NCBI GenBank assembly: GCA_021731025.1
Contig: JAKFYD010000012.1
Location: 1-47,367 of the forward strand
Direction of reading: 5' to 3'
DNA: 47,367 nt
DNA from: Pseudobdellovibrionaceae bacterium
Lineage (GTDB): Bacteria > Bdellovibrionota > Bdellovibrionia > Bdellovibrionales > Bdellovibrionaceae
In this document: one piece after another, positions 1 to 47,367 of the stretch
How positions within the stretch are numbered: position 1 is the stretch's first letter
How the letters are laid out: each line of letters opens with the position of its first letter
Translations under genes and position numbers: made by a program
Notes under the pieces: model-generated
Told to the model about the DNA's origin: nothing
The model's database searches: none
What the model saw: the letters and a program-made list of their open reading frames with translations, nothing else

Positions 1-580
1 GCTTTGGGTTTTACTCAAAAAACTCACTGAACAAAATCCCGTTGACACAGCTCAAACAATCGAGGAAGTTGCTTGAAAAATATCGCCACTCATTCGATCA
101 ATTTCAACTGATCGAGGGACAAGCCCTGAACGTGGAGTTCCACGTTACAATCAATTTCGTCGTGGGATTGGACTTAAGCCGATCAGTACTTATAAAGATT
201 TTTTCCCAGCGCATACACCTTTAAATGCGAGACAGAAACAACTTATTGAAAAGTTTGAGCGAATCTATGGAAAAGATAAAAATGGTAAAGATAATGTAGA
301 AATGATCGATCTTCTTGTTGGGACTTTAGGTGAAGAAGTTCGTCCTGATAGTTTTGGTTTTGGAGAAACACTTTTCCAAATTTTTATTTTGATGGCCTCG
401 AGAAGACTTATGGCTGATAAGTTTTATACGACACATTACAAGCCCGAGTATTACACAAGAACTGGGCTTGATTGGATTGATGCAAAAGGAACTTTAGCGA
501 GTGTCATCACTCGGCATATGCCAGAGCTAGCACCAAAGGTTAAAGGACTTCAAAGTGCTTTTAATCCTTGGCATCAGTAA
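1..580 (+). pseudogene. Haem peroxidase (animal-type), 3' end, reading frame broken
   Basis: The C-terminal part of an animal-type haem peroxidase (An_peroxidase family) is read in one frame from about position 77 to the TAA at 578-580. Recognisable family signatures are ERGVPRYNQFRR, then LLVGTLGEEVRPDSFGFGET and the closing AFNPWH. The same frame is interrupted by TGA at 74-76, just before the conserved block. There is no ATG, GTG or TTG between that stop and the conserved block, so the 92-residue piece starting at ATG 302 cannot be a whole protein. The catalytic distal-histidine region would lie upstream of the window. A frameshift in the A5 run at 76-80 is one explanation, because the +1 frame is open upstream of it. 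A true pseudogene or an assembly error are both possible. Family assignment is confident from conserved motifs; the broken state is seen directly. Confidence 0.65.
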
Positions 581-604
581 ATAAAAAAGGGAAGGTTTCA
601 GGCT

Positions 605-1372
605 ATGGAAATAACGTGGCTTGGAACTGCTGGTTTTATCATCAAGAGCAAAGAAGGGGAGATTGCCTTTGATCCTTTCCTCTCACGGGGAAATGGTCAG
701 GCCTCTCCTTTTTCAGTTAAATCCTTTGAAAATTCTCAAGCTGTATTTGTAGGCCATGGTCACTTTGATCATGTCTATGATATCCCGCAGATTGCATCAG
801 GAACGGAAGTTAAAATTTATGCTCCTGGTTTGACCGGGCAAATACTTAAGCTGCGCGGAGTTCCTTCTTCGAGATTAGTTGAAGCATCGAATAAAGAAAT
901 TCTTTTTAAGCCTTTCAAGATGAGGGCTTTCCACAGTGCTCATACACGTTTCGATATGCCACTGATTCTTTCAACTGCGAAACGCTGTGGTGTTCACGGA
1001 TGTGCGCATGCACTTAAGCTGGGAGTCAGTTACCCCAAAGGCTTAGTGCAAACTTATTATTTTGAAATGCAGGGGAAAAAGTTTCTTTTTGTCAGCTCTG
1101 CAGGTTGTACTGAAAAAGAATTAATGATGTACCAAAAACTGGAAGTCGATTATTTTTTAGCGCCCTTACAAGGTCATAGCCATATTCAAGAAATTGCGGC
1201 CAAACAAGTCTCGATTGTAAAACCTAAAGTGGTTATTCCCCATCATCACGATGATTTTTATCCACCGCTCAGTCAAAATATATCGGTGGATATTTTCCGA
1301 GAAAAATTAAAACAGATGTCGTTTGCCGGTGACGTCTTAGAAATACCTCTTTTTAAGAGCGCTCAAATTTAA
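605..1372 (+). CDS. MBL-fold metal-dependent hydrolase
   Basis: A 255-residue protein of the metallo-beta-lactamase fold (Lactamase_B_2/UlaG-like branch). It opens with the typical strand MEITWLGTAGFIIKS followed by DPFLSRG. The metal-binding HxHxDH motif is seen as HGHFDH (H51, H53, D55, H56), with a later H at GHSH and the C-terminal HHHDDF. No signal peptide is visible, so it is probably cytoplasmic. The substrate cannot be deduced; relatives hydrolyse lactones, phosphodiesters or N-acyl lipids. It follows the broken peroxidase by 24 bases on the same strand. Its stop overlaps the stop of the convergent DUF2269 gene within one TTAA. Confidence 0.85.
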   Translation: MEITWLGTAGFIIKSKEGEIAFDPFLSRGNGQASPFSVKSFENSQAVFVGHGHFDHVYDIPQIASGTEVKIYAPGLTGQILKLRGVPSSRLVEASNKEILFKPFKMRAFHSAHTRFDMPLILSTAKRCGVHGCAHALKLGVSYPKGLVQTYYFEMQGKKFLFVSSAGCTEKELMMYQKLEVDYFLAPLQGHSHIQEIAAKQVSIVKPKVVIPHHHDDFYPPLSQNISVDIFREKLKQMSFAGDVLEIPLFKSAQI

Positions 1373-1905
1373 ACTTCACGTCTTCGCAGGGGTTCATATT
1401 TTCTCCAAAAGAAGGCGACGGGGAGAGAAAAAACCGCTGTGAAAAAGATAAGTGCAAAAAGAGACGGCCCTAAAGTTGGTTTTACAACCATCAGAAATAA
1501 AATTCCGACGATTAAGCCCGTACGCAGCTGAAGCGAAAGCCATAATTTGCTCCATGTTGGGCCCACGTCTCGCGTTGAGTTTGCACGGACTAAGACTTTC
1601 TGTGCACTGCGAGTGAGGGTTGCTCCAATAATTGCGACAGCAATCAGGGCAACTACAGATAACCAAACCCATTCTGACTGGGGCCAAGCCACAACGGCTA
1701 AATAAATCCCCGTCAAAAGCGAGATGATCACTGAGGGCGCACCAATTTGTGTCGGCAGTTTATAAATATCTCGCCAAACTGCAAATTGATCTGGACCATT
1801 TGTTCGTAACAATTTTCTCATCATCAGCCCCTCGAACATAATCGCGACAATGATACCCACCGATCCTACCACGTGAACAAAATTCATTATCGAATAGAAC
1901 GTCAT
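1369..1905 (-). CDS. DUF2269-like integral membrane protein
   Basis: A predicted inner-membrane protein of about 178 residues with four hydrophobic segments. The first segment begins with NFVHVVGSVGIIVAIMFEG, close to the DUF2269 family pattern in which a His and a Glu lie in helix 1. The start is set at 1905 (MTFYSIMNF). The first in-frame ATG at 1917 reads ATGGAGGTATTTATG, and its GGAGG is an ideal ribosome-binding site for the ATG at 1905. Function is unknown. It is convergent with the MBL hydrolase, sharing a 4-base overlap. Confidence 0.75.
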   Translation of the reverse strand: MTFYSIMNFVHVVGSVGIIVAIMFEGLMMRKLLRTNGPDQFAVWRDIYKLPTQIGAPSVIISLLTGIYLAVVAWPQSEWVWLSVVALIAVAIIGATLTRSAQKVLVRANSTRDVGPTWSKLWLSLQLRTGLIVGILFLMVVKPTLGPSLFALIFFTAVFSLPVAFFWRKYEPLRRREV

Positions 1906-2133
1906 AAATACCTCCATGTTTTCGAGAGTAAAGCTCTCTGTTAACAGTGAGTTTCATTGCAAAATCTATGGCAGACAAAAGATGTGTGTAACAAAATAAT
2001 ATAAAAACAAACTGGAGTTTAGTTGAGCTCCCGGGAGCGCGGCGATAGAAAAATTTGTTTCTTAACGCAGTATTGACGGAATCCTTAAATTTTAATTTAA
2101 TGTGAAACATAATTTCTTAAATGAGGAGAAGTT

Positions 2134-2991
2134 CTGAAAATAAATATTCCAGATCTTATTAAATTCTCTGAACAAAATCCATGGCAGTTGGCCCATCCGA
2201 AATCTCTTATTGAACGATTTTTAACAGAATTCATTTCCAGCGAAGATCTTATTTTTGATTCGCTCGACGAAAACGGCAGGGCAGGCGTAGCGGTATTGTT
2301 AGATAAAGTTAATAATCCCGCCAATGACGCTTGTTTAGAAATTATAGGCTTAAGATCCGATGTGAATCAAGCGGAGCTGATTTCAAATTTCATTTCACTA
2401 TCTTTAGCAAGAACACCAACAGCTAAAAATGGCGTTCAGTTGGCTTTGCCCCAGGGATTTCCTTTAGACAGCTTGAGTAACTCTCAGCAACTGGATCATT
2501 ATTATGACGTATATAATATGGAGAGATCAGAATTAGCTTCAGTCAAGGAAGAGACCTTTCCACAAGTTGTTGCGGCACAATCGAGTGATTCACAAAGTAT
2601 ATATCAGGTACTTTGCCGGTCTTTTGAAAAAAATCCCGATACAAGCATTCCTGATTTTAAGTCTTGGACCCGAGGGTTTTTAGGGTCCCCAAGATCTCAT
2701 TTTTTCGCCTGGCGGGAAGGAAATCAAATCATTGGATTCACAAATCTGATCCAAGACGAAGATACCAATGCAGTTGAGATCCGGACTATAGGTGTTTTGC
2801 CCGATTTCCAAGGCAGAGGTATCGGTCACAAATTACTTAAATTTTCCCTAAGGAAGTCGCATGAGCTCGGGTGTACTCGTTGTCACTTAAGTGTTGCACT
2901 GACAAATCAAAAAGCTCTAAAACTTTATCAAAGTGTTGGGTTTAAAGTTGTGGAAAAATCCAGTTGTTATCGAGTAGCGCTCAGGAAATAA
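2134..2991 (+). CDS. GNAT-family N-acetyltransferase, probable CTG start
   Basis: The C-terminal half is a clear GNAT acetyltransferase domain. It has the acetyl-CoA loop V-P-D-F-Q-G-R-G-I-G followed by KLLKFSLRKSHELGC and the LYQSVGFKVVE end. The N-terminal half resembles a degenerate second GNAT-like domain. No ATG is available in frame near the front. TTG at 2188 would work, but the open frame runs back to 2125 and a strong GAGGAG site at 2123-2128 sits 5 bases before CTG 2134. That start adds KINIPDLIKFSEQNPWQ, which looks like real protein. I therefore place the start at CTG 2134; the conservative alternative is TTG 2188. The substrate is unknown. The next gene begins two bases after the stop. 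Confidence 0.75.
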   Translation: MKINIPDLIKFSEQNPWQLAHPKSLIERFLTEFISSEDLIFDSLDENGRAGVAVLLDKVNNPANDACLEIIGLRSDVNQAELISNFISLSLARTPTAKNGVQLALPQGFPLDSLSNSQQLDHYYDVYNMERSELASVKEETFPQVVAAQSSDSQSIYQVLCRSFEKNPDTSIPDFKSWTRGFLGSPRSHFFAWREGNQIIGFTNLIQDEDTNAVEIRTIGVLPDFQGRGIGHKLLKFSLRKSHELGCTRCHLSVALTNQKALKLYQSVGFKVVEKSSCYRVALRK

Positions 2992-2993
2992 AA

Positions 2994-3365
2994 ATGCCCG
3001 TCGCACAAATTTCAGATTTCACAAAAAAAGTTATGCAAGAAATCCACAAAATCCCAGTAGGGAAAGTAGCCACTTATAAACAAATTGCTGAATTAGCAGG
3101 CAAGCCCCAAGGTTCGCGGGGAGTAGCTTGGGTTCTACATTCTTGTTCAACTCTCTACAAACTTCCCTGGCATCGTGTGCTGAGCTCTCAAGGAAAAATT
3201 TCCTTCGACCGAACTTCCCGTAATTTTCGAGAACAAAAGCGAAAGCTCGAAAAGGAAGGGATCACGATTGAACCCACTGGCGAATTAAATCTCAAAAAAT
3301 TTCAGTGGAAGAAACGAGCGACTAAAAGAAATCAGGCAAGTAAGCCCAGAATGTTTTCAAAATGA
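2994..3365 (+). CDS. Alkyltransferase-like protein (ATL), MGMT family
   Basis: A 123-residue protein of the O6-alkylguanine-DNA alkyltransferase DNA-binding fold. It carries the recognition-helix region GSRGVAWVLHSC and the active-site loop. The usual PCHR is replaced by PWHR (W59), the hallmark of alkyltransferase-like proteins. In this family such proteins cannot transfer the alkyl group. They bind and flag O6-alkylguanine lesions for nucleotide excision repair. The ATG at 2994 is preferred because it lies two bases after the acetyltransferase stop, indicating translational coupling. The C-terminal tail is rich in Lys and Arg. No N-terminal methyltransferase domain is present, as expected for ATLs. 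Confidence 0.9.
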   Translation: MPVAQISDFTKKVMQEIHKIPVGKVATYKQIAELAGKPQGSRGVAWVLHSCSTLYKLPWHRVLSSQGKISFDRTSRNFREQKRKLEKEGITIEPTGELNLKKFQWKKRATKRNQASKPRMFSK

Positions 3366-3394
3366 AGTTGATGAACGTATCTGGGCCCTCAAAT

Positions 3395-4348
3395 TTAAGC
3401 CTTCGCTAAATACTCTTCCAGCTTATCAAACGAACCTGTCCAACCTTGAGTCATACCTGCACGGCCTTTAATAAAGGTTTCAAGTTCCTCTGCCGTTGTT
3501 GATCCATGAATATCCCAGGTCACTGTCACACGAGTTTTATCGGGACCTTCTTCGGTCAACTCAACGGTGGTCAACATTGTTGCCGGCCAAGTGGGTGCCA
3601 TCGGATGACGACTCATATTTTCTTTTTCATCACAAAACTCTTGAGTGTAAGAAATCCTGTTAGGCTTCGAGATCTCGATGTATTTTGCTTTACCGTACAT
3701 TTTCATTCCACTGTCGTTGGACATAAAATAAAAAGAGCTACCACCGGGTTTAATATCAGCACGTATAAATTCCATATTGAATCCGGTAGGTGCTAACCAC
3801 TTCGAGAAGTGTTTTGGCTCAGTCCACATTTTAAACATCGTCTCAATTGGCGCATTGAAGCTTCGATTGATAACGAATTGTTCTTTGCCTGAAGACTCTT
3901 TGGATAAGTATTCGGCCAAGCGATCCCAAGTTGAATCTCCGCCGGCTTTCTTAATGAATTTTTTGGTTTCGGCGGCGGCCTCTGGCGTTGCTAAAGCCAT
4001 GGTCATTTCCATTTTTGTTTTACCTTTGGCCTCACTGAAATCAACGCTCACTCGAAATAAGGCAGGGCGGTCATCACTTGCGCCATGGTCATAAACCAAG
4101 CGAGAATATTTTTCGACTTCATAGTAAGTGGTTTTATTCGGATAGTCGACTCCATCAGGTCCATGCATGGTATAAACCCAAGTTCCACCGGGCTTTAAAT
4201 CTTTACTGTGAGTTGTCAGAGTAAAGCCGCGGGGACCCCACCACTTGGCAACTTGCTTGGGATCAGTCCATGCCTCCCAGACTGCTTTCACTGGAGCATC
4301 ATAGATTCGACTGATGTAAATCTCATTGGGTTTATTTTTTGCGGCCAT
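3395..4348 (-). CDS. Tandem AHSA1/SRPBCC-domain protein
   Basis: A 317-residue protein made of two consecutive AHSA1-type SRPBCC domains, residues about 8-152 and 154-315. Each begins with the same pattern: ISRIYDAPVKAVWEAWTDP in the first and INRSFNAPIETMFKMWTEP in the second. Each continues with a KWWGPRGF or KWLAPTGF motif. Such domains form a hydrophobic ligand cavity, and the ligand is unknown. The gene overlaps the 3' end of the upstream ArsR-type regulator by 17 bases. This pairing is very common for AHSA1 proteins and implies co-transcription under that repressor. The fusion of two domains in one chain suggests gene duplication. No signal peptide is seen. Confidence 0.9.
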   Translation of the reverse strand: MAAKNKPNEIYISRIYDAPVKAVWEAWTDPKQVAKWWGPRGFTLTTHSKDLKPGGTWVYTMHGPDGVDYPNKTTYYEVEKYSRLVYDHGASDDRPALFRVSVDFSEAKGKTKMEMTMALATPEAAAETKKFIKKAGGDSTWDRLAEYLSKESSGKEQFVINRSFNAPIETMFKMWTEPKHFSKWLAPTGFNMEFIRADIKPGGSSFYFMSNDSGMKMYGKAKYIEISKPNRISYTQEFCDEKENMSRHPMAPTWPATMLTTVELTEEGPDKTRVTVTWDIHGSTTAEELETFIKGRAGMTQGWTGSFDKLEEYLAKA

Positions 4349-4700
4349 GTTTTTTTCCCTTCGTTTTTTTATTTTTGTCAGTAATGGTTTTTAAATATTC
4401 TTCAAGGCGATCGAAACTTTCTTCCCAAAAAACCCGATATTGTTCCATCCAATGGGCCACATCTTTAAGACGATCCCCATTTATTTTACAGGGGCGCCAC
4501 TGAGCTTCTTTGGTTTTTGTAATTAAACCCGCCTTCTCAAGAACCTTCAGATGTTTCGTGACCGCAGGAAGACTCATGTCTTTCAGAAAAGGCTTAGCCA
4601 AGTCAGAAACATTCGCTTCCCCTTTGGAAAGGCGGGCCAGCATAGCCCGTCTTGTGGGATCTGCTAAGGCTGAAAATGTTTGGCTGAGATGGTCATTCAT
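4332..4700 (-). CDS. ArsR-family winged-helix transcriptional regulator
   Basis: A 122-residue regulator with a typical ArsR start, SQTFSALADPTRRAMLARL. The recognition helix region is SLPAVTKHLKVLEKAGLI, followed by the wing (TKTKEAQWRPCKI). It has no metal-binding CxC in the recognition helix. It therefore belongs to the subgroup that accompanies SRPBCC/AHSA1 genes rather than to the arsenic sensors. The C-terminal tail is Lys-rich. It is the first gene of a two-gene minus-strand operon with the tandem AHSA1 protein. A pair of direct repeats just upstream is a plausible autoregulatory operator. Confidence 0.92.
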   Translation of the reverse strand: MNDHLSQTFSALADPTRRAMLARLSKGEANVSDLAKPFLKDMSLPAVTKHLKVLEKAGLITKTKEAQWRPCKINGDRLKDVAHWMEQYRVFWEESFDRLEEYLKTITDKNKKTKGKKHGRKK

Positions 4701-4710
4701 AATTTACTCA

Positions 4711-4735
4711 TTGGTTAATTAACTACTTGGTTAAG
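4711..4735 (-). promoter_or_regulatory. Candidate operator: TTGGTTAA direct repeats upstream of the ArsR gene
   Basis: TTGGTTAA occurs twice on the plus strand, at 4711-4718 and 4727-4734, spaced 16 bases start to start. The first copy runs into a TTAATTAA palindrome. The repeats lie 11-35 bases upstream of the ArsR start codon, where a repressor could block transcription. The repeats are seen directly; the operator role is inferred from position. Confidence 0.45.
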
Positions 4736-4796
4736 TATCGGCTAGACACAAGAAAAAGTCAATAGTCGAAAAAGCATTAGTTATAAACATTTGAAT

Positions 4797-5636
4797 TCAC
4801 AGAGATTTTAGATCAATATTTTTCCATCCACCCGATGGTGATCCAGCAAAGCAGTAACGTTTTTTTTCGAAGAATACATTTTCCGGGTTCTTGTCATATC
4901 GACAGATTTCAATTCGTCCCTTATCTGTTGATTCAACTTCAATTAAATTAAAAGAGTTCGGGCTATTTTTTCGAATCCTCCAAGAGGTACAAGTCCCCGC
5001 TAGACTTAATATCATGGGGCGCGCGATAGAAGGATATCTATCGATGGACAACTCAGCGAAAGGGTCATGGATGTGCCCATTCATCACCAGATCCACTTTG
5101 TATTTATCGAAGAGCGAGATAACAGCATCGCGATTTTTGAGAAGATTTTTTTCATCGACCGATTTAGCGCAGTCCAATGGGTGATGAAAGGCGACAATTA
5201 AAACCTGGCACTGATTTCGAAGCTGACTTAATTTTTCTTCGGTCTCTTTTAAATTCAAACGGCCTTGTATTTGGTAAAAACGGAAGGTTGAATTGAAAGC
5301 AAGAACGCCCACGTTCTTTCCAAGAAATTTTTCTTCCATCGGACCCTTAAAAACCTTTTTGTAATTTCTAAGAGGCCAAAACAAACGGGCCGGCAAGTTG
5401 AAGAGTGGGACATCGTGATTCCCAGGAACTACAAGCACTGGAAGAGGATGAAGCTGATCAACAAATTTCTTAGCCGATCGAAACTGTGAGATACGCGCCC
5501 GTTGAGTAATATCACCAGTGAATACAACAAGGTCAGGGTTAAGTTCCTTCAAGGCCTTAAGGAGTGCTTCGCTGACTCCGGGATAAATTGTTCCAAAGTG
5601 AGAATCGGAAATATGAGCAATCCGGAGCCGGCTCAC
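4797..5636 (-). CDS. Calcineurin-like metallophosphoesterase
   Basis: A 279-residue cytoplasmic metallophosphoesterase. All core motifs are visible in order: the N-terminal D-x-H (AHISDSHFG), GDITQ, GNHD (VVPGNHDVP) and GHIH (MNGHIHD). These bind the di-metal centre. Members of this class hydrolyse cyclic nucleotides, nucleotides or phospholipid head groups, and the substrate is not evident here. Its ATG overlaps the stop of the upstream diacylglycerol-kinase-like gene by four bases (ATGA type), so both are probably translated from one mRNA. The partnership hints at phospholipid or lipid-phosphate metabolism, which is inference only. Confidence 0.9.
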   Translation of the reverse strand: MSRLRIAHISDSHFGTIYPGVSEALLKALKELNPDLVVFTGDITQRARISQFRSAKKFVDQLHPLPVLVVPGNHDVPLFNLPARLFWPLRNYKKVFKGPMEEKFLGKNVGVLAFNSTFRFYQIQGRLNLKETEEKLSQLRNQCQVLIVAFHHPLDCAKSVDEKNLLKNRDAVISLFDKYKVDLVMNGHIHDPFAELSIDRYPSIARPMILSLAGTCTSWRIRKNSPNSFNLIEVESTDKGRIEICRYDKNPENVFFEKKRYCFAGSPSGGWKNIDLKSL

Positions 5637-6559
5637 ACACTGACCTCGGGTGGTGGAACAACCAAATTCAGTCCTCCTGGTGAAGATTTAATTTCCAAAG
5701 GTGAAGTGACTTGGAAAATTTCGCCGTCCAGCGCGATTTCTTGTCGTGGACGACGAGTAAAAATTTTTACCGAATCAACGCAAAAGGAATCCACGTTAGA
5801 GTCATTTTCAATTGTCTTAAAAATTCCACGGAGAATGATTCGCAGAGCTTCAAGCTTTGTGATGGGTCTCATCAGAACAACTGCTAATAAATCCAGCTTC
5901 ATACAGCGCGCGACATTCATAGAAAGGTTTCTTAACTGAAGAGCATTATTGCCTATAAAAATCATTGGTGTTTTCAAAGATTTCATATCAGAGCCTGTGA
6001 CCAAGTCGACCTTTAAAAGATGATGGATACTTAAAAGACTAAGAATCGTCGAAAAAATAACAACAATACGGTTTCGCCCAAATTTTTTGGTGCGAGCCTC
6101 GCGGTCACGTATTGCTTTAGCATAAAGGCCTAAGCTGGCATTGATTAAAAAAACGAGCCCATTGACTTCGCCCAAACGCACGGGGCGGATTTGCCCAGTC
6201 AAGGCTAAACGAAATGCTTCCAAATGATCTTCGGGAATGCGGTGAGTACGAGCAAAAAAATTAAAAGTTCCACAAGGTACCGCCGCGAATTTTACGCCAG
6301 TCTTATAGGCAGCTTGAGCAACTCCTCGAATAGTGCCATCACCACCAGCAGCGATCACGACTCCGCCATCTTTCTGAGCATTTTCTACGGCGGCTTTGCT
6401 TTGGCGATCAAAATCGGCGCTTGATTTTATATCATAATGAATCAATTCGACTTTGAGTTCTTCGCAAATTTTTTGGGCTTCCTCTGCTAAGGTAGCGCCT
6501 TTGCCTTTTCCCGAGTTTGAATTAGCAATGAGATGGGCTCGTTGACTGGTTGCGATCAT
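5633..6559 (-). CDS. Diacylglycerol kinase catalytic-domain protein (YegS/BmrU-like)
   Basis: A 308-residue member of the DAGK-catalytic family. The N-terminal phosphate-binding stretch reads IANSNSGKGKG, and the nucleotide loop VVIAAGGDGTIRGVAQAAY contains the GGDGT signature. It is followed by FAAVPCGTFNFFARTHRIP. The C-terminal half carries the beta-rich domain ending QEIALDGEIFQ. The family phosphorylates diacylglycerol, sphingoid bases or phosphatidylglycerol using ATP. No transmembrane segment is obvious, so it likely acts at the membrane surface. It is the first gene of the operon with the metallophosphoesterase. Confidence 0.88.
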   Translation of the reverse strand: MIATSQRAHLIANSNSGKGKGATLAEEAQKICEELKVELIHYDIKSSADFDRQSKAAVENAQKDGGVVIAAGGDGTIRGVAQAAYKTGVKFAAVPCGTFNFFARTHRIPEDHLEAFRLALTGQIRPVRLGEVNGLVFLINASLGLYAKAIRDREARTKKFGRNRIVVIFSTILSLLSIHHLLKVDLVTGSDMKSLKTPMIFIGNNALQLRNLSMNVARCMKLDLLAVVLMRPITKLEALRIILRGIFKTIENDSNVDSFCVDSVKIFTRRPRQEIALDGEIFQVTSPLEIKSSPGGLNLVVPPPEVSV

Positions 6560-6715
6560 GGGGTGTTTTTACTATAGAACAAGGGGGATGCCAAACAGCA
6601 ATGTCTAAAAGTTTGTCTTTTAGCGCAACATTAGATTTGCAATTCATTTGCGATTCTTCAATAAACCCGTAAAAATAAATTCTAAGGATTGTTCTTATAT
6701 TAAGGAGATGAACAT

Positions 6716-7072
6716 ATGAAAATTTCACGTCGTCTAAGTGTCTTTGTTTCCATCACAATGTCTTTAATTATGTCGAATGTACCTTCTTTGGCGCTAGCTG
6801 AAGGAATGATTTCGACAACAGAAGTTGTTAGTCAGCTCAGTCGTGCTGAAGCTCAAAGCCAACTTCAAAATTTCATCAATCGCAGTGATGTGCGTGTCGA
6901 GTTGGCGAAGCAAGGTCTTTCCCAACAGGAAATCTCCTCGCGTTTAGCGAGCTTATCAACCGATGAAATGCGTCAGCTCTCAACTCAGGTTGAGCAAGCA
7001 CGTGCCGGTGGTGATATTCTTATTACCATTTTGGTTGTTGTCCTGATCATTTTTCTAATTAAGCGAATCTAA
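6716..7072 (+). CDS. PA2779-family exported protein
   Basis: A 118-residue exported protein with a signal peptide (about 1-29, ending PSLALAEG). The soluble middle is helical, with the ARL-type repeat pattern LSRAEAQSQLQNFI and SQQEISSRLASLS. A C-terminal transmembrane helix (ILITILVVVLIIFLIKRI) anchors it. This layout and sequence match the PA2779 family, whose function is unknown. A strong AAGGAG site precedes the ATG. The next gene starts two bases after its stop and encodes a PA2778-family peptidase. The two families are usual neighbours and probably act together at the envelope. Confidence 0.85.
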   Translation: MKISRRLSVFVSITMSLIMSNVPSLALAEGMISTTEVVSQLSRAEAQSQLQNFINRSDVRVELAKQGLSQQEISSRLASLSTDEMRQLSTQVEQARAGGDILITILVVVLIIFLIKRI

Positions 7073-7073
7073 T

Positions 7074-7901
7074 TTGAAACTTGTTTTTTTATTTTTCTGT
7101 TTGTCTGCTCTTGCAGGGTGCGCGACAACCGCGCACCAAACAGAAACACTGTTAAAATCCATTCCGTCAGATCTTAAAACTTCAGCCGAAATTTCTAATG
7201 TGCCCTTTGTCGACCAAGCCGTGGGGCATTGTGGGCCAGCGACCTTAACGATGGTGATGAATTGGAATAATAATCCCGTAAAAGTGGATGAATTGGCGGC
7301 TCAGGTTTATACACCCGGGATGAAGGGCAGTTTTCAAACCGATATGATTTCAGCAGTTCGCCGGCAGGGAATGATGGCGATCCAAATTCAAGGTCTGAAT
7401 TCCCTCTTAAAAGAAGTTGCATCAGGGCATCCCGTAGTCATTTTCGAAAACCTCGCACTGACTTGGGCTCCTCGCTATCACTATGCTGTGGTCTACGGCT
7501 ATGACCTTGAAAAAGAAATTGTGATCATGCACTCGGGTCCCGAAAAGGGAAAACGCTGGGACCTGCGAAAATTCGAGCGCTCATGGATGCTTGGCGATTA
7601 TTGGGGCCTTGTGGTTTTGCCGGCTGGTCAACTTTCAGCTTCAGGAACTGAACTGGCTCATGTGACGGCGGCGGCTGGACTCGAACAATTAGAAAAATTT
7701 GAAATTGCCGAAAAAGCTTATCTGTCGATTTTAAATCGTTGGCCCGAAAGTCTAGGTGCTCTTATCGGGATGGGAAATATTCTTTATAAACAAAAAAACT
7801 ACAAAAAATCGGTGCACTATCTTCGCCGCGCCGTTGCTGCTCATCCAGAATCTGATGCCGCAAAAAATAATTTATCGGTGGCGGAAAAAAAACTATTTTA
7901 A
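7074..7901 (+). CDS. PA2778-family C39-like cysteine peptidase lipoprotein with TPR
   Basis: A 275-residue lipoprotein with a lipobox LAGC (C16). A papain-like C39-type peptidase domain follows (about 40-180): Gln48 and Cys53 lie in VDQAVGHCGPATLTM and His136 in RYHYAVVYGYD, with the motif DQ-x5-C-G-P-A. Residues about 200-270 form tetratricopeptide-type repeats (AEKAYLSILNRWPESLGAL and GNILYKQKNYKKSVHYLRR). The start is TTG at 7074, two bases after the stop of the PA2779 gene. The substrate is unknown; C39 domains usually cut at Gly-Gly leaders, but no transporter fusion exists here. It is predicted to be periplasmic and membrane-tethered. Confidence 0.88.
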   Translation: MKLVFLFFCLSALAGCATTAHQTETLLKSIPSDLKTSAEISNVPFVDQAVGHCGPATLTMVMNWNNNPVKVDELAAQVYTPGMKGSFQTDMISAVRRQGMMAIQIQGLNSLLKEVASGHPVVIFENLALTWAPRYHYAVVYGYDLEKEIVIMHSGPEKGKRWDLRKFERSWMLGDYWGLVVLPAGQLSASGTELAHVTAAAGLEQLEKFEIAEKAYLSILNRWPESLGALIGMGNILYKQKNYKKSVHYLRRAVAAHPESDAAKNNLSVAEKKLF

Positions 7902-8012
7902 CTCTGGGCGAAAATTTGCGAGTTATTTTCTACGCGGAAAATTCTCCCACAAATTATTTTTTGGGACCAAAAGGCAACCTCTTCATTTTCTAAATTCAAA
8001 CTAAAAGCTATC

Positions 8013-8138
8013 CACACCACTGGAGGTTGCGATGGAGGACAAGCCGAGTATGTCAGAGTACCCATGGCTGACATTGGGCCCACAAAAATTCCCAAAGATA
8101 TTTCTTTAGATGATGCTGTCTTATTAACTGATGCTTAT
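8013..8138 (+). pseudogene. Relic of a zinc-dependent alcohol dehydrogenase (internal fragment)
   Basis: About 40 codons in one frame encode an internal segment typical of glutathione-independent formaldehyde-dehydrogenase-like alcohol dehydrogenases: GGCDGGQAEYVRVPMADIGP followed by TKIPKDISLDDAVLLTDA. In intact relatives this is followed by the PTGY block and a Rossmann domain. Here the frame turns abruptly into unrelated sequence after about 8138 and stops at 8268-8270. No N-terminal zinc-ligand region lies upstream. The intact paralogue at 27934-29106 has the equivalent stretch in a different version ([14 protein letters not shown]), so this is not a copy of it. It is probably a deletion remnant. 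Confidence 0.75.
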
Positions 8139-8208
8139 AATATATTTTCTCGAAAATTAGATAGCTGTATTAAAACCGTGCTTATTCCACCAAGCCGGAA
8201 TCACACCG

Positions 8209-8505
8209 GTGTTTGGCAGTACCCTGCCTCCGAAAAATGTGAGTGGGTTTTTGCGTCGTGCTGCGTTTAAATTCAGCGAGAATGATGTTCGTCATTGGCT
8301 GATTATGCTGTTTGCTGACCGTATCAATGTGGTCGAGGGGATTTTTGAAGATCTTTTCACGGGTCGTGTTCCCAATGTCTTTGCCGAAGCCGGATGGAAA
8401 GGCGAATTTAAACATAATCCGAAAGGAGTCATTTTGCGAGCAAGCCTTTACACAGCCGTCACTGCAGGAGCAGTATACTATTTCACCCGCAACAGGAGGA
8501 AATGA
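8209..8505 (+). CDS. Unrecognised small protein with C-terminal membrane helix, coupled to dps
   Basis: I do not recognise this family. The reading frame is open from 8161. The first usable start is GTG 8209, giving 98 residues. It includes the conserved-looking stretch [19 protein letters not shown], a helical middle ([17 protein letters not shown]) and one short membrane segment near the end ([15 protein letters not shown]), followed by basic NRRK. There is no clear Shine-Dalgarno site, so the gene may have lost its true 5' end when the neighbouring dehydrogenase relic formed. Its TGA overlaps the ATG of the Dps gene, and AGGAGG for Dps lies inside its last codons. Translation of the two is therefore linked. 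Confidence 0.55.
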
Positions 8506-8975
8506 TGAAAATGGATATCGGGATCGCAGAAAATGATCGTAAGGAAATTGCTCGAGGTTTATCTCGGCTGTTAGCTGACACTTATACTCTTTATCTTAAA
8601 ACCCATAACTTTCACTGGAATGTGACTGGTCCGATGTTTCAAACATTACATTTGATGTTTGAGCAAGAGTATAACGAATTAGCCCTTGCCGTTGATCTTA
8701 TTGCCGAAAGAATTCGTGCCTTAGGCTTTCCTGCGCCCGGGACTTATTCCCAATTTATGGAATTGGCTTCAATCAAAGAAGAGAGAGAAATTCCAAACGC
8801 CGAAGGAATGATTCAACTGTTGATGGAAGGCCAAGAGGCCGTCGTCAGAACGGCTCGATCTATTTTTCCCGTCGTTGAGAGAGTTCACGATGAACCCACT
8901 GCAGATTTGCTAACACAAAGAATGCAGGTTCATGAAAAAACCGCATGGATGTTGCGTAGCCTTCTTGAAAAATAA
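8502..8975 (+). CDS. dps: Dps-family DNA-protection ferritin-like protein
   Basis: A 157-residue Dps protein, normal length for the family. The ferroxidase-site signature is intact, with the pattern [10 protein letters not shown]-x-F-x-x-L-H, then F-E-x-x-Y and D-x-I-A-E-R-I. Dps dodecamers oxidise ferrous iron with peroxide, store it as ferric mineral, and often bind DNA non-specifically in stationary phase or stress. The start at 8502 follows AGGAGG; ATGs at 8505 and 8511 are alternatives. The N-terminus is short, without a long lysine-rich tail. It overlaps the preceding unknown gene by four bases. Confidence 0.95.
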
Positions 8976-8983
8976 ATTTCTAA

Positions 8984-9018
8984 GATAAAAAGAGGCCCAA
9001 TTCTGGTAGAATTGGGCC
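8984..9018 (-). terminator. Rho-independent terminator (best on the minus strand)
   Basis: GGCCCAATTCT and AGAATTGGGCC form a perfect 11-bp stem at 8994-9018 with a 3-base loop. Read on the minus strand, the stem is followed by CTCTTTTTATC, a good U-tract, so it ends the transcript of the 9053-9433 gene. On the plus strand the trailing sequence is ATAAAAATC, so it can only be a weaker terminator for dps. Confidence 0.8.
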
Positions 9019-9052
9019 ATAAAAATCTATAAGAACAATGGCTACAAGAGCC

Positions 9053-9433
9053 TTATCGAGTTTCTACACCAGTTTTTAAGTCAGTCGTGTTTGATCCAGT
9101 ACCTGGTGTATTGCTCAATGTATCTGTAGTACCAGTGTCAGTCGTAGTACCAGGGCTGGTTCCCATCATAGTATCTTGACCAGTAGTCCCCATACTGCCT
9201 GTGGTGCTGTTCATGTTTGTGTTGGTATCAACTGCAGTTCCTGGGGTACCGCTACTCACTGGTTGTGAAAGGGTAGCGCCAGTGTCGCTAGTACCACTGA
9301 ATGTTCTGTCACGATTGGGTGTCATTGCAAAAAGCAAGACTGTGACGAGAGCAAGCAAAATACCTACCGTCCAATAAAATGTTTTTTTTGAAACATAATC
9401 CGTGCTTGGGGATCCCATTGTTACTGTTGCCAT
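9053..9433 (-). CDS. Single-pass membrane protein with Thr/Ser/Gly-rich tail
   Basis: A 126-residue protein of unrecognised family. A short cytoplasmic start is followed by one hydrophobic helix (about residues 20-37, WTVGILLALVTVLLFAM). About 85 residues of Thr, Ser, Gly, Asp and Pro with almost no hydrophobic residues come next (e.g. STTGSMGTTGQDTMMGTSPG). The tail is predicted to be disordered and to lie in the periplasm. An AAGGAA ribosome site precedes the ATG, and the terminator at 8984-9018 follows. It stands alone. The name 'hypothetical' is all the sequence justifies. Confidence 0.7.
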   Translation of the reverse strand: MATVTMGSPSTDYVSKKTFYWTVGILLALVTVLLFAMTPNRDRTFSGTSDTGATLSQPVSSGTPGTAVDTNTNMNSTTGSMGTTGQDTMMGTSPGTTTDTGTTDTLSNTPGTGSNTTDLKTGVETR

Positions 9434-9787
9434 AAAAATTCCTTTCGTACGTGGTTGTTGTCATACTCATGTCATGCCCATGAATTAATAACGCAGCAGT
9501 AAATTGCAAAAGATATTCCCGCTCAAATAAATCGATTTCTTTTTCAGGTTCGTTAAAGAACGCGAGAGGGCGTTTTTTCCTCGCAAGAGGGAAAAAAAGT
9601 TCTGCGCCTTGCAAGAAAAGTTTCTAGAAAGAACTCGTCAGGAATAAAATAAATAATTTCTGGTATCTGTATTGCACGATTTTACTAAAGTGCTTCTTTA
9701 TTTTTTGAAATAAAGAAAACCTATTACAAATTACAAAGGACAGCATGAAAATTCATCATTTGAATTGCATTTCAACAAGGAGGAAAT
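9434..9787. other. Intergenic region between divergent small membrane-protein genes
   Basis: No gene is supported in these 354 bases. They hold the promoter space for the divergent genes on both sides and two hairpins. One is TTTTTTCCTC-GCAA-GAGGGAAAAAA at 9573-9597, with a one-base bulge. The other is TTCTTTATTT-TTTG-AAATAAAGAA at 9694-9717. Neither is followed by a T-tract on the expected strand, so terminator function is doubtful. Confidence 0.5.
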
Positions 9788-10066
9788 ATGGACGTAAACG
9801 TATCAAACAAAGATCAGAAGCTTTCATCACAGTATAAAAGCGAACTTCCTAACGAAGTGATCGAAGAGCAAACTAAAAAAATCCCAAATTTGGTTTTTTT
9901 GGGATTAGGTTTGGCAAGCATCATTGGCTCAGCGAGCTTGACAGCATCCAATAAAAAAGTTTTAGGAAACTTTGTCGGGCTGTGGGTTCCAACGCTTTTG
10001 ATTTTCGGACTTTACAACAAACTTGTTAAAGTTGAAGACGAATTATTAAGAAGCAGAATGCACTAG
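9788..10066 (+). CDS. Small two-helix membrane protein
   Basis: A 92-residue protein. The hydrophilic N-terminus ends KKIPN and is followed by two membrane helices (about LVFLGLGLASIIGSASL and FVGLWVPTLLIFGLYNKL). A charged end (KVEDELLRSRMH) closes the chain. An AAGGAGG site precedes the ATG, and a strong terminator follows 27 bases after the stop, so it is a single-gene transcript. I do not recognise a functional family. It resembles many small stress-induced membrane proteins in layout only. Confidence 0.75.
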   Translation: MDVNVSNKDQKLSSQYKSELPNEVIEEQTKKIPNLVFLGLGLASIIGSASLTASNKKVLGNFVGLWVPTLLIFGLYNKLVKVEDELLRSRMH

Positions 10067-10092
10067 TCAGAAAAAGATAAAGGATGAAAAAG

Positions 10093-10114
10093 GAGGGCGA
10101 TAGCCCTCTTTTTT
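10093..10114 (+). terminator. Rho-independent terminator
   Basis: GAGGGC-GATA-GCCCTC is a perfect 6-bp GC-rich stem with a 4-base loop, followed directly by TTTTTT. It ends the transcript of the small membrane protein at 9788-10066. Confidence 0.9.
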
Positions 10115-10250
10115 CTGAAATTAAATTTTATTTTTTTTTAAAATTCCGTGATTGACTGGATAAAAGAAAAAAAATTTCCACGAGAAGCTATAAATTCATT
10201 CTCCTGATATTTTAATTGCTCACGCTGTGCGCAATTGATATTCAGTCTCT

Positions 10251-11732
10251 ATGAATAAAATTTTAAAGAAAACAATCAATTGGAGCATTGAACGAAAACT
10301 ACTAGTCATTTTTCTAATGACATTTATCGGCGTCGTGATGAGTGGATGGATTTACGCCATGAAATTGCGACAAACCATCGCTACAAATAATGCCGTCGTG
10401 AACGTGGATGTGCGTGCCCTGGTGGAAGTTGAGCGCATGCGTAATATCTCAGAATCTCAAATTGCAAATGCACGCTCATTTTTTCTTCTGGGTTCTCGTA
10501 ACCTTTTTGATAAATATAAAAAAGATAAACAAACTCTGATGGAATCTTTAGCTGCATTCGAAAAACAATATAGCTTACCTCAAGTTGCCGAGGTGATTAA
10601 ACGCATCGATACTGTTGAACAGCAGCTGCAAGAATTTTTCGATCAGGGAATGGAGTTTCGAGAAAAGCAAACCGAATCAAAAATTGTAGGTCAGTTTTTT
10701 CAAGCGAAAAGTAATCCTCTTCGTAATCAACTGAATGAAGCTTTCGATGAAATCATGCGACTGCACAATGCCGAGCTTGACCGTGCTCGAGCTCAAGCGC
10801 GGGAAGCTGCTCTGGAGGCGGAAGTACAGATTCCTCGCGGGATGATGTGGTTTACGGGTTTAATCAGTGCTCTGTTTTTAGGGATGACCTTGCTCTTAAT
10901 TAGAATGCTCACCGAGCGCACTCGCAAGTTGGCGGAAAGAGATCGCCTTTACGACGAAGCTAAAAAAGCCGTGCAATCTCGAGATGAAGTGATATCCGCT
11001 ATTTCACAAGATTTAAATGAACCCCTGACTGTAATCAAACAGACTGCAGATAATTTAACGAATTTCTCTGATGCCCCCAACGTTCAGGATAGAGTGGAAT
11101 TGATAAAAAGCTCAGCTGTAATGATCGAAGATATAGTCAAAGATATCTGTGATCAAAAGAAAGCTGATATGGGAAGTATGACATTGAGAATGAATCAATT
11201 AGGTATTGATGAAATTCTTGATGAAGCCCGTATCATTTTGCAGCCAGTTGCAAAACAACGCGACATTCGTTTACAGTTTGATTCTGTGAATCCACCTGTC
11301 CTGGCCTTTTTTGACCGCGAACGTGTCTTACGGGTGCTTTCAAATCTTGTCGGCAATGCGATTAAATTCAGTCCCAAACACAGTAAAGTTGTTGTTAAGG
11401 TTCGCAGTGATCAAAAGTTTGTTTATATCTCTGTAGTTGATAGCGGCCCTGGCCTTCCCGATAAACAAACTACAGAAATTTTCGAAAATTTTTGGCAGGC
11501 GCGAAAAACGGCTGATCAAGGTGCGGGGATTGGTTTGGCCATCGTAAAAACAATCGTTGAAGCTCACGGTGGAACTGTCCATGTTGATAATCAATCGGGT
11601 GGAAGCACATTCACTTTTTCTCTTCCACGTCGCCGCCCTGTAGGCGCTCATTTGGGACGACCAACACCTACTGTGAAACATACGCCAAGATCTCATTTGT
11701 CAGGGGACTTCCACGAAGGCTCTACTTACTAG
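10251..11732 (+). CDS. Membrane sensor histidine kinase lacking the phospho-acceptor His
   Basis: A 493-residue kinase. Transmembrane helix 1 is at about 16-36. A helical periplasmic sensor region follows (about 40-198, CHASE3 or four-helix-bundle-like), then helix 2 at about 201-219, a HisKA-like helix (about 243-310) and an HATPase_c domain (about 345-470). The ATP-binding boxes are intact: N-box NLVGNAIKF, G1 DSGPGLP and G2 GAGIGLAIV. The dimerisation helix reads ISAISQDLNEPLTVI where SHDLR/SHELR is normal, so the acceptor histidine is Gln253 (CAA at 11007-11009). It cannot autophosphorylate at the usual position. It may work as a heterodimer partner, as a sensor pseudokinase, or be decaying. 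No response regulator is adjacent. The next gene starts 59 bases downstream. Confidence 0.85.
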   Translation: MNKILKKTINWSIERKLLVIFLMTFIGVVMSGWIYAMKLRQTIATNNAVVNVDVRALVEVERMRNISESQIANARSFFLLGSRNLFDKYKKDKQTLMESLAAFEKQYSLPQVAEVIKRIDTVEQQLQEFFDQGMEFREKQTESKIVGQFFQAKSNPLRNQLNEAFDEIMRLHNAELDRARAQAREAALEAEVQIPRGMMWFTGLISALFLGMTLLLIRMLTERTRKLAERDRLYDEAKKAVQSRDEVISAISQDLNEPLTVIKQTADNLTNFSDAPNVQDRVELIKSSAVMIEDIVKDICDQKKADMGSMTLRMNQLGIDEILDEARIILQPVAKQRDIRLQFDSVNPPVLAFFDRERVLRVLSNLVGNAIKFSPKHSKVVVKVRSDQKFVYISVVDSGPGLPDKQTTEIFENFWQARKTADQGAGIGLAIVKTIVEAHGGTVHVDNQSGGSTFTFSLPRRRPVGAHLGRPTPTVKHTPRSHLSGDFHEGSTY

Positions 11733-11791
11733 AGCCCTCTCGAAATCTCTATAGTGCCTAAGGTATACGTGTTGCATTTGTTTCTGAGAAT

Positions 11792-12445
11792 ATGCCAACA
11801 CGTATTAGCAGCTTTTTAAGTCGCATTTTATTGATCACCCTCGTGACAGGGGTGACATTTTCGAGCCATGCCGGCTCTTTATCCTGTGAAAGCCTTTTTA
11901 ACGAGGTTTTAGACCCAATTCAGGTTATCAAAAAGGCGTTCTCAGATAAATCGACTTATCACCCTTTTGGTTGTGCCGGTAACGTGGGACGCCTCCTCCT
12001 TCAGTTAAGCTCAGCCCAAGATATTTCTCAGGCGAAAGTGATATTTCTTCTTCATGAAAAAGGAACATCGAGTGGAATTCCGATGAAGATGAAATTAAAA
12101 CCGATGAATGTTCGGGAAGATATTAATGTTTGGAATTACCACACAGTTCTTTTGTCAAAAGGTGAAATTATCGATTTGCACTCGAAACCTTTTCCTTTAC
12201 CGATGCAGGCTTATTTCAGTCGGCACTTTCCCGAAAATGCAAATGGCAAAAGATGGAAAGGTTTAATGCTTCAATCGTTTCCAGCTGATCAATACATGAA
12301 GGCCTACTTAAGCTTAGAGGAAAAAAATACGCAAAAGATTGATCAGATCATAGCCGTTATGTACTTAAATAAACCAAACACTCCAGAATCGCCTCTTTTA
12401 TCCCTTTCGGATTTCTTGTTGCAACAAGAGACTCCGTTCCCTTAA
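11792..12445 (+). CDS. Secreted protein with protein-glutaminase-like Cys-His-Asp arrangement
   Basis: A 217-residue protein with a signal peptide (about 1-27, ending SSHAG). The order and spacing of Cys61 (HPFGCAGNVGR), His117 (WNYHTVLL) and Asp128 (GEIIDLHS) resemble the papain-like protein-glutaminase/deamidase fold, in which Cys, WxYHV-type His and a D-P/D-L Asp form the catalytic triad. That relation is my inference from the motif pattern, not a firm family hit. If right, the enzyme would deamidate glutamine side chains outside the cytoplasm. Another papain-fold role is equally possible. It lies alone after the His-less kinase. Confidence 0.5.
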   Translation: MPTRISSFLSRILLITLVTGVTFSSHAGSLSCESLFNEVLDPIQVIKKAFSDKSTYHPFGCAGNVGRLLLQLSSAQDISQAKVIFLLHEKGTSSGIPMKMKLKPMNVREDINVWNYHTVLLSKGEIIDLHSKPFPLPMQAYFSRHFPENANGKRWKGLMLQSFPADQYMKAYLSLEEKNTQKIDQIIAVMYLNKPNTPESPLLSLSDFLLQQETPFP

Positions 12446-12501
12446 ACAAAAATTATTTACATTCCAGGCGTGTATTTTGCACTCTCAGGAGATAGCTGAA
12501 A

Positions 12502-12520
12502 TCCCCGATAAAATCGGGGA
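12502..12520. repeat. GC-rich hairpin between secreted protein and PPOX genes
   Basis: TCCCCGAT-AAA-ATCGGGGA is a perfect 8-bp inverted repeat 57 bases after the upstream stop. There is no T-run on either side. It could be a weak terminator, an RNA-stability element or a protein-binding palindrome. Confidence 0.4.
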
Positions 12521-12579
12521 AATCTTCCGTATTGCTGTGCTTTAGCTGGGAATTTATGAACATCAACGAGGGGGCTCCA

Positions 12580-13086
12580 GTGAATGAAAACTATAAGAAT
12601 GATATCGAACATTTCGCTCATTTGATTAGAGATATTAAATTCACCATGTTTACCACTTTTAACGCTGAAACTGGCCATATGCAAAGTCGTCCCATGACTT
12701 TACAAGAAATGGAATTTGATGGAGTTCTCTGGTTTTTTGCGAACAAAAATTCGGAAATGGTTCGGCAAATCAATGCGAATCCTACAGTGAACTTATCTTT
12801 TTCAAATATTAAAAATTTTTCCTTTCTGTCTGCTGAAGGAAAAGCCTTTCTTACAGTTGATGGTCATAAAAAAGAAGAGCTTTGGAATCCCACTTATCAA
12901 GCTTGGTTTCCAGAAGGAATTGATGATCCCCAATTGGGTTTAGTGAAAGTTGTAGTCGAGGGTGCAGACTATTGGGAATCGCCCGACTCAAAATTAGTTC
13001 GTTTGGCTGGTATGGCGAAAGCGATTCTTGGAGGGAAAAAGGCCGATGCAAGTTTGGGTAAGCATGGGCATTTGAACTTAACTTAA
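12580..13086 (+). CDS. Pyridoxamine 5'-phosphate oxidase-like (general stress protein 26 type)
   Basis: A protein of about 169 residues with the split-barrel FMN-binding fold of the general-stress-protein-26 group. It has the start FTMFTTFNAETGHMQSRPM, then DGVLWFFANKNSEMVRQI, NPTVNLSF and the W-x-P-x-Y-x-A-W-F-P motif. Members bind flavin or pyridoxal-type cofactors, and their reactions are mostly unknown. I use GTG at 12580 because GAGGGGG lies just upstream. ATG 12556 and an earlier start at 12532 are possible but add residues unlike the family. The methyltransferase gene begins four bases after the stop, indicating co-transcription. Confidence 0.82.
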   Translation: MNENYKNDIEHFAHLIRDIKFTMFTTFNAETGHMQSRPMTLQEMEFDGVLWFFANKNSEMVRQINANPTVNLSFSNIKNFSFLSAEGKAFLTVDGHKKEELWNPTYQAWFPEGIDDPQLGLVKVVVEGADYWESPDSKLVRLAGMAKAILGGKKADASLGKHGHLNLT

Positions 13087-13090
13087 CAGT

Positions 13091-13885
13091 ATGTACGGCA
13101 CGGGCGTCCTTGATCCTGGAAGAATCATCGATTGGGGACATACATCTAAAGATTATGCCACCTACCGACCTGGTCCACCGAATTCGTTTTATGAAAAGCT
13201 TAAAGCTTTAGATGTTGGGCTCCCTGATCAATGCCTTCTTGATTTAGGAACTGGAACTGGAGTTCTCGCGCGAGAGTTTGCTCGAAGGCGAGTTCGTAAC
13301 GTTTGTGGAACTGATATATCGATTGCTCAAGTGCAAATGGCTAAAAAATTAGCTCAACAAGAAAATTTAAATATTGATTTTAGGACTTCGGCTGCAGAAC
13401 GGCAGCCGTTTCAGGATAAGGAATTTGACATTATTACTGCGAATCAATGTTGGCTTTATTTTGATTTGCCTCAAACAATTCGCGAAGTGAAAAGACTTCT
13501 TACTCAAGATGGACATCTTATGGTGAGCCATTTTTCTTGGCTGCCAAGGAAAGATGAAATAGCTCGTCGATCTGAAAAACTTATTTTAAAATATAATCCG
13601 CAGTGGTCCGCTGCAGATTACAGTGGGAAGATCCCTGCATTTCCCAAATGGGCTGAGGGGCATTTCCGTCTTAAAGCCATGTTTTACTATGACGAGAAAA
13701 TTCCTTTCACCATTGAAAGTTGGCGGGGAAGAATTCGTGCTTGTCGGGCCATTGGCGCTGCTCTATCCCAAGAAGAAGTCGAATCTTTCGATCGTGCTCA
13801 CGAAAAGCTACTCAGGGAAACTGTTACTGAAGACTTTACTGTCCTTCATCGCATTGATGCTCACATCTTTGAGCCACTCGTATAA
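13091..13885 (+). CDS. Class I SAM-dependent methyltransferase
   Basis: A 264-residue methyltransferase. Motif I is LLDLGTGTGVLAREFARRR, which binds S-adenosylmethionine. GTDISIAQVQMAKKLA (acidic loop) and the Methyltransf_11-type DIITANQCWLYFD follow, with LLTQDGHLMVSHFSW later. The N-terminus SKDYATYRPGPP is typical of the group that methylates small molecules. The C-terminal 90 residues form a substrate domain. The substrate cannot be told. It directly follows the PPOX-like gene and is convergent with DUF72. Confidence 0.88.
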   Translation: MYGTGVLDPGRIIDWGHTSKDYATYRPGPPNSFYEKLKALDVGLPDQCLLDLGTGTGVLAREFARRRVRNVCGTDISIAQVQMAKKLAQQENLNIDFRTSAAERQPFQDKEFDIITANQCWLYFDLPQTIREVKRLLTQDGHLMVSHFSWLPRKDEIARRSEKLILKYNPQWSAADYSGKIPAFPKWAEGHFRLKAMFYYDEKIPFTIESWRGRIRACRAIGAALSQEEVESFDRAHEKLLRETVTEDFTVLHRIDAHIFEPLV

Positions 13886-13889
13886 AATT

Positions 13890-14654
13890 TTATAAAGTCG
13901 CTTCGTTTTCCAGATCCAGGTCGACCAATTTTTTTAGCTCTAAGGCATTCTCGGTCGCAAACCCATAAGTGGTGTTGTCGAAGATCACCCAGGAACTTTT
14001 TGCCGGGGATGCAGGATGTGTTAATCTGTCGGCCAGCCGACCAATAACATTTTTTGAATACCGACTTTTATAAATATTCGGTGTGCCGTGCAAGCGGAAG
14101 TAGCGATCGACTTCAATGGGAGGGCGCCACTCTTTGCTGACTAAGCAGGGTTCAGGATCTGCAAGAACTTTACTGATATGAAAAGAAGTTAAAAGATCAA
14201 TGGCCTTTTTTTCACTCCAACTGGTATGGCGAGGCTCCCATAAAATAGTTCCCTGAAAAAAATGACGTAAATCTTGAAGGAATCGGCCTGCAGTCTTTTC
14301 ATTAAAATCTAAACTGGGAGGAAGCTGCACTAAGAGCACGCCCCATTTTTCTTTTAATTGCGAAATGCCAAGTAAAGTTTCTTTGAGTTTATCCCCGGCT
14401 TCAGCTAACCGCGTTTCTTGGGTAAAGTACCGAGACAATTTAACCGAAAAAAGAAAATCATTTCGAGTTGAATCACTCCAACGAGCATAAGTGTCTGCTT
14501 TATGATCGCGATAGAAAGAAGAATTAATTTCCACGCAATTAAAGATTTGGGAGTAGCGCTCGAGATGACTTCCTAATTCGGGAAACTGATTTTTAACGTG
14601 GGAAGGGATGGTCCAACCAGCCGTTCCGATGCGTAAAGTTTTTGTTTCTGGCAC
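13890..14654 (-). CDS. DUF72-family protein (YecE-like)
   Basis: A 254-residue TIM-barrel-like protein of the DUF72/YecE family. Typical segments are RIGTAGWTIP at the start, NCVEINSSFYR, then FLFSVKLSRYFTQETRL, VLLVQLPPSLDF, LWEPRHTSW and the end SWVIFDNTTYGFATENALEL. The biochemical role of the family is unknown. It is transcribed alone, divergent from the large hybrid kinase, with no signal peptide. The stop lies five bases from the convergent methyltransferase stop. Confidence 0.9.
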   Translation of the reverse strand: MPETKTLRIGTAGWTIPSHVKNQFPELGSHLERYSQIFNCVEINSSFYRDHKADTYARWSDSTRNDFLFSVKLSRYFTQETRLAEAGDKLKETLLGISQLKEKWGVLLVQLPPSLDFNEKTAGRFLQDLRHFFQGTILWEPRHTSWSEKKAIDLLTSFHISKVLADPEPCLVSKEWRPPIEVDRYFRLHGTPNIYKSRYSKNVIGRLADRLTHPASPAKSSWVIFDNTTYGFATENALELKKLVDLDLENEATL

Positions 14655-14810
14655 GCGTTAGCCGCTCCTGTCGTGGAGAAGGTATCAGTTCCAGTTTAGA
14701 GAGACAAAAAAATATTCCATTTTTACACAATTTCAGTGCATGAAGTCTGAGCTGAATATAGACTCGCGTTGCCTTTGAGGCTGAATAAGAAAATAGGAGT
14801 TCGTCACATA

Positions 14811-17279
14811 ATGGCTTATCTTCATTCGCCGACCTCAGATTCTGTTCATGAAGCAATTTCCATGAATCTGCCCAAGCACAACTTTCGCCTGAAAGCTTTG
14901 GCGCAAGTTTTTTGTGGAATTGTTTTTCTTTTGTGTTTGGGTATGATGCTGACGTGGATTTTTGGTGGTGCAGGGGCAAAACCAATTGTCGCGCGGATGA
15001 TGAAATTTAATACCGCATTAAGTTTAATATTTGCTTCAGTATCTTTGTACTATTCAAACTTACACCCGGGAAATGCAAAGCGATTTTTCTTTCCTCAGCT
15101 CATGGCTTCATTCGTAATTCTCATTGGTGGAATGACCTTTTTTGAATATATATTTGGAATCGATCTTGGGATTGATGAATTGTTCATCATGGATACCAGG
15201 AATGACGAAAGTGTTCTTTTTCCAGGGCGAATGGCTCCTAACGCGGCTTTTTGTTTATTGGTGCTTGGTCTCGCACTTCTTTTGATAGATGGAGCTGATG
15301 GTTTTAGAAAACTAGCTCAGCGCTTAGCCACACTTTCAGGAATGGTGGCGTTCTTTGCATTGATTGGATATCTTTTCGAAGCTCAAGGACTCTACCAGAT
15401 TTCTAACTACATACGAATTTCTCCTTACACGGCGGTTTGTGTCTGGCTTCTTTCAACCGGTGTTCTTTTTGCCCGTCCCCAGTATGGGATGGTTAAAATT
15501 TTATTAAGCCAAAATCCCAGCGGCCTTTTTGCACGGCGAATGCTTTTGGCCGCCATTATCTTACCTCCTATTTTAGGTTGGTTAGGTATGATGGCCGAGT
15601 ATATGGGCTACATGACCAGTGTAACTTCATCAGCTCTGGTAGCGACGTTGACTATTGTTTTGTTTATGTCCTTGGTGTGGTACAGTGCTGATGCCATGAG
15701 CTCTTCAGAGACAGCCCTTAACGAGAGCGAAGTGCAGTTTAGAACTTTAGCGAATTCAATTCCTCAATTAGCTTGGATGGCTGATAAAGATGGTTGGATT
15801 TTTTGGTACAATCAACGTTGGTTTGAATACACAGGGATGACATTGCAAGAGGGAGAAGGCTGGGGCTGGACTCGAGCTGTCCATGAAGATCATGTGCAGA
15901 AAGTTGTTGGCAGTGTTATCGAATCCATTAAAATTGGGGCGCCCTGGGAGCACACCTTCCCTGTTCGCTCGAAAGAAGGCCACTGGAACTGGTTTTTGTC
16001 TCGAGCCTTACCTGTAAGAAATAGTAAAAATGAAATTACTTTTTGGTTTGGAACAAATACGGATGTCACCGAAAAAATTCGTATTGAACAAGAGCTTAAA
16101 GAAAATAAAGAAGCGGCCGAAAAAGCAAATCAAGCCAAAACTCAATTTCTTGCAAATATGAGCCACGAAATTCGCACGCCCATTGGCGCTATCATGGGGT
16201 TCACGGAACTCCTCAAAAGCAGTAAGTCAGATTCCGACAAGCTCAATTTTATGGCGATCATCGAGAGAAATTCCCAGCAACTGTTGCGATTGATCGATGA
16301 CATTTTAGATCTTTCAAAAGTTGAAGCAGGTAAAATTGCCCTCGAGAAAATTAATTTTGTCTTCACGGATTTCCTTGCTGACATTGGCTCGGTTATGGCT
16401 TTGCGAGCTGCTGAAAAGGGAATCTCCTTTATCATGAGACTCGATGGCTTAGTTCCAGAAAAAATATGTACGGATCAACTTCGCTTGCGACAAATTCTTT
16501 CGAACATTGCCGGTAATGCCATTAAGTTCACCGAAGCGGGGAAAGTCGAACTCATTGTAAAAAATGATAACTCAAAATTGATTTTTACTGTTACTGATAC
16601 AGGTCCCGGGATTTCGCCGGAAAATAGTCAAAAATTATTTCAATCTTTTACCCAAGCAGATCCATCGATGACCCGCAAGTTCGGTGGAACGGGGCTGGGA
16701 TTAGTTTTATCTAAAAAATTAAGTCAGATTTTGGGTGGGGACCTTGTTCTTAAAGAGAGCCATCTTGGAAAAGGAAGCACCTTTGTAACGACGATTCAGT
16801 ATCAAGAAGTTAAAGATGCAAAGATGGTCGGCAAAGAAAGTTTAACGATACTTGAAAGCTCCGAAATTACCCATGCGGAAGAAAAGCGGAAGCTCGCTGG
16901 CCTTCGAGTCCTAGTTGTCGAAGATTCAGCAGATAATCGTATGCTCGTAACTACTTACTTGAAAAAAACGGGCGCTCACGTTGATATCGCGAACGATGGC
17001 GTCGAGGGCTATGATCAAGCGATGAAGCTGATGCCCGATGTGATATTGATGGATATTCAAATGCCAAGACTGGATGGGCACGCGACAACAAAACAACTTC
17101 GGCAAGCGGGCTTCACCAAACCAATCATTGCTTTGACGGCGCACGCTATGCGCGAAGAGCGTGACAAATGTTTCGAATCTGGGTGTACGGATTATCTGAC
17201 AAAACCTATTCATCGCGAAAAATTAATTGATGTACTTAACCGCTACAATCCTTCCAAAAATAATCAGGAGCATCTATGA
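14811..17279 (+). CDS. Hybrid sensor histidine kinase: 7-8 TM, PAS, HisKA, HATPase, receiver
   Basis: An 822-residue hybrid kinase. Residues about 27-292 form a multi-pass membrane sensor with three similar helices (FNTALSLIF, PNAAFCLLVLG, SPYTAVCVWLLS). A PAS/PAC domain (about 305-425, NSIPQLAWMADKDGWIFWYN) comes next. HisKA has phospho-acceptor His452 in ANMSHEIRTPIGA. HATPase_c follows (IAGNAIKF, DTGPGIS, GGTGLGL), then a receiver domain with Asp748 in DVILMDIQMPRLDG and the ALTAHAM/TDYLTKPI end. The ATG at 14811 (MAYLHSP) is chosen; a TTG lies 42 bases earlier. Phosphate should pass to an HPt protein, none of which is in the window. ATGA overlap couples it to the GyrI-like gene. Confidence 0.93.
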   Translation: MAYLHSPTSDSVHEAISMNLPKHNFRLKALAQVFCGIVFLLCLGMMLTWIFGGAGAKPIVARMMKFNTALSLIFASVSLYYSNLHPGNAKRFFFPQLMASFVILIGGMTFFEYIFGIDLGIDELFIMDTRNDESVLFPGRMAPNAAFCLLVLGLALLLIDGADGFRKLAQRLATLSGMVAFFALIGYLFEAQGLYQISNYIRISPYTAVCVWLLSTGVLFARPQYGMVKILLSQNPSGLFARRMLLAAIILPPILGWLGMMAEYMGYMTSVTSSALVATLTIVLFMSLVWYSADAMSSSETALNESEVQFRTLANSIPQLAWMADKDGWIFWYNQRWFEYTGMTLQEGEGWGWTRAVHEDHVQKVVGSVIESIKIGAPWEHTFPVRSKEGHWNWFLSRALPVRNSKNEITFWFGTNTDVTEKIRIEQELKENKEAAEKANQAKTQFLANMSHEIRTPIGAIMGFTELLKSSKSDSDKLNFMAIIERNSQQLLRLIDDILDLSKVEAGKIALEKINFVFTDFLADIGSVMALRAAEKGISFIMRLDGLVPEKICTDQLRLRQILSNIAGNAIKFTEAGKVELIVKNDNSKLIFTVTDTGPGISPENSQKLFQSFTQADPSMTRKFGGTGLGLVLSKKLSQILGGDLVLKESHLGKGSTFVTTIQYQEVKDAKMVGKESLTILESSEITHAEEKRKLAGLRVLVVEDSADNRMLVTTYLKKTGAHVDIANDGVEGYDQAMKLMPDVILMDIQMPRLDGHATTKQLRQAGFTKPIIALTAHAMREERDKCFESGCTDYLTKPIHREKLIDVLNRYNPSKNNQEHL

Positions 17280-17734
17280 ATCTCACCGAAAAACCCGACG
17301 TGATCGATTGGCCGCTAACACATTTTCTTTTCGTCGAAAAAATCGGCCCCTTTATGGAAACCGCTCAAAAAGCGTGGGAAGAATTGCACAAAGGGACTCC
17401 TGAAATTTCAAAGCAACATAAAATTTCCAGGTACATGAGCTTGTACAAAATCGAACCAAAAATGCTCTACCGCGCCGGCGTCGCCATCGAGGGAAAACCT
17501 TCAAGCATCCCTGAGGGCTTTAAGTACGAAGCCTTCGAAGGCGGAAAATATGCCCGTTTTGTTTTGACGGGATCTTATGCGAATTTGCCCAAAGCTTGTG
17601 GCCGCGTTTTCCAGACTGTGAAGGAAACAGGGTTACCTGTACGCCCAGGTTATTTTATCGAGAACTATGTGAATGATCCACGCACGACTCCGGAGGATCA
17701 GTTAGTCACGGAGATTTTGATTCCGACGAAATAG
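17276..17734 (+). CDS. GyrI-like small-molecule-binding domain protein
   Basis: A 152-residue protein of the AraC-effector-binding/GyrI-like (SOUL-related) fold, without a DNA-binding domain. Telling segments are HFLFVEKIGPFMETAQKAW, then MLYRAGVAIEG, FKYEAFEGGKYARFVLTGSY and PGYFIENYVNDPRTTPEDQL, ending LVTEILIPTK. Stand-alone members bind small hydrophobic ligands or inhibit gyrase, and the ligand is unknown here. Its ATG overlaps the hybrid-kinase TGA (ATGA), so it is co-translated and may belong to the same sensing pathway. Confidence 0.85.
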   Translation: MNLTEKPDVIDWPLTHFLFVEKIGPFMETAQKAWEELHKGTPEISKQHKISRYMSLYKIEPKMLYRAGVAIEGKPSSIPEGFKYEAFEGGKYARFVLTGSYANLPKACGRVFQTVKETGLPVRPGYFIENYVNDPRTTPEDQLVTEILIPTK

Positions 17735-17756
17735 ATTAATTAAAAAAGGACACCCC

Positions 17757-18800
17757 ATGATCAAAGCCAAAGCCTATGCTGCTCAGTCTTCAACTTCTCC
17801 CTTAGCACCTTTTCAACTCGAGAGAAGATCTCCGAACCCGAATGATGTTGTGATTCAAATCGCTTACTGTGGAATTTGCCACTCTGATATTCACACAGCT
17901 CGCGGTGAATGGGGTCCCACCGATTACCCCTGCGTTCCCGGTCACGAAATTGTTGGCAAAGTTATTCAAGTCGGAAAAAAAGTTAAAAAGTTCAAAGTCG
18001 GAGATCTAGCCGGAGTCGGTTGCTTTGTGGATTCCTGCGGAAAGTGTTCTCCTTGCAAATCTCACGAAGAGCAGTTTTGTGAAAATCATGCTGTCTACAC
18101 TTATGCCAGCACAGAGTTGGATGGAAAGACACGCACCTTTGGGGGTTATTCCACTCACATTACTGTGAAAGATAAGTATGTCTTAAAAGTCAAAAAAGGT
18201 CTGCCCCTCGAAAGAGTGGCCCCTTTACTTTGTGCAGGTATCACCACTTATTCTCCTTTGAAAAGATACGGAACTAAAAAAGGAAAAAAAGTGGGAGTGG
18301 TTGGTTTAGGTGGTCTGGGCCATATGGCTGTGAAGTTGGCCAAAGCTATGGGCGCTGAAGTTACTGTGTTCAGCACATCTCCGGATAAGCAAGCGGATGC
18401 AAAAAGACTAGGAGCAAAAAATTTCCTCATTACAAAAGATCCTAAAAATTTTTCAAATTATGCAGGCAAATTGGATTTGATCATTGATACAGTTTCGGCC
18501 GAACATGATTTCGCACCTTACCTGAGCACATTAAAAATTGGTGGAATTATGGTGTTGGTTGGAGTTCCTCCAGAATCCAGCAAGTTAAGATCTACTTCCT
18601 TGATTGGTGGTCGAAAACATTTAGCGGGCTCTTTGATCGGTGGTATTAAAGAAACTCAAGAGATGTTGGACTTCTGTGCGCGAAAAAAAGTTTTTTCAGA
18701 CATTGAACTGATTCCTGCAGAAAAAATCAACGAAGCTTATGAAAGAACCATCAAGGGACAAGTGAAATACCGTTTCGTTATTGACGCTGAAACTTTTTAA
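17757..18800 (+). CDS. NAD(P)-dependent alcohol dehydrogenase, YahK/cinnamyl-alcohol type
   Basis: A 347-residue zinc-dependent medium-chain dehydrogenase. The catalytic zinc ligand region is CGICHSDIHTARGEWG with GHEIVGKV. The structural zinc cysteines are in DSCGKCSPCKSHEEQFC. The Rossmann motif is VGVVGLGGLGHMAVKLAKA, followed by FSTSPDKQADAKRLGA. A Ser at the end of the second strand (FSTS) points to NADP preference, as in YahK/CAD enzymes that reduce aldehydes. It starts 22 bases after the GyrI-like gene with an AAAGGA site. Its stop shares a TTAA with the convergent MATE gene. Confidence 0.93.
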   Translation: MIKAKAYAAQSSTSPLAPFQLERRSPNPNDVVIQIAYCGICHSDIHTARGEWGPTDYPCVPGHEIVGKVIQVGKKVKKFKVGDLAGVGCFVDSCGKCSPCKSHEEQFCENHAVYTYASTELDGKTRTFGGYSTHITVKDKYVLKVKKGLPLERVAPLLCAGITTYSPLKRYGTKKGKKVGVVGLGGLGHMAVKLAKAMGAEVTVFSTSPDKQADAKRLGAKNFLITKDPKNFSNYAGKLDLIIDTVSAEHDFAPYLSTLKIGGIMVLVGVPPESSKLRSTSLIGGRKHLAGSLIGGIKETQEMLDFCARKKVFSDIELIPAEKINEAYERTIKGQVKYRFVIDAETF

Positions 18801-20173
18801 ACTTTAACGCTTTTCCAATTTCCCTTTTTGAAATAATACCAAGCCAACACCGCAAGCAGAGCATGAGCGACAGGAATAGCAACGATGGCTCCTAAGGCCT
18901 TAAGATCTGTTTTCTCGGCAAGGAAATAAGCAAAGGGAGTTTGGAACACCCAAAAGCAAATGAAATTAAGCCATGTGGGTACTTTTGTATCTCCAGCGCC
19001 ATTCAAAGCTTGAGTGATCACCATAGCAATCCCGTAAAAAATATAGCCAGATCCAATAACTTGCATGGCTTGAACTCCATGGGCGACGACAATAGGGTCC
19101 TGGGTAAAAATTTCGATCACCGAACGGGCAAAGATCAAGAAAAATACAGTCACAAAAGCCATCAGCACAATGCTGTATTTGGTTGTTATCCAAACGCTTT
19201 CTTCAGCTCGTTGAAACTGTTTTGCTCCTAAATTTTGTCCAACCAAAGTGGCCGCTGCGTTGCTGAGCCCCCACGCAGGTAGAATGAAAAACACAAAGTT
19301 GCGAAATGCAATTTGGTAACCAGCTGAAGCCGCGGTGCCACCAATTTCTGCAACTAAACGAGTGAGTAAGATCCAACTGCCACTGCCGATCATAAATTGC
19401 AATGAAGCTGGCCAAGCAATTTTTACGATGGACTTAACGACGGGGAAATCAAAATTAAAATGTTGTAAACGAAGCTTCAAAAGTCCACTGCCTCGAAACA
19501 AATGGATGCTTTGATAAAGGACACCGGCACTTCGGCCAATAACCGTGGCGATAGCAGCGCCCTTAAGACCCCAGAAGTGAATAAAGATAGGACACAAAAT
19601 AATATTAGTTCCACTGGCGATCCATAAGCTCTTCATGGCCATGGCTGCATCACCAGCCCCGCGAAAAATACCATTGATTAAAAATAAAAGTAAAATGGCC
19701 GTGCTTCCACCCAGCATGATTTGCATGAAGGAAGTTCCTTCTTCCACCACATCGGGGCTAGCTCCCATAAGTGCTAAAATTTCTCGACCGTATATAACTC
19801 CAAAGATACTTAACACCACCGAGATAGCGATAGAAAAAACCAATGACTGAGCGCCCGCGTGAGAAGCACCCTCAGGATTTTTTTCACCGATTCGACGAGC
19901 GACAACAGCCGTGGCTCCCGTGCTCACTCCAATGGCTATCGAATAAATGATGGTGATCACGGATTCAGTAAGACCGACAGTCGCAATAGCATTTTGTCCT
20001 AATTTGCTGACGAAAAACATGTCGACGACAGCAAACACACTTTCTAAGCTCAATTCTAAAATCATCGGAACGGCAAGAAGGATAACAGCCTCAGGAATAT
20101 TGCCTTCAGTGTAATCGTGATTTTCACCTTTAAGGGCACGCTTGATGGTCACAAATAAATTTTTTAGAGTCAT
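18797..20173 (-). CDS. MATE-family multidrug/sodium antiporter
   Basis: A 458-residue inner-membrane transporter with about 12 helices and the MATE two-bundle layout. The beginning of each half is recognisable: PEAVILLAVPMILELSLES and VKSIVKIAWPASLQFMIGS. Conserved TATVVARRIGEKN-type and AAATLVGQNLGAK motifs are visible. MATE proteins export drugs or metabolites in exchange for Na+ or H+. The gene is single, with no adjacent regulator. The next minus-strand gene upstream encodes the CoA-binding protein. Confidence 0.93.
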   Translation of the reverse strand: MTLKNLFVTIKRALKGENHDYTEGNIPEAVILLAVPMILELSLESVFAVVDMFFVSKLGQNAIATVGLTESVITIIYSIAIGVSTGATAVVARRIGEKNPEGASHAGAQSLVFSIAISVVLSIFGVIYGREILALMGASPDVVEEGTSFMQIMLGGSTAILLLFLINGIFRGAGDAAMAMKSLWIASGTNIILCPIFIHFWGLKGAAIATVIGRSAGVLYQSIHLFRGSGLLKLRLQHFNFDFPVVKSIVKIAWPASLQFMIGSGSWILLTRLVAEIGGTAASAGYQIAFRNFVFFILPAWGLSNAAATLVGQNLGAKQFQRAEESVWITTKYSIVLMAFVTVFFLIFARSVIEIFTQDPIVVAHGVQAMQVIGSGYIFYGIAMVITQALNGAGDTKVPTWLNFICFWVFQTPFAYFLAEKTDLKALGAIVAIPVAHALLAVLAWYYFKKGNWKSVKV

Positions 20174-20197
20174 AGATGAACAAGTATACAGATTTTT

Positions 20198-20611
20198 TTA
20201 CGAAAACCATCTTTTATGTTCGATTATTAAACATCGATTAGACACCACTTTCAGTCCAGCTTTTTCAGCACGAACTTCAGCCTCGGGATGAGAGATTCCC
20301 AATTGTAACCATAATACTTCCACTCCTCCAGTGGCTAAGACTTCATCGACAACTTCGGGTATGCGATCAGAACTGCGAAAGACATTAACAAACTTGCGCT
20401 GTTCCAGGGGCACGTCTTTCAACCGAGAATAAATTTTAAATCCACCTTCACTATGGGCTTTAGGATAGACACCCACAATACTCCAACCCTTATTTTTGAT
20501 GTATACCGGGACATAGTGGCTAGGCTTTTCGCTGTCAGGACTTAGTCCCAGCACGCAGATCGATTTATGATTTTCCATGAGTTGCTTAATTTCATTGTCT
20601 TTAATATTCAT
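20198..20611 (-). CDS. CoA-binding-domain protein (YccU-like)
   Basis: A 137-residue single-domain protein of the CoA_binding_2 family. The Rossmann-type start is ICVLGLSPDSEKPSHYVP. VYPKAHSEGGFKIYSRLKDVP, DRIPEVVDEVLATGGVEVLW and the end VVSNRCLIIEH are all typical. It binds CoA or CoA-like ligands, and the role is unknown. A GAGGAA site precedes the ATG, and the upstream hybrid-kinase stop is only nine bases away, so the two form an operon. Confidence 0.92.
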   Translation of the reverse strand: MNIKDNEIKQLMENHKSICVLGLSPDSEKPSHYVPVYIKNKGWSIVGVYPKAHSEGGFKIYSRLKDVPLEQRKFVNVFRSSDRIPEVVDEVLATGGVEVLWLQLGISHPEAEVRAEKAGLKVVSNRCLIIEHKRWFS

Positions 20612-20620
20612 AAAATTTCC

Positions 20621-23092
20621 TCAGGGGAGATGTTTAGTTATGGTTTGTATGAGGGCACTGACGTTAACAGGTTTCGTCAGATAATCGGTGCAGCCAGCTT
20701 CGTCGCACTTCTGTCGGTCATCGTTCATGGCGTGTGCTGTTAAGGCAATAATAGGATGAGTGAAATTTTTTTCTCGCAAAATTCGAGTTGCACTGTGGCC
20801 ATCGAGCACCGGCATTTGCACGTCCATAAGAATCAGATCGTAATTTTCCTTAAGCGCTTTTTTAACACCAATATCTCCATTCTCTGCGCAGTCAACCACC
20901 GCTCCCATTTTCGTAAGGAGATGTTCAATCAACAATTGATTGTCTAAAGAGTCATCGATCACTAAAATTTTTCGACCTTTAAGTGAAGGCAGAGGTCGCG
21001 CGACAGGCGGTGGAGGCGTCGTTTTAGCAACAAGATTTGTGGCAATTTCAAGACAGAAAGTAGTGCCCATTCCTTCTTGCGAATTTTGTAAAACTAAATC
21101 TCCGCCTAAACCCTGGGCTAATTTTTTTGAAAGGATTAAACCTAATCCAGTTCCGCCATATTTTCGGGTCACTGAGGCATCAGCTTGACTAAAGGGTTTA
21201 AACAATTTTTCACGAACTTTTTCGGAAATTCCAATGCCTGTATCCGTCACCGAAAAAATGAGGCGTTCTTTTGTCTGATCCTTTTGGACAGATATCTTGA
21301 TGTAACCCTGAGTGGTAAACTTAATTGCATTGCCGATGACGTTATTTAAAATTTGCTTCAGTCGAAGCGGATCAGTCACCAATTGCTGAGGAATATCGCC
21401 AATAAATTCGACCATCAACTGAAGGCCTTTGGCATCGGCCTTTGCTTTCATCAGAGCTGTCACTTCATTCAGTAATTCAGGTAAGGAAACGGACATGATC
21501 TCCCAGTCGATGTGTCCCCCTTCAACTTTCGAGAGATCCAGAATGTCATCAATCAGGTGAAGCAAGAGATCGCCATTGCGTTGAATGATATTGTGATATT
21601 CAGCGCGCTCTTCCTCTGTTAAGTTTTCAGACCTTAAAATTTCATTAAATCCGATTAAGGCATTAAGTGGAGTCCTGATTTCGTGAGACATATTAGCAAG
21701 AAAAGTTGTTTTTGCATGGTTCGCATTCTCGGCAAGTTCCCGAGCGGTTTTTTCACTTTCATAGAGTAATGCTTTTTCTATCGCTAGGCCTGCGCGACGA
21801 CCAATATCTTCAGCTAAAGTTAAATCTAAATTAGTAAAAATCCGCCCAGATTCTGAGGCGATTAAAGAGATAGCGCCCAAAACGCCTTGGCTTCCAACGA
21901 TGGGGACAATCATTACTGAATTCATTCCTAATTTTTTTATATCGGCTAAATGTTCGGGGCTACGTGCCGCTCTTTCAATCGCCGCTTCAGGTATGTGCTC
22001 GTAAAATTCAGATTGTCCTGTTCGAACGACTTTTGGGGCTCCAGTGGGAGCATTCCAATCTTGCGGATATTTTTTTTGATACTCTTTGGCCCACTCACGC
22101 ACAGCGGGATCCCGATGCCACACAATTTTTGTTGGCTTTTCAGTGACTCTTAAAATATCGACGACACACCAATCAGCCATTTGGGGGACAATCAATTCAC
22201 AGAGTTGTTGGAGGGTAACAAGATAATTTAAAGATGAATTTAAGATGACTCCGGCTTCGGCAATAAGACGGAAAGTGGCTTCACGACCTTTTAATGCATT
22301 TTCATTTTCTTTATGAGTGGTGAAATCTCTAAAAATCGAAACGGCGTAGAGAACATCGCCATTGTCATCGAAGACCGGAGCCGCATTGACAATAGACCAA
22401 CGTCTTTCACCGGAACCCTTCATAAAGAACTGTATAATAGTTTCAGGCGGATTGCGATTTCCCTTTAAAGCTAAACGACCTGGTAGTTTTTCAAGAGGAA
22501 ACGGATTTCCCTCCTCGTCCAACAAAACATAGCGACTCATCACTTGTTCTGTGGGTGTGGAAATCATTTCTTCCACAGAATCAAAGCCACACATTCTTGC
22601 GCCAATTTGATTGGCAAAAATAAAATTTCCGTTTCGATCAAAAACGGTGACTCCATCGGTGATGCCTTCAATGATAATGCGCAGTTGGTCTCGAGATCTT
22701 TGAAGATCGCCAAGAAGCCTTTTCTGATCTTCAATATCAGTTGCAGTGCCAATCCATCTTTCAACATGATTTTCTTGATTTTTAATGGGTACGGCTCTTC
22801 CGAGAAACCAATGGTAAGTGCCATCGAATCTTTTCAAACGAAATTCACGCTGAAAGATTTCGCCGGTAAGGATGCAATTGAACCAGGCTTGGGAAGCTTG
22901 TTCTTTATCGGCAGGATGAAGAGCGTCGTACCAATGGGATAAAACTTCCTGCGCCGAACTTCCTCCGACGTATTCAACGTAGCGTTGATTAATATAATTT
23001 ATATGACCGTAAGCATTTGAAGCCCAAACCAACTGCGGGATGGCTTCAGCAAGGCCATGGATACCTTCTATCAATTTCCACCAGTTTTCCAA
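20621..23092 (-). CDS. Soluble hybrid histidine kinase: PAS-PAS-GAF-HisKA-HATPase-receiver
   Basis: An 823-residue cytoplasmic hybrid kinase with no membrane helix. PAS1 (about 12-125, AEAIPQLVWASNAYGHINYI) is followed by PAS2 (about 132-262), GAF (about 280-445), HisKA with His470 in ANMSHEIRTPLNA, HATPase_c (VIGNAIKF, DTGIGIS, GGTGLGLI) and a receiver (about 707-820). The receiver carries Asp757 in YDLILMDVQMP and ends ALTAHAMNDDRQKC...TDYLTKPV. The only start is TTG 23092, since TAA lies seven codons upstream. It overlaps the end of the decayed DUF6766 gene by 22 bases. It shares architecture with the kinases at 14811 and 23948, suggesting duplication. Confidence 0.93.
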   Translation of the reverse strand: MENWWKLIEGIHGLAEAIPQLVWASNAYGHINYINQRYVEYVGGSSAQEVLSHWYDALHPADKEQASQAWFNCILTGEIFQREFRLKRFDGTYHWFLGRAVPIKNQENHVERWIGTATDIEDQKRLLGDLQRSRDQLRIIIEGITDGVTVFDRNGNFIFANQIGARMCGFDSVEEMISTPTEQVMSRYVLLDEEGNPFPLEKLPGRLALKGNRNPPETIIQFFMKGSGERRWSIVNAAPVFDDNGDVLYAVSIFRDFTTHKENENALKGREATFRLIAEAGVILNSSLNYLVTLQQLCELIVPQMADWCVVDILRVTEKPTKIVWHRDPAVREWAKEYQKKYPQDWNAPTGAPKVVRTGQSEFYEHIPEAAIERAARSPEHLADIKKLGMNSVMIVPIVGSQGVLGAISLIASESGRIFTNLDLTLAEDIGRRAGLAIEKALLYESEKTARELAENANHAKTTFLANMSHEIRTPLNALIGFNEILRSENLTEEERAEYHNIIQRNGDLLLHLIDDILDLSKVEGGHIDWEIMSVSLPELLNEVTALMKAKADAKGLQLMVEFIGDIPQQLVTDPLRLKQILNNVIGNAIKFTTQGYIKISVQKDQTKERLIFSVTDTGIGISEKVREKLFKPFSQADASVTRKYGGTGLGLILSKKLAQGLGGDLVLQNSQEGMGTTFCLEIATNLVAKTTPPPPVARPLPSLKGRKILVIDDSLDNQLLIEHLLTKMGAVVDCAENGDIGVKKALKENYDLILMDVQMPVLDGHSATRILREKNFTHPIIALTAHAMNDDRQKCDEAGCTDYLTKPVNVSALIQTITKHLP

Positions 23093-23500
23093 TAGGGATC
23101 TTTCAGCTTTTTAGACTGAGGAGAACCCTTCTGACGGAAAAATATACTCAATATACCCATTAAGGCGATAGAAAAAAATTCGCTTTGCCAATTTTGAAAA
23201 GATTCAAACCAGAATTCGTATTCTAAAAACACTTCAGAGAATGAAATCAGCTCTTTTCCGTTCAAATAGACAAAAAAAGTCAATTGAAGAAATTCGGATT
23301 CCATACTTTTCACTAAGGCTACTTATAAAGTGACCTGAGCCTAGATATTCACTCCAATAAATTAAAGGGGGATGATTATTTTGGATGAGTTCTTCATTGT
23401 GAGCGTGGAATCCTGCGGCAATTTGGCCAAGGACAGAAATTAAAAACAATATAAACAAAACAAGAGTAAGAGTGAAATTCTTTAATTTTAAACGCCTCAT
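23071..23500 (-). pseudogene. DUF6766-family membrane protein, frameshifted and internally deleted
   Basis: The start has a good GGAGA site and ATG at 23500, and encodes LVLFILFLISVLGQIAAGF, HAHNEELIQ and YLGSGHFISSLSEK, typical of DUF6766. At about 23305 the continuation (MESEFLQ, normally WESEFLQ) is in another frame, a one-base shift. After FLQLTFFVYLNGKELI the sequence jumps to FWFESFQNWQSEF and FFRQKGSPQSKKL. In full-length members these come after a second helix-containing repeat, so about 80-90 residues seem to be missing. The remnant ends in the 5' end of the hybrid kinase. The two lesions make a functional product unlikely. Family length is recalled, not computed. Confidence 0.75.
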
Positions 23501-23535
23501 ATCTAATCTCCACAGAGTTGGAGGCACCTAAAATA

Positions 23536-23570
23536 AATAAAGCGGTTCCTTAGAACCGCTTTATTTTTAT
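23536..23570. terminator. Bidirectional Rho-independent terminator
   Basis: AATAAAGCGGTTC-CTTA-GAACCGCTTTATT is a perfect 13-bp inverted repeat, followed by TTTAT on the plus strand and preceded by A/T-rich sequence. It lies 13 bases after the stop of the 44-residue gene (minus strand) and just before the DUF6766 remnant, so it should end the small gene's transcript. Confidence 0.8.
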
Positions 23571-23582
23571 AGAGCAGCCAGA

Positions 23583-23717
23583 TTATCGAGATTGACGAGA
23601 AGATGTTCCTCGTCCACCTTTTTGTCCACCTGAACGTGAACTTGAGTTTGAACCTTGTCCACGAGCTGACATACGTGAACTTCCTTGTGAACGTTTTGTA
23701 TCTTTAGATGCTGCCAT
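23583..23717 (-). CDS. 44-residue basic Ser/Gly/Arg-rich protein
   Basis: A tiny protein, starting MAASKDTKRSQGSSRM and continuing as repeats of Ser, Gly, Arg and Gln (GQKGGRGTSSRQSR). It is strongly basic and predicted to be fully disordered. The perfect AAGGAGG site at 23723-23729, six bases before the ATG, and the downstream terminator argue that it is a real gene. An upstream extension in frame is not needed. The composition suggests nucleic-acid binding or a stress protein, which is inference. It resembles in style the 65-residue protein at 36360. Confidence 0.65.
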   Translation of the reverse strand: MAASKDTKRSQGSSRMSARGQGSNSSSRSGGQKGGRGTSSRQSR

Positions 23718-23947
23718 AGGGCCCTCCTTGTTTTTCCATTTATAAAAATGGGGTTTTGCTGTCCCGAATTGCAATGCTGGTGCCAAAATAGTTTTAAAAA
23801 ATTGAAATTCTTTTTCCTCTCGGAGTGCTCTCTTGAAAAGATATTCAAGGAACCGTATTTTTAAAAAAGCACTATTAAAAAAAGTGGATTTTATTCACTT
23901 AGGTGGGGATATATTGGAATTAAATTTGTAAAAGAGATACTGCTTGC

Positions 23948-26218
23948 ATGCTTAAGGAACACTCGTTAGAAACCAACATGCTTTACAAAAAATGGTTGCA
24001 GGTAAGATCAAAGGAAAATCCTGAAGATGTTCTGGAGATCTGGCGGGAAGAACGTGCTCGAAGAGTAGGCAAAGCTCTAGGATACAGTGGTATTGGACTC
24101 GCTTTTATTGCGACCGTCGCTGACGTTTTCTGGAGTCATCCAGCTGTTGTCATGACTGACGTCCTTCTTTTGTTTGGCTGTTCGCTTTCCCTCTACTGGC
24201 TGCATTCAGATCATCGACCAAAATATTATTGGTGGCCTTTGTACTGGACGTTCTGGATTAGCATTCAACCCAGTTTGTGGACAACCGGGGGCATCAACAG
24301 TCCCTTTCTAGGTATTGATCTTGCGGCCCTGTACGTTATCGGCGCTATCATGGATGTCAGAAGCCGCTCGTGGCATTATTTGTGTTTTGCTTTGGCTCAT
24401 CTTCCGTTTTTTTACTTCATCGAATTTTTTGTTCCTCTTGCGGCGAGCGGGCCACCCGTCGCATTAACCGCAATAATTACAGCGGTCACTTTTGGAGCTG
24501 TTTTTGTCTGTGTTCACGCCATTTTAAAAACAGAAATGGATTTATCCTTAGAATTTTCAGAACACTACCAGAGCTTAGTTGCAGCCGAGGATGAATTAAA
24601 ACGGAGCGAAAACCAATTGCGAGAAGCCCAATCCATCGCGCGAATGGGGAATTGGGAATGGGATATTAAGGGTGATCATATTTATTGGTCTGACGAGCTT
24701 TTCTCAATTTTCGAAGTGGAGAAAAAAGGATTTGATCCTTCTTTCAATGCTTATCTAGAGCGTCTCAATCCAAATGTGCGGAAAGAGATTTACGAGATCA
24801 TACAAAAATCGATGCAAACAGGTGAAGATTTTGTTTTTGAAAATAAAATCGAAAGTTCAAAAGGTTTAAAATTTATATATAGCCGTGGACGCGTCATTAA
24901 AAATAGTCAGGGTGAAACCGTTAAAATGGTTGGGACATCACAAGATGTAACAGACCGCAAAAGGATTGAATCCCAATTGAGAGACGCACATAACGAGCTT
25001 GAAAAACGGGTCGAAGAGAGAACCCTTCTGTTAGAGCAAAGCTTAGAGCGAGAAAAAAAAGCAAAAGAACTGGCCGAGAATGCAAATCAGGCAAAGATGC
25101 AATTCTTGGCGAATATGAGTCATGAAATTCGCACGCCCATGAATTCTATCATTGGCTTTTCTGATCTCTTGGCCTCTATGGAACATCTTTCTCAAGAAGC
25201 TAAAGATCACATCGAGCGCATCCGAAATAATGGAGCTCAGCTCCTTCACTTGATCGATGACATCCTCGATCTTTCAAAATTTGAGGCCGGGCAAATTCCC
25301 ATTCTTAAGAGCTCATTTATTTTAAAGAATTTAATAGATAATATTGCACGTTCTTTCATCCCAGCCTTGCAAGCCAAAAGTTTAGAGCTCAAAGTCGATT
25401 TTCAAATGCTGGATTCAACACAAGTGCTGATTGATCCCCTTCGTTTCAATCAGGTTGTCATAAATCTACTCAATAATTCGATCAAGTTTTCTCAAGCCGG
25501 TGAGATTAGATTAACCGTAAGTATGGAAAACATAAAAGGTAAACAAATTCTTATTAATGTCGATATCGAAGACTGTGGTGTGGGCATATCGGAAGAAAAT
25601 CAAAAAACTCTCTTTCAGCCTTTTAATCAGGGCGACAGCTCAGTGGCCCGTCGATTTGGTGGCAGTGGACTCGGTTTAGCACTTTCAAAGCGGATAGCTG
25701 AAGCCTTAGAAGGGAAACTGGAACTTAAGCGAAGCCAAATTGGGCAAGGAAGCCACTTTCGTTTTCAGATTCCCGCTGAAATTACGTCAACCGAAATCCC
25801 GGAAAAAAAAGTTAGAGCGACCAATCGCACACATTTGGTGACTGAAGATTTAAGTGGTAAACAAATTTTGCTAGCTGAAGATTCTGCAGATAACGCTCTC
25901 TTAGTTTGTCATTATATAAAATCCTTAGGAGTTAAGGTTGATGTTGTCACCGATGGCCTGCAGGCTGTTGAAATGGCGGGATTGAATTCTTATGATTGCA
26001 TTTTGATGGATATCCAGATGCCAGGAATGGATGGTTTGGAAGCCACTCGAAAAATTCGTGCTCAGGGATTCGAGAAAGTTATTATTGCACTAACGGCGCA
26101 TGCACTTCCTGCAGAATCTATAAAATCAATCCAAGCGGGCTGTGATATGCATTTGACTAAGCCCATCAACAAAACTGAGCTGATCAATGCCATCAGTGAA
26201 AGATTAAGCACTTCCTAA
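23948..26218 (+). CDS. Membrane hybrid histidine kinase: ~6 TM, PAS, HisKA, HATPase, receiver
   Basis: A 756-residue hybrid kinase. Six or so membrane helices occupy residues about 44-195, rich in Trp and Tyr (HRPKYYWWPLYWTFWIS). A PAS/PAC domain (about 228-338, ARMGNWEWDIKGDHIYW), a coiled linker (LEKRVEERTLLLEQSLE) and HisKA with His392 in ANMSHEIRTPMNS follow. HATPase_c comes next (LLNNSIKF, DCGVGIS, GGSGLGLALS). The receiver has Asp688 in CILMDIQMPGMDG and ends ALTAHALPAES...HLTKPIN. The start ATG has only a weak ribosome site; ATG 23981 is an alternative. It shares its kinase-receiver half with the kinases at 14811 and 20621. Confidence 0.92.
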   Translation: MLKEHSLETNMLYKKWLQVRSKENPEDVLEIWREERARRVGKALGYSGIGLAFIATVADVFWSHPAVVMTDVLLLFGCSLSLYWLHSDHRPKYYWWPLYWTFWISIQPSLWTTGGINSPFLGIDLAALYVIGAIMDVRSRSWHYLCFALAHLPFFYFIEFFVPLAASGPPVALTAIITAVTFGAVFVCVHAILKTEMDLSLEFSEHYQSLVAAEDELKRSENQLREAQSIARMGNWEWDIKGDHIYWSDELFSIFEVEKKGFDPSFNAYLERLNPNVRKEIYEIIQKSMQTGEDFVFENKIESSKGLKFIYSRGRVIKNSQGETVKMVGTSQDVTDRKRIESQLRDAHNELEKRVEERTLLLEQSLEREKKAKELAENANQAKMQFLANMSHEIRTPMNSIIGFSDLLASMEHLSQEAKDHIERIRNNGAQLLHLIDDILDLSKFEAGQIPILKSSFILKNLIDNIARSFIPALQAKSLELKVDFQMLDSTQVLIDPLRFNQVVINLLNNSIKFSQAGEIRLTVSMENIKGKQILINVDIEDCGVGISEENQKTLFQPFNQGDSSVARRFGGSGLGLALSKRIAEALEGKLELKRSQIGQGSHFRFQIPAEITSTEIPEKKVRATNRTHLVTEDLSGKQILLAEDSADNALLVCHYIKSLGVKVDVVTDGLQAVEMAGLNSYDCILMDIQMPGMDGLEATRKIRAQGFEKVIIALTAHALPAESIKSIQAGCDMHLTKPINKTELINAISERLSTS

Positions 26219-26293
26219 CCTCTTAGGACTATTTCCGAAAGAATTTTTGGTATATAAATTGCTGAACACAATAAGAATTAAAGGGGAACCTGT

Positions 26294-26851
26294 ATGTCCG
26301 ATAAAAAAGTCGCTGTTATCATTGGTAGTCTTCGAAAAGAATCATTTAACCGCAAAATGGCTCACGCTCTTTTGAAAATTGGAGCAAAAAATTTAAATTT
26401 TAAAATTTTAGAGATCAATGAGCTGCAAATGTACAATCAAGATCTTGACGAGAATCCCCCTGTAGCTTGGACTGAGTTTCGACAAAAATTAAAAGAATTT
26501 GATGCTGTTCTTTTTATAACTCCCGAATACAATCGTTCCGTTCCGGCAGTTCTAAAAAACGCCATTGATATTGGTTCACGTCCTTACGGGAAAAGTGCTT
26601 GGGATGGTAAGCCTGCAGCTGTCATCAGTGTTTCACCGAGTGCGATGGGAGGTTTCGGTGCCAATCATCATCTTCGGCAATCTTTGGTTTTCTTAAATAT
26701 GCCAACGATGCAGCAGCCTGAGGCTTACATTGGAAATGCGGCAAAAATATTTGATAATGAAGGCCAAGTGACTAATGATTCAACACGTGAGTATCTGCAA
26801 AAGTTTATGGATGCTTTTTCCCAATGGGTTTCTAAAAATTCATTAGGCTAA
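26294..26851 (+). CDS. NADPH-dependent FMN reductase (flavodoxin-like)
   Basis: A 185-residue flavodoxin-fold reductase. The start VAVIIGSLRKESFNRKMA is the FMN phosphate loop (GSxRxxSxN). LFITPEYNRSVPAVLKNAID is the family signature, and WDGKPAAVISVSPSAMGGF follows. Such enzymes use NADPH to reduce FMN, quinones or azo compounds. An AAGGGGAA site precedes the ATG. The DUF488 gene starts on the last base of its stop, so they are one operon. Confidence 0.93.
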   Translation: MSDKKVAVIIGSLRKESFNRKMAHALLKIGAKNLNFKILEINELQMYNQDLDENPPVAWTEFRQKLKEFDAVLFITPEYNRSVPAVLKNAIDIGSRPYGKSAWDGKPAAVISVSPSAMGGFGANHHLRQSLVFLNMPTMQQPEAYIGNAAKIFDNEGQVTNDSTREYLQKFMDAFSQWVSKNSLG

Positions 26852-27339
26852 TGATGGCTGGAAAAACAAAGATTTTCACGATCGGGTACGAAGGTTGCGA
26901 CATCAGTGAATTCCGTCGTTTTCTGAAAAAAAACAAGATTAAACTCTTAATTGATATAAGGAAAAATCCTGTTAGTCGCAAACGTGGATTTTCTAAAAAT
27001 AAATTGGCCCAAAATCTTGCTGAAGAAAAAATAAATTACCTTCATTACGCTCACTTGGGTGTCCCGTCGGCTTGGCGCAAACAAGCTAAAGAAAAGCTAA
27101 TGACTAGGAAGAAGATGTTTAGTGATTACCAAAAGAAAATATTGCCGAAGTGCCAGGACGAACTGAAAATTATTTTGGACTATGGTCATTCTCAGAAAAC
27201 CGCAATTCTCTGTTATGAAAACGATGCTTTAGACTGCCACCGACATTTTGTGGGAAATAAATTAAAGAAGATGTCCAAAAGTAAATTAGAAATTGTTGAT
27301 TTAAACCCAAAACCTAAATTGTCATCGCTTTTGTCTTAA
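26851..27339 (+). CDS. DUF488-family protein
   Basis: A 162-residue protein of the DUF488 family. Conserved parts are the start FTIGYEGCDISEFRRFLK, LLIDIRKNPVSRKRGFSK, the middle YLHYAHLGVPSAWR and the end AILCYENDALDCHRHFVG with a Cys-His-Arg triad. Function is unknown; it is a globular cytoplasmic protein. The start overlaps the reductase stop by one base (TAATG), and a second ATG at 26854 is possible. It is convergent with, and overlaps by 18 bases, the isochorismatase-like gene. Confidence 0.92.
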   Translation: MMAGKTKIFTIGYEGCDISEFRRFLKKNKIKLLIDIRKNPVSRKRGFSKNKLAQNLAEEKINYLHYAHLGVPSAWRKQAKEKLMTRKKMFSDYQKKILPKCQDELKIILDYGHSQKTAILCYENDALDCHRHFVGNKLKKMSKSKLEIVDLNPKPKLSSLLS

Positions 27340-27918
27340 AGTTTTTGAAAATTTAATATTTTTAGAAAATGGTGTATTTACACCGAAAGCAATTCGCATC
27401 TGTTCGAGAGCAACTTCAGTCTGGCGTTTGGTGTTGGCGGCCACACAATCTCGAGGAACCGTAATTTCATATTCACGCATGTGAGCATCATGGGCGGTAA
27501 AAAGAACACAAATATCAGTTGCAACACCGGTCATGATTAAATGACGGGTGCCTAATTGACGAAGTAGAATTTCCAAAGTTGTGGAATAGAAGCCCGAGTG
27601 TTTAGGTTTCAAAATAAAATAATCTTCATCATTGGGCTTAAGCGCTGTTGCCAGCTCACGTCCCATCGAATCTTCGGAGGAACAAGCTTTGTAAACTTCG
27701 CTCCATTCAGATCTCCATTGACCGAAATTGTCATTGACGTAAAGAACGGGAATACCCGATTTTTGGGCCCGTTCCTTAAGACGCGAAATTGTTTGAGCGA
27801 TAGGCTTTGCCTGCACCAGAAGTTTTTTGCTTCCGGGAAAATCCAAAGGATTCAGCATATCGATGATGAGCAAAGCATAGGAATGAGAATGCCTTACATG
27901 TTGGCCGGACTTTTTCAT
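27322..27918 (-). CDS. Isochorismatase-like cysteine hydrolase
   Basis: A 198-residue cysteine hydrolase. The catalytic Asp is in YALLIIDMLNPLDFPGS. The general-base Lys lies around YFILKPKHSGFYST. The nucleophile Cys is in MTGVATDICVLFTAHDA after a cis-peptide-like GVAT. The family includes nicotinamidase-like and isochorismatase-like amidases/hydrolases, and the substrate is unknown. It is the last gene of a minus-strand operon with an SRPBCC protein and a zinc dehydrogenase, spaced by 15 and 9 bases. Confidence 0.92.
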   Translation of the reverse strand: MKKSGQHVRHSHSYALLIIDMLNPLDFPGSKKLLVQAKPIAQTISRLKERAQKSGIPVLYVNDNFGQWRSEWSEVYKACSSEDSMGRELATALKPNDEDYFILKPKHSGFYSTTLEILLRQLGTRHLIMTGVATDICVLFTAHDAHMREYEITVPRDCVAANTKRQTEVALEQMRIAFGVNTPFSKNIKFSKTLRQKR

Positions 27919-27933
27919 GGGCCCTCAAAATTC

Positions 27934-29106
27934 TTAATTCATTTTAATAATAACTTTAATGCATTCATCTTTTTCATTATTAAAACTTCGGTAAGCCTCG
28001 GGACCCTCATCGATCTTAACTCGGTGACTGATAACAAAAGAGGGATCGATTTCATCATTCAGGATTCGCTCTAAAAGCGGCTGCATGTATCTTTGGGTGT
28101 GAGTTTGTCCCATTTTCAAAGTTAAACCCTTAGCGAAGGCAGCTCCGAAAGGAATTTTATCAAGGAAGCCTCCATACACTCCAGGAATAGAAACAGTTCC
28201 ACATTTACGACAGGCTTGAAGAGCTTGGCGAAGTGCATTTGGTCGGTCCGTTGCTAAACCCACTGCGGCTTTAACTCGGTCCATGCTGGCCACGAAGCTA
28301 TGGCCATGAGCTTCAAGCCCGACCGCATCGATACAAGAATCTGGGCCGCAACCGCCGGTTCTGTATTTGAGTTCATCAAACAATTCGTCTTCTTCATTGA
28401 AGTTGATCGTTTCGGCTCCGCTTCTTCGGGCCATTTCCAATCGACCTTCATAGTGATCAATAGCGATTACTCTTTCAGCGCCAAGAAGAAATGCACTTTT
28501 AATGGCCATCTGTCCAACCGGACCCGCTCCCCAAACAGCGACTGTATCACCTGGTTTAATATTGCAATTTTCCGCTGCCATATATCCTGTCGGAAAAATA
28601 TCACTCAGGAATAAAACTTTTTCATCTTCGATTGATCGCGGGACAAGCAAGGAATTTGTATCGACGTAGGGAACCCGAATGTATTCGGCTTGTCCTCCCG
28701 CGTAGCCACCATAAAGATGTGAGTAACCAAAAAGAGCGGCTCCAGAAAATCCGTAAAGTTTATCAGCCATGATGGCATTGGGATTTGTGTTATCGCAGGC
28801 CGAATATTCTTCGACCTTGCAGTGATGGCAACTTCCACAGGCGATATCAAAAGGAATTACGATTTTATCGCCGGCTTTAACTTTTTTGACTTGCGAACCA
28901 ATCTCGACAACTTCTCCCATGGTTTCATGACCTAAAATATCTCCCTTTTTCATGGTTGGAATGTAACCATCATAAAGGTGCAAATCTGATCCGCAAATAG
29001 CTGCCGTCGTAACTTTAATGATTGCATCCTTGGGGTTTAGAATTTTGGGTTCATAGACATTTTTAACTTGGACATCATGTTTACCTTGCCAACAGAGTGC
29101 TTTCAT
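27934..29106 (-). CDS. Zinc-dependent alcohol/formaldehyde dehydrogenase
   Basis: A 390-residue medium-chain dehydrogenase of the glutathione-independent formaldehyde dehydrogenase-like group. Catalytic zinc region: [14 protein letters not shown] and [12 protein letters not shown]. Structural zinc Cys cluster: [15 protein letters not shown]. The group-specific [27 protein letters not shown] and the Rossmann [18 protein letters not shown] are all present, with an acidic IAIDH at the second strand fitting NAD preference. It starts after an AAGGA site, nine bases past the SRPBCC stop. A different relic of this enzyme type lies at 8013-8138. Confidence 0.93.
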
Positions 29107-29115
29107 ATTTCGTCC

Positions 29116-29721
29116 TTAGTGTTGAGTGTTTTCTGGGCGCTCGTTTTCCCCATGAGGTTGTCCTTCAGTGGTCGGTATCTCACCAGTTTCTAGGTAAGCT
29201 TTTAGTCGACGCAAATTGATTTGCGCCAATTGATCGGGGCTTTCCCCGGTCAAAGTGGTTACAAGTTCTGTAATTTTTCCGCCGGGCAAAGTGTAATCCA
29301 TGGATAAAGTCACTTGGGTTCTATTCCCACCTTGAGCTGGGGTAAAATAAACGGTGCCTTTGTTGTTCACTTGAGAATCCACCATGCTTTGCCAAGAAAT
29401 CATTTCTCCATGAATCTCTTGTGTAATTTTAGCATCCCACTCGGCTGTTAATCCTGATTTTATCCGAACAACCCAGTGCGATCTTTGGGGTGATAGAACG
29501 ATAATTTCGGAAACGCCCTTCATAAACAAAGTTAAATTTTTGAAATTTCTCCAGAAGTTATAAACTTCTATTGGGCTTGCATTTTCTATAGTAATGGCAT
29601 GTCTATTTTTGTTATCGGCCGCGTGATGAGATTCAAAGAATTTTTTACGGGCATGAAGAGAGTGAGGAGTGACCTTAGGTAAAGAACTTGATTTTGGGGT
29701 CGAAGTGTTTCGTGTTGGCAT
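29116..29721 (-). CDS. SRPBCC-family (cyclase/dehydrase-like) protein
   Basis: A 201-residue protein with a basic, Ser/Pro-rich N-terminus and an SRPBCC domain from about 40 to 180. The domain start AITIENASPIEVYNFWRNF is that of the polyketide-cyclase/dehydrase-type proteins, with SHWVVRIKSGLTAEWDAKI and TQVTLSMDYTLPGGKI in the sheet. It should bind a hydrophobic ligand, perhaps a lipid or quinone. A GGAG site precedes the ATG. It is the first gene of the operon with the zinc dehydrogenase and the isochorismatase-like hydrolase. Confidence 0.88.
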   Translation of the reverse strand: MPTRNTSTPKSSSLPKVTPHSLHARKKFFESHHAADNKNRHAITIENASPIEVYNFWRNFKNLTLFMKGVSEIIVLSPQRSHWVVRIKSGLTAEWDAKITQEIHGEMISWQSMVDSQVNNKGTVYFTPAQGGNRTQVTLSMDYTLPGGKITELVTTLTGESPDQLAQINLRRLKAYLETGEIPTTEGQPHGENERPENTQH

Positions 29722-29823
29722 TTTTTTTCTCCAAGATAAAGAGTCAAAAGCTAAACCTTTCCAGATTTAAAGATGAGGAAAAAAAGATTTTGAGGTGGAA
29801 ATTCTCCTCAAAAGTATTTTTAA

Positions 29824-30081
29824 TTAGCTTGTGGGACGGTTTTCAGCTCGATCAGTCAAATTGCTTTTTCCAATGTGTCGGGCACAATTAGCGCAGCAAA
29901 AAATTTGCCCATCGTCCTCTACGCCATGTCCTATAATCCGTGTATTACAATGAGCACAACGAGGAGCTAATTTATTGATGGCGCATTCAAAGCTATCAAA
30001 AACATATCTTTCATTATCCATGATAATAGAAAACGACTTATCGTAGATATTTCCACAATTTTCGCACTTCGAATTAAGCAT
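29824..30081 (-). CDS. Small Cys-rich zinc-binding protein (prokaryotic metallothionein-like)
   Basis: An 85-residue protein with eight cysteines: C6 and C9 (KCENCG), C33 (SFECAI), C42 and C45 (RCAHC), C62, C63 and C66 (FCCANCARH). It looks like two treble-clef or zinc-ribbon units, with the segment YDKSFSIIMDNERYVFDSFE between them. It resembles small proteins annotated as bacterial metallothionein-like. The ATG at 30081 follows GGAAGGGAGGGCGAA. An upstream TTG/ATG would add residues before the ribosome site and is less likely. Function unknown; likely zinc storage or zinc-dependent binding. Confidence 0.75.
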   Translation of the reverse strand: MLNSKCENCGNIYDKSFSIIMDNERYVFDSFECAINKLAPRCAHCNTRIIGHGVEDDGQIFCCANCARHIGKSNLTDRAENRPTS

Positions 30082-30221
30082 TTCGCCCTCCCTTCCAAGA
30101 GTTACCCAATGAAAAAGCAAAATCGGATCCAACAATTAAAAGAGTAAATTATTATTTGGCATATTCCCTGCATTTTCTAGCGGCTTTGATTTAACGAGAT
30201 CTTAAGCAAAGGATAATAATT

Positions 30222-31331
30222 ATGGCAAAAAAAATTCGCTACGGTGTTTTGGGACTAGGTCATATCGCTCAGGTTGCTGTTCTGCCAAGCTTTAAGAACG
30301 CAAAAAATTCAGAGCTAACAGCCTTAATTTCAGGAGATAAAAGAAAATTAAAAGAGCTTTCAAAAAAATATAAAGTTCAATCCAATTACCTCGAAGAAGA
30401 TTTCAGCCAGTGTCTTGAAGACGGTGTCATTGATGCTTTGTACATTGCGACTCCAAACACGGATCATCAACGTTACGTCGAAGAAGCAGTGGCGAAAGGA
30501 ATTCACGTGCTTTGTGAAAAGCCCCTCGCTCCAACTTCAAAGGAATGCTATTCCATTCTAAAAAACGTCAAGGAAAGTGATGTAAAATTCATGACGGCCT
30601 ACCGACTTCACTTTGATCCAGCAAATTTAAAAGTGGTTCAGCTTGCGCAGTCAGGCCGAATTGGTAATCCGCGGATATTCAATTCTGTTTTTACAATGCA
30701 GGTTAAAGATAAAAAGAATATTCGATTGCAAAAAGAAAAAGGGGGAGGGCCTCTCAGTGATATTGGAATCTATTGCATCAATGCAAGCCGATACATTTTT
30801 GGTGCAGAACCCACAGAAGTTTTTGCTCAGAGCTTAACTGATCCTAAAGACAGTCGATTCGACGAAGTTCCTGAAATGATCAGTGTTGTGATGAAGTTTC
30901 CCGAAGAACGTACAGCTAACTTTGTTTGCAGTTTTGGTGCGGCCGATTCTTCTCAGTATGATGTCCTAGGTACTAAGGGACGCATTACTTTGGACTCCGC
31001 CTATGACTATGCTCAAAAGATGGAATTAAGAATTTCTATCAACGACAAAGAAAAAGTGATTCGCTACGCGAAACACGATCAGTTCGGGGCTGAAATCAGT
31101 TATTTTTCAAAATGCATTTTGCAAAATAAAAATCCAGAACCTTCTGCCCTAGAAGGTTTGGCTGACATCTTGATCATCGAAGCGATTGAAAAATCACTCA
31201 AAACCGGTCGTCTCGAAAATGTGCAAAGTGTACAGAAATTGGATAGGCCATCGTCACGACAGAAAATAGTACGACCTGGAATTAAGGCGCCTAAAACTGT
31301 GCATGTAACCGGGCCCTCCGGAGGAAATTAA
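30222..31331 (+). CDS. Gfo/Idh/MocA-family oxidoreductase
   Basis: A 369-residue NAD(P)-dependent sugar-type oxidoreductase. The nucleotide-binding start is IRYGVLGLGHIAQVAVLPSF. IATPNTDHQRYVEEA is followed by the signature VLCEKPLAPTS with the catalytic Lys of the EKP motif. The C-terminal domain has GGGPLSDIGIYCINASRYIF with conserved D-x-G-x-Y/H. The substrate is probably a sugar or polyol. The tail (about 345-369) is Pro/Lys rich and longer than usual. The stop shares a TTAA with the convergent radical SAM gene. Confidence 0.92.
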   Translation: MAKKIRYGVLGLGHIAQVAVLPSFKNAKNSELTALISGDKRKLKELSKKYKVQSNYLEEDFSQCLEDGVIDALYIATPNTDHQRYVEEAVAKGIHVLCEKPLAPTSKECYSILKNVKESDVKFMTAYRLHFDPANLKVVQLAQSGRIGNPRIFNSVFTMQVKDKKNIRLQKEKGGGPLSDIGIYCINASRYIFGAEPTEVFAQSLTDPKDSRFDEVPEMISVVMKFPEERTANFVCSFGAADSSQYDVLGTKGRITLDSAYDYAQKMELRISINDKEKVIRYAKHDQFGAEISYFSKCILQNKNPEPSALEGLADILIIEAIEKSLKTGRLENVQSVQKLDRPSSRQKIVRPGIKAPKTVHVTGPSGGN

Positions 31332-32404
31332 AGTAAGCTTAACTGTTCGCCGGGACGCTTAAAAAATTCAGTCGACAATTCACTGTCAGAATTGTCTAAA
31401 TAATATTTTTTTCGAAAGAGATTAAAAATATTTTTAATATTCTCTGCTAACTGTCCTTCGCCATTCATTCGGGAAAAAAAGCGGGAATCATAAAGCTTAT
31501 CACCGCGAAGGTCTTTTAAGAAGTTAAGTATCTTTTCCTTGCGATCAGGGAAATGATTTTCGAGCCACTCGCTCCACAGTTCTTTAACCGAGTGGGGAAG
31601 CCGAACAACAACGTAACCTGCGCTCGTTGCCCCAGCTTCGGCGCTGGCTTTTAAGATCTGTGGTATTTCGTGATCAGTTAAACCCGGAATTACCGGTGCG
31701 ATATTTACCGACACCGGAATTCCGGCCTTAGCCAAAGTTTCAATCGCTTGCAAACGAGCCTGGGGAACCGAAGCCCGAGGCTCCATGATTTGAGATAACT
31801 TTTGATCTAAAGTTGTTACAGAAATCGTGACCTGGGTCGATTTTGCAGCCGCTAATTCGGTAAGTAGGTCTAAATCACGAGTGATTAAAGCATTTTTTGT
31901 AATAATATAAACAGGGTTCTTAAATTCATTAAAAACTTCGAGACACTGACGAGCCAATTTAAATTGGCGTTCTGCGGGCTGATAACAATCAGTAACCCCA
32001 CTCATCATAACGACTTCGGGAACCCACTTGGCAGATAGAAATTTTTCTCGTAACAGAGCAGGAGCGTTTTCTTTGACGAAAATTTTCGATTCAAAGTCTA
32101 ACCCTGCGGATAAGTTAAGATACTCGTGCGTTGGTCGCGCATAACAATACACACAGCCATGCTCACAGCCGCGGTAAAAATTTATGGAATTTCTGAAGCA
32201 GAGGTCGGGACTGTCATTTTCGGTCATTATGGTTCGTGAAGAGTCGCGGAAAAATTCTGTTTTTAAAAGAGGGCGCTCAGATTCTTCGACCTGATCAAAG
32301 AGATCATAATTAAGCTCGAGGCGGACATTGGAAAAACGATGATTTTCATTGGTGTCGACGCCTCGGCCTGGAGTTCGTGTAAATACGCCAGGTGCTTTTT
32401 TCAT
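31328..32404 (-). CDS. PA0069-family radical SAM protein
   Basis: A 358-residue radical SAM enzyme. The iron-sulphur ligand motif is C-x3-C-x2-C in YRGCEHGCVYCYARPTHEYL, and the SPL-like segment is VVMMSGVTDCYQPAERQFK. VYIITKNALITRDLDLL and VTTLDQKLSQIMEPRASVP are typical of the PA0069/Rv2578c group. It is related to spore photoproduct lyase-type proteins, but the reaction is unknown. The N-terminal 55 residues carry the group's RGVDTNENHRF motif. It is transcribed alone. Confidence 0.93.
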   Translation of the reverse strand: MKKAPGVFTRTPGRGVDTNENHRFSNVRLELNYDLFDQVEESERPLLKTEFFRDSSRTIMTENDSPDLCFRNSINFYRGCEHGCVYCYARPTHEYLNLSAGLDFESKIFVKENAPALLREKFLSAKWVPEVVMMSGVTDCYQPAERQFKLARQCLEVFNEFKNPVYIITKNALITRDLDLLTELAAAKSTQVTISVTTLDQKLSQIMEPRASVPQARLQAIETLAKAGIPVSVNIAPVIPGLTDHEIPQILKASAEAGATSAGYVVVRLPHSVKELWSEWLENHFPDRKEKILNFLKDLRGDKLYDSRFFSRMNGEGQLAENIKNIFNLFRKKYYLDNSDSELSTEFFKRPGEQLSLL

Positions 32405-32496
32405 GGGTTTTAATTATCTAACATTGAGCCTAAAATGGCAAGGAGCCCAGTTGAAAACTGAGCCCCTTTAATTCGATAACTTTGCAGTTATCAAGT

Positions 32497-32799
32497 TTAC
32501 TGTTTTTGTTGATTGTTACCAGTTGGCCGGTTGGTTTGTTGTCCCGAACCTTGGTTGCGTCCAGTTTCTTGGTTAGATTGATTTCCAGAGCGTCCCGTAT
32601 TTTCACGATCAGGTTGATTATTCACATTCGTGTTTCCTGTAGTTCCACCTTTTCGAGGATTTTCTTGAGCCATCATTGGGGGTGGATTTTCTTCAGGTTG
32701 TTGTGGTTCACTAGGATCCAATTCAGGAAATTCTTTGATGGGTGTATTTTTTTGATCACGATTTGGTGTTTGTTGATTTTGATCTTGAGTCGGTGTCAT
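32497..32799 (-). CDS. 100-residue Gln/Asn-rich disordered protein
   Basis: A hydrophilic protein of Gln, Asn, Pro, Thr and Gly (TPTQDQNQQTPNRDQKNTP at the start, RPTGNNQQKQ at the end). It has no predicted helix, no Cys and no membrane segment. A perfect GGAGG site eight bases before the ATG supports a real gene. There is a weak 7-bp hairpin just after the stop (32475-32492). The composition is like bacterial intrinsically disordered stress or adhesion proteins. No family is recognised. Confidence 0.6.
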   Translation of the reverse strand: MTPTQDQNQQTPNRDQKNTPIKEFPELDPSEPQQPEENPPPMMAQENPRKGGTTGNTNVNNQPDRENTGRSGNQSNQETGRNQGSGQQTNRPTGNNQQKQ

Positions 32800-32952
32800 A
32801 AAACCTCCGTAAAAAATTAGTAGTTTGTAAAATACAAACTGTTAGCACTAAAGACTGCAAGAGGGGGACCTGTTTGAACTGCCACATATTCCACATTAAA
32901 GAACAGCGGGATAATAATTGAACGATGCTGGGGTGAAAAAGAACATAATTCT

Positions 32953-33546
32953 TTATTCAGTAATAGCGAGGATAATGGACTTTGACGCCTTACGAGGAAA
33001 CTGAGCCGCAGTTTCGGTTGTAGGAATCCCTGCAACTTCAAGTGATTTTTTTATTCTCGCTTCGGGTGATTTAATAAATTCATTAAAGGCTGTTGGACGT
33101 TCCGCCATATTGTAGGCAACAATCTCTAGCTTTTTAGAAAGTGTTTTTTCAATAAATGATTTGATAACTTGATTTCTATCTTCAGCGATTTTCTTTTGTC
33201 CATCTGACAGTTCTTTTTTGTCTTCGGAAGGGTATTCAGCATCGGCCCAGGTAACGACGGCAATTTTTTTTGCATTCGGATTTGCGGCGATCTCTTTAAG
33301 CAGAGCTTTTATATTTTTTTTATTTTCTTCAGTCAGCTGCGTTTTGTTTTTATTGAATTTTATTTCCATAACGGATTTAGCATTCTGTTCGACAGCTAAT
33401 TGCTTGCTTTCGATACTGATGGTGGGTTCGTTCTTTTTCGGCGGAGCCGGTGCAGCGATTTCACTTTCTGTTGGCTTTGCGGAGCAAGCCAACAGAGCTC
33501 CGCAAGAAAATAAAATGAATATTCCCTTTAAAAATACATTCTTCAT
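32953..33546 (-). CDS. OmpA-like lipoprotein
   Basis: A 197-residue lipoprotein. The signal peptide ends in the lipobox LLACS (C21), followed by a Pro-rich linker (APAPPKKNEP). From about 60 the chain resembles an OmpA/MotB peptidoglycan-associated domain: MEIKFNKNKTQLTEENKKNI, AVVTWADAEYP and SDGQKKIAEDRNQVIKSFI. The usual NxxLSxxRA motif is only partly kept (R at EDR). It should be anchored in the outer or inner membrane and may touch peptidoglycan. It overlaps the upstream DUF748 gene by four bases (ATGA). Confidence 0.75.
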   Translation of the reverse strand: MKNVFLKGIFILFSCGALLACSAKPTESEIAAPAPPKKNEPTISIESKQLAVEQNAKSVMEIKFNKNKTQLTEENKKNIKALLKEIAANPNAKKIAVVTWADAEYPSEDKKELSDGQKKIAEDRNQVIKSFIEKTLSKKLEIVAYNMAERPTAFNEFIKSPEARIKKSLEVAGIPTTETAAQFPRKASKSIILAITE

Positions 33547-34616
33547 AAATGATCCTTTATTTTAACCTGAGATTTTTGTGAGCTTAAAGAAAGAATATTC
33601 TCGATGCCGGGAGCTAATTCTTGTTGGTACCCATGAGCAAACAATTCGGAAATCGCTTCGACAGCATTCCACTGAAATTTCCCACCTTCGACAGAAAATA
33701 AAACTTTCGTTGCAACAGTTTTATTTTTAGTGCTTTGAAAAAATCCATTTATAAATGCAACCGTTAATTCAACACCAAAATGTTTAATCCCTTTAAAATC
33801 CTTGTTATCGCCCATCACACTGGCTTCTTTAAGAAAAGGTTTCAGATAACCTGTTATTTTATTTCCTTCGGATTTGACCTCGGCGTAAGCGTCTAATGAA
33901 CCCTCTTTAAAAGTCATTGGAACGTAACGATTGATCAAAGGATTGATAAGCTTTAAAGGAAGACGTTGAAACTCGGCGGCAACAACCCAAGAAGTCGGAG
34001 TTTCGATCTGATTGGTAGTTCCAACAATTTTTATAAAGGATTTTCCTAGGAACGCACCCTTAATTGTGAGTAAAGAGAATGGATAATTTCCCGTTGGTGT
34101 CGCGTTGCTGTAAGTCCCTTCAATGCTGTCAATAAAAAGGTCTAGCTCTTGGTACTCAATCCTAGAGTTGGCTAACTGAATTCTCTCCGCTTGAATCGGG
34201 AACAACTTTTTTCCTGCGTCTTGCGCTTCATCTTTGGATTGGCTGGTATCTTTTTTTACGTTTTGCGCGAAATCAGGTGCGATGACTAATTGAAGATTTG
34301 TCGTTTCAATATCAGTCAATATACGACCGTGAAAAAGTTCCCGCCAAGCGACTGAAACATCAATATTTCCAACCTTAAGAAAGGGTCTTTCCTGATGCTT
34401 CTTGAAAGAAACAATAACATTTTCAAAACGATAAGCTCCTCGCCATAGGCTCAAATCAAAATCTTCGATATGGGCATAATAGTTTTCAGAGAAACCCGCT
34501 AAAAACTTATTCAGCTGGCTTAAGATAAATGGCGGAGCGGCTACGCGAGCCGCAATCAACACAAGAACTATCGTTATAAGAATCACCGAACGGCGCGAAC
34601 GTTTTTTCATAGGCAT
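33543..34616 (-). CDS. DUF748/AsmA-like envelope protein
   Basis: A 357-residue protein with an N-terminal membrane anchor (SVILITIVLVLIAARVAAP). A beta-rich repeat region of the DUF748/AsmA type follows: NIDVSVAWRELFHGRILTDI and IETTNLQLVIAPD are characteristic. Such proteins span the periplasm and are linked to lipid transport or envelope biogenesis. It is shorter than many DUF748 members. Its ATG begins immediately after the hemerythrin stop (TAA-ATG), and its own stop overlaps the OmpA-like gene, so all three form one operon. A second ATG at 34610 is possible. Confidence 0.85.
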   Translation of the reverse strand: MPMKKRSRRSVILITIVLVLIAARVAAPPFILSQLNKFLAGFSENYYAHIEDFDLSLWRGAYRFENVIVSFKKHQERPFLKVGNIDVSVAWRELFHGRILTDIETTNLQLVIAPDFAQNVKKDTSQSKDEAQDAGKKLFPIQAERIQLANSRIEYQELDLFIDSIEGTYSNATPTGNYPFSLLTIKGAFLGKSFIKIVGTTNQIETPTSWVVAAEFQRLPLKLINPLINRYVPMTFKEGSLDAYAEVKSEGNKITGYLKPFLKEASVMGDNKDFKGIKHFGVELTVAFINGFFQSTKNKTVATKVLFSVEGGKFQWNAVEAISELFAHGYQQELAPGIENILSLSSQKSQVKIKDHL

Positions 34617-35213
34617 TTAATGAGTTGGTTGAGAAGGCATTTCGGTTTCTAAGAGGGGGATGATCTCGACCTCCGGGTCAGTTTTTAAGAAACTTTGTTT
34701 CAGTGATAAATATTTAAATCCTAGATTCTGGCGGGTCTCGACAGGGAAAAGATTTTTAAAATGGACAAGCATCGTCGTCTCTTCCACTTTAAGATGATGT
34801 TCGACAATTTCTGCAAGCACCTTTGCTCGAGCTGACCATCGCTGCTTGTTATCCGTATTTTGTGTCATCTCGAGCATTAAATCGGCAAGGCCGTGTTCGA
34901 TTTCACCTTCAAAACTTTCTTCGGCAAAATCCTTATGCTTTTTTATAGCGCGATAAACGGTTCCCTCTTCAGCCCGAGCATGAGAGAGCAGCAGCGGAGT
35001 AAACTTTTCTAAGGCTTCTATGCGTTTTTCCAAATCTTTGCGATTATTTTTAAGTAAACGAATCAGATGTTTTAGGCTTCGATGATCTTGTAATATGAGC
35101 TCAATAATATCGTTTTCGATATATTTTCTTTTCGTGCTTATTTTTGGTCTTAAATTGCGTTTTCCTCGGCTGGATTTTTTGATATTTTTTGCGTTTGTAG
35201 AATAGTTGGCCAT
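34617..35213 (-). CDS. Hemerythrin-like domain protein
   Basis: A 198-residue protein with a basic N-terminal tail and a hemerythrin HHE domain at about 33-170. Iron-ligand candidates are in LILQDHRSLKHLIRLL, LSHARAEEGTVYRAIKKH, EIEHGLADLMLEM and EHHLKVEETTMLVHF. The fold binds a di-iron site and senses or stores oxygen, or reacts with nitric oxide or peroxide. Here it is cytoplasmic and first in the operon with DUF748 and the OmpA-like lipoprotein, so it may link oxidative state to envelope maintenance, which is inference. Confidence 0.9.
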   Translation of the reverse strand: MANYSTNAKNIKKSSRGKRNLRPKISTKRKYIENDIIELILQDHRSLKHLIRLLKNNRKDLEKRIEALEKFTPLLLSHARAEEGTVYRAIKKHKDFAEESFEGEIEHGLADLMLEMTQNTDNKQRWSARAKVLAEIVEHHLKVEETTMLVHFKNLFPVETRQNLGFKYLSLKQSFLKTDPEVEIIPLLETEMPSQPTH

Positions 35214-35471
35214 GCGACTGAGCTCCCGAGTTAAATCTTTGAAAAGCCAAATATTAAAGCAGCAAAGGTAATGCCGTTGATGTAAACCAACTGTATTCCT
35301 TCGCTATAGGCACTGAGGAAAATGACCACGTCGAAGATGAAATATTACCCTTCGAGTCATATTCTAATAGGAGAAAGAAACGGCCCAACTGAAAGAAAAA
35401 ATGTGGAATTTTTTTTGCAATGTCCTGTGGAAAAGCATTTGCTCGATCATTCAACGAAAGTTTCATTACTG

Positions 35472-36287
35472 ATGAAAAAATATATTTTTAAATTTATCGA
35501 AGATATTGAAAACCATGAAATTTTCATTATGGCAGCCGCTATTGCATATGCTACGGCCTTAGCTTTAGCTCCCTTTATTCTTATTATCTTCTCGATTGTT
35601 GCTGTACTTGATCCTCACCTCCAGGATCAGTTGTCTCGAGAACTCTCCACAGCTGTGGGGCGGGAAGCCGGAGAAATCATTCGTGCTATCATAGAAAACA
35701 TTGATAAGTCTTCGCAGCTTTCGGGCATTTCAGGCTTAATTGGGTTTAGCGTACTTGTTGTTTCGGCATCGATTATTTTTTCGCAGTTACGGATTGCCCT
35801 TGATAAAATCAACGAATATCAGGCGCCCCCAGCAAAAAACGAGTTTTTAAGCTTTCTTAAAAATAAATTTTTATCCTTGGGCTTAGTTTTAGGATTTGCT
35901 TTTTTATCAATTGCTTCGCTGTTGCTCACCGCTTTTATCGCAGTTATTTATCCTGATGGGGAAGAGGTTCTGTGGAATATAATATCTTTCATTATTAGTT
36001 TTTTATTATTTACTGGCCTATTTACTGCAATTTTTCGGTTTATTCCTTCAGAAAAATATCCTTGGTCACGATGCTTTATTTCAGGTGTCGTCAGCACAGT
36101 TTTTTATGCTATTGGGAAAGGTTTAATTAGCATCTATTTAGGAAAAGCAGGAATTGGCTCTTCCTACGGCGCTGCGGGTTCCTTAATTGTTTTTTTAGCT
36201 TGGGTTTATTACATCGCAGTGACTATTTTGATCAGTTATGAAATAAGTGTTTCAACCATTCATAAAAAAATTAATTTAGCGACTTAA
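35472..36287 (+). CDS. YihY/BrkB-family inner-membrane protein
   Basis: A protein of about 271 residues with six membrane helices. The typical start is FIEDIENHEIFIMAAAIAYA with ALALAPFILIIFSIV. LSGISGLIGFSVLVVSASII, then TAIFRFIPSEKYPWSRCFISG and the end GSLIVFLAWVYYIAVTILI follow. The family (formerly RNase BN) has no known nuclease activity and its role is unclear. The ATG at 35472 matches the family's N-terminus. The frame is open to ATG 35322, but those 50 extra residues look non-coding, although GAGG lies just before 35322. Confidence 0.88.
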   Translation: MKKYIFKFIEDIENHEIFIMAAAIAYATALALAPFILIIFSIVAVLDPHLQDQLSRELSTAVGREAGEIIRAIIENIDKSSQLSGISGLIGFSVLVVSASIIFSQLRIALDKINEYQAPPAKNEFLSFLKNKFLSLGLVLGFAFLSIASLLLTAFIAVIYPDGEEVLWNIISFIISFLLFTGLFTAIFRFIPSEKYPWSRCFISGVVSTVFYAIGKGLISIYLGKAGIGSSYGAAGSLIVFLAWVYYIAVTILISYEISVSTIHKKINLAT

Positions 36288-36359
36288 ATTTTGGAATGAG
36301 TTTTGCTTTTAATCTTTGTAAGTCTCTACTCTAGAGACTTGAAGCACCAAGGAGGATTT

Positions 36360-36557
36360 ATGCCACAAGGTAGCAAAGCTAAATACACGTCTAAGCAAAA
36401 ACGTCAGGCAAAACATATTGAAGATAGCGAGCTTGAACAAGGTCGCCCAACAAAAAAGGCGAAACAAATTGCTTGGGCCACTGTTAATAAACGCACAGGT
36501 GGAGCCGGGAGGAGTGCCAGTAAAAAAAGTCATTCTTCATCCGCACATTCTCACTAA
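36360..36557 (+). CDS. 65-residue conserved stress protein ('plasmid stabilization'-type)
   Basis: A small basic protein starting MPQGSKAKYTSKQKRQAKHI and containing KKAKQIAWATVNKRTGGAGR. This is the pattern of a short family found in many proteobacteria, often labelled 'plasmid stabilization protein' without evidence. It has a predicted helix-turn-helix-like helical front and a disordered tail of Ser, Lys and His. A perfect AAGGAGG site precedes the ATG at 36360. An earlier in-frame start would bypass that site. The role is unknown, possibly nucleic-acid binding under stress. Confidence 0.8.
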   Translation: MPQGSKAKYTSKQKRQAKHIEDSELEQGRPTKKAKQIAWATVNKRTGGAGRSASKKSHSSSAHSH

Positions 36558-36877
36558 AGAAAAAATGTATCCTGGTTGCAGAGGATTATTGCATTAGGCA
36601 TTAAGAAATTTAAAGGCGGCATTTGTATAATTTATTATCGATGTCGTCTTTTTTTTATTTATCTACTTATTTATACATCGCAAAAAGAGTTCTTAATTTC
36701 CACTCGTGGTCCATTATTTCCGTTTATCTCAAGCAGAAAAATTAATTATTTCATAACACAAAAATTTAAGTCCATGAAATTCTTGAAAAGTTTTTTTGGT
36801 ATTTTACTTGCTTTGAATAAGCACGTCAGTCGCCTTTGGTGCGACTAAAATCACCACCTTAACAAAGGAAGTAACAT
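36558..36877. other. AT-rich intergenic region with a probable terminator
   Basis: No gene is supported in these 320 bases. GGCGGCAT (36615-36622) can pair, with G-U wobbles, with ATGTCGTC (36641-36648), followed by TTTTTTTT. This is a plausible terminator for the 65-residue gene. The rest is AT-rich and would hold the promoter of the BON-domain gene. The 90-codon open frame inside has no ribosome site and an unlikely composition. Confidence 0.5.
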
Positions 36878-37834
36878 ATGAGACAAAATAGAAATCAATA
36901 TGGAGAGCATGACCGTTCACAGCGACGTTCGCAAAGTCAGTGGGGCAGTCAAAGAAATCGTTCATCACAAGATTCTCAAAGCACTTGGCCTCGCTCGCGT
37001 TCATCAAATGATCGTGACTATGAACAGCAAGGTTATGAGCCAGGTTTTTCTTCATCTTATCGTTCGGGCACTTCATACTATCCAGGCACGAGCGATCGTG
37101 GCTATGCCATGGGCGGCAGTCATGAAGAAAATGCGCAAAATTTTGGGCGTCCATTTTCAGATTTTGACCGCCATCAAGGAGAAAGCTATCGCCCATGGTC
37201 CTCATCAGAATTAGAAAGTGGTTTAGGACGTGAACAATATTGGGGAAGCCAAGGTCAACAACACAGTCAACAAGGCCTAGGACACCAATGGGGATCAAGC
37301 GGAATTTCTTCTTATGGTTCGCAATCTCCTTACGGAACGCCATCAGGAACGCAATCTCAGTCTCCGTATGCTCGTCAGTACGGTCAAGACTATGAATCTT
37401 ACAGAGGCGGTAACCAGTTCGGCCAATCCTACAATGGTATCGGACAAAGTGGCCAAAAAAGCCAAGGTAAGGGTCCTAAAGGATATCGACGTTCTGATGA
37501 AAGAATCCGTGAAGATGTTTGCGAAACTTTAAGCCAACATCACTTGATCGATGCCAGCGATGTTGAAGTTAATATCACTGAGGGTGTTATCACTCTTTCT
37601 GGAACTGTTGAAAGCCGCCAAATGAAACGCATGATTGAAGATTGCATTGAAACCGTTTCTGGAGTGAAAGATGTTAAAAATGAAATCAAAGTTGAACCTT
37701 CCTCGGCTTCAACATATTCTTCCACTTCAATGAATGGATCTTCATCACGTTCTGGGGGCGACACCAGTTCGGGATCAAATAAACAAAGTTCAAAATCTTC
37801 ATTAAGTTCTTCAGGATCACGTAACGCTCAATAG
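36878..37834 (+). CDS. BON-domain protein with long Gln/Ser/Gly/Tyr-rich N-terminal arm
   Basis: A 318-residue protein. Residues 1-200 are low-complexity and rich in Ser, Gln, Gly, Tyr and Arg (e.g. SQSPYGTPSGTQSQSPYARQ), with no signal peptide. Residues about 204-272 form a BON domain (RIREDVCETLSQHHLIDASD, then VEVNITEGVITLSGTVESR and IETVSGVKDVKNEIKV). A Ser-rich tail ends the chain. BON domains bind phospholipids or polymers and are usually periplasmic, so the missing signal peptide and the arm are odd. The arm looks like prion-like or condensate-forming regions, which is inference. An AAAGGAAG site precedes the ATG. A hairpin follows. Confidence 0.85.
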   Translation: MRQNRNQYGEHDRSQRRSQSQWGSQRNRSSQDSQSTWPRSRSSNDRDYEQQGYEPGFSSSYRSGTSYYPGTSDRGYAMGGSHEENAQNFGRPFSDFDRHQGESYRPWSSSELESGLGREQYWGSQGQQHSQQGLGHQWGSSGISSYGSQSPYGTPSGTQSQSPYARQYGQDYESYRGGNQFGQSYNGIGQSGQKSQGKGPKGYRRSDERIREDVCETLSQHHLIDASDVEVNITEGVITLSGTVESRQMKRMIEDCIETVSGVKDVKNEIKVEPSSASTYSSTSMNGSSSRSGGDTSSGSNKQSSKSSLSSSGSRNAQ

Positions 37835-37851
37835 ATTTTTAATCTATTCTC

Positions 37852-37881
37852 AAGGAGAAGATTTTAAAAAATCTTCTCCTT
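37852..37881 (+). terminator. Long inverted repeat between the BON and DUF4142 genes
   Basis: AAGGAGAAGATTTT-AA-AAAATCTTCTCCTT is a perfect 14-bp stem with a 2-base loop, 18 bases after the BON stop codon. A smaller hairpin (AATAGATT-TTT-AATCTATT) lies just before it. Only a short T-run (TTT) follows, so it may terminate weakly or stabilise mRNA. It contains an AAGGAG sequence like a ribosome site, although the DUF4142 gene has its own. Confidence 0.5.
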
Positions 37882-37904
37882 TCAATACACCAAAGGAGAC
37901 CACC

Positions 37905-38432
37905 ATGTTAAAAGCATTCTTGATTTCATTTATTTTTATGACAGGCCTTTCTGCTCAAGCACAAAACCAAGTTCCTTCTGTTATTCTTTCAGATACACAA
38001 ATTGTTCAAATTTTATACACAGTTGATGAAAGTGAAATCGACGCCAGTGATCGTGCTGAAGATAAAGCTCAAAATCCGGAAGTCCAAAGTTTTGCAAAAC
38101 AAATGATTGCTCAACACAAGGTTCATCAAGACGACATTAAAAAACTGAACAAACGCAATTCCATTGAAATGAGAAACAGTGATCTAAATAAAGGTCTTAA
38201 AGACGAGGCCGATCGAGCTTATAAAGATTTGAAAAATGCTGATGAAGCAAACTTCGATCGTATTTATATCAATCAACAAGTAACTATGCATCAACGCACA
38301 TTAGATCTTATCAATGGCGCTTTGATTCCCAATGCAAAAAATGAAGAATTGCGCAGTTTCTTGACTCATACCCGTGAACAGGTGACTCGCCATCTTCAAG
38401 ACGCGAAAACTTTGCAATCAAAAATTCAATAA
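37905..38432 (+). CDS. DUF4142-family exported protein
   Basis: A 175-residue protein with a signal peptide (about 1-19, ending SAQAQ). A ferritin-like four-helix DUF4142 domain follows: LSDTQIVQILYTVDESEIDA, NPEVQSFAKQMIAQHKVHQD and LINGALIPNAKNEELRSFL. Conserved His residues lie in AQHKVHQDDI and TMHQRTLDLI. It is expected in the periplasm. Function is unknown, but members are common in stress regulons. The AAAGGAG site and the terminator at 38457 make it a single-gene unit unless read-through from BON occurs. Confidence 0.92.
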   Translation: MLKAFLISFIFMTGLSAQAQNQVPSVILSDTQIVQILYTVDESEIDASDRAEDKAQNPEVQSFAKQMIAQHKVHQDDIKKLNKRNSIEMRNSDLNKGLKDEADRAYKDLKNADEANFDRIYINQQVTMHQRTLDLINGALIPNAKNEELRSFLTHTREQVTRHLQDAKTLQSKIQ

Positions 38433-38456
38433 GGAATTGAGGTTTACAAAAAGTTT

Positions 38457-38486
38457 AAAACGGAGATCGATGATCTCCGTTTTTTT
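38457..38486 (+). terminator. Rho-independent terminator
   Basis: AAAACGGAGATC-GAT-GATCTCCGTTTT forms a perfect 12-bp stem followed by TTTATT. It ends the DUF4142 transcript. Because the stem carries A and T runs on both sides, it probably also ends the convergent gene at 38499-38861. Confidence 0.92.
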
Positions 38487-38498
38487 ATTAATTCCCAT

Positions 38499-38861
38499 TT
38501 AATGAAGAGAATCCATTCTTATCCAAAGTTGGGTGCGACACTGGTAACAGTATAATCGAGAAGGCTGATCCTTAAAATAAACAGCCGATTCTTTCAAAGC
38601 CTGTTGGCAAGAAGGACAACTTGAATCGGTAAGGTCAATAAACCTTGTGTCTTTATAATGAGAAACCACGGCCCACAAGGCGAGCGTAAGAAATAGTGGG
38701 ACGAGAATAAAATGAAAGACGGGAATAAAGACCGAGCCCAGTGCTAAACCAAGGTAAATCCCTGCTGCCTTAAATGAGCGTTTTAATCTTTGCGATGATG
38801 TTAACTCGACAATTTTATTTTTTAACGGACGACTGTGGCCCGAGTCAGTGACAATATTCAT
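38499..38861 (-). CDS. Membrane protein with C-terminal zinc-ribbon-like CxxC pairs
   Basis: A 120-residue protein. Two adjacent membrane helices (AAGIYLGLALGSVFIPVFHF and ILVPLFLTLALWAVVSHY) are followed by a cytoplasmic tail with SSCPSCQQAL and LYCYQCRTQL, two CxxC pairs that look like a zinc ribbon. I do not recognise a family. Start at ATG 38861, eight bases after GAGGA; a TTG lies one codon earlier. It is transcribed alone and convergent with DUF4142 at a shared terminator. Confidence 0.7.
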   Translation of the reverse strand: MNIVTDSGHSRPLKNKIVELTSSQRLKRSFKAAGIYLGLALGSVFIPVFHFILVPLFLTLALWAVVSHYKDTRFIDLTDSSCPSCQQALKESAVYFKDQPSRLYCYQCRTQLWIRMDSLH

Positions 38862-39011
38862 CAATTTATCCTCTGATTGAAGAATCTAAGTAGGAAACCA
38901 CCTCCTGTAAATTAAAAATGCAGAGTGAATGTGAGATCTTCATAAGAAGGTCCAGCTCACTGTTTGACAGGGAGGAAGGTTTCATTAAAAATCATCACAG
39001 GAGTGATCAAG

Positions 39012-39539
39012 ATGAGAAAATTAATCATGATATCGAGCCTTTTTGCAGCAGTTTTAATTATTCTAGGTTTTGTAGCTCCCACAGAGTTTTCGATTGAAAG
39101 ATCCGTCCTGATTAATAAACCTAAAGATCAAGTTTTTAACAGTTTGAAGTTTTTAAAAAATCACGATCAGTGGAGTCCGTGGTCCAAGAGAGACCCGAAT
39201 ATGAAAAAAGAACATAAAGGAACCGACGGAACTGTGGGTTTTATTTCTGCATGGGATGGAAATAATGATGTTGGAGTCGGCGAGCAAGAAATTAAAAATA
39301 TTGTTGAAGGTGAAAGAATTGAAACCGAAGTGCGTTTTAAAAAACCTATAAAAGATACAAACACAGCCTCACTAGTGACCGAATCCGTAGACGCTGGACA
39401 GACGAAGGTCACTTGGTCCATGCAGGGAAAAATGCCTTTTCCAAGAAATGTGATTTGTCTTTTGTTAAACATGCAAGAAGTTTTAAAAAAAGATTTTGAT
39501 GAAGGTTTGGCTTCTCTCAAATTCAGTTTGGAAAAATAA
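39012..39539 (+). CDS. SRPBCC-family protein with N-terminal membrane anchor
   Basis: A 176-residue protein. An N-terminal hydrophobic segment (MISSLFAAVLIILGFVAP) is followed by an SRPBCC domain: EFSIERSVLINKPKDQVFNS, LKNHDQWSPWSKRDPNMKKE and TKVTWSMQGKMPFPRN. This anchor plus Polyketide_cyc2-like layout is common. The ligand is unknown. The start at 39012 is set by CAGGAG eight bases upstream; longer starts at 38964 are possible. The transporter gene begins within a few bases of its stop. Confidence 0.88.
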   Translation: MRKLIMISSLFAAVLIILGFVAPTEFSIERSVLINKPKDQVFNSLKFLKNHDQWSPWSKRDPNMKKEHKGTDGTVGFISAWDGNNDVGVGEQEIKNIVEGERIETEVRFKKPIKDTNTASLVTESVDAGQTKVTWSMQGKMPFPRNVICLLLNMQEVLKKDFDEGLASLKFSLEK

Positions 39540-39541
39540 GT

Positions 39542-40753
39542 ATTAAACAAAAAACAATTTACTTCATTTTTTTCACTATCGTCTTAGATATGATTGGTAT
39601 CGGGATCATTATTCCCGTTTTGCCTGACGTTATTCGACGTTTTGTTTCCAATCAGGACGCCGTTAATCACTATTTTGGTTACTTCGTTGCGCTTTATGCT
39701 TTGATGCAATTTATTGCATCGCCGGTGTTAGGCTCTTTGTCAGATCGCTATGGGCGACGACCCGTTTTGCTTAATTCTTTGCTAGGGGCCTCCATCGATT
39801 ATGTCTTTATGGCTTATGCTCCGTCTTTAGCTTTGTTATTTGTAGGGCGTATTATTTCTGGTCTTACTGGTGCTAGCATGACTGTGGCAAACTCTTACAT
39901 TGCAGACATTTCTGATGACAGCAATCGTGCCTCGAATTTTGGTATGATCGGAGCGGCTTTTGGTATTGGATTTATTCTAGGACCGCTCATTGGGGGTGCT
40001 CTTGGCCATTTTGGTCATGAAGTTCCTTTTCTTGCGGCCGCCGGGTTAAATTTCATTAACTTTTTATTCGGAATTTTTGTCCTTCCAGAATCACTGCCAC
40101 TGCGCCACCGAAGGAAAATTGAATTTAGAAAATTGAATCCATTTTCATCCCTAATAAAAATTCTAAAGCCTTCACCGATTTTGTTTTTTGTGATCGCTTA
40201 CGCACTTTTATTCTTGGCTGGTAATGTTCATCCCAGCATTTGGACTTTATACACGGAAAAGAAGTTTGCTTGGACATCGCTTCAAGTGGGTATCTCTTTA
40301 AGCTTTGTCGGACTTATTTATGGTTTTAGTCAGGCTTTCTTAACAAAAAAATTGGTCCCTCGCTGGGGCGAACAAAAATCTTTGAATATCGGAATTGTGT
40401 TTAATGCTCTGGGTTTTATTCTTTACGGTTTAGCGCCTGAAGGATGGATGATGTATGGAGTTATGTTAATTTCATGTCTTTCTGGCTTAGCAATGCCTTG
40501 TCTGCAATCCATGATGACAAAAAAAGTAGAACCGAATCGCCAAGGTGAATTGCAAGGTGGCCTGGTTGCACTGTCGAGTGTAACCGCCATCATTGCTCCG
40601 ATTCTATATACAAGGACATTAAATTTAGCGATGTCCAATGAGGGAATCCATTTACCTTTAGGCTTACCTTATTTTATTGCAGCTTTAGTTGTAGTTCTCT
40701 GTTGGTATCTATTGACTCAAATGAAACCCGTTTCTTTAAAGGAGGAATTATGA
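39542..40753 (+). CDS. MFS exporter, TetA-like, without a canonical start codon
   Basis: A drug-export type major-facilitator protein with 12 helices. The TetA-family start (IVLDMIGIGIIIPVLPDV), motif A GSLSDRYGRRPVLL and motif C-like GAAFGIGFILGPLIGGALG are seen. The first ATG (39590) falls inside helix 1. In the same frame upstream, TIYFIFFTIVLD completes the helix exactly as in relatives, back to ATT at 39542. GGAA lies eight bases before that ATT and the SRPBCC stop (39537-39539) overlaps the site. I place the start at ATT 39542 as an inference; ATA 39536 is another choice. The DoxX gene overlaps its stop. Confidence 0.8.
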   Translation: MKQKTIYFIFFTIVLDMIGIGIIIPVLPDVIRRFVSNQDAVNHYFGYFVALYALMQFIASPVLGSLSDRYGRRPVLLNSLLGASIDYVFMAYAPSLALLFVGRIISGLTGASMTVANSYIADISDDSNRASNFGMIGAAFGIGFILGPLIGGALGHFGHEVPFLAAAGLNFINFLFGIFVLPESLPLRHRRKIEFRKLNPFSSLIKILKPSPILFFVIAYALLFLAGNVHPSIWTLYTEKKFAWTSLQVGISLSFVGLIYGFSQAFLTKKLVPRWGEQKSLNIGIVFNALGFILYGLAPEGWMMYGVMLISCLSGLAMPCLQSMMTKKVEPNRQGELQGGLVALSSVTAIIAPILYTRTLNLAMSNEGIHLPLGLPYFIAALVVVLCWYLLTQMKPVSLKEEL

Positions 40754-41145
40754 AAAGAACAATCCACTTCCCAGATTTAGGAATGCTTATCTTTCGTCTT
40801 GTGATTGGACTGACGATGGCCTTAAGCCATGGTTTGGGAAAGCTGCCCCCACCCCAACAACTGATTGATGGAGTAGGCGCTATGGGCTTTCCATTGCCCG
40901 TAGTTTTCGCCTGGTGTGCTGCTTTGAGTGAATTCCTTGGAGGTCTTCTGATTGCCGCGGGTTTATTTGCGCGACCGGCTTCTTTCTTTCTTGGTTTCAC
41001 CATGGCCATTGCTTTTTTCGTGGTTCATGCCGCTGATCCTTTTGCGAAAAAAGAATTAGCTCTGTTCTACTTAGCAGCATGCGTACTCATTTTCTTTAGT
41101 GGGGCAGGAAATTTTTCTTTAGATCGAATTTTTAGAAGAAAATAA
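40750..41145 (+). CDS. DoxX-family membrane protein
   Basis: A 131-residue protein with four membrane helices of the DoxX/YphA type. LGMLIFRLVIGLTMALSHG, then LGKLPPPQQLIDGVGAMGFP, FAWCAALSEFLGGLLIAAG and FAKKELALFYLAACVLIFF are characteristic. DoxX-like proteins are linked to thiosulfate oxidation or redox stress, with no proven activity for this subgroup. The ATG at 40750 lies within the MFS stop (ATGA) and after AAAGGAGG, so the two are translated together. Confidence 0.9.
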   Translation: MKRTIHFPDLGMLIFRLVIGLTMALSHGLGKLPPPQQLIDGVGAMGFPLPVVFAWCAALSEFLGGLLIAAGLFARPASFFLGFTMAIAFFVVHAADPFAKKELALFYLAACVLIFFSGAGNFSLDRIFRRK

Positions 41146-41150
41146 GTGAA

Positions 41151-41534
41151 CTAATTGCTTTTGGAATTTAAATGTTGGGAAAGGGTGGTGATAAGATCAT
41201 CCTTATCAAAAGGCTTTTCGAAAATTTTTACAATGCCGAGATTTTTAACCATTTGGGGAGCGAGCTGATTAAAGCCAGTACAAATGAAAATGGCGGGATG
41301 GGGAGTGGGTAAGGCTTTAATATTACCGACTAAAGAAATCCCATCTCCTCCGTGCATATTCATATCTGTCATTACGGCATCAATTTTATTCTTTTGAAGA
41401 ACTGAAATAGCTTCAAGGCCATTTGTAGCTTGGATCACTTCTGCTTCGGCAGAAGTAAAAATATCGCAGAGAATATCTCGAAGCATTTCATCGTCTTCGA
41501 CAATCAGTATTTTTTTTCCTTTTAAAGAGTGCAT
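41151..41534 (-). CDS. Stand-alone response regulator receiver
   Basis: A 127-residue single receiver domain. The acidic pocket EDD is in ILIVEDDEMLRDILC, the phospho-acceptor is Asp57 in DAVMTDMNMHGGDG, the switch Thr is in IFICTGFNQ and the Lys is in KIFEKPFDKDDL. There is no output domain, so it should act by protein contact or as a phosphate shuttle. It overlaps the 3' end of the CHASE-kinase gene by 13 bases and is very probably that kinase's partner. Confidence 0.93.
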   Translation of the reverse strand: MHSLKGKKILIVEDDEMLRDILCDIFTSAEAEVIQATNGLEAISVLQKNKIDAVMTDMNMHGGDGISLVGNIKALPTPHPAIFICTGFNQLAPQMVKNLGIVKIFEKPFDKDDLITTLSQHLNSKSN

Positions 41535-43690
41535 TCCTTTAACTCGTAGGTAGAAGGTTGAGCCGCAGGCAATGACAAAACGAAACGCGTGTGCGGACTT
41601 GATTGATCATACTCTAAAGTTCCGTCATGGGACTCAACAATTCCTTTTGATATACTTAATCCCAGACCGGTCCCTTTACCAACTTCCTTGGTGGTGAAGA
41701 AGGGAATCATAATTTTCTCAATTATAGACTGGGGTATTCCTGGACCACTGTCAGTGACTGAAATTAAGACACGATCATTTTCATGATAACATTTCACGTC
41801 GATCCATTTTTCAGGAAGATCGGATATGGCATCCATCGAATTATTAATTAGGTTCATTAAGACTTGTCCAATTTCTGTAGATCTTGCCATGATGTGAGCT
41901 TGGTCATCTATGCTTAATCTCAAATCAACTTGGTCTTGAGTGAGCTTTTCATTGCAAAGATCCAAGGTGGAATCGATAACGGATTTGACGCTAATTAAAA
42001 CTTTTGCATCATGTTCCGAGTTTCGAGAAAAGGAACGTAAACTTTTTACGATTTTCGCAATACGATTAACTGTAATTTCAATCTTTCCAAGGCGGTTCAA
42101 GTTATCTTCGCGAGTATCTTTAGATAAATTTATTTTCTCGCGAAGAACGCTGGCATGTGAATTAATAATAGCCAGTGGGGTATTGATTTCATGAGCAATT
42201 CGTCCTGCCATTTCTCCTAAAAGAGACATCTTGGCCGAAGAGTGCATTTTTGCTCTTTGGTACTCGATGGTTGAAAGTAACTTTTTCTGCTCTGTTAAAT
42301 CTTCAGCAATTCCCAAATAGCCAATCAACTGATTTTGAGCATTGTGAATCGCCGTCGTACACAGACGAACATTGATGCGTTCCTGATTTTTTTTATAAAA
42401 AGTCCATTCGTTGGTATCTGAACCATCCCGTAAAACTTTCGCCGTAAAGGTATCACGGCCAGGCTCGACTTTTTTATTCAATTCTTTGCTTAGGGATTGA
42501 GCTCTTAAGGCCACTTCCTCTGGATCGTAAAAGATAATTGATGTTTGTTTTCCAATGAGCTCGTCAGCTTTGTAACCCAGCATTTTTTCAGCGGCCGGAT
42601 TGAACATGATAATTTTGCCATCAGGTCGAGTAGCAAACACGGCGTGAGCGGCACTGTTAATCACCGAATTAAGCCACTTAGTTTTTTCAACTAAAGAACG
42701 ATCTTTTCCTTTGAAATTAAGAAAAAGTAAATAGCCACTGCCAACAATAACCATAATGCCTAAAATATAAATCGTAAAAATTTTGGCTAAAGATGAAACT
42801 ATATTGCGAGAAGTTTCAGTAACGTGAACTTTCCAAGAACGTCCACCGACCTGCAACTCATTGGTGTGAACGTAAGCTACAGAATTCGAAGTTTTAATTT
42901 TCAGGTTCGAGAAACTTATGACAGTGTCATTTTCCGCTTTAACGTTGACGTTAAGACCAAAAGGAATTTTTAGCTTAATCCTTTCAACTAAATTGTTGAT
43001 CATGATTGGTGTATAGACCCAACCAATAAGTGCCTCGAGCCTTGCGGCCTCACTCGTCGGAGTCTTTATCGATTTATAAACGGGTAGGAAAAAAACAAAG
43101 CCGGGATGCTCTTGTCCGTTGTCAAAAATGAGGGTTCTATCACTGATAATAGTTTCTCCGGTTTTTGCTGCGCTCAAAGCTGCTTCTTGAAGCTGGGGCT
43201 CATTCGAAAAATCCGAGCCCAGGAGTCTGAAATTATTTTCAATAGGCTCGATTTGCTCGACGATAAGATGTTGTTCGGCTAATGGATTAGCTTGGACTTT
43301 AAGGCGGGGATTAATCTTTTTTTGTTCTTGAATGTATTTGCCTAAGTCTTTATTTTTCACTGAGCGAACAAAACCAAAGCCTAGGGCCCCGGGAAAGTTA
43401 TTAAAGAGATCGCGAGATTCTGCGTAGGCCCGAAACTTTCTTTGATCAACCCGAAATTGATCTGTAACGAGCACGCCTTTAACTCCTTGCATTCCAAAAA
43501 CGAAAGTTTTGAATTCATCTTCAACAATTTTTTGGACCTTAAGAGTTTCGATTTCTAACTCTTGTTGATTCTGTTTAATGATGTTTAAGGTGAGACTGAT
43601 ACATAGAAAAGTCGCCAGAAGAATTGCAAAAATTGTCGTGGAAATTGGGGTCAATTTTGAGTTTATCGGCGGTTTTGTATTTAGCGGCAT
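41522..43690 (-). CDS. CHASE-domain sensor histidine kinase
   Basis: A 722-residue membrane kinase. Helix 1 is at about 17-37. A periplasmic CHASE domain (about 55-285, [20 protein letters not shown]) and helix 2 at about 303-325 follow. A PAS domain (about 338-465, [20 protein letters not shown]) leads to HisKA with His500 in [18 protein letters not shown] and HATPase_c ([26 protein letters not shown]). CHASE domains bind small ligands such as cytokinin-like molecules; the ligand here is unknown. It is not a hybrid and instead is paired with the downstream receiver protein. Divergent from the multicopper oxidase, with starts about 138 bases apart. Confidence 0.92.
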
Positions 43691-43828
43691 TGGCTCTCAA
43701 TTCAATTAAATTTTTTGGTGTTTATGTCTTAAATAATCGCGGCATTTATCCAGAGGGTCAAGCTATTGTCATGGACAGGATTTTAGTTTTGGTCCATAAA
43801 AGTCCATATACAAAGATTAGGGGCAATC

Positions 43829-45964
43829 GTGAGCCAGACTAAAATAGCTATTCTTCTTGTGTTCTTCTTAATTCCACTTCAAATTGTCGCAAAAACTGTT
43901 CGCTATGAGCTTCTGATTAAGAATGAAAAAGTAAATCTCAGTGGAAAAACTGACGTGGATTTCGCTTTAACTGTTAATGGGGGTATCCCAGCACCAACAT
44001 TGGAATTTACCGAAGGAGACGAAGCCGAAATTCTGGTTAAGAATGGTTTGCCCGCCGAAGAGGTCTCGATTCATTGGCATGGAATTCTGCTTCCCCCAGA
44101 AGAAGACGGGGTCGCCTATATTAATACTCCCCCCATACTTCCTGGAACCTTCCGAACTTTTAGGTTTAAGATTCGCCAGCATGGGACCTATTGGTACCAC
44201 TCGCACACCATGCTTCAGGAACAAAAAGGGGTGTATGGCGCTTTCATTATTCATCCCAAAGAAAAGAAACTAAAATACGATAAAGATGTCGTTGTCGTTT
44301 TGAGTGATTGGTCTGATGAAAACGCAGACCAAATTCTGAAAAATTTAAAAAAAGATGGGGATTATTATCTTTATAAAAAAAATTCGGTGCGCTCATGGCT
44401 AGGAGCAATCAAGGCGGAACAATTTAAAACTTATCTGCAGGGCGAGTGGGAGAGAATGGGAGGGATGGATCTCTCGGATGTGGGTTATGATGCTTTTCTC
44501 ATTAATGGAAAGAAAGATCTTCAGTTACTTGCGGCTCATCCCGGCGAAAGAATACGCTTGCGAATTATCAACGCTGCTGCTTCAAGTTATTTTTACGTCT
44601 CTTTGGGACAAGAACCCATGAAAGTCATCTCAGCGGATGGAATTGACATTGAACCAGTTTACGCCAAAGAGATTTTAATGGGCATGGCTGAAACTTATGA
44701 CGTGCTCTTTACTGTTCCTAAACATAAAAACTATGAACTCCGTGCCACAGTTCAAGACATTACCGGTTTTGCATCGGGTTGGATTGGCGCAGGAGAAAAA
44801 GTTTTTGCTCCTGCAAAGGCTCCCGTCGATCTGTATGCGCCGATGAATCACGGCAGTCATTCATCGTCGGGACCAGAACATAGTCAGCATGGAGCACATC
44901 AAGATCATTCGACAAAAAAACCTCAAGAGCAAGGTCATGGAAACGGGCATGGCCATCATGCTGCACCTGAACCTAAACAAGAAGTTGTCGAGACATTAAC
45001 CGTCGATGGTTTAAAATCCTTAAAGCCAACAAATAACTTTCCTCCTGGAAAAGTTCACGAAGTGAAATTGGTCTTAGATGGAGATATGGAACGCTATGTC
45101 TGGCATATCAACGGAAAAGCTATCCATGAAGATCGAAATATCATTGTCAACGAAGGGGATACAGTTCGTTTTATTTACATCAACAAAACCATGATGCATC
45201 ACCCGATGCATTTGCACGGACATTTTTTTCGAGTCCTTAATAAAAATAAAGAATTTTCCCCTTTAAAACACACTGTGGATGTTTCGCCCAATGGCGAACG
45301 TGTTACTGAGTTTTATGCCAACGAACCGGGGCAATGGATGCTTCACTGTCATAACCTTTACCACATGAAAACGGGAATGGCTCGAGTCGCAAAATACGCA
45401 AGCTTTGTGCCTTCGCCGGAAATAGCTCATCATGAAAAGCATGATCCTCACAGCCATGATCATTGGTACATCGCAGGACTTTTGAGCGCGAGCACCAACC
45501 AAGCCGAGTTAAAACTATCAGCATCGCAAACTTGGAATGAGATTCAACTCAAAGCCGAATCTTTGAAAGAAGGAAAAGAAAATTTTTCGACAAAAGGTTC
45601 GTGGCATGCGGATGGGGATCTTATTTTTCGCCGATGGGTTGATAGCAATTTAAATTATATGATTGCGGGCAGTCACTTTGACGAGAAATCCTATGGCTTA
45701 TTGGGAGTAGGTTATAAGCTTCCTTTGCTCATCCATGCTCAACTGTTTGTGAACCAACATGGGAAATTCAGATTAGATTTAGAAAAACATTTTCAATGGA
45801 CCACACAAATTTTTTCAGAATTCGAATACATTTGGCGTCCCGAATGGTCCCATGAAGACGGAGAGTTGAAGTTCAATCTCATGTATGGGCCTTCCTGGCA
45901 TTGGGCTGCGGGACTGACTTTGACAAACGAGAGTCTTGGCGTGGGTGGCCGAGTTCGCTTTTAG
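43829..45964 (+). CDS. Multicopper oxidase fused to a CopB-like outer-membrane barrel
   Basis: A 711-residue protein with a signal peptide (about 1-21). Residues about 22-525 are a three-domain CopA/laccase-type multicopper oxidase with all four copper motifs: HWHG at 82-85, YWYHSH at 121-126, HHPMHLHGHF at 457-466 and HCHNLYHMKTGM at 506-517. A His-rich linker (about 340-378, GHGNGHGHH) lies between the copper domains. Residues about 545-711 resemble CopB, a copper-resistance outer-membrane barrel (YGLLGVGYKLPLLIHAQLFV, HFQWTTQIFSEFEY), ending in Phe as barrel proteins do. Normally CopA and CopB are separate. GTG start with AGGGG upstream. No Tat motif is seen, so export is probably by Sec, which is unusual for this class. 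Confidence 0.88.
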   Translation: MSQTKIAILLVFFLIPLQIVAKTVRYELLIKNEKVNLSGKTDVDFALTVNGGIPAPTLEFTEGDEAEILVKNGLPAEEVSIHWHGILLPPEEDGVAYINTPPILPGTFRTFRFKIRQHGTYWYHSHTMLQEQKGVYGAFIIHPKEKKLKYDKDVVVVLSDWSDENADQILKNLKKDGDYYLYKKNSVRSWLGAIKAEQFKTYLQGEWERMGGMDLSDVGYDAFLINGKKDLQLLAAHPGERIRLRIINAAASSYFYVSLGQEPMKVISADGIDIEPVYAKEILMGMAETYDVLFTVPKHKNYELRATVQDITGFASGWIGAGEKVFAPAKAPVDLYAPMNHGSHSSSGPEHSQHGAHQDHSTKKPQEQGHGNGHGHHAAPEPKQEVVETLTVDGLKSLKPTNNFPPGKVHEVKLVLDGDMERYVWHINGKAIHEDRNIIVNEGDTVRFIYINKTMMHHPMHLHGHFFRVLNKNKEFSPLKHTVDVSPNGERVTEFYANEPGQWMLHCHNLYHMKTGMARVAKYASFVPSPEIAHHEKHDPHSHDHWYIAGLLSASTNQAELKLSASQTWNEIQLKAESLKEGKENFSTKGSWHADGDLIFRRWVDSNLNYMIAGSHFDEKSYGLLGVGYKLPLLIHAQLFVNQHGKFRLDLEKHFQWTTQIFSEFEYIWRPEWSHEDGELKFNLMYGPSWHWAAGLTLTNESLGVGGRVRF

Positions 45965-46055
45965 GAACAGAAAGATTAGAATTTTATTTTTCGTCTTCGC
46001 AGTGTATATGTATTCTTATTTAAATGTCTATACCATCAGGCATTAGGAGATTTTC

Positions 46056-46787
46056 ATGGAAGCTTTGTTGAGTGTAAATGCTATCATTCCCTTGCTCACG
46101 CTTTGTGCTTTGGAACTTGTTCTTGGGATCGATAATATTATCTTTATTTCCATCCTTTCCGGAAAACTTCCCAAAGAGCAGCAGCAGAAGGCAAGGACCA
46201 TGGGTTTAAGCTTGGCTGTTGGGACTCGTGTCCTGTTGTTGTTGTCCTTGTCCTGGATCATTGGTTTAACAGCCCCACTGTTCACGGTGATGAATCACGA
46301 AATTTCGGGAAGAGATCTAATTCTTTTAATCGGTGGGCTTTTTTTGATTGCTAAGAGCACCCACGAAATTCATCAGAAATTGGAAGCCGATGAAGAGAAG
46401 GCTTTAGCCAGTGTCCCGACAAAATTCGCATCAGTTATCTTTCAGATATTACTTCTGGACATCGTATTTTCTTTAGATTCGGTCATCACTGCAGTGGGTA
46501 TGGTGAGCGAGATTTCAATCATGGTCGCCGCTGTTTTAATTTCAACTGGAGTCATGATTTTTACGGCAAAATCGATTTCAGATTTTGTCGATCGTCATCC
46601 GACAATTAAAATGCTGGCCCTGAGCTTTCTTCTAATGATCGGTGTCACATTGATTGTGGAAGGATTGGGACAACATATTTCCAAAGGCTATATCTACTTT
46701 GCCATGGGATTTTCTCTCTTCGTCGAGTTCCTAAATATCCGGCTGAGAAAAAAATCAGTTCCAGTGCATTTGAAAAAAACCTGGTAA
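46056..46787 (+). CDS. TerC-family membrane protein
   Basis: A 243-residue inner-membrane protein of the TerC family with seven helices. Family signatures are LELVLGIDNIIFISILSGKL near the start and ILLLDIVFSLDSVITAVGMV in the middle. The acidic pair in each (GIDN, SLDSV) is proposed to bind metal ions, in line with roles in manganese export or tellurite resistance. A TTAGGAG site precedes the ATG. The next gene starts only five bases after its stop. Confidence 0.92.
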   Translation: MEALLSVNAIIPLLTLCALELVLGIDNIIFISILSGKLPKEQQQKARTMGLSLAVGTRVLLLLSLSWIIGLTAPLFTVMNHEISGRDLILLIGGLFLIAKSTHEIHQKLEADEEKALASVPTKFASVIFQILLLDIVFSLDSVITAVGMVSEISIMVAAVLISTGVMIFTAKSISDFVDRHPTIKMLALSFLLMIGVTLIVEGLGQHISKGYIYFAMGFSLFVEFLNIRLRKKSVPVHLKKTW

Positions 46788-46791
46788 TAAG

Positions 46792-47367
46792 ATGATTATG
46801 AAAAATATCGAGTTTATCGAATCTCATAAAAGAATGCCCTTAATGAGTTTACCGGTGCGTTCAACCGTGGTGCAACTCAACGGCGCAAAGATATTAATTT
46901 CACCAGGCTCAATGAATACGGATGAGCAGCTTAAAAGTTTAGGTTCCGTGACAGACATCGTCGCGCCAAGCTTGCTACATACGGCAGGAGTTCCGCGAGC
47001 GAGCCAAGCTTTCCCTCAAGCTCGAATCTGGGGGGTTGAAAAATCTCGCGAACTCAAACCGCAAATTCAGTGGAATGAAATTATCTCCGCAAAGAATTGG
47101 TCTTACCAAAAAGAACTTATTCCCATTTTTCTTAAAGGGATACCGCGACTGAATGAAGTGGTCTTTATCCATCCCGCTTCGAATTCGCTGATCATTTGCG
47201 ATCTGTGTTTTAATATGACTCAGGTGTCGGGACTGGGAGCCTGGATTATTCTTCATCTCTTTGGCACCTACCATCGTTTTGCCATCAGCAAGTTATTCGC
47301 TGGGGCCATCACGGATCGGGCTGAGTTTCAAAAATCGATTCAGCAAATTTTTACTTATGATTTTGAT
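46792..47367 (+). CDS. DUF4336-family protein, cut by the window end
   Basis: An open frame of 192 codons runs to the last base without a stop, so the C-terminus is outside the window. The protein resembles DUF4336 (metallo-beta-lactamase-like fold without the full metal motif): SLPVRSTVVQLNGAKILISP, then SVTDIVAPSLLHTAGVPRAS, FPQARIWGVE, LNEVVFIHPASNSLIICDLC and FNMTQVSG. No signal peptide is seen. Start ATG 46792, with a second ATG at 46798. Only five bases separate it from the TerC stop, so the two are probably one transcript. Function unknown. Confidence 0.8.
   Translation, partial: MIMKNIEFIESHKRMPLMSLPVRSTVVQLNGAKILISPGSMNTDEQLKSLGSVTDIVAPSLLHTAGVPRASQAFPQARIWGVEKSRELKPQIQWNEIISAKNWSYQKELIPIFLKGIPRLNEVVFIHPASNSLIICDLCFNMTQVSGLGAWIILHLFGTYHRFAISKLFAGAITDRAEFQKSIQQIFTYDFD

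Follow-up and report, generated by a model that had tools for sequence, protein, structure and literature searches.

Results

Architecture of the fused gene

The window (the whole stretch of DNA analysed, 47,367 nucleotides from a Pseudobdellovibrionaceae bacterium) carries an open reading frame that we confirmed to encode a multicopper oxidase with every copper ligand, followed on the same chain by a C-terminal outer-membrane β-barrel. An AGGGG sequence lies just 5′ of its GTG start. The features of the gene, with residues numbered along the encoded protein, are:

43829-45964, + strand: fused oxidase-barrel gene; open reading frame of 711 aa with a GTG start and no internal stop
43829..43891, + strand: Sec-type signal peptide, residues 1-21, read from the sequence; no twin-arginine motif
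43892..45415, + strand: three-domain multicopper oxidase, residues 22-529, from Pfam domain matches
44072..44206, + strand: copper motifs 1 and 2, HWHG (residues 82-85) and HSH (residues 124-126), from motif positions and alignment
44828..44980, + strand: His-rich insert within the oxidase, residues 334-384; 51 residues, 10 of them His
45200..45379, + strand: copper motifs 3 and 4, HPMHLHGH (residues 458-465) and HCHNLYHMKTGM (residues 506-517, type 1 copper cysteine Cys507, axial Met517), from motif positions and alignment
45416..45466, + strand: short His-rich linker between oxidase and barrel, residues 530-546 (...HHEKHDPHSHDHW)
45467..45961, + strand: outer-membrane β-barrel, CopB/PcoB-like, residues 547-711, with a C-terminal Phe; from AlphaFold, Foldseek and hhalign

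Three Pfam domains (Cu-oxidase_3, Cu-oxidase and Cu-oxidase_2) match the window protein above their curated cut-offs, and its nearest curated family is copper_res_A (TIGR01480), which it matches at 381 bits, below the cut-off of 479. The initial annotation had reported four copper-binding motifs in one chain as well as a His-rich segment inside the oxidase, and both observations hold: all four motifs were found (motif 2 in the context WYHSH, at residue 122), together they supply the full set of type 1, type 2 and type 3 copper ligands, and these ligands are invariant across 32 aligned sequences. The His-rich insert is predicted to be disordered, with pLDDT below 50 across residues 341-380 of the full-length model. 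In every aligned relative, 25-33 residues separate oxidase from barrel; the His-rich character of the linker is mostly limited to Bdellovibrionota. The full-length model, with a pTM of 0.86, is compatible with a defined arrangement of oxidase and barrel.

The C-terminal domain is a 12-stranded barrel

The initial annotation had taken the last ~165 residues for a barrel with Phe at its end, and had suggested structure prediction as a check. An AlphaFold2 prediction of the C-terminus, aligned with 63 relatives, bears this out: the model is a β-barrel with pLDDT 95.4, and relatives of the domain occur in many phyla. It has 12 strands, so that the earlier estimate of roughly eight at most was too low; and as the barrel is a complete PcoB-like fold, the description of it as a “minimal anchor” is unsupported. 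The published structure of PcoB is likewise a 12-stranded barrel, with both termini periplasmic (PMC9210255).

A Foldseek search of the PDB returned PcoB (7PGE) as the sole match under an E-value of 1e-3 (E 5.3e-5, TM 0.58). PcoB also ranked first with a second structural aligner (Z 13.8 over 157 residues, rmsd 3.3), with the next 12-stranded barrels close behind: Tsx at 13.6, OMPLA at 13.5 and NanC at 13.3. Because these three score nearly as high, the fold by itself does not single out PcoB; it is the sequence comparison, rather than the fold alone, that points to PcoB/CopB as the relative of the barrel.

No Pfam or NCBIfam model scores above cut-off in the last ~183 residues of the window protein, and a weak LBR_tudor match there (E 0.079) was put down to chance. 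Pfam CopB (PF05275), the family against which the initial annotation had suggested searching the C-terminus, gives no match reaching the gathering score with the window protein, and is weakly matched by 15 of 64 homologous C-termini (best E 9.7e-6). At the level of profiles, hhalign aligned the barrel family with 28 bona fide CopBs over 151 columns (probability 95.5, E 1.6e-8), and the barrel profile finds bona fide standalone CopBs in whole genomes of Pseudomonadota and Bacteroidota with E-values of 1e-5 to 2e-7; in a profile search of solved structures, only a designed 12-strand barrel and OmpG were found, both weakly. The proposed CopB likeness is real but remote.

The barrel spans 154-180 residues in the fused relatives, whereas the barrel region of CopB spans 205-220. 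The loops of the fused family are shorter than those of CopB, and conductance may therefore differ.

In the pore of PcoB, D97 and E207 bind Cu(II), E130 and E223 line the funnel, and E187 serves as the gate. In an hhalign alignment of 17% identity, which the acids themselves help to drive, the family columns onto which D97, E130, E187 and E223 map contain 42, 70, 62 and 41% Asp/Glu, respectively, and E207 maps two residues off a column with 61% Asp/Glu. The window protein has Ser553, Glu577, His636, His654 and Ile668 at the pore positions, Glu577 being the single acid. The acid-rich columns suggest that a copper pathway may be kept.

The fused form is widespread

The initial annotation regarded the fusion as an exception to the usual separate CopA and CopB genes and proposed surveying related genomes for both arrangements. 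The survey turned up the fusion in many phyla, and in the sampled Bacteroidota and Bdellovibrionota the fused form is commoner than the separate pair. In the window's class, the barrel is matched in 29 of 144 genomes and a standalone CopB scores above cut-off in one; the window's own genome yielded no separate copB in the Pfam CopB search. The one exception (G060, Bdellovibrionota) carries a fused protein together with a classical separate CopA-CopB pair, at C38:60948-63409 and C74:16562-18841, and offers a natural side-by-side comparison of the two forms.

All of the best 80 relatives in GTDB genomes have the C-terminal extension, which is incomplete in one of them. The fused form was found in Bdellovibrionota, Nitrospirota, Nitrospinota, Bacteroidota, Verrucomicrobiota, Methylococcales and others, where NCBI names the proteins “multicopper oxidase domain-containing protein”. 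With the same chain kept by relatives in many genomes and phyla, a single-genome oddity, a chance resemblance and a frame artefact are each ruled out. In Ilyobacter polytropus (Fusobacteriota) the fused gene is on a plasmid typed as conjugative (L147:4995-7022), which is a route for its spread between phyla; the plasmid also has genes for a two-component system and a periplasmic metal sensor.

In a set of 247 Bacteroidota genomes, the fused form is present in 43 and standalone CopB in 18, and no genome has both (3.1 such genomes expected; P of zero = 0.028). An independent search with the oxidase part only recovered 59 Bacteroidota genomes, made up of 42 with the fused form and 17 with standalone CopB, none with both and none with neither. 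The pattern is reversed in Pseudomonadota, with 2 fused and 45 standalone CopB in 249 genomes. Across fused-bearing genomes from many phyla, standalone CopB scores above cut-off in 1 of 40. Strict mutual exclusion is nonetheless rejected as a general law: both forms occur in G060 and in one Akkermansiaceae genome among the fused-bearers, where the separate CopB is on a small contig and may be contamination.

The standalone CopBs examined adjoin a CopA, except for one between plasmid insertion elements and one at a contig end. Some have long open frames (up to 755 aa) that were considered as other fusions and set aside, the oxidase there being a separate overlapping open reading frame. One Bacteroidota copy of the fused gene (L215:3616-5893) is broken into two reading frames, of 280 and 481 aa, through either a frameshift or an error of assembly.

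Oxidase phylogeny and export route

In a tree of oxidase domains, built by a quick search and rooted at the midpoint, a single branch (support 98 and 99) divides the 46 fused sequences from the 21 CopA sequences. This single split fits one origin of the fused form, as far as the oxidase sequences can tell; on the same tree, fission rather than fusion is a possible history of the two forms.

The two groups also differ in their export signals. A Tat signal (RRxFL-type) is present in 22 of 22 complete N-termini of CopA partners of standalone CopB and in 0 of 80 fused proteins, the window protein likewise being without one; three pattern matches among the fused proteins were discounted, two lying in the mature protein and one not being conserved in relatives. 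The absence of Tat from the fused form is what one would expect, since a chain that ends in a barrel must presumably reach the outer-membrane assembly machinery unfolded.

Gene neighbourhood

In Bdellovibrionota relatives, a CueR-type regulator gene lies a few bases upstream of the fused gene and a Cu(I)-translocating P-type ATPase gene is adjacent; both kinds of neighbour score above curated cut-offs (TIGR02044 for CueR). The window's fused gene lies between a divergent CHASE/PAS histidine kinase gene and a TerC gene, with no copper gene alongside; its genome has one copper ATPase above cut-off, located elsewhere, and no match to CueR. The divergent genes (41151-43690, − strand) encode the histidine kinase and then a lone receiver-domain protein, and it is possible that this pair regulates the fused gene. 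Just downstream of the fused oxidase, several relatives encode a small secreted protein that has a haem-type C-x-x-C-H motif, FDCH...PWY (L061:7209-7679, L068:7784-8254 and L070:7651-8157); the one tested had no NCBIfam match. It is a possible redox partner of the oxidase.

Discussion

The oxidase and the copper channel of copper-resistance systems are usually thought of as separate partner proteins. We found no description of a CopA-CopB fusion in the open-access literature searched (subscription papers fall outside that scope), and where the PcoB papers and the review that we searched mention a fusion of pco components, it is PcoC-PcoD alone (PMC9210255, PMC12509749, PMC7558416). The parts of the protein are known; the fused architecture is widespread and, apparently, undescribed.

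Comparison with known systems places the fused protein next to, and not within, the classical families. With CopA/PcoA (TIGR01480) it shares a three-domain oxidase with the same copper ligands and an outer-membrane CopB-type barrel as partner; unlike CopA/PcoA, the window protein falls below the TIGR01480 cut-off, uses Sec rather than Tat and has the barrel on the same chain, and the fused oxidases form a sister clade to CopA. With CopB/PcoB (PF05275; 7PGE) the fused family shares the 12-stranded outer-membrane barrel, profile homology and, as far as the remote alignment shows, acids at several pore positions; the fused barrel falls below the PF05275 cut-off, has shorter loops and lacks a disordered N-terminal tail of its own. 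In Caulobacter PcoB that tail is needed for PcoA stability and is the proposed docking site for PcoA (PMC12509749). Like CueO of the E. coli Cue regulon, the fused gene of relatives adjoins CueR and a Cu(I)-ATPase in one copper regulon, whereas CueO is soluble, Tat-exported and without a barrel (PMC7558416). The YcnJ-type PcoC-PcoD protein is another fusion of two pco components (PMC9210255, PMC7558416), but joins a periplasmic carrier to an inner-membrane protein rather than an oxidase to an outer-membrane barrel.

We consider that the fused protein is probably a single-chain counterpart of CopA/PcoA plus CopB/PcoB, i.e. a Cu(I) oxidase beneath its own outer-membrane copper channel. Our computations cover the domain composition, the fold of the barrel, its homology, the single clade, Sec versus Tat export and the copper-gene neighbourhood of relatives; for localisation, topology, substrate, channel activity and direction, we infer the following. 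The chain would be exported unfolded via Sec, and its C-terminal 12-stranded barrel would insert in the outer membrane; as the strand number is even, both barrel ends should lie in the periplasm. Since only 25-33 residues separate the end of the oxidase from the first strand, the oxidase would have to sit near the periplasmic mouth; it would acquire its fold and its copper in the periplasm, held just under the barrel mouth by its ~25-30-residue linker, in the place where the disordered N-terminal tail of PcoB would be. There it would use O2 to turn Cu(I), partly delivered by the Cu(I)-exporting ATPase, into Cu(II), for which the barrel, with its putative acidic lining, would provide a local path through the outer membrane, most probably towards the outside.

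It is unlikely that the barrel is an anchor only, holding the oxidase at the outer membrane and conducting no copper. The fused barrel is shorter than that of CopB and the window protein keeps few of the PcoB pore acids; but a lipid would make a simpler anchor, the full 12-stranded PcoB-like fold is retained, and the barrel substitutes one-for-one for standalone CopB. As judged from the alignment, acids also recur in the family at most of the pore positions of PcoB, which would speak for a functional channel rather than a mere tether.

It is very unlikely that the main substrate of the oxidase is something other than copper (phenols, Mn(II) or Fe(II)), with copper linked to it indirectly. The multicopper oxidase fold serves many substrates, and one laccase from Chitinophaga, 728 residues long and placed in the bacterial CopA group, oxidises guaiacol (PMC11237711); by its length and phylum this laccase may itself be a member of the fused family that was studied without notice of its barrel. 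Against a non-copper role stand the genes for CueR and Cu(I)-ATPases beside the fused gene of relatives, copper_res_A as the nearest curated family and the presence of a CopB-type barrel. Least probable of all is an autotransporter-like protein of the EstA type, in which the C-terminal barrel takes the oxidase to the cell surface: the order of passenger and 12-stranded C-terminal barrel is the same and the barrels of EstA, NalP and EspP are among the structural matches (Z 9-10), but PcoB is a clearly better match (Z 13.8), in sequence the barrel is homologous to CopB, autotransporter domains are much larger than the fused barrel, and the periplasm is where CopA partners act.

Returning to the single-chain oxidase and channel, a broader proposal, which we put forward tentatively and at somewhat less than even confidence, is that a widespread, unannotated family, in which the oxidase hands Cu(II) straight to its own pore, arose once, changed from Tat to Sec and replaces CopA-CopB over much of the Gram-negative world. 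PF05275 and TIGR01480 both miss the window protein at their cut-offs, and automated surveys would therefore record copB as absent and the oxidase as unspecific; because Pfam surveys miss the fused barrel, much of Bacteroidota and Bdellovibrionota is wrongly scored as lacking copB. The switch of export route, from Tat to Sec, bears on whether such oxidases need cytoplasmic folding or copper loading, a question raised for PcoA (PMC7558416), as the fused form can hardly cross the inner membrane folded. The role of PcoB/CopB is itself disputed, one study arguing for Cu(II) uptake (PMC9210255) and another for efflux, with the disordered tail stabilising PcoA (PMC12509749). The natural one-to-one fusion implies that the oxidase and its barrel function together, and it offers a single protein on which their coupling and the direction of transport can be measured.
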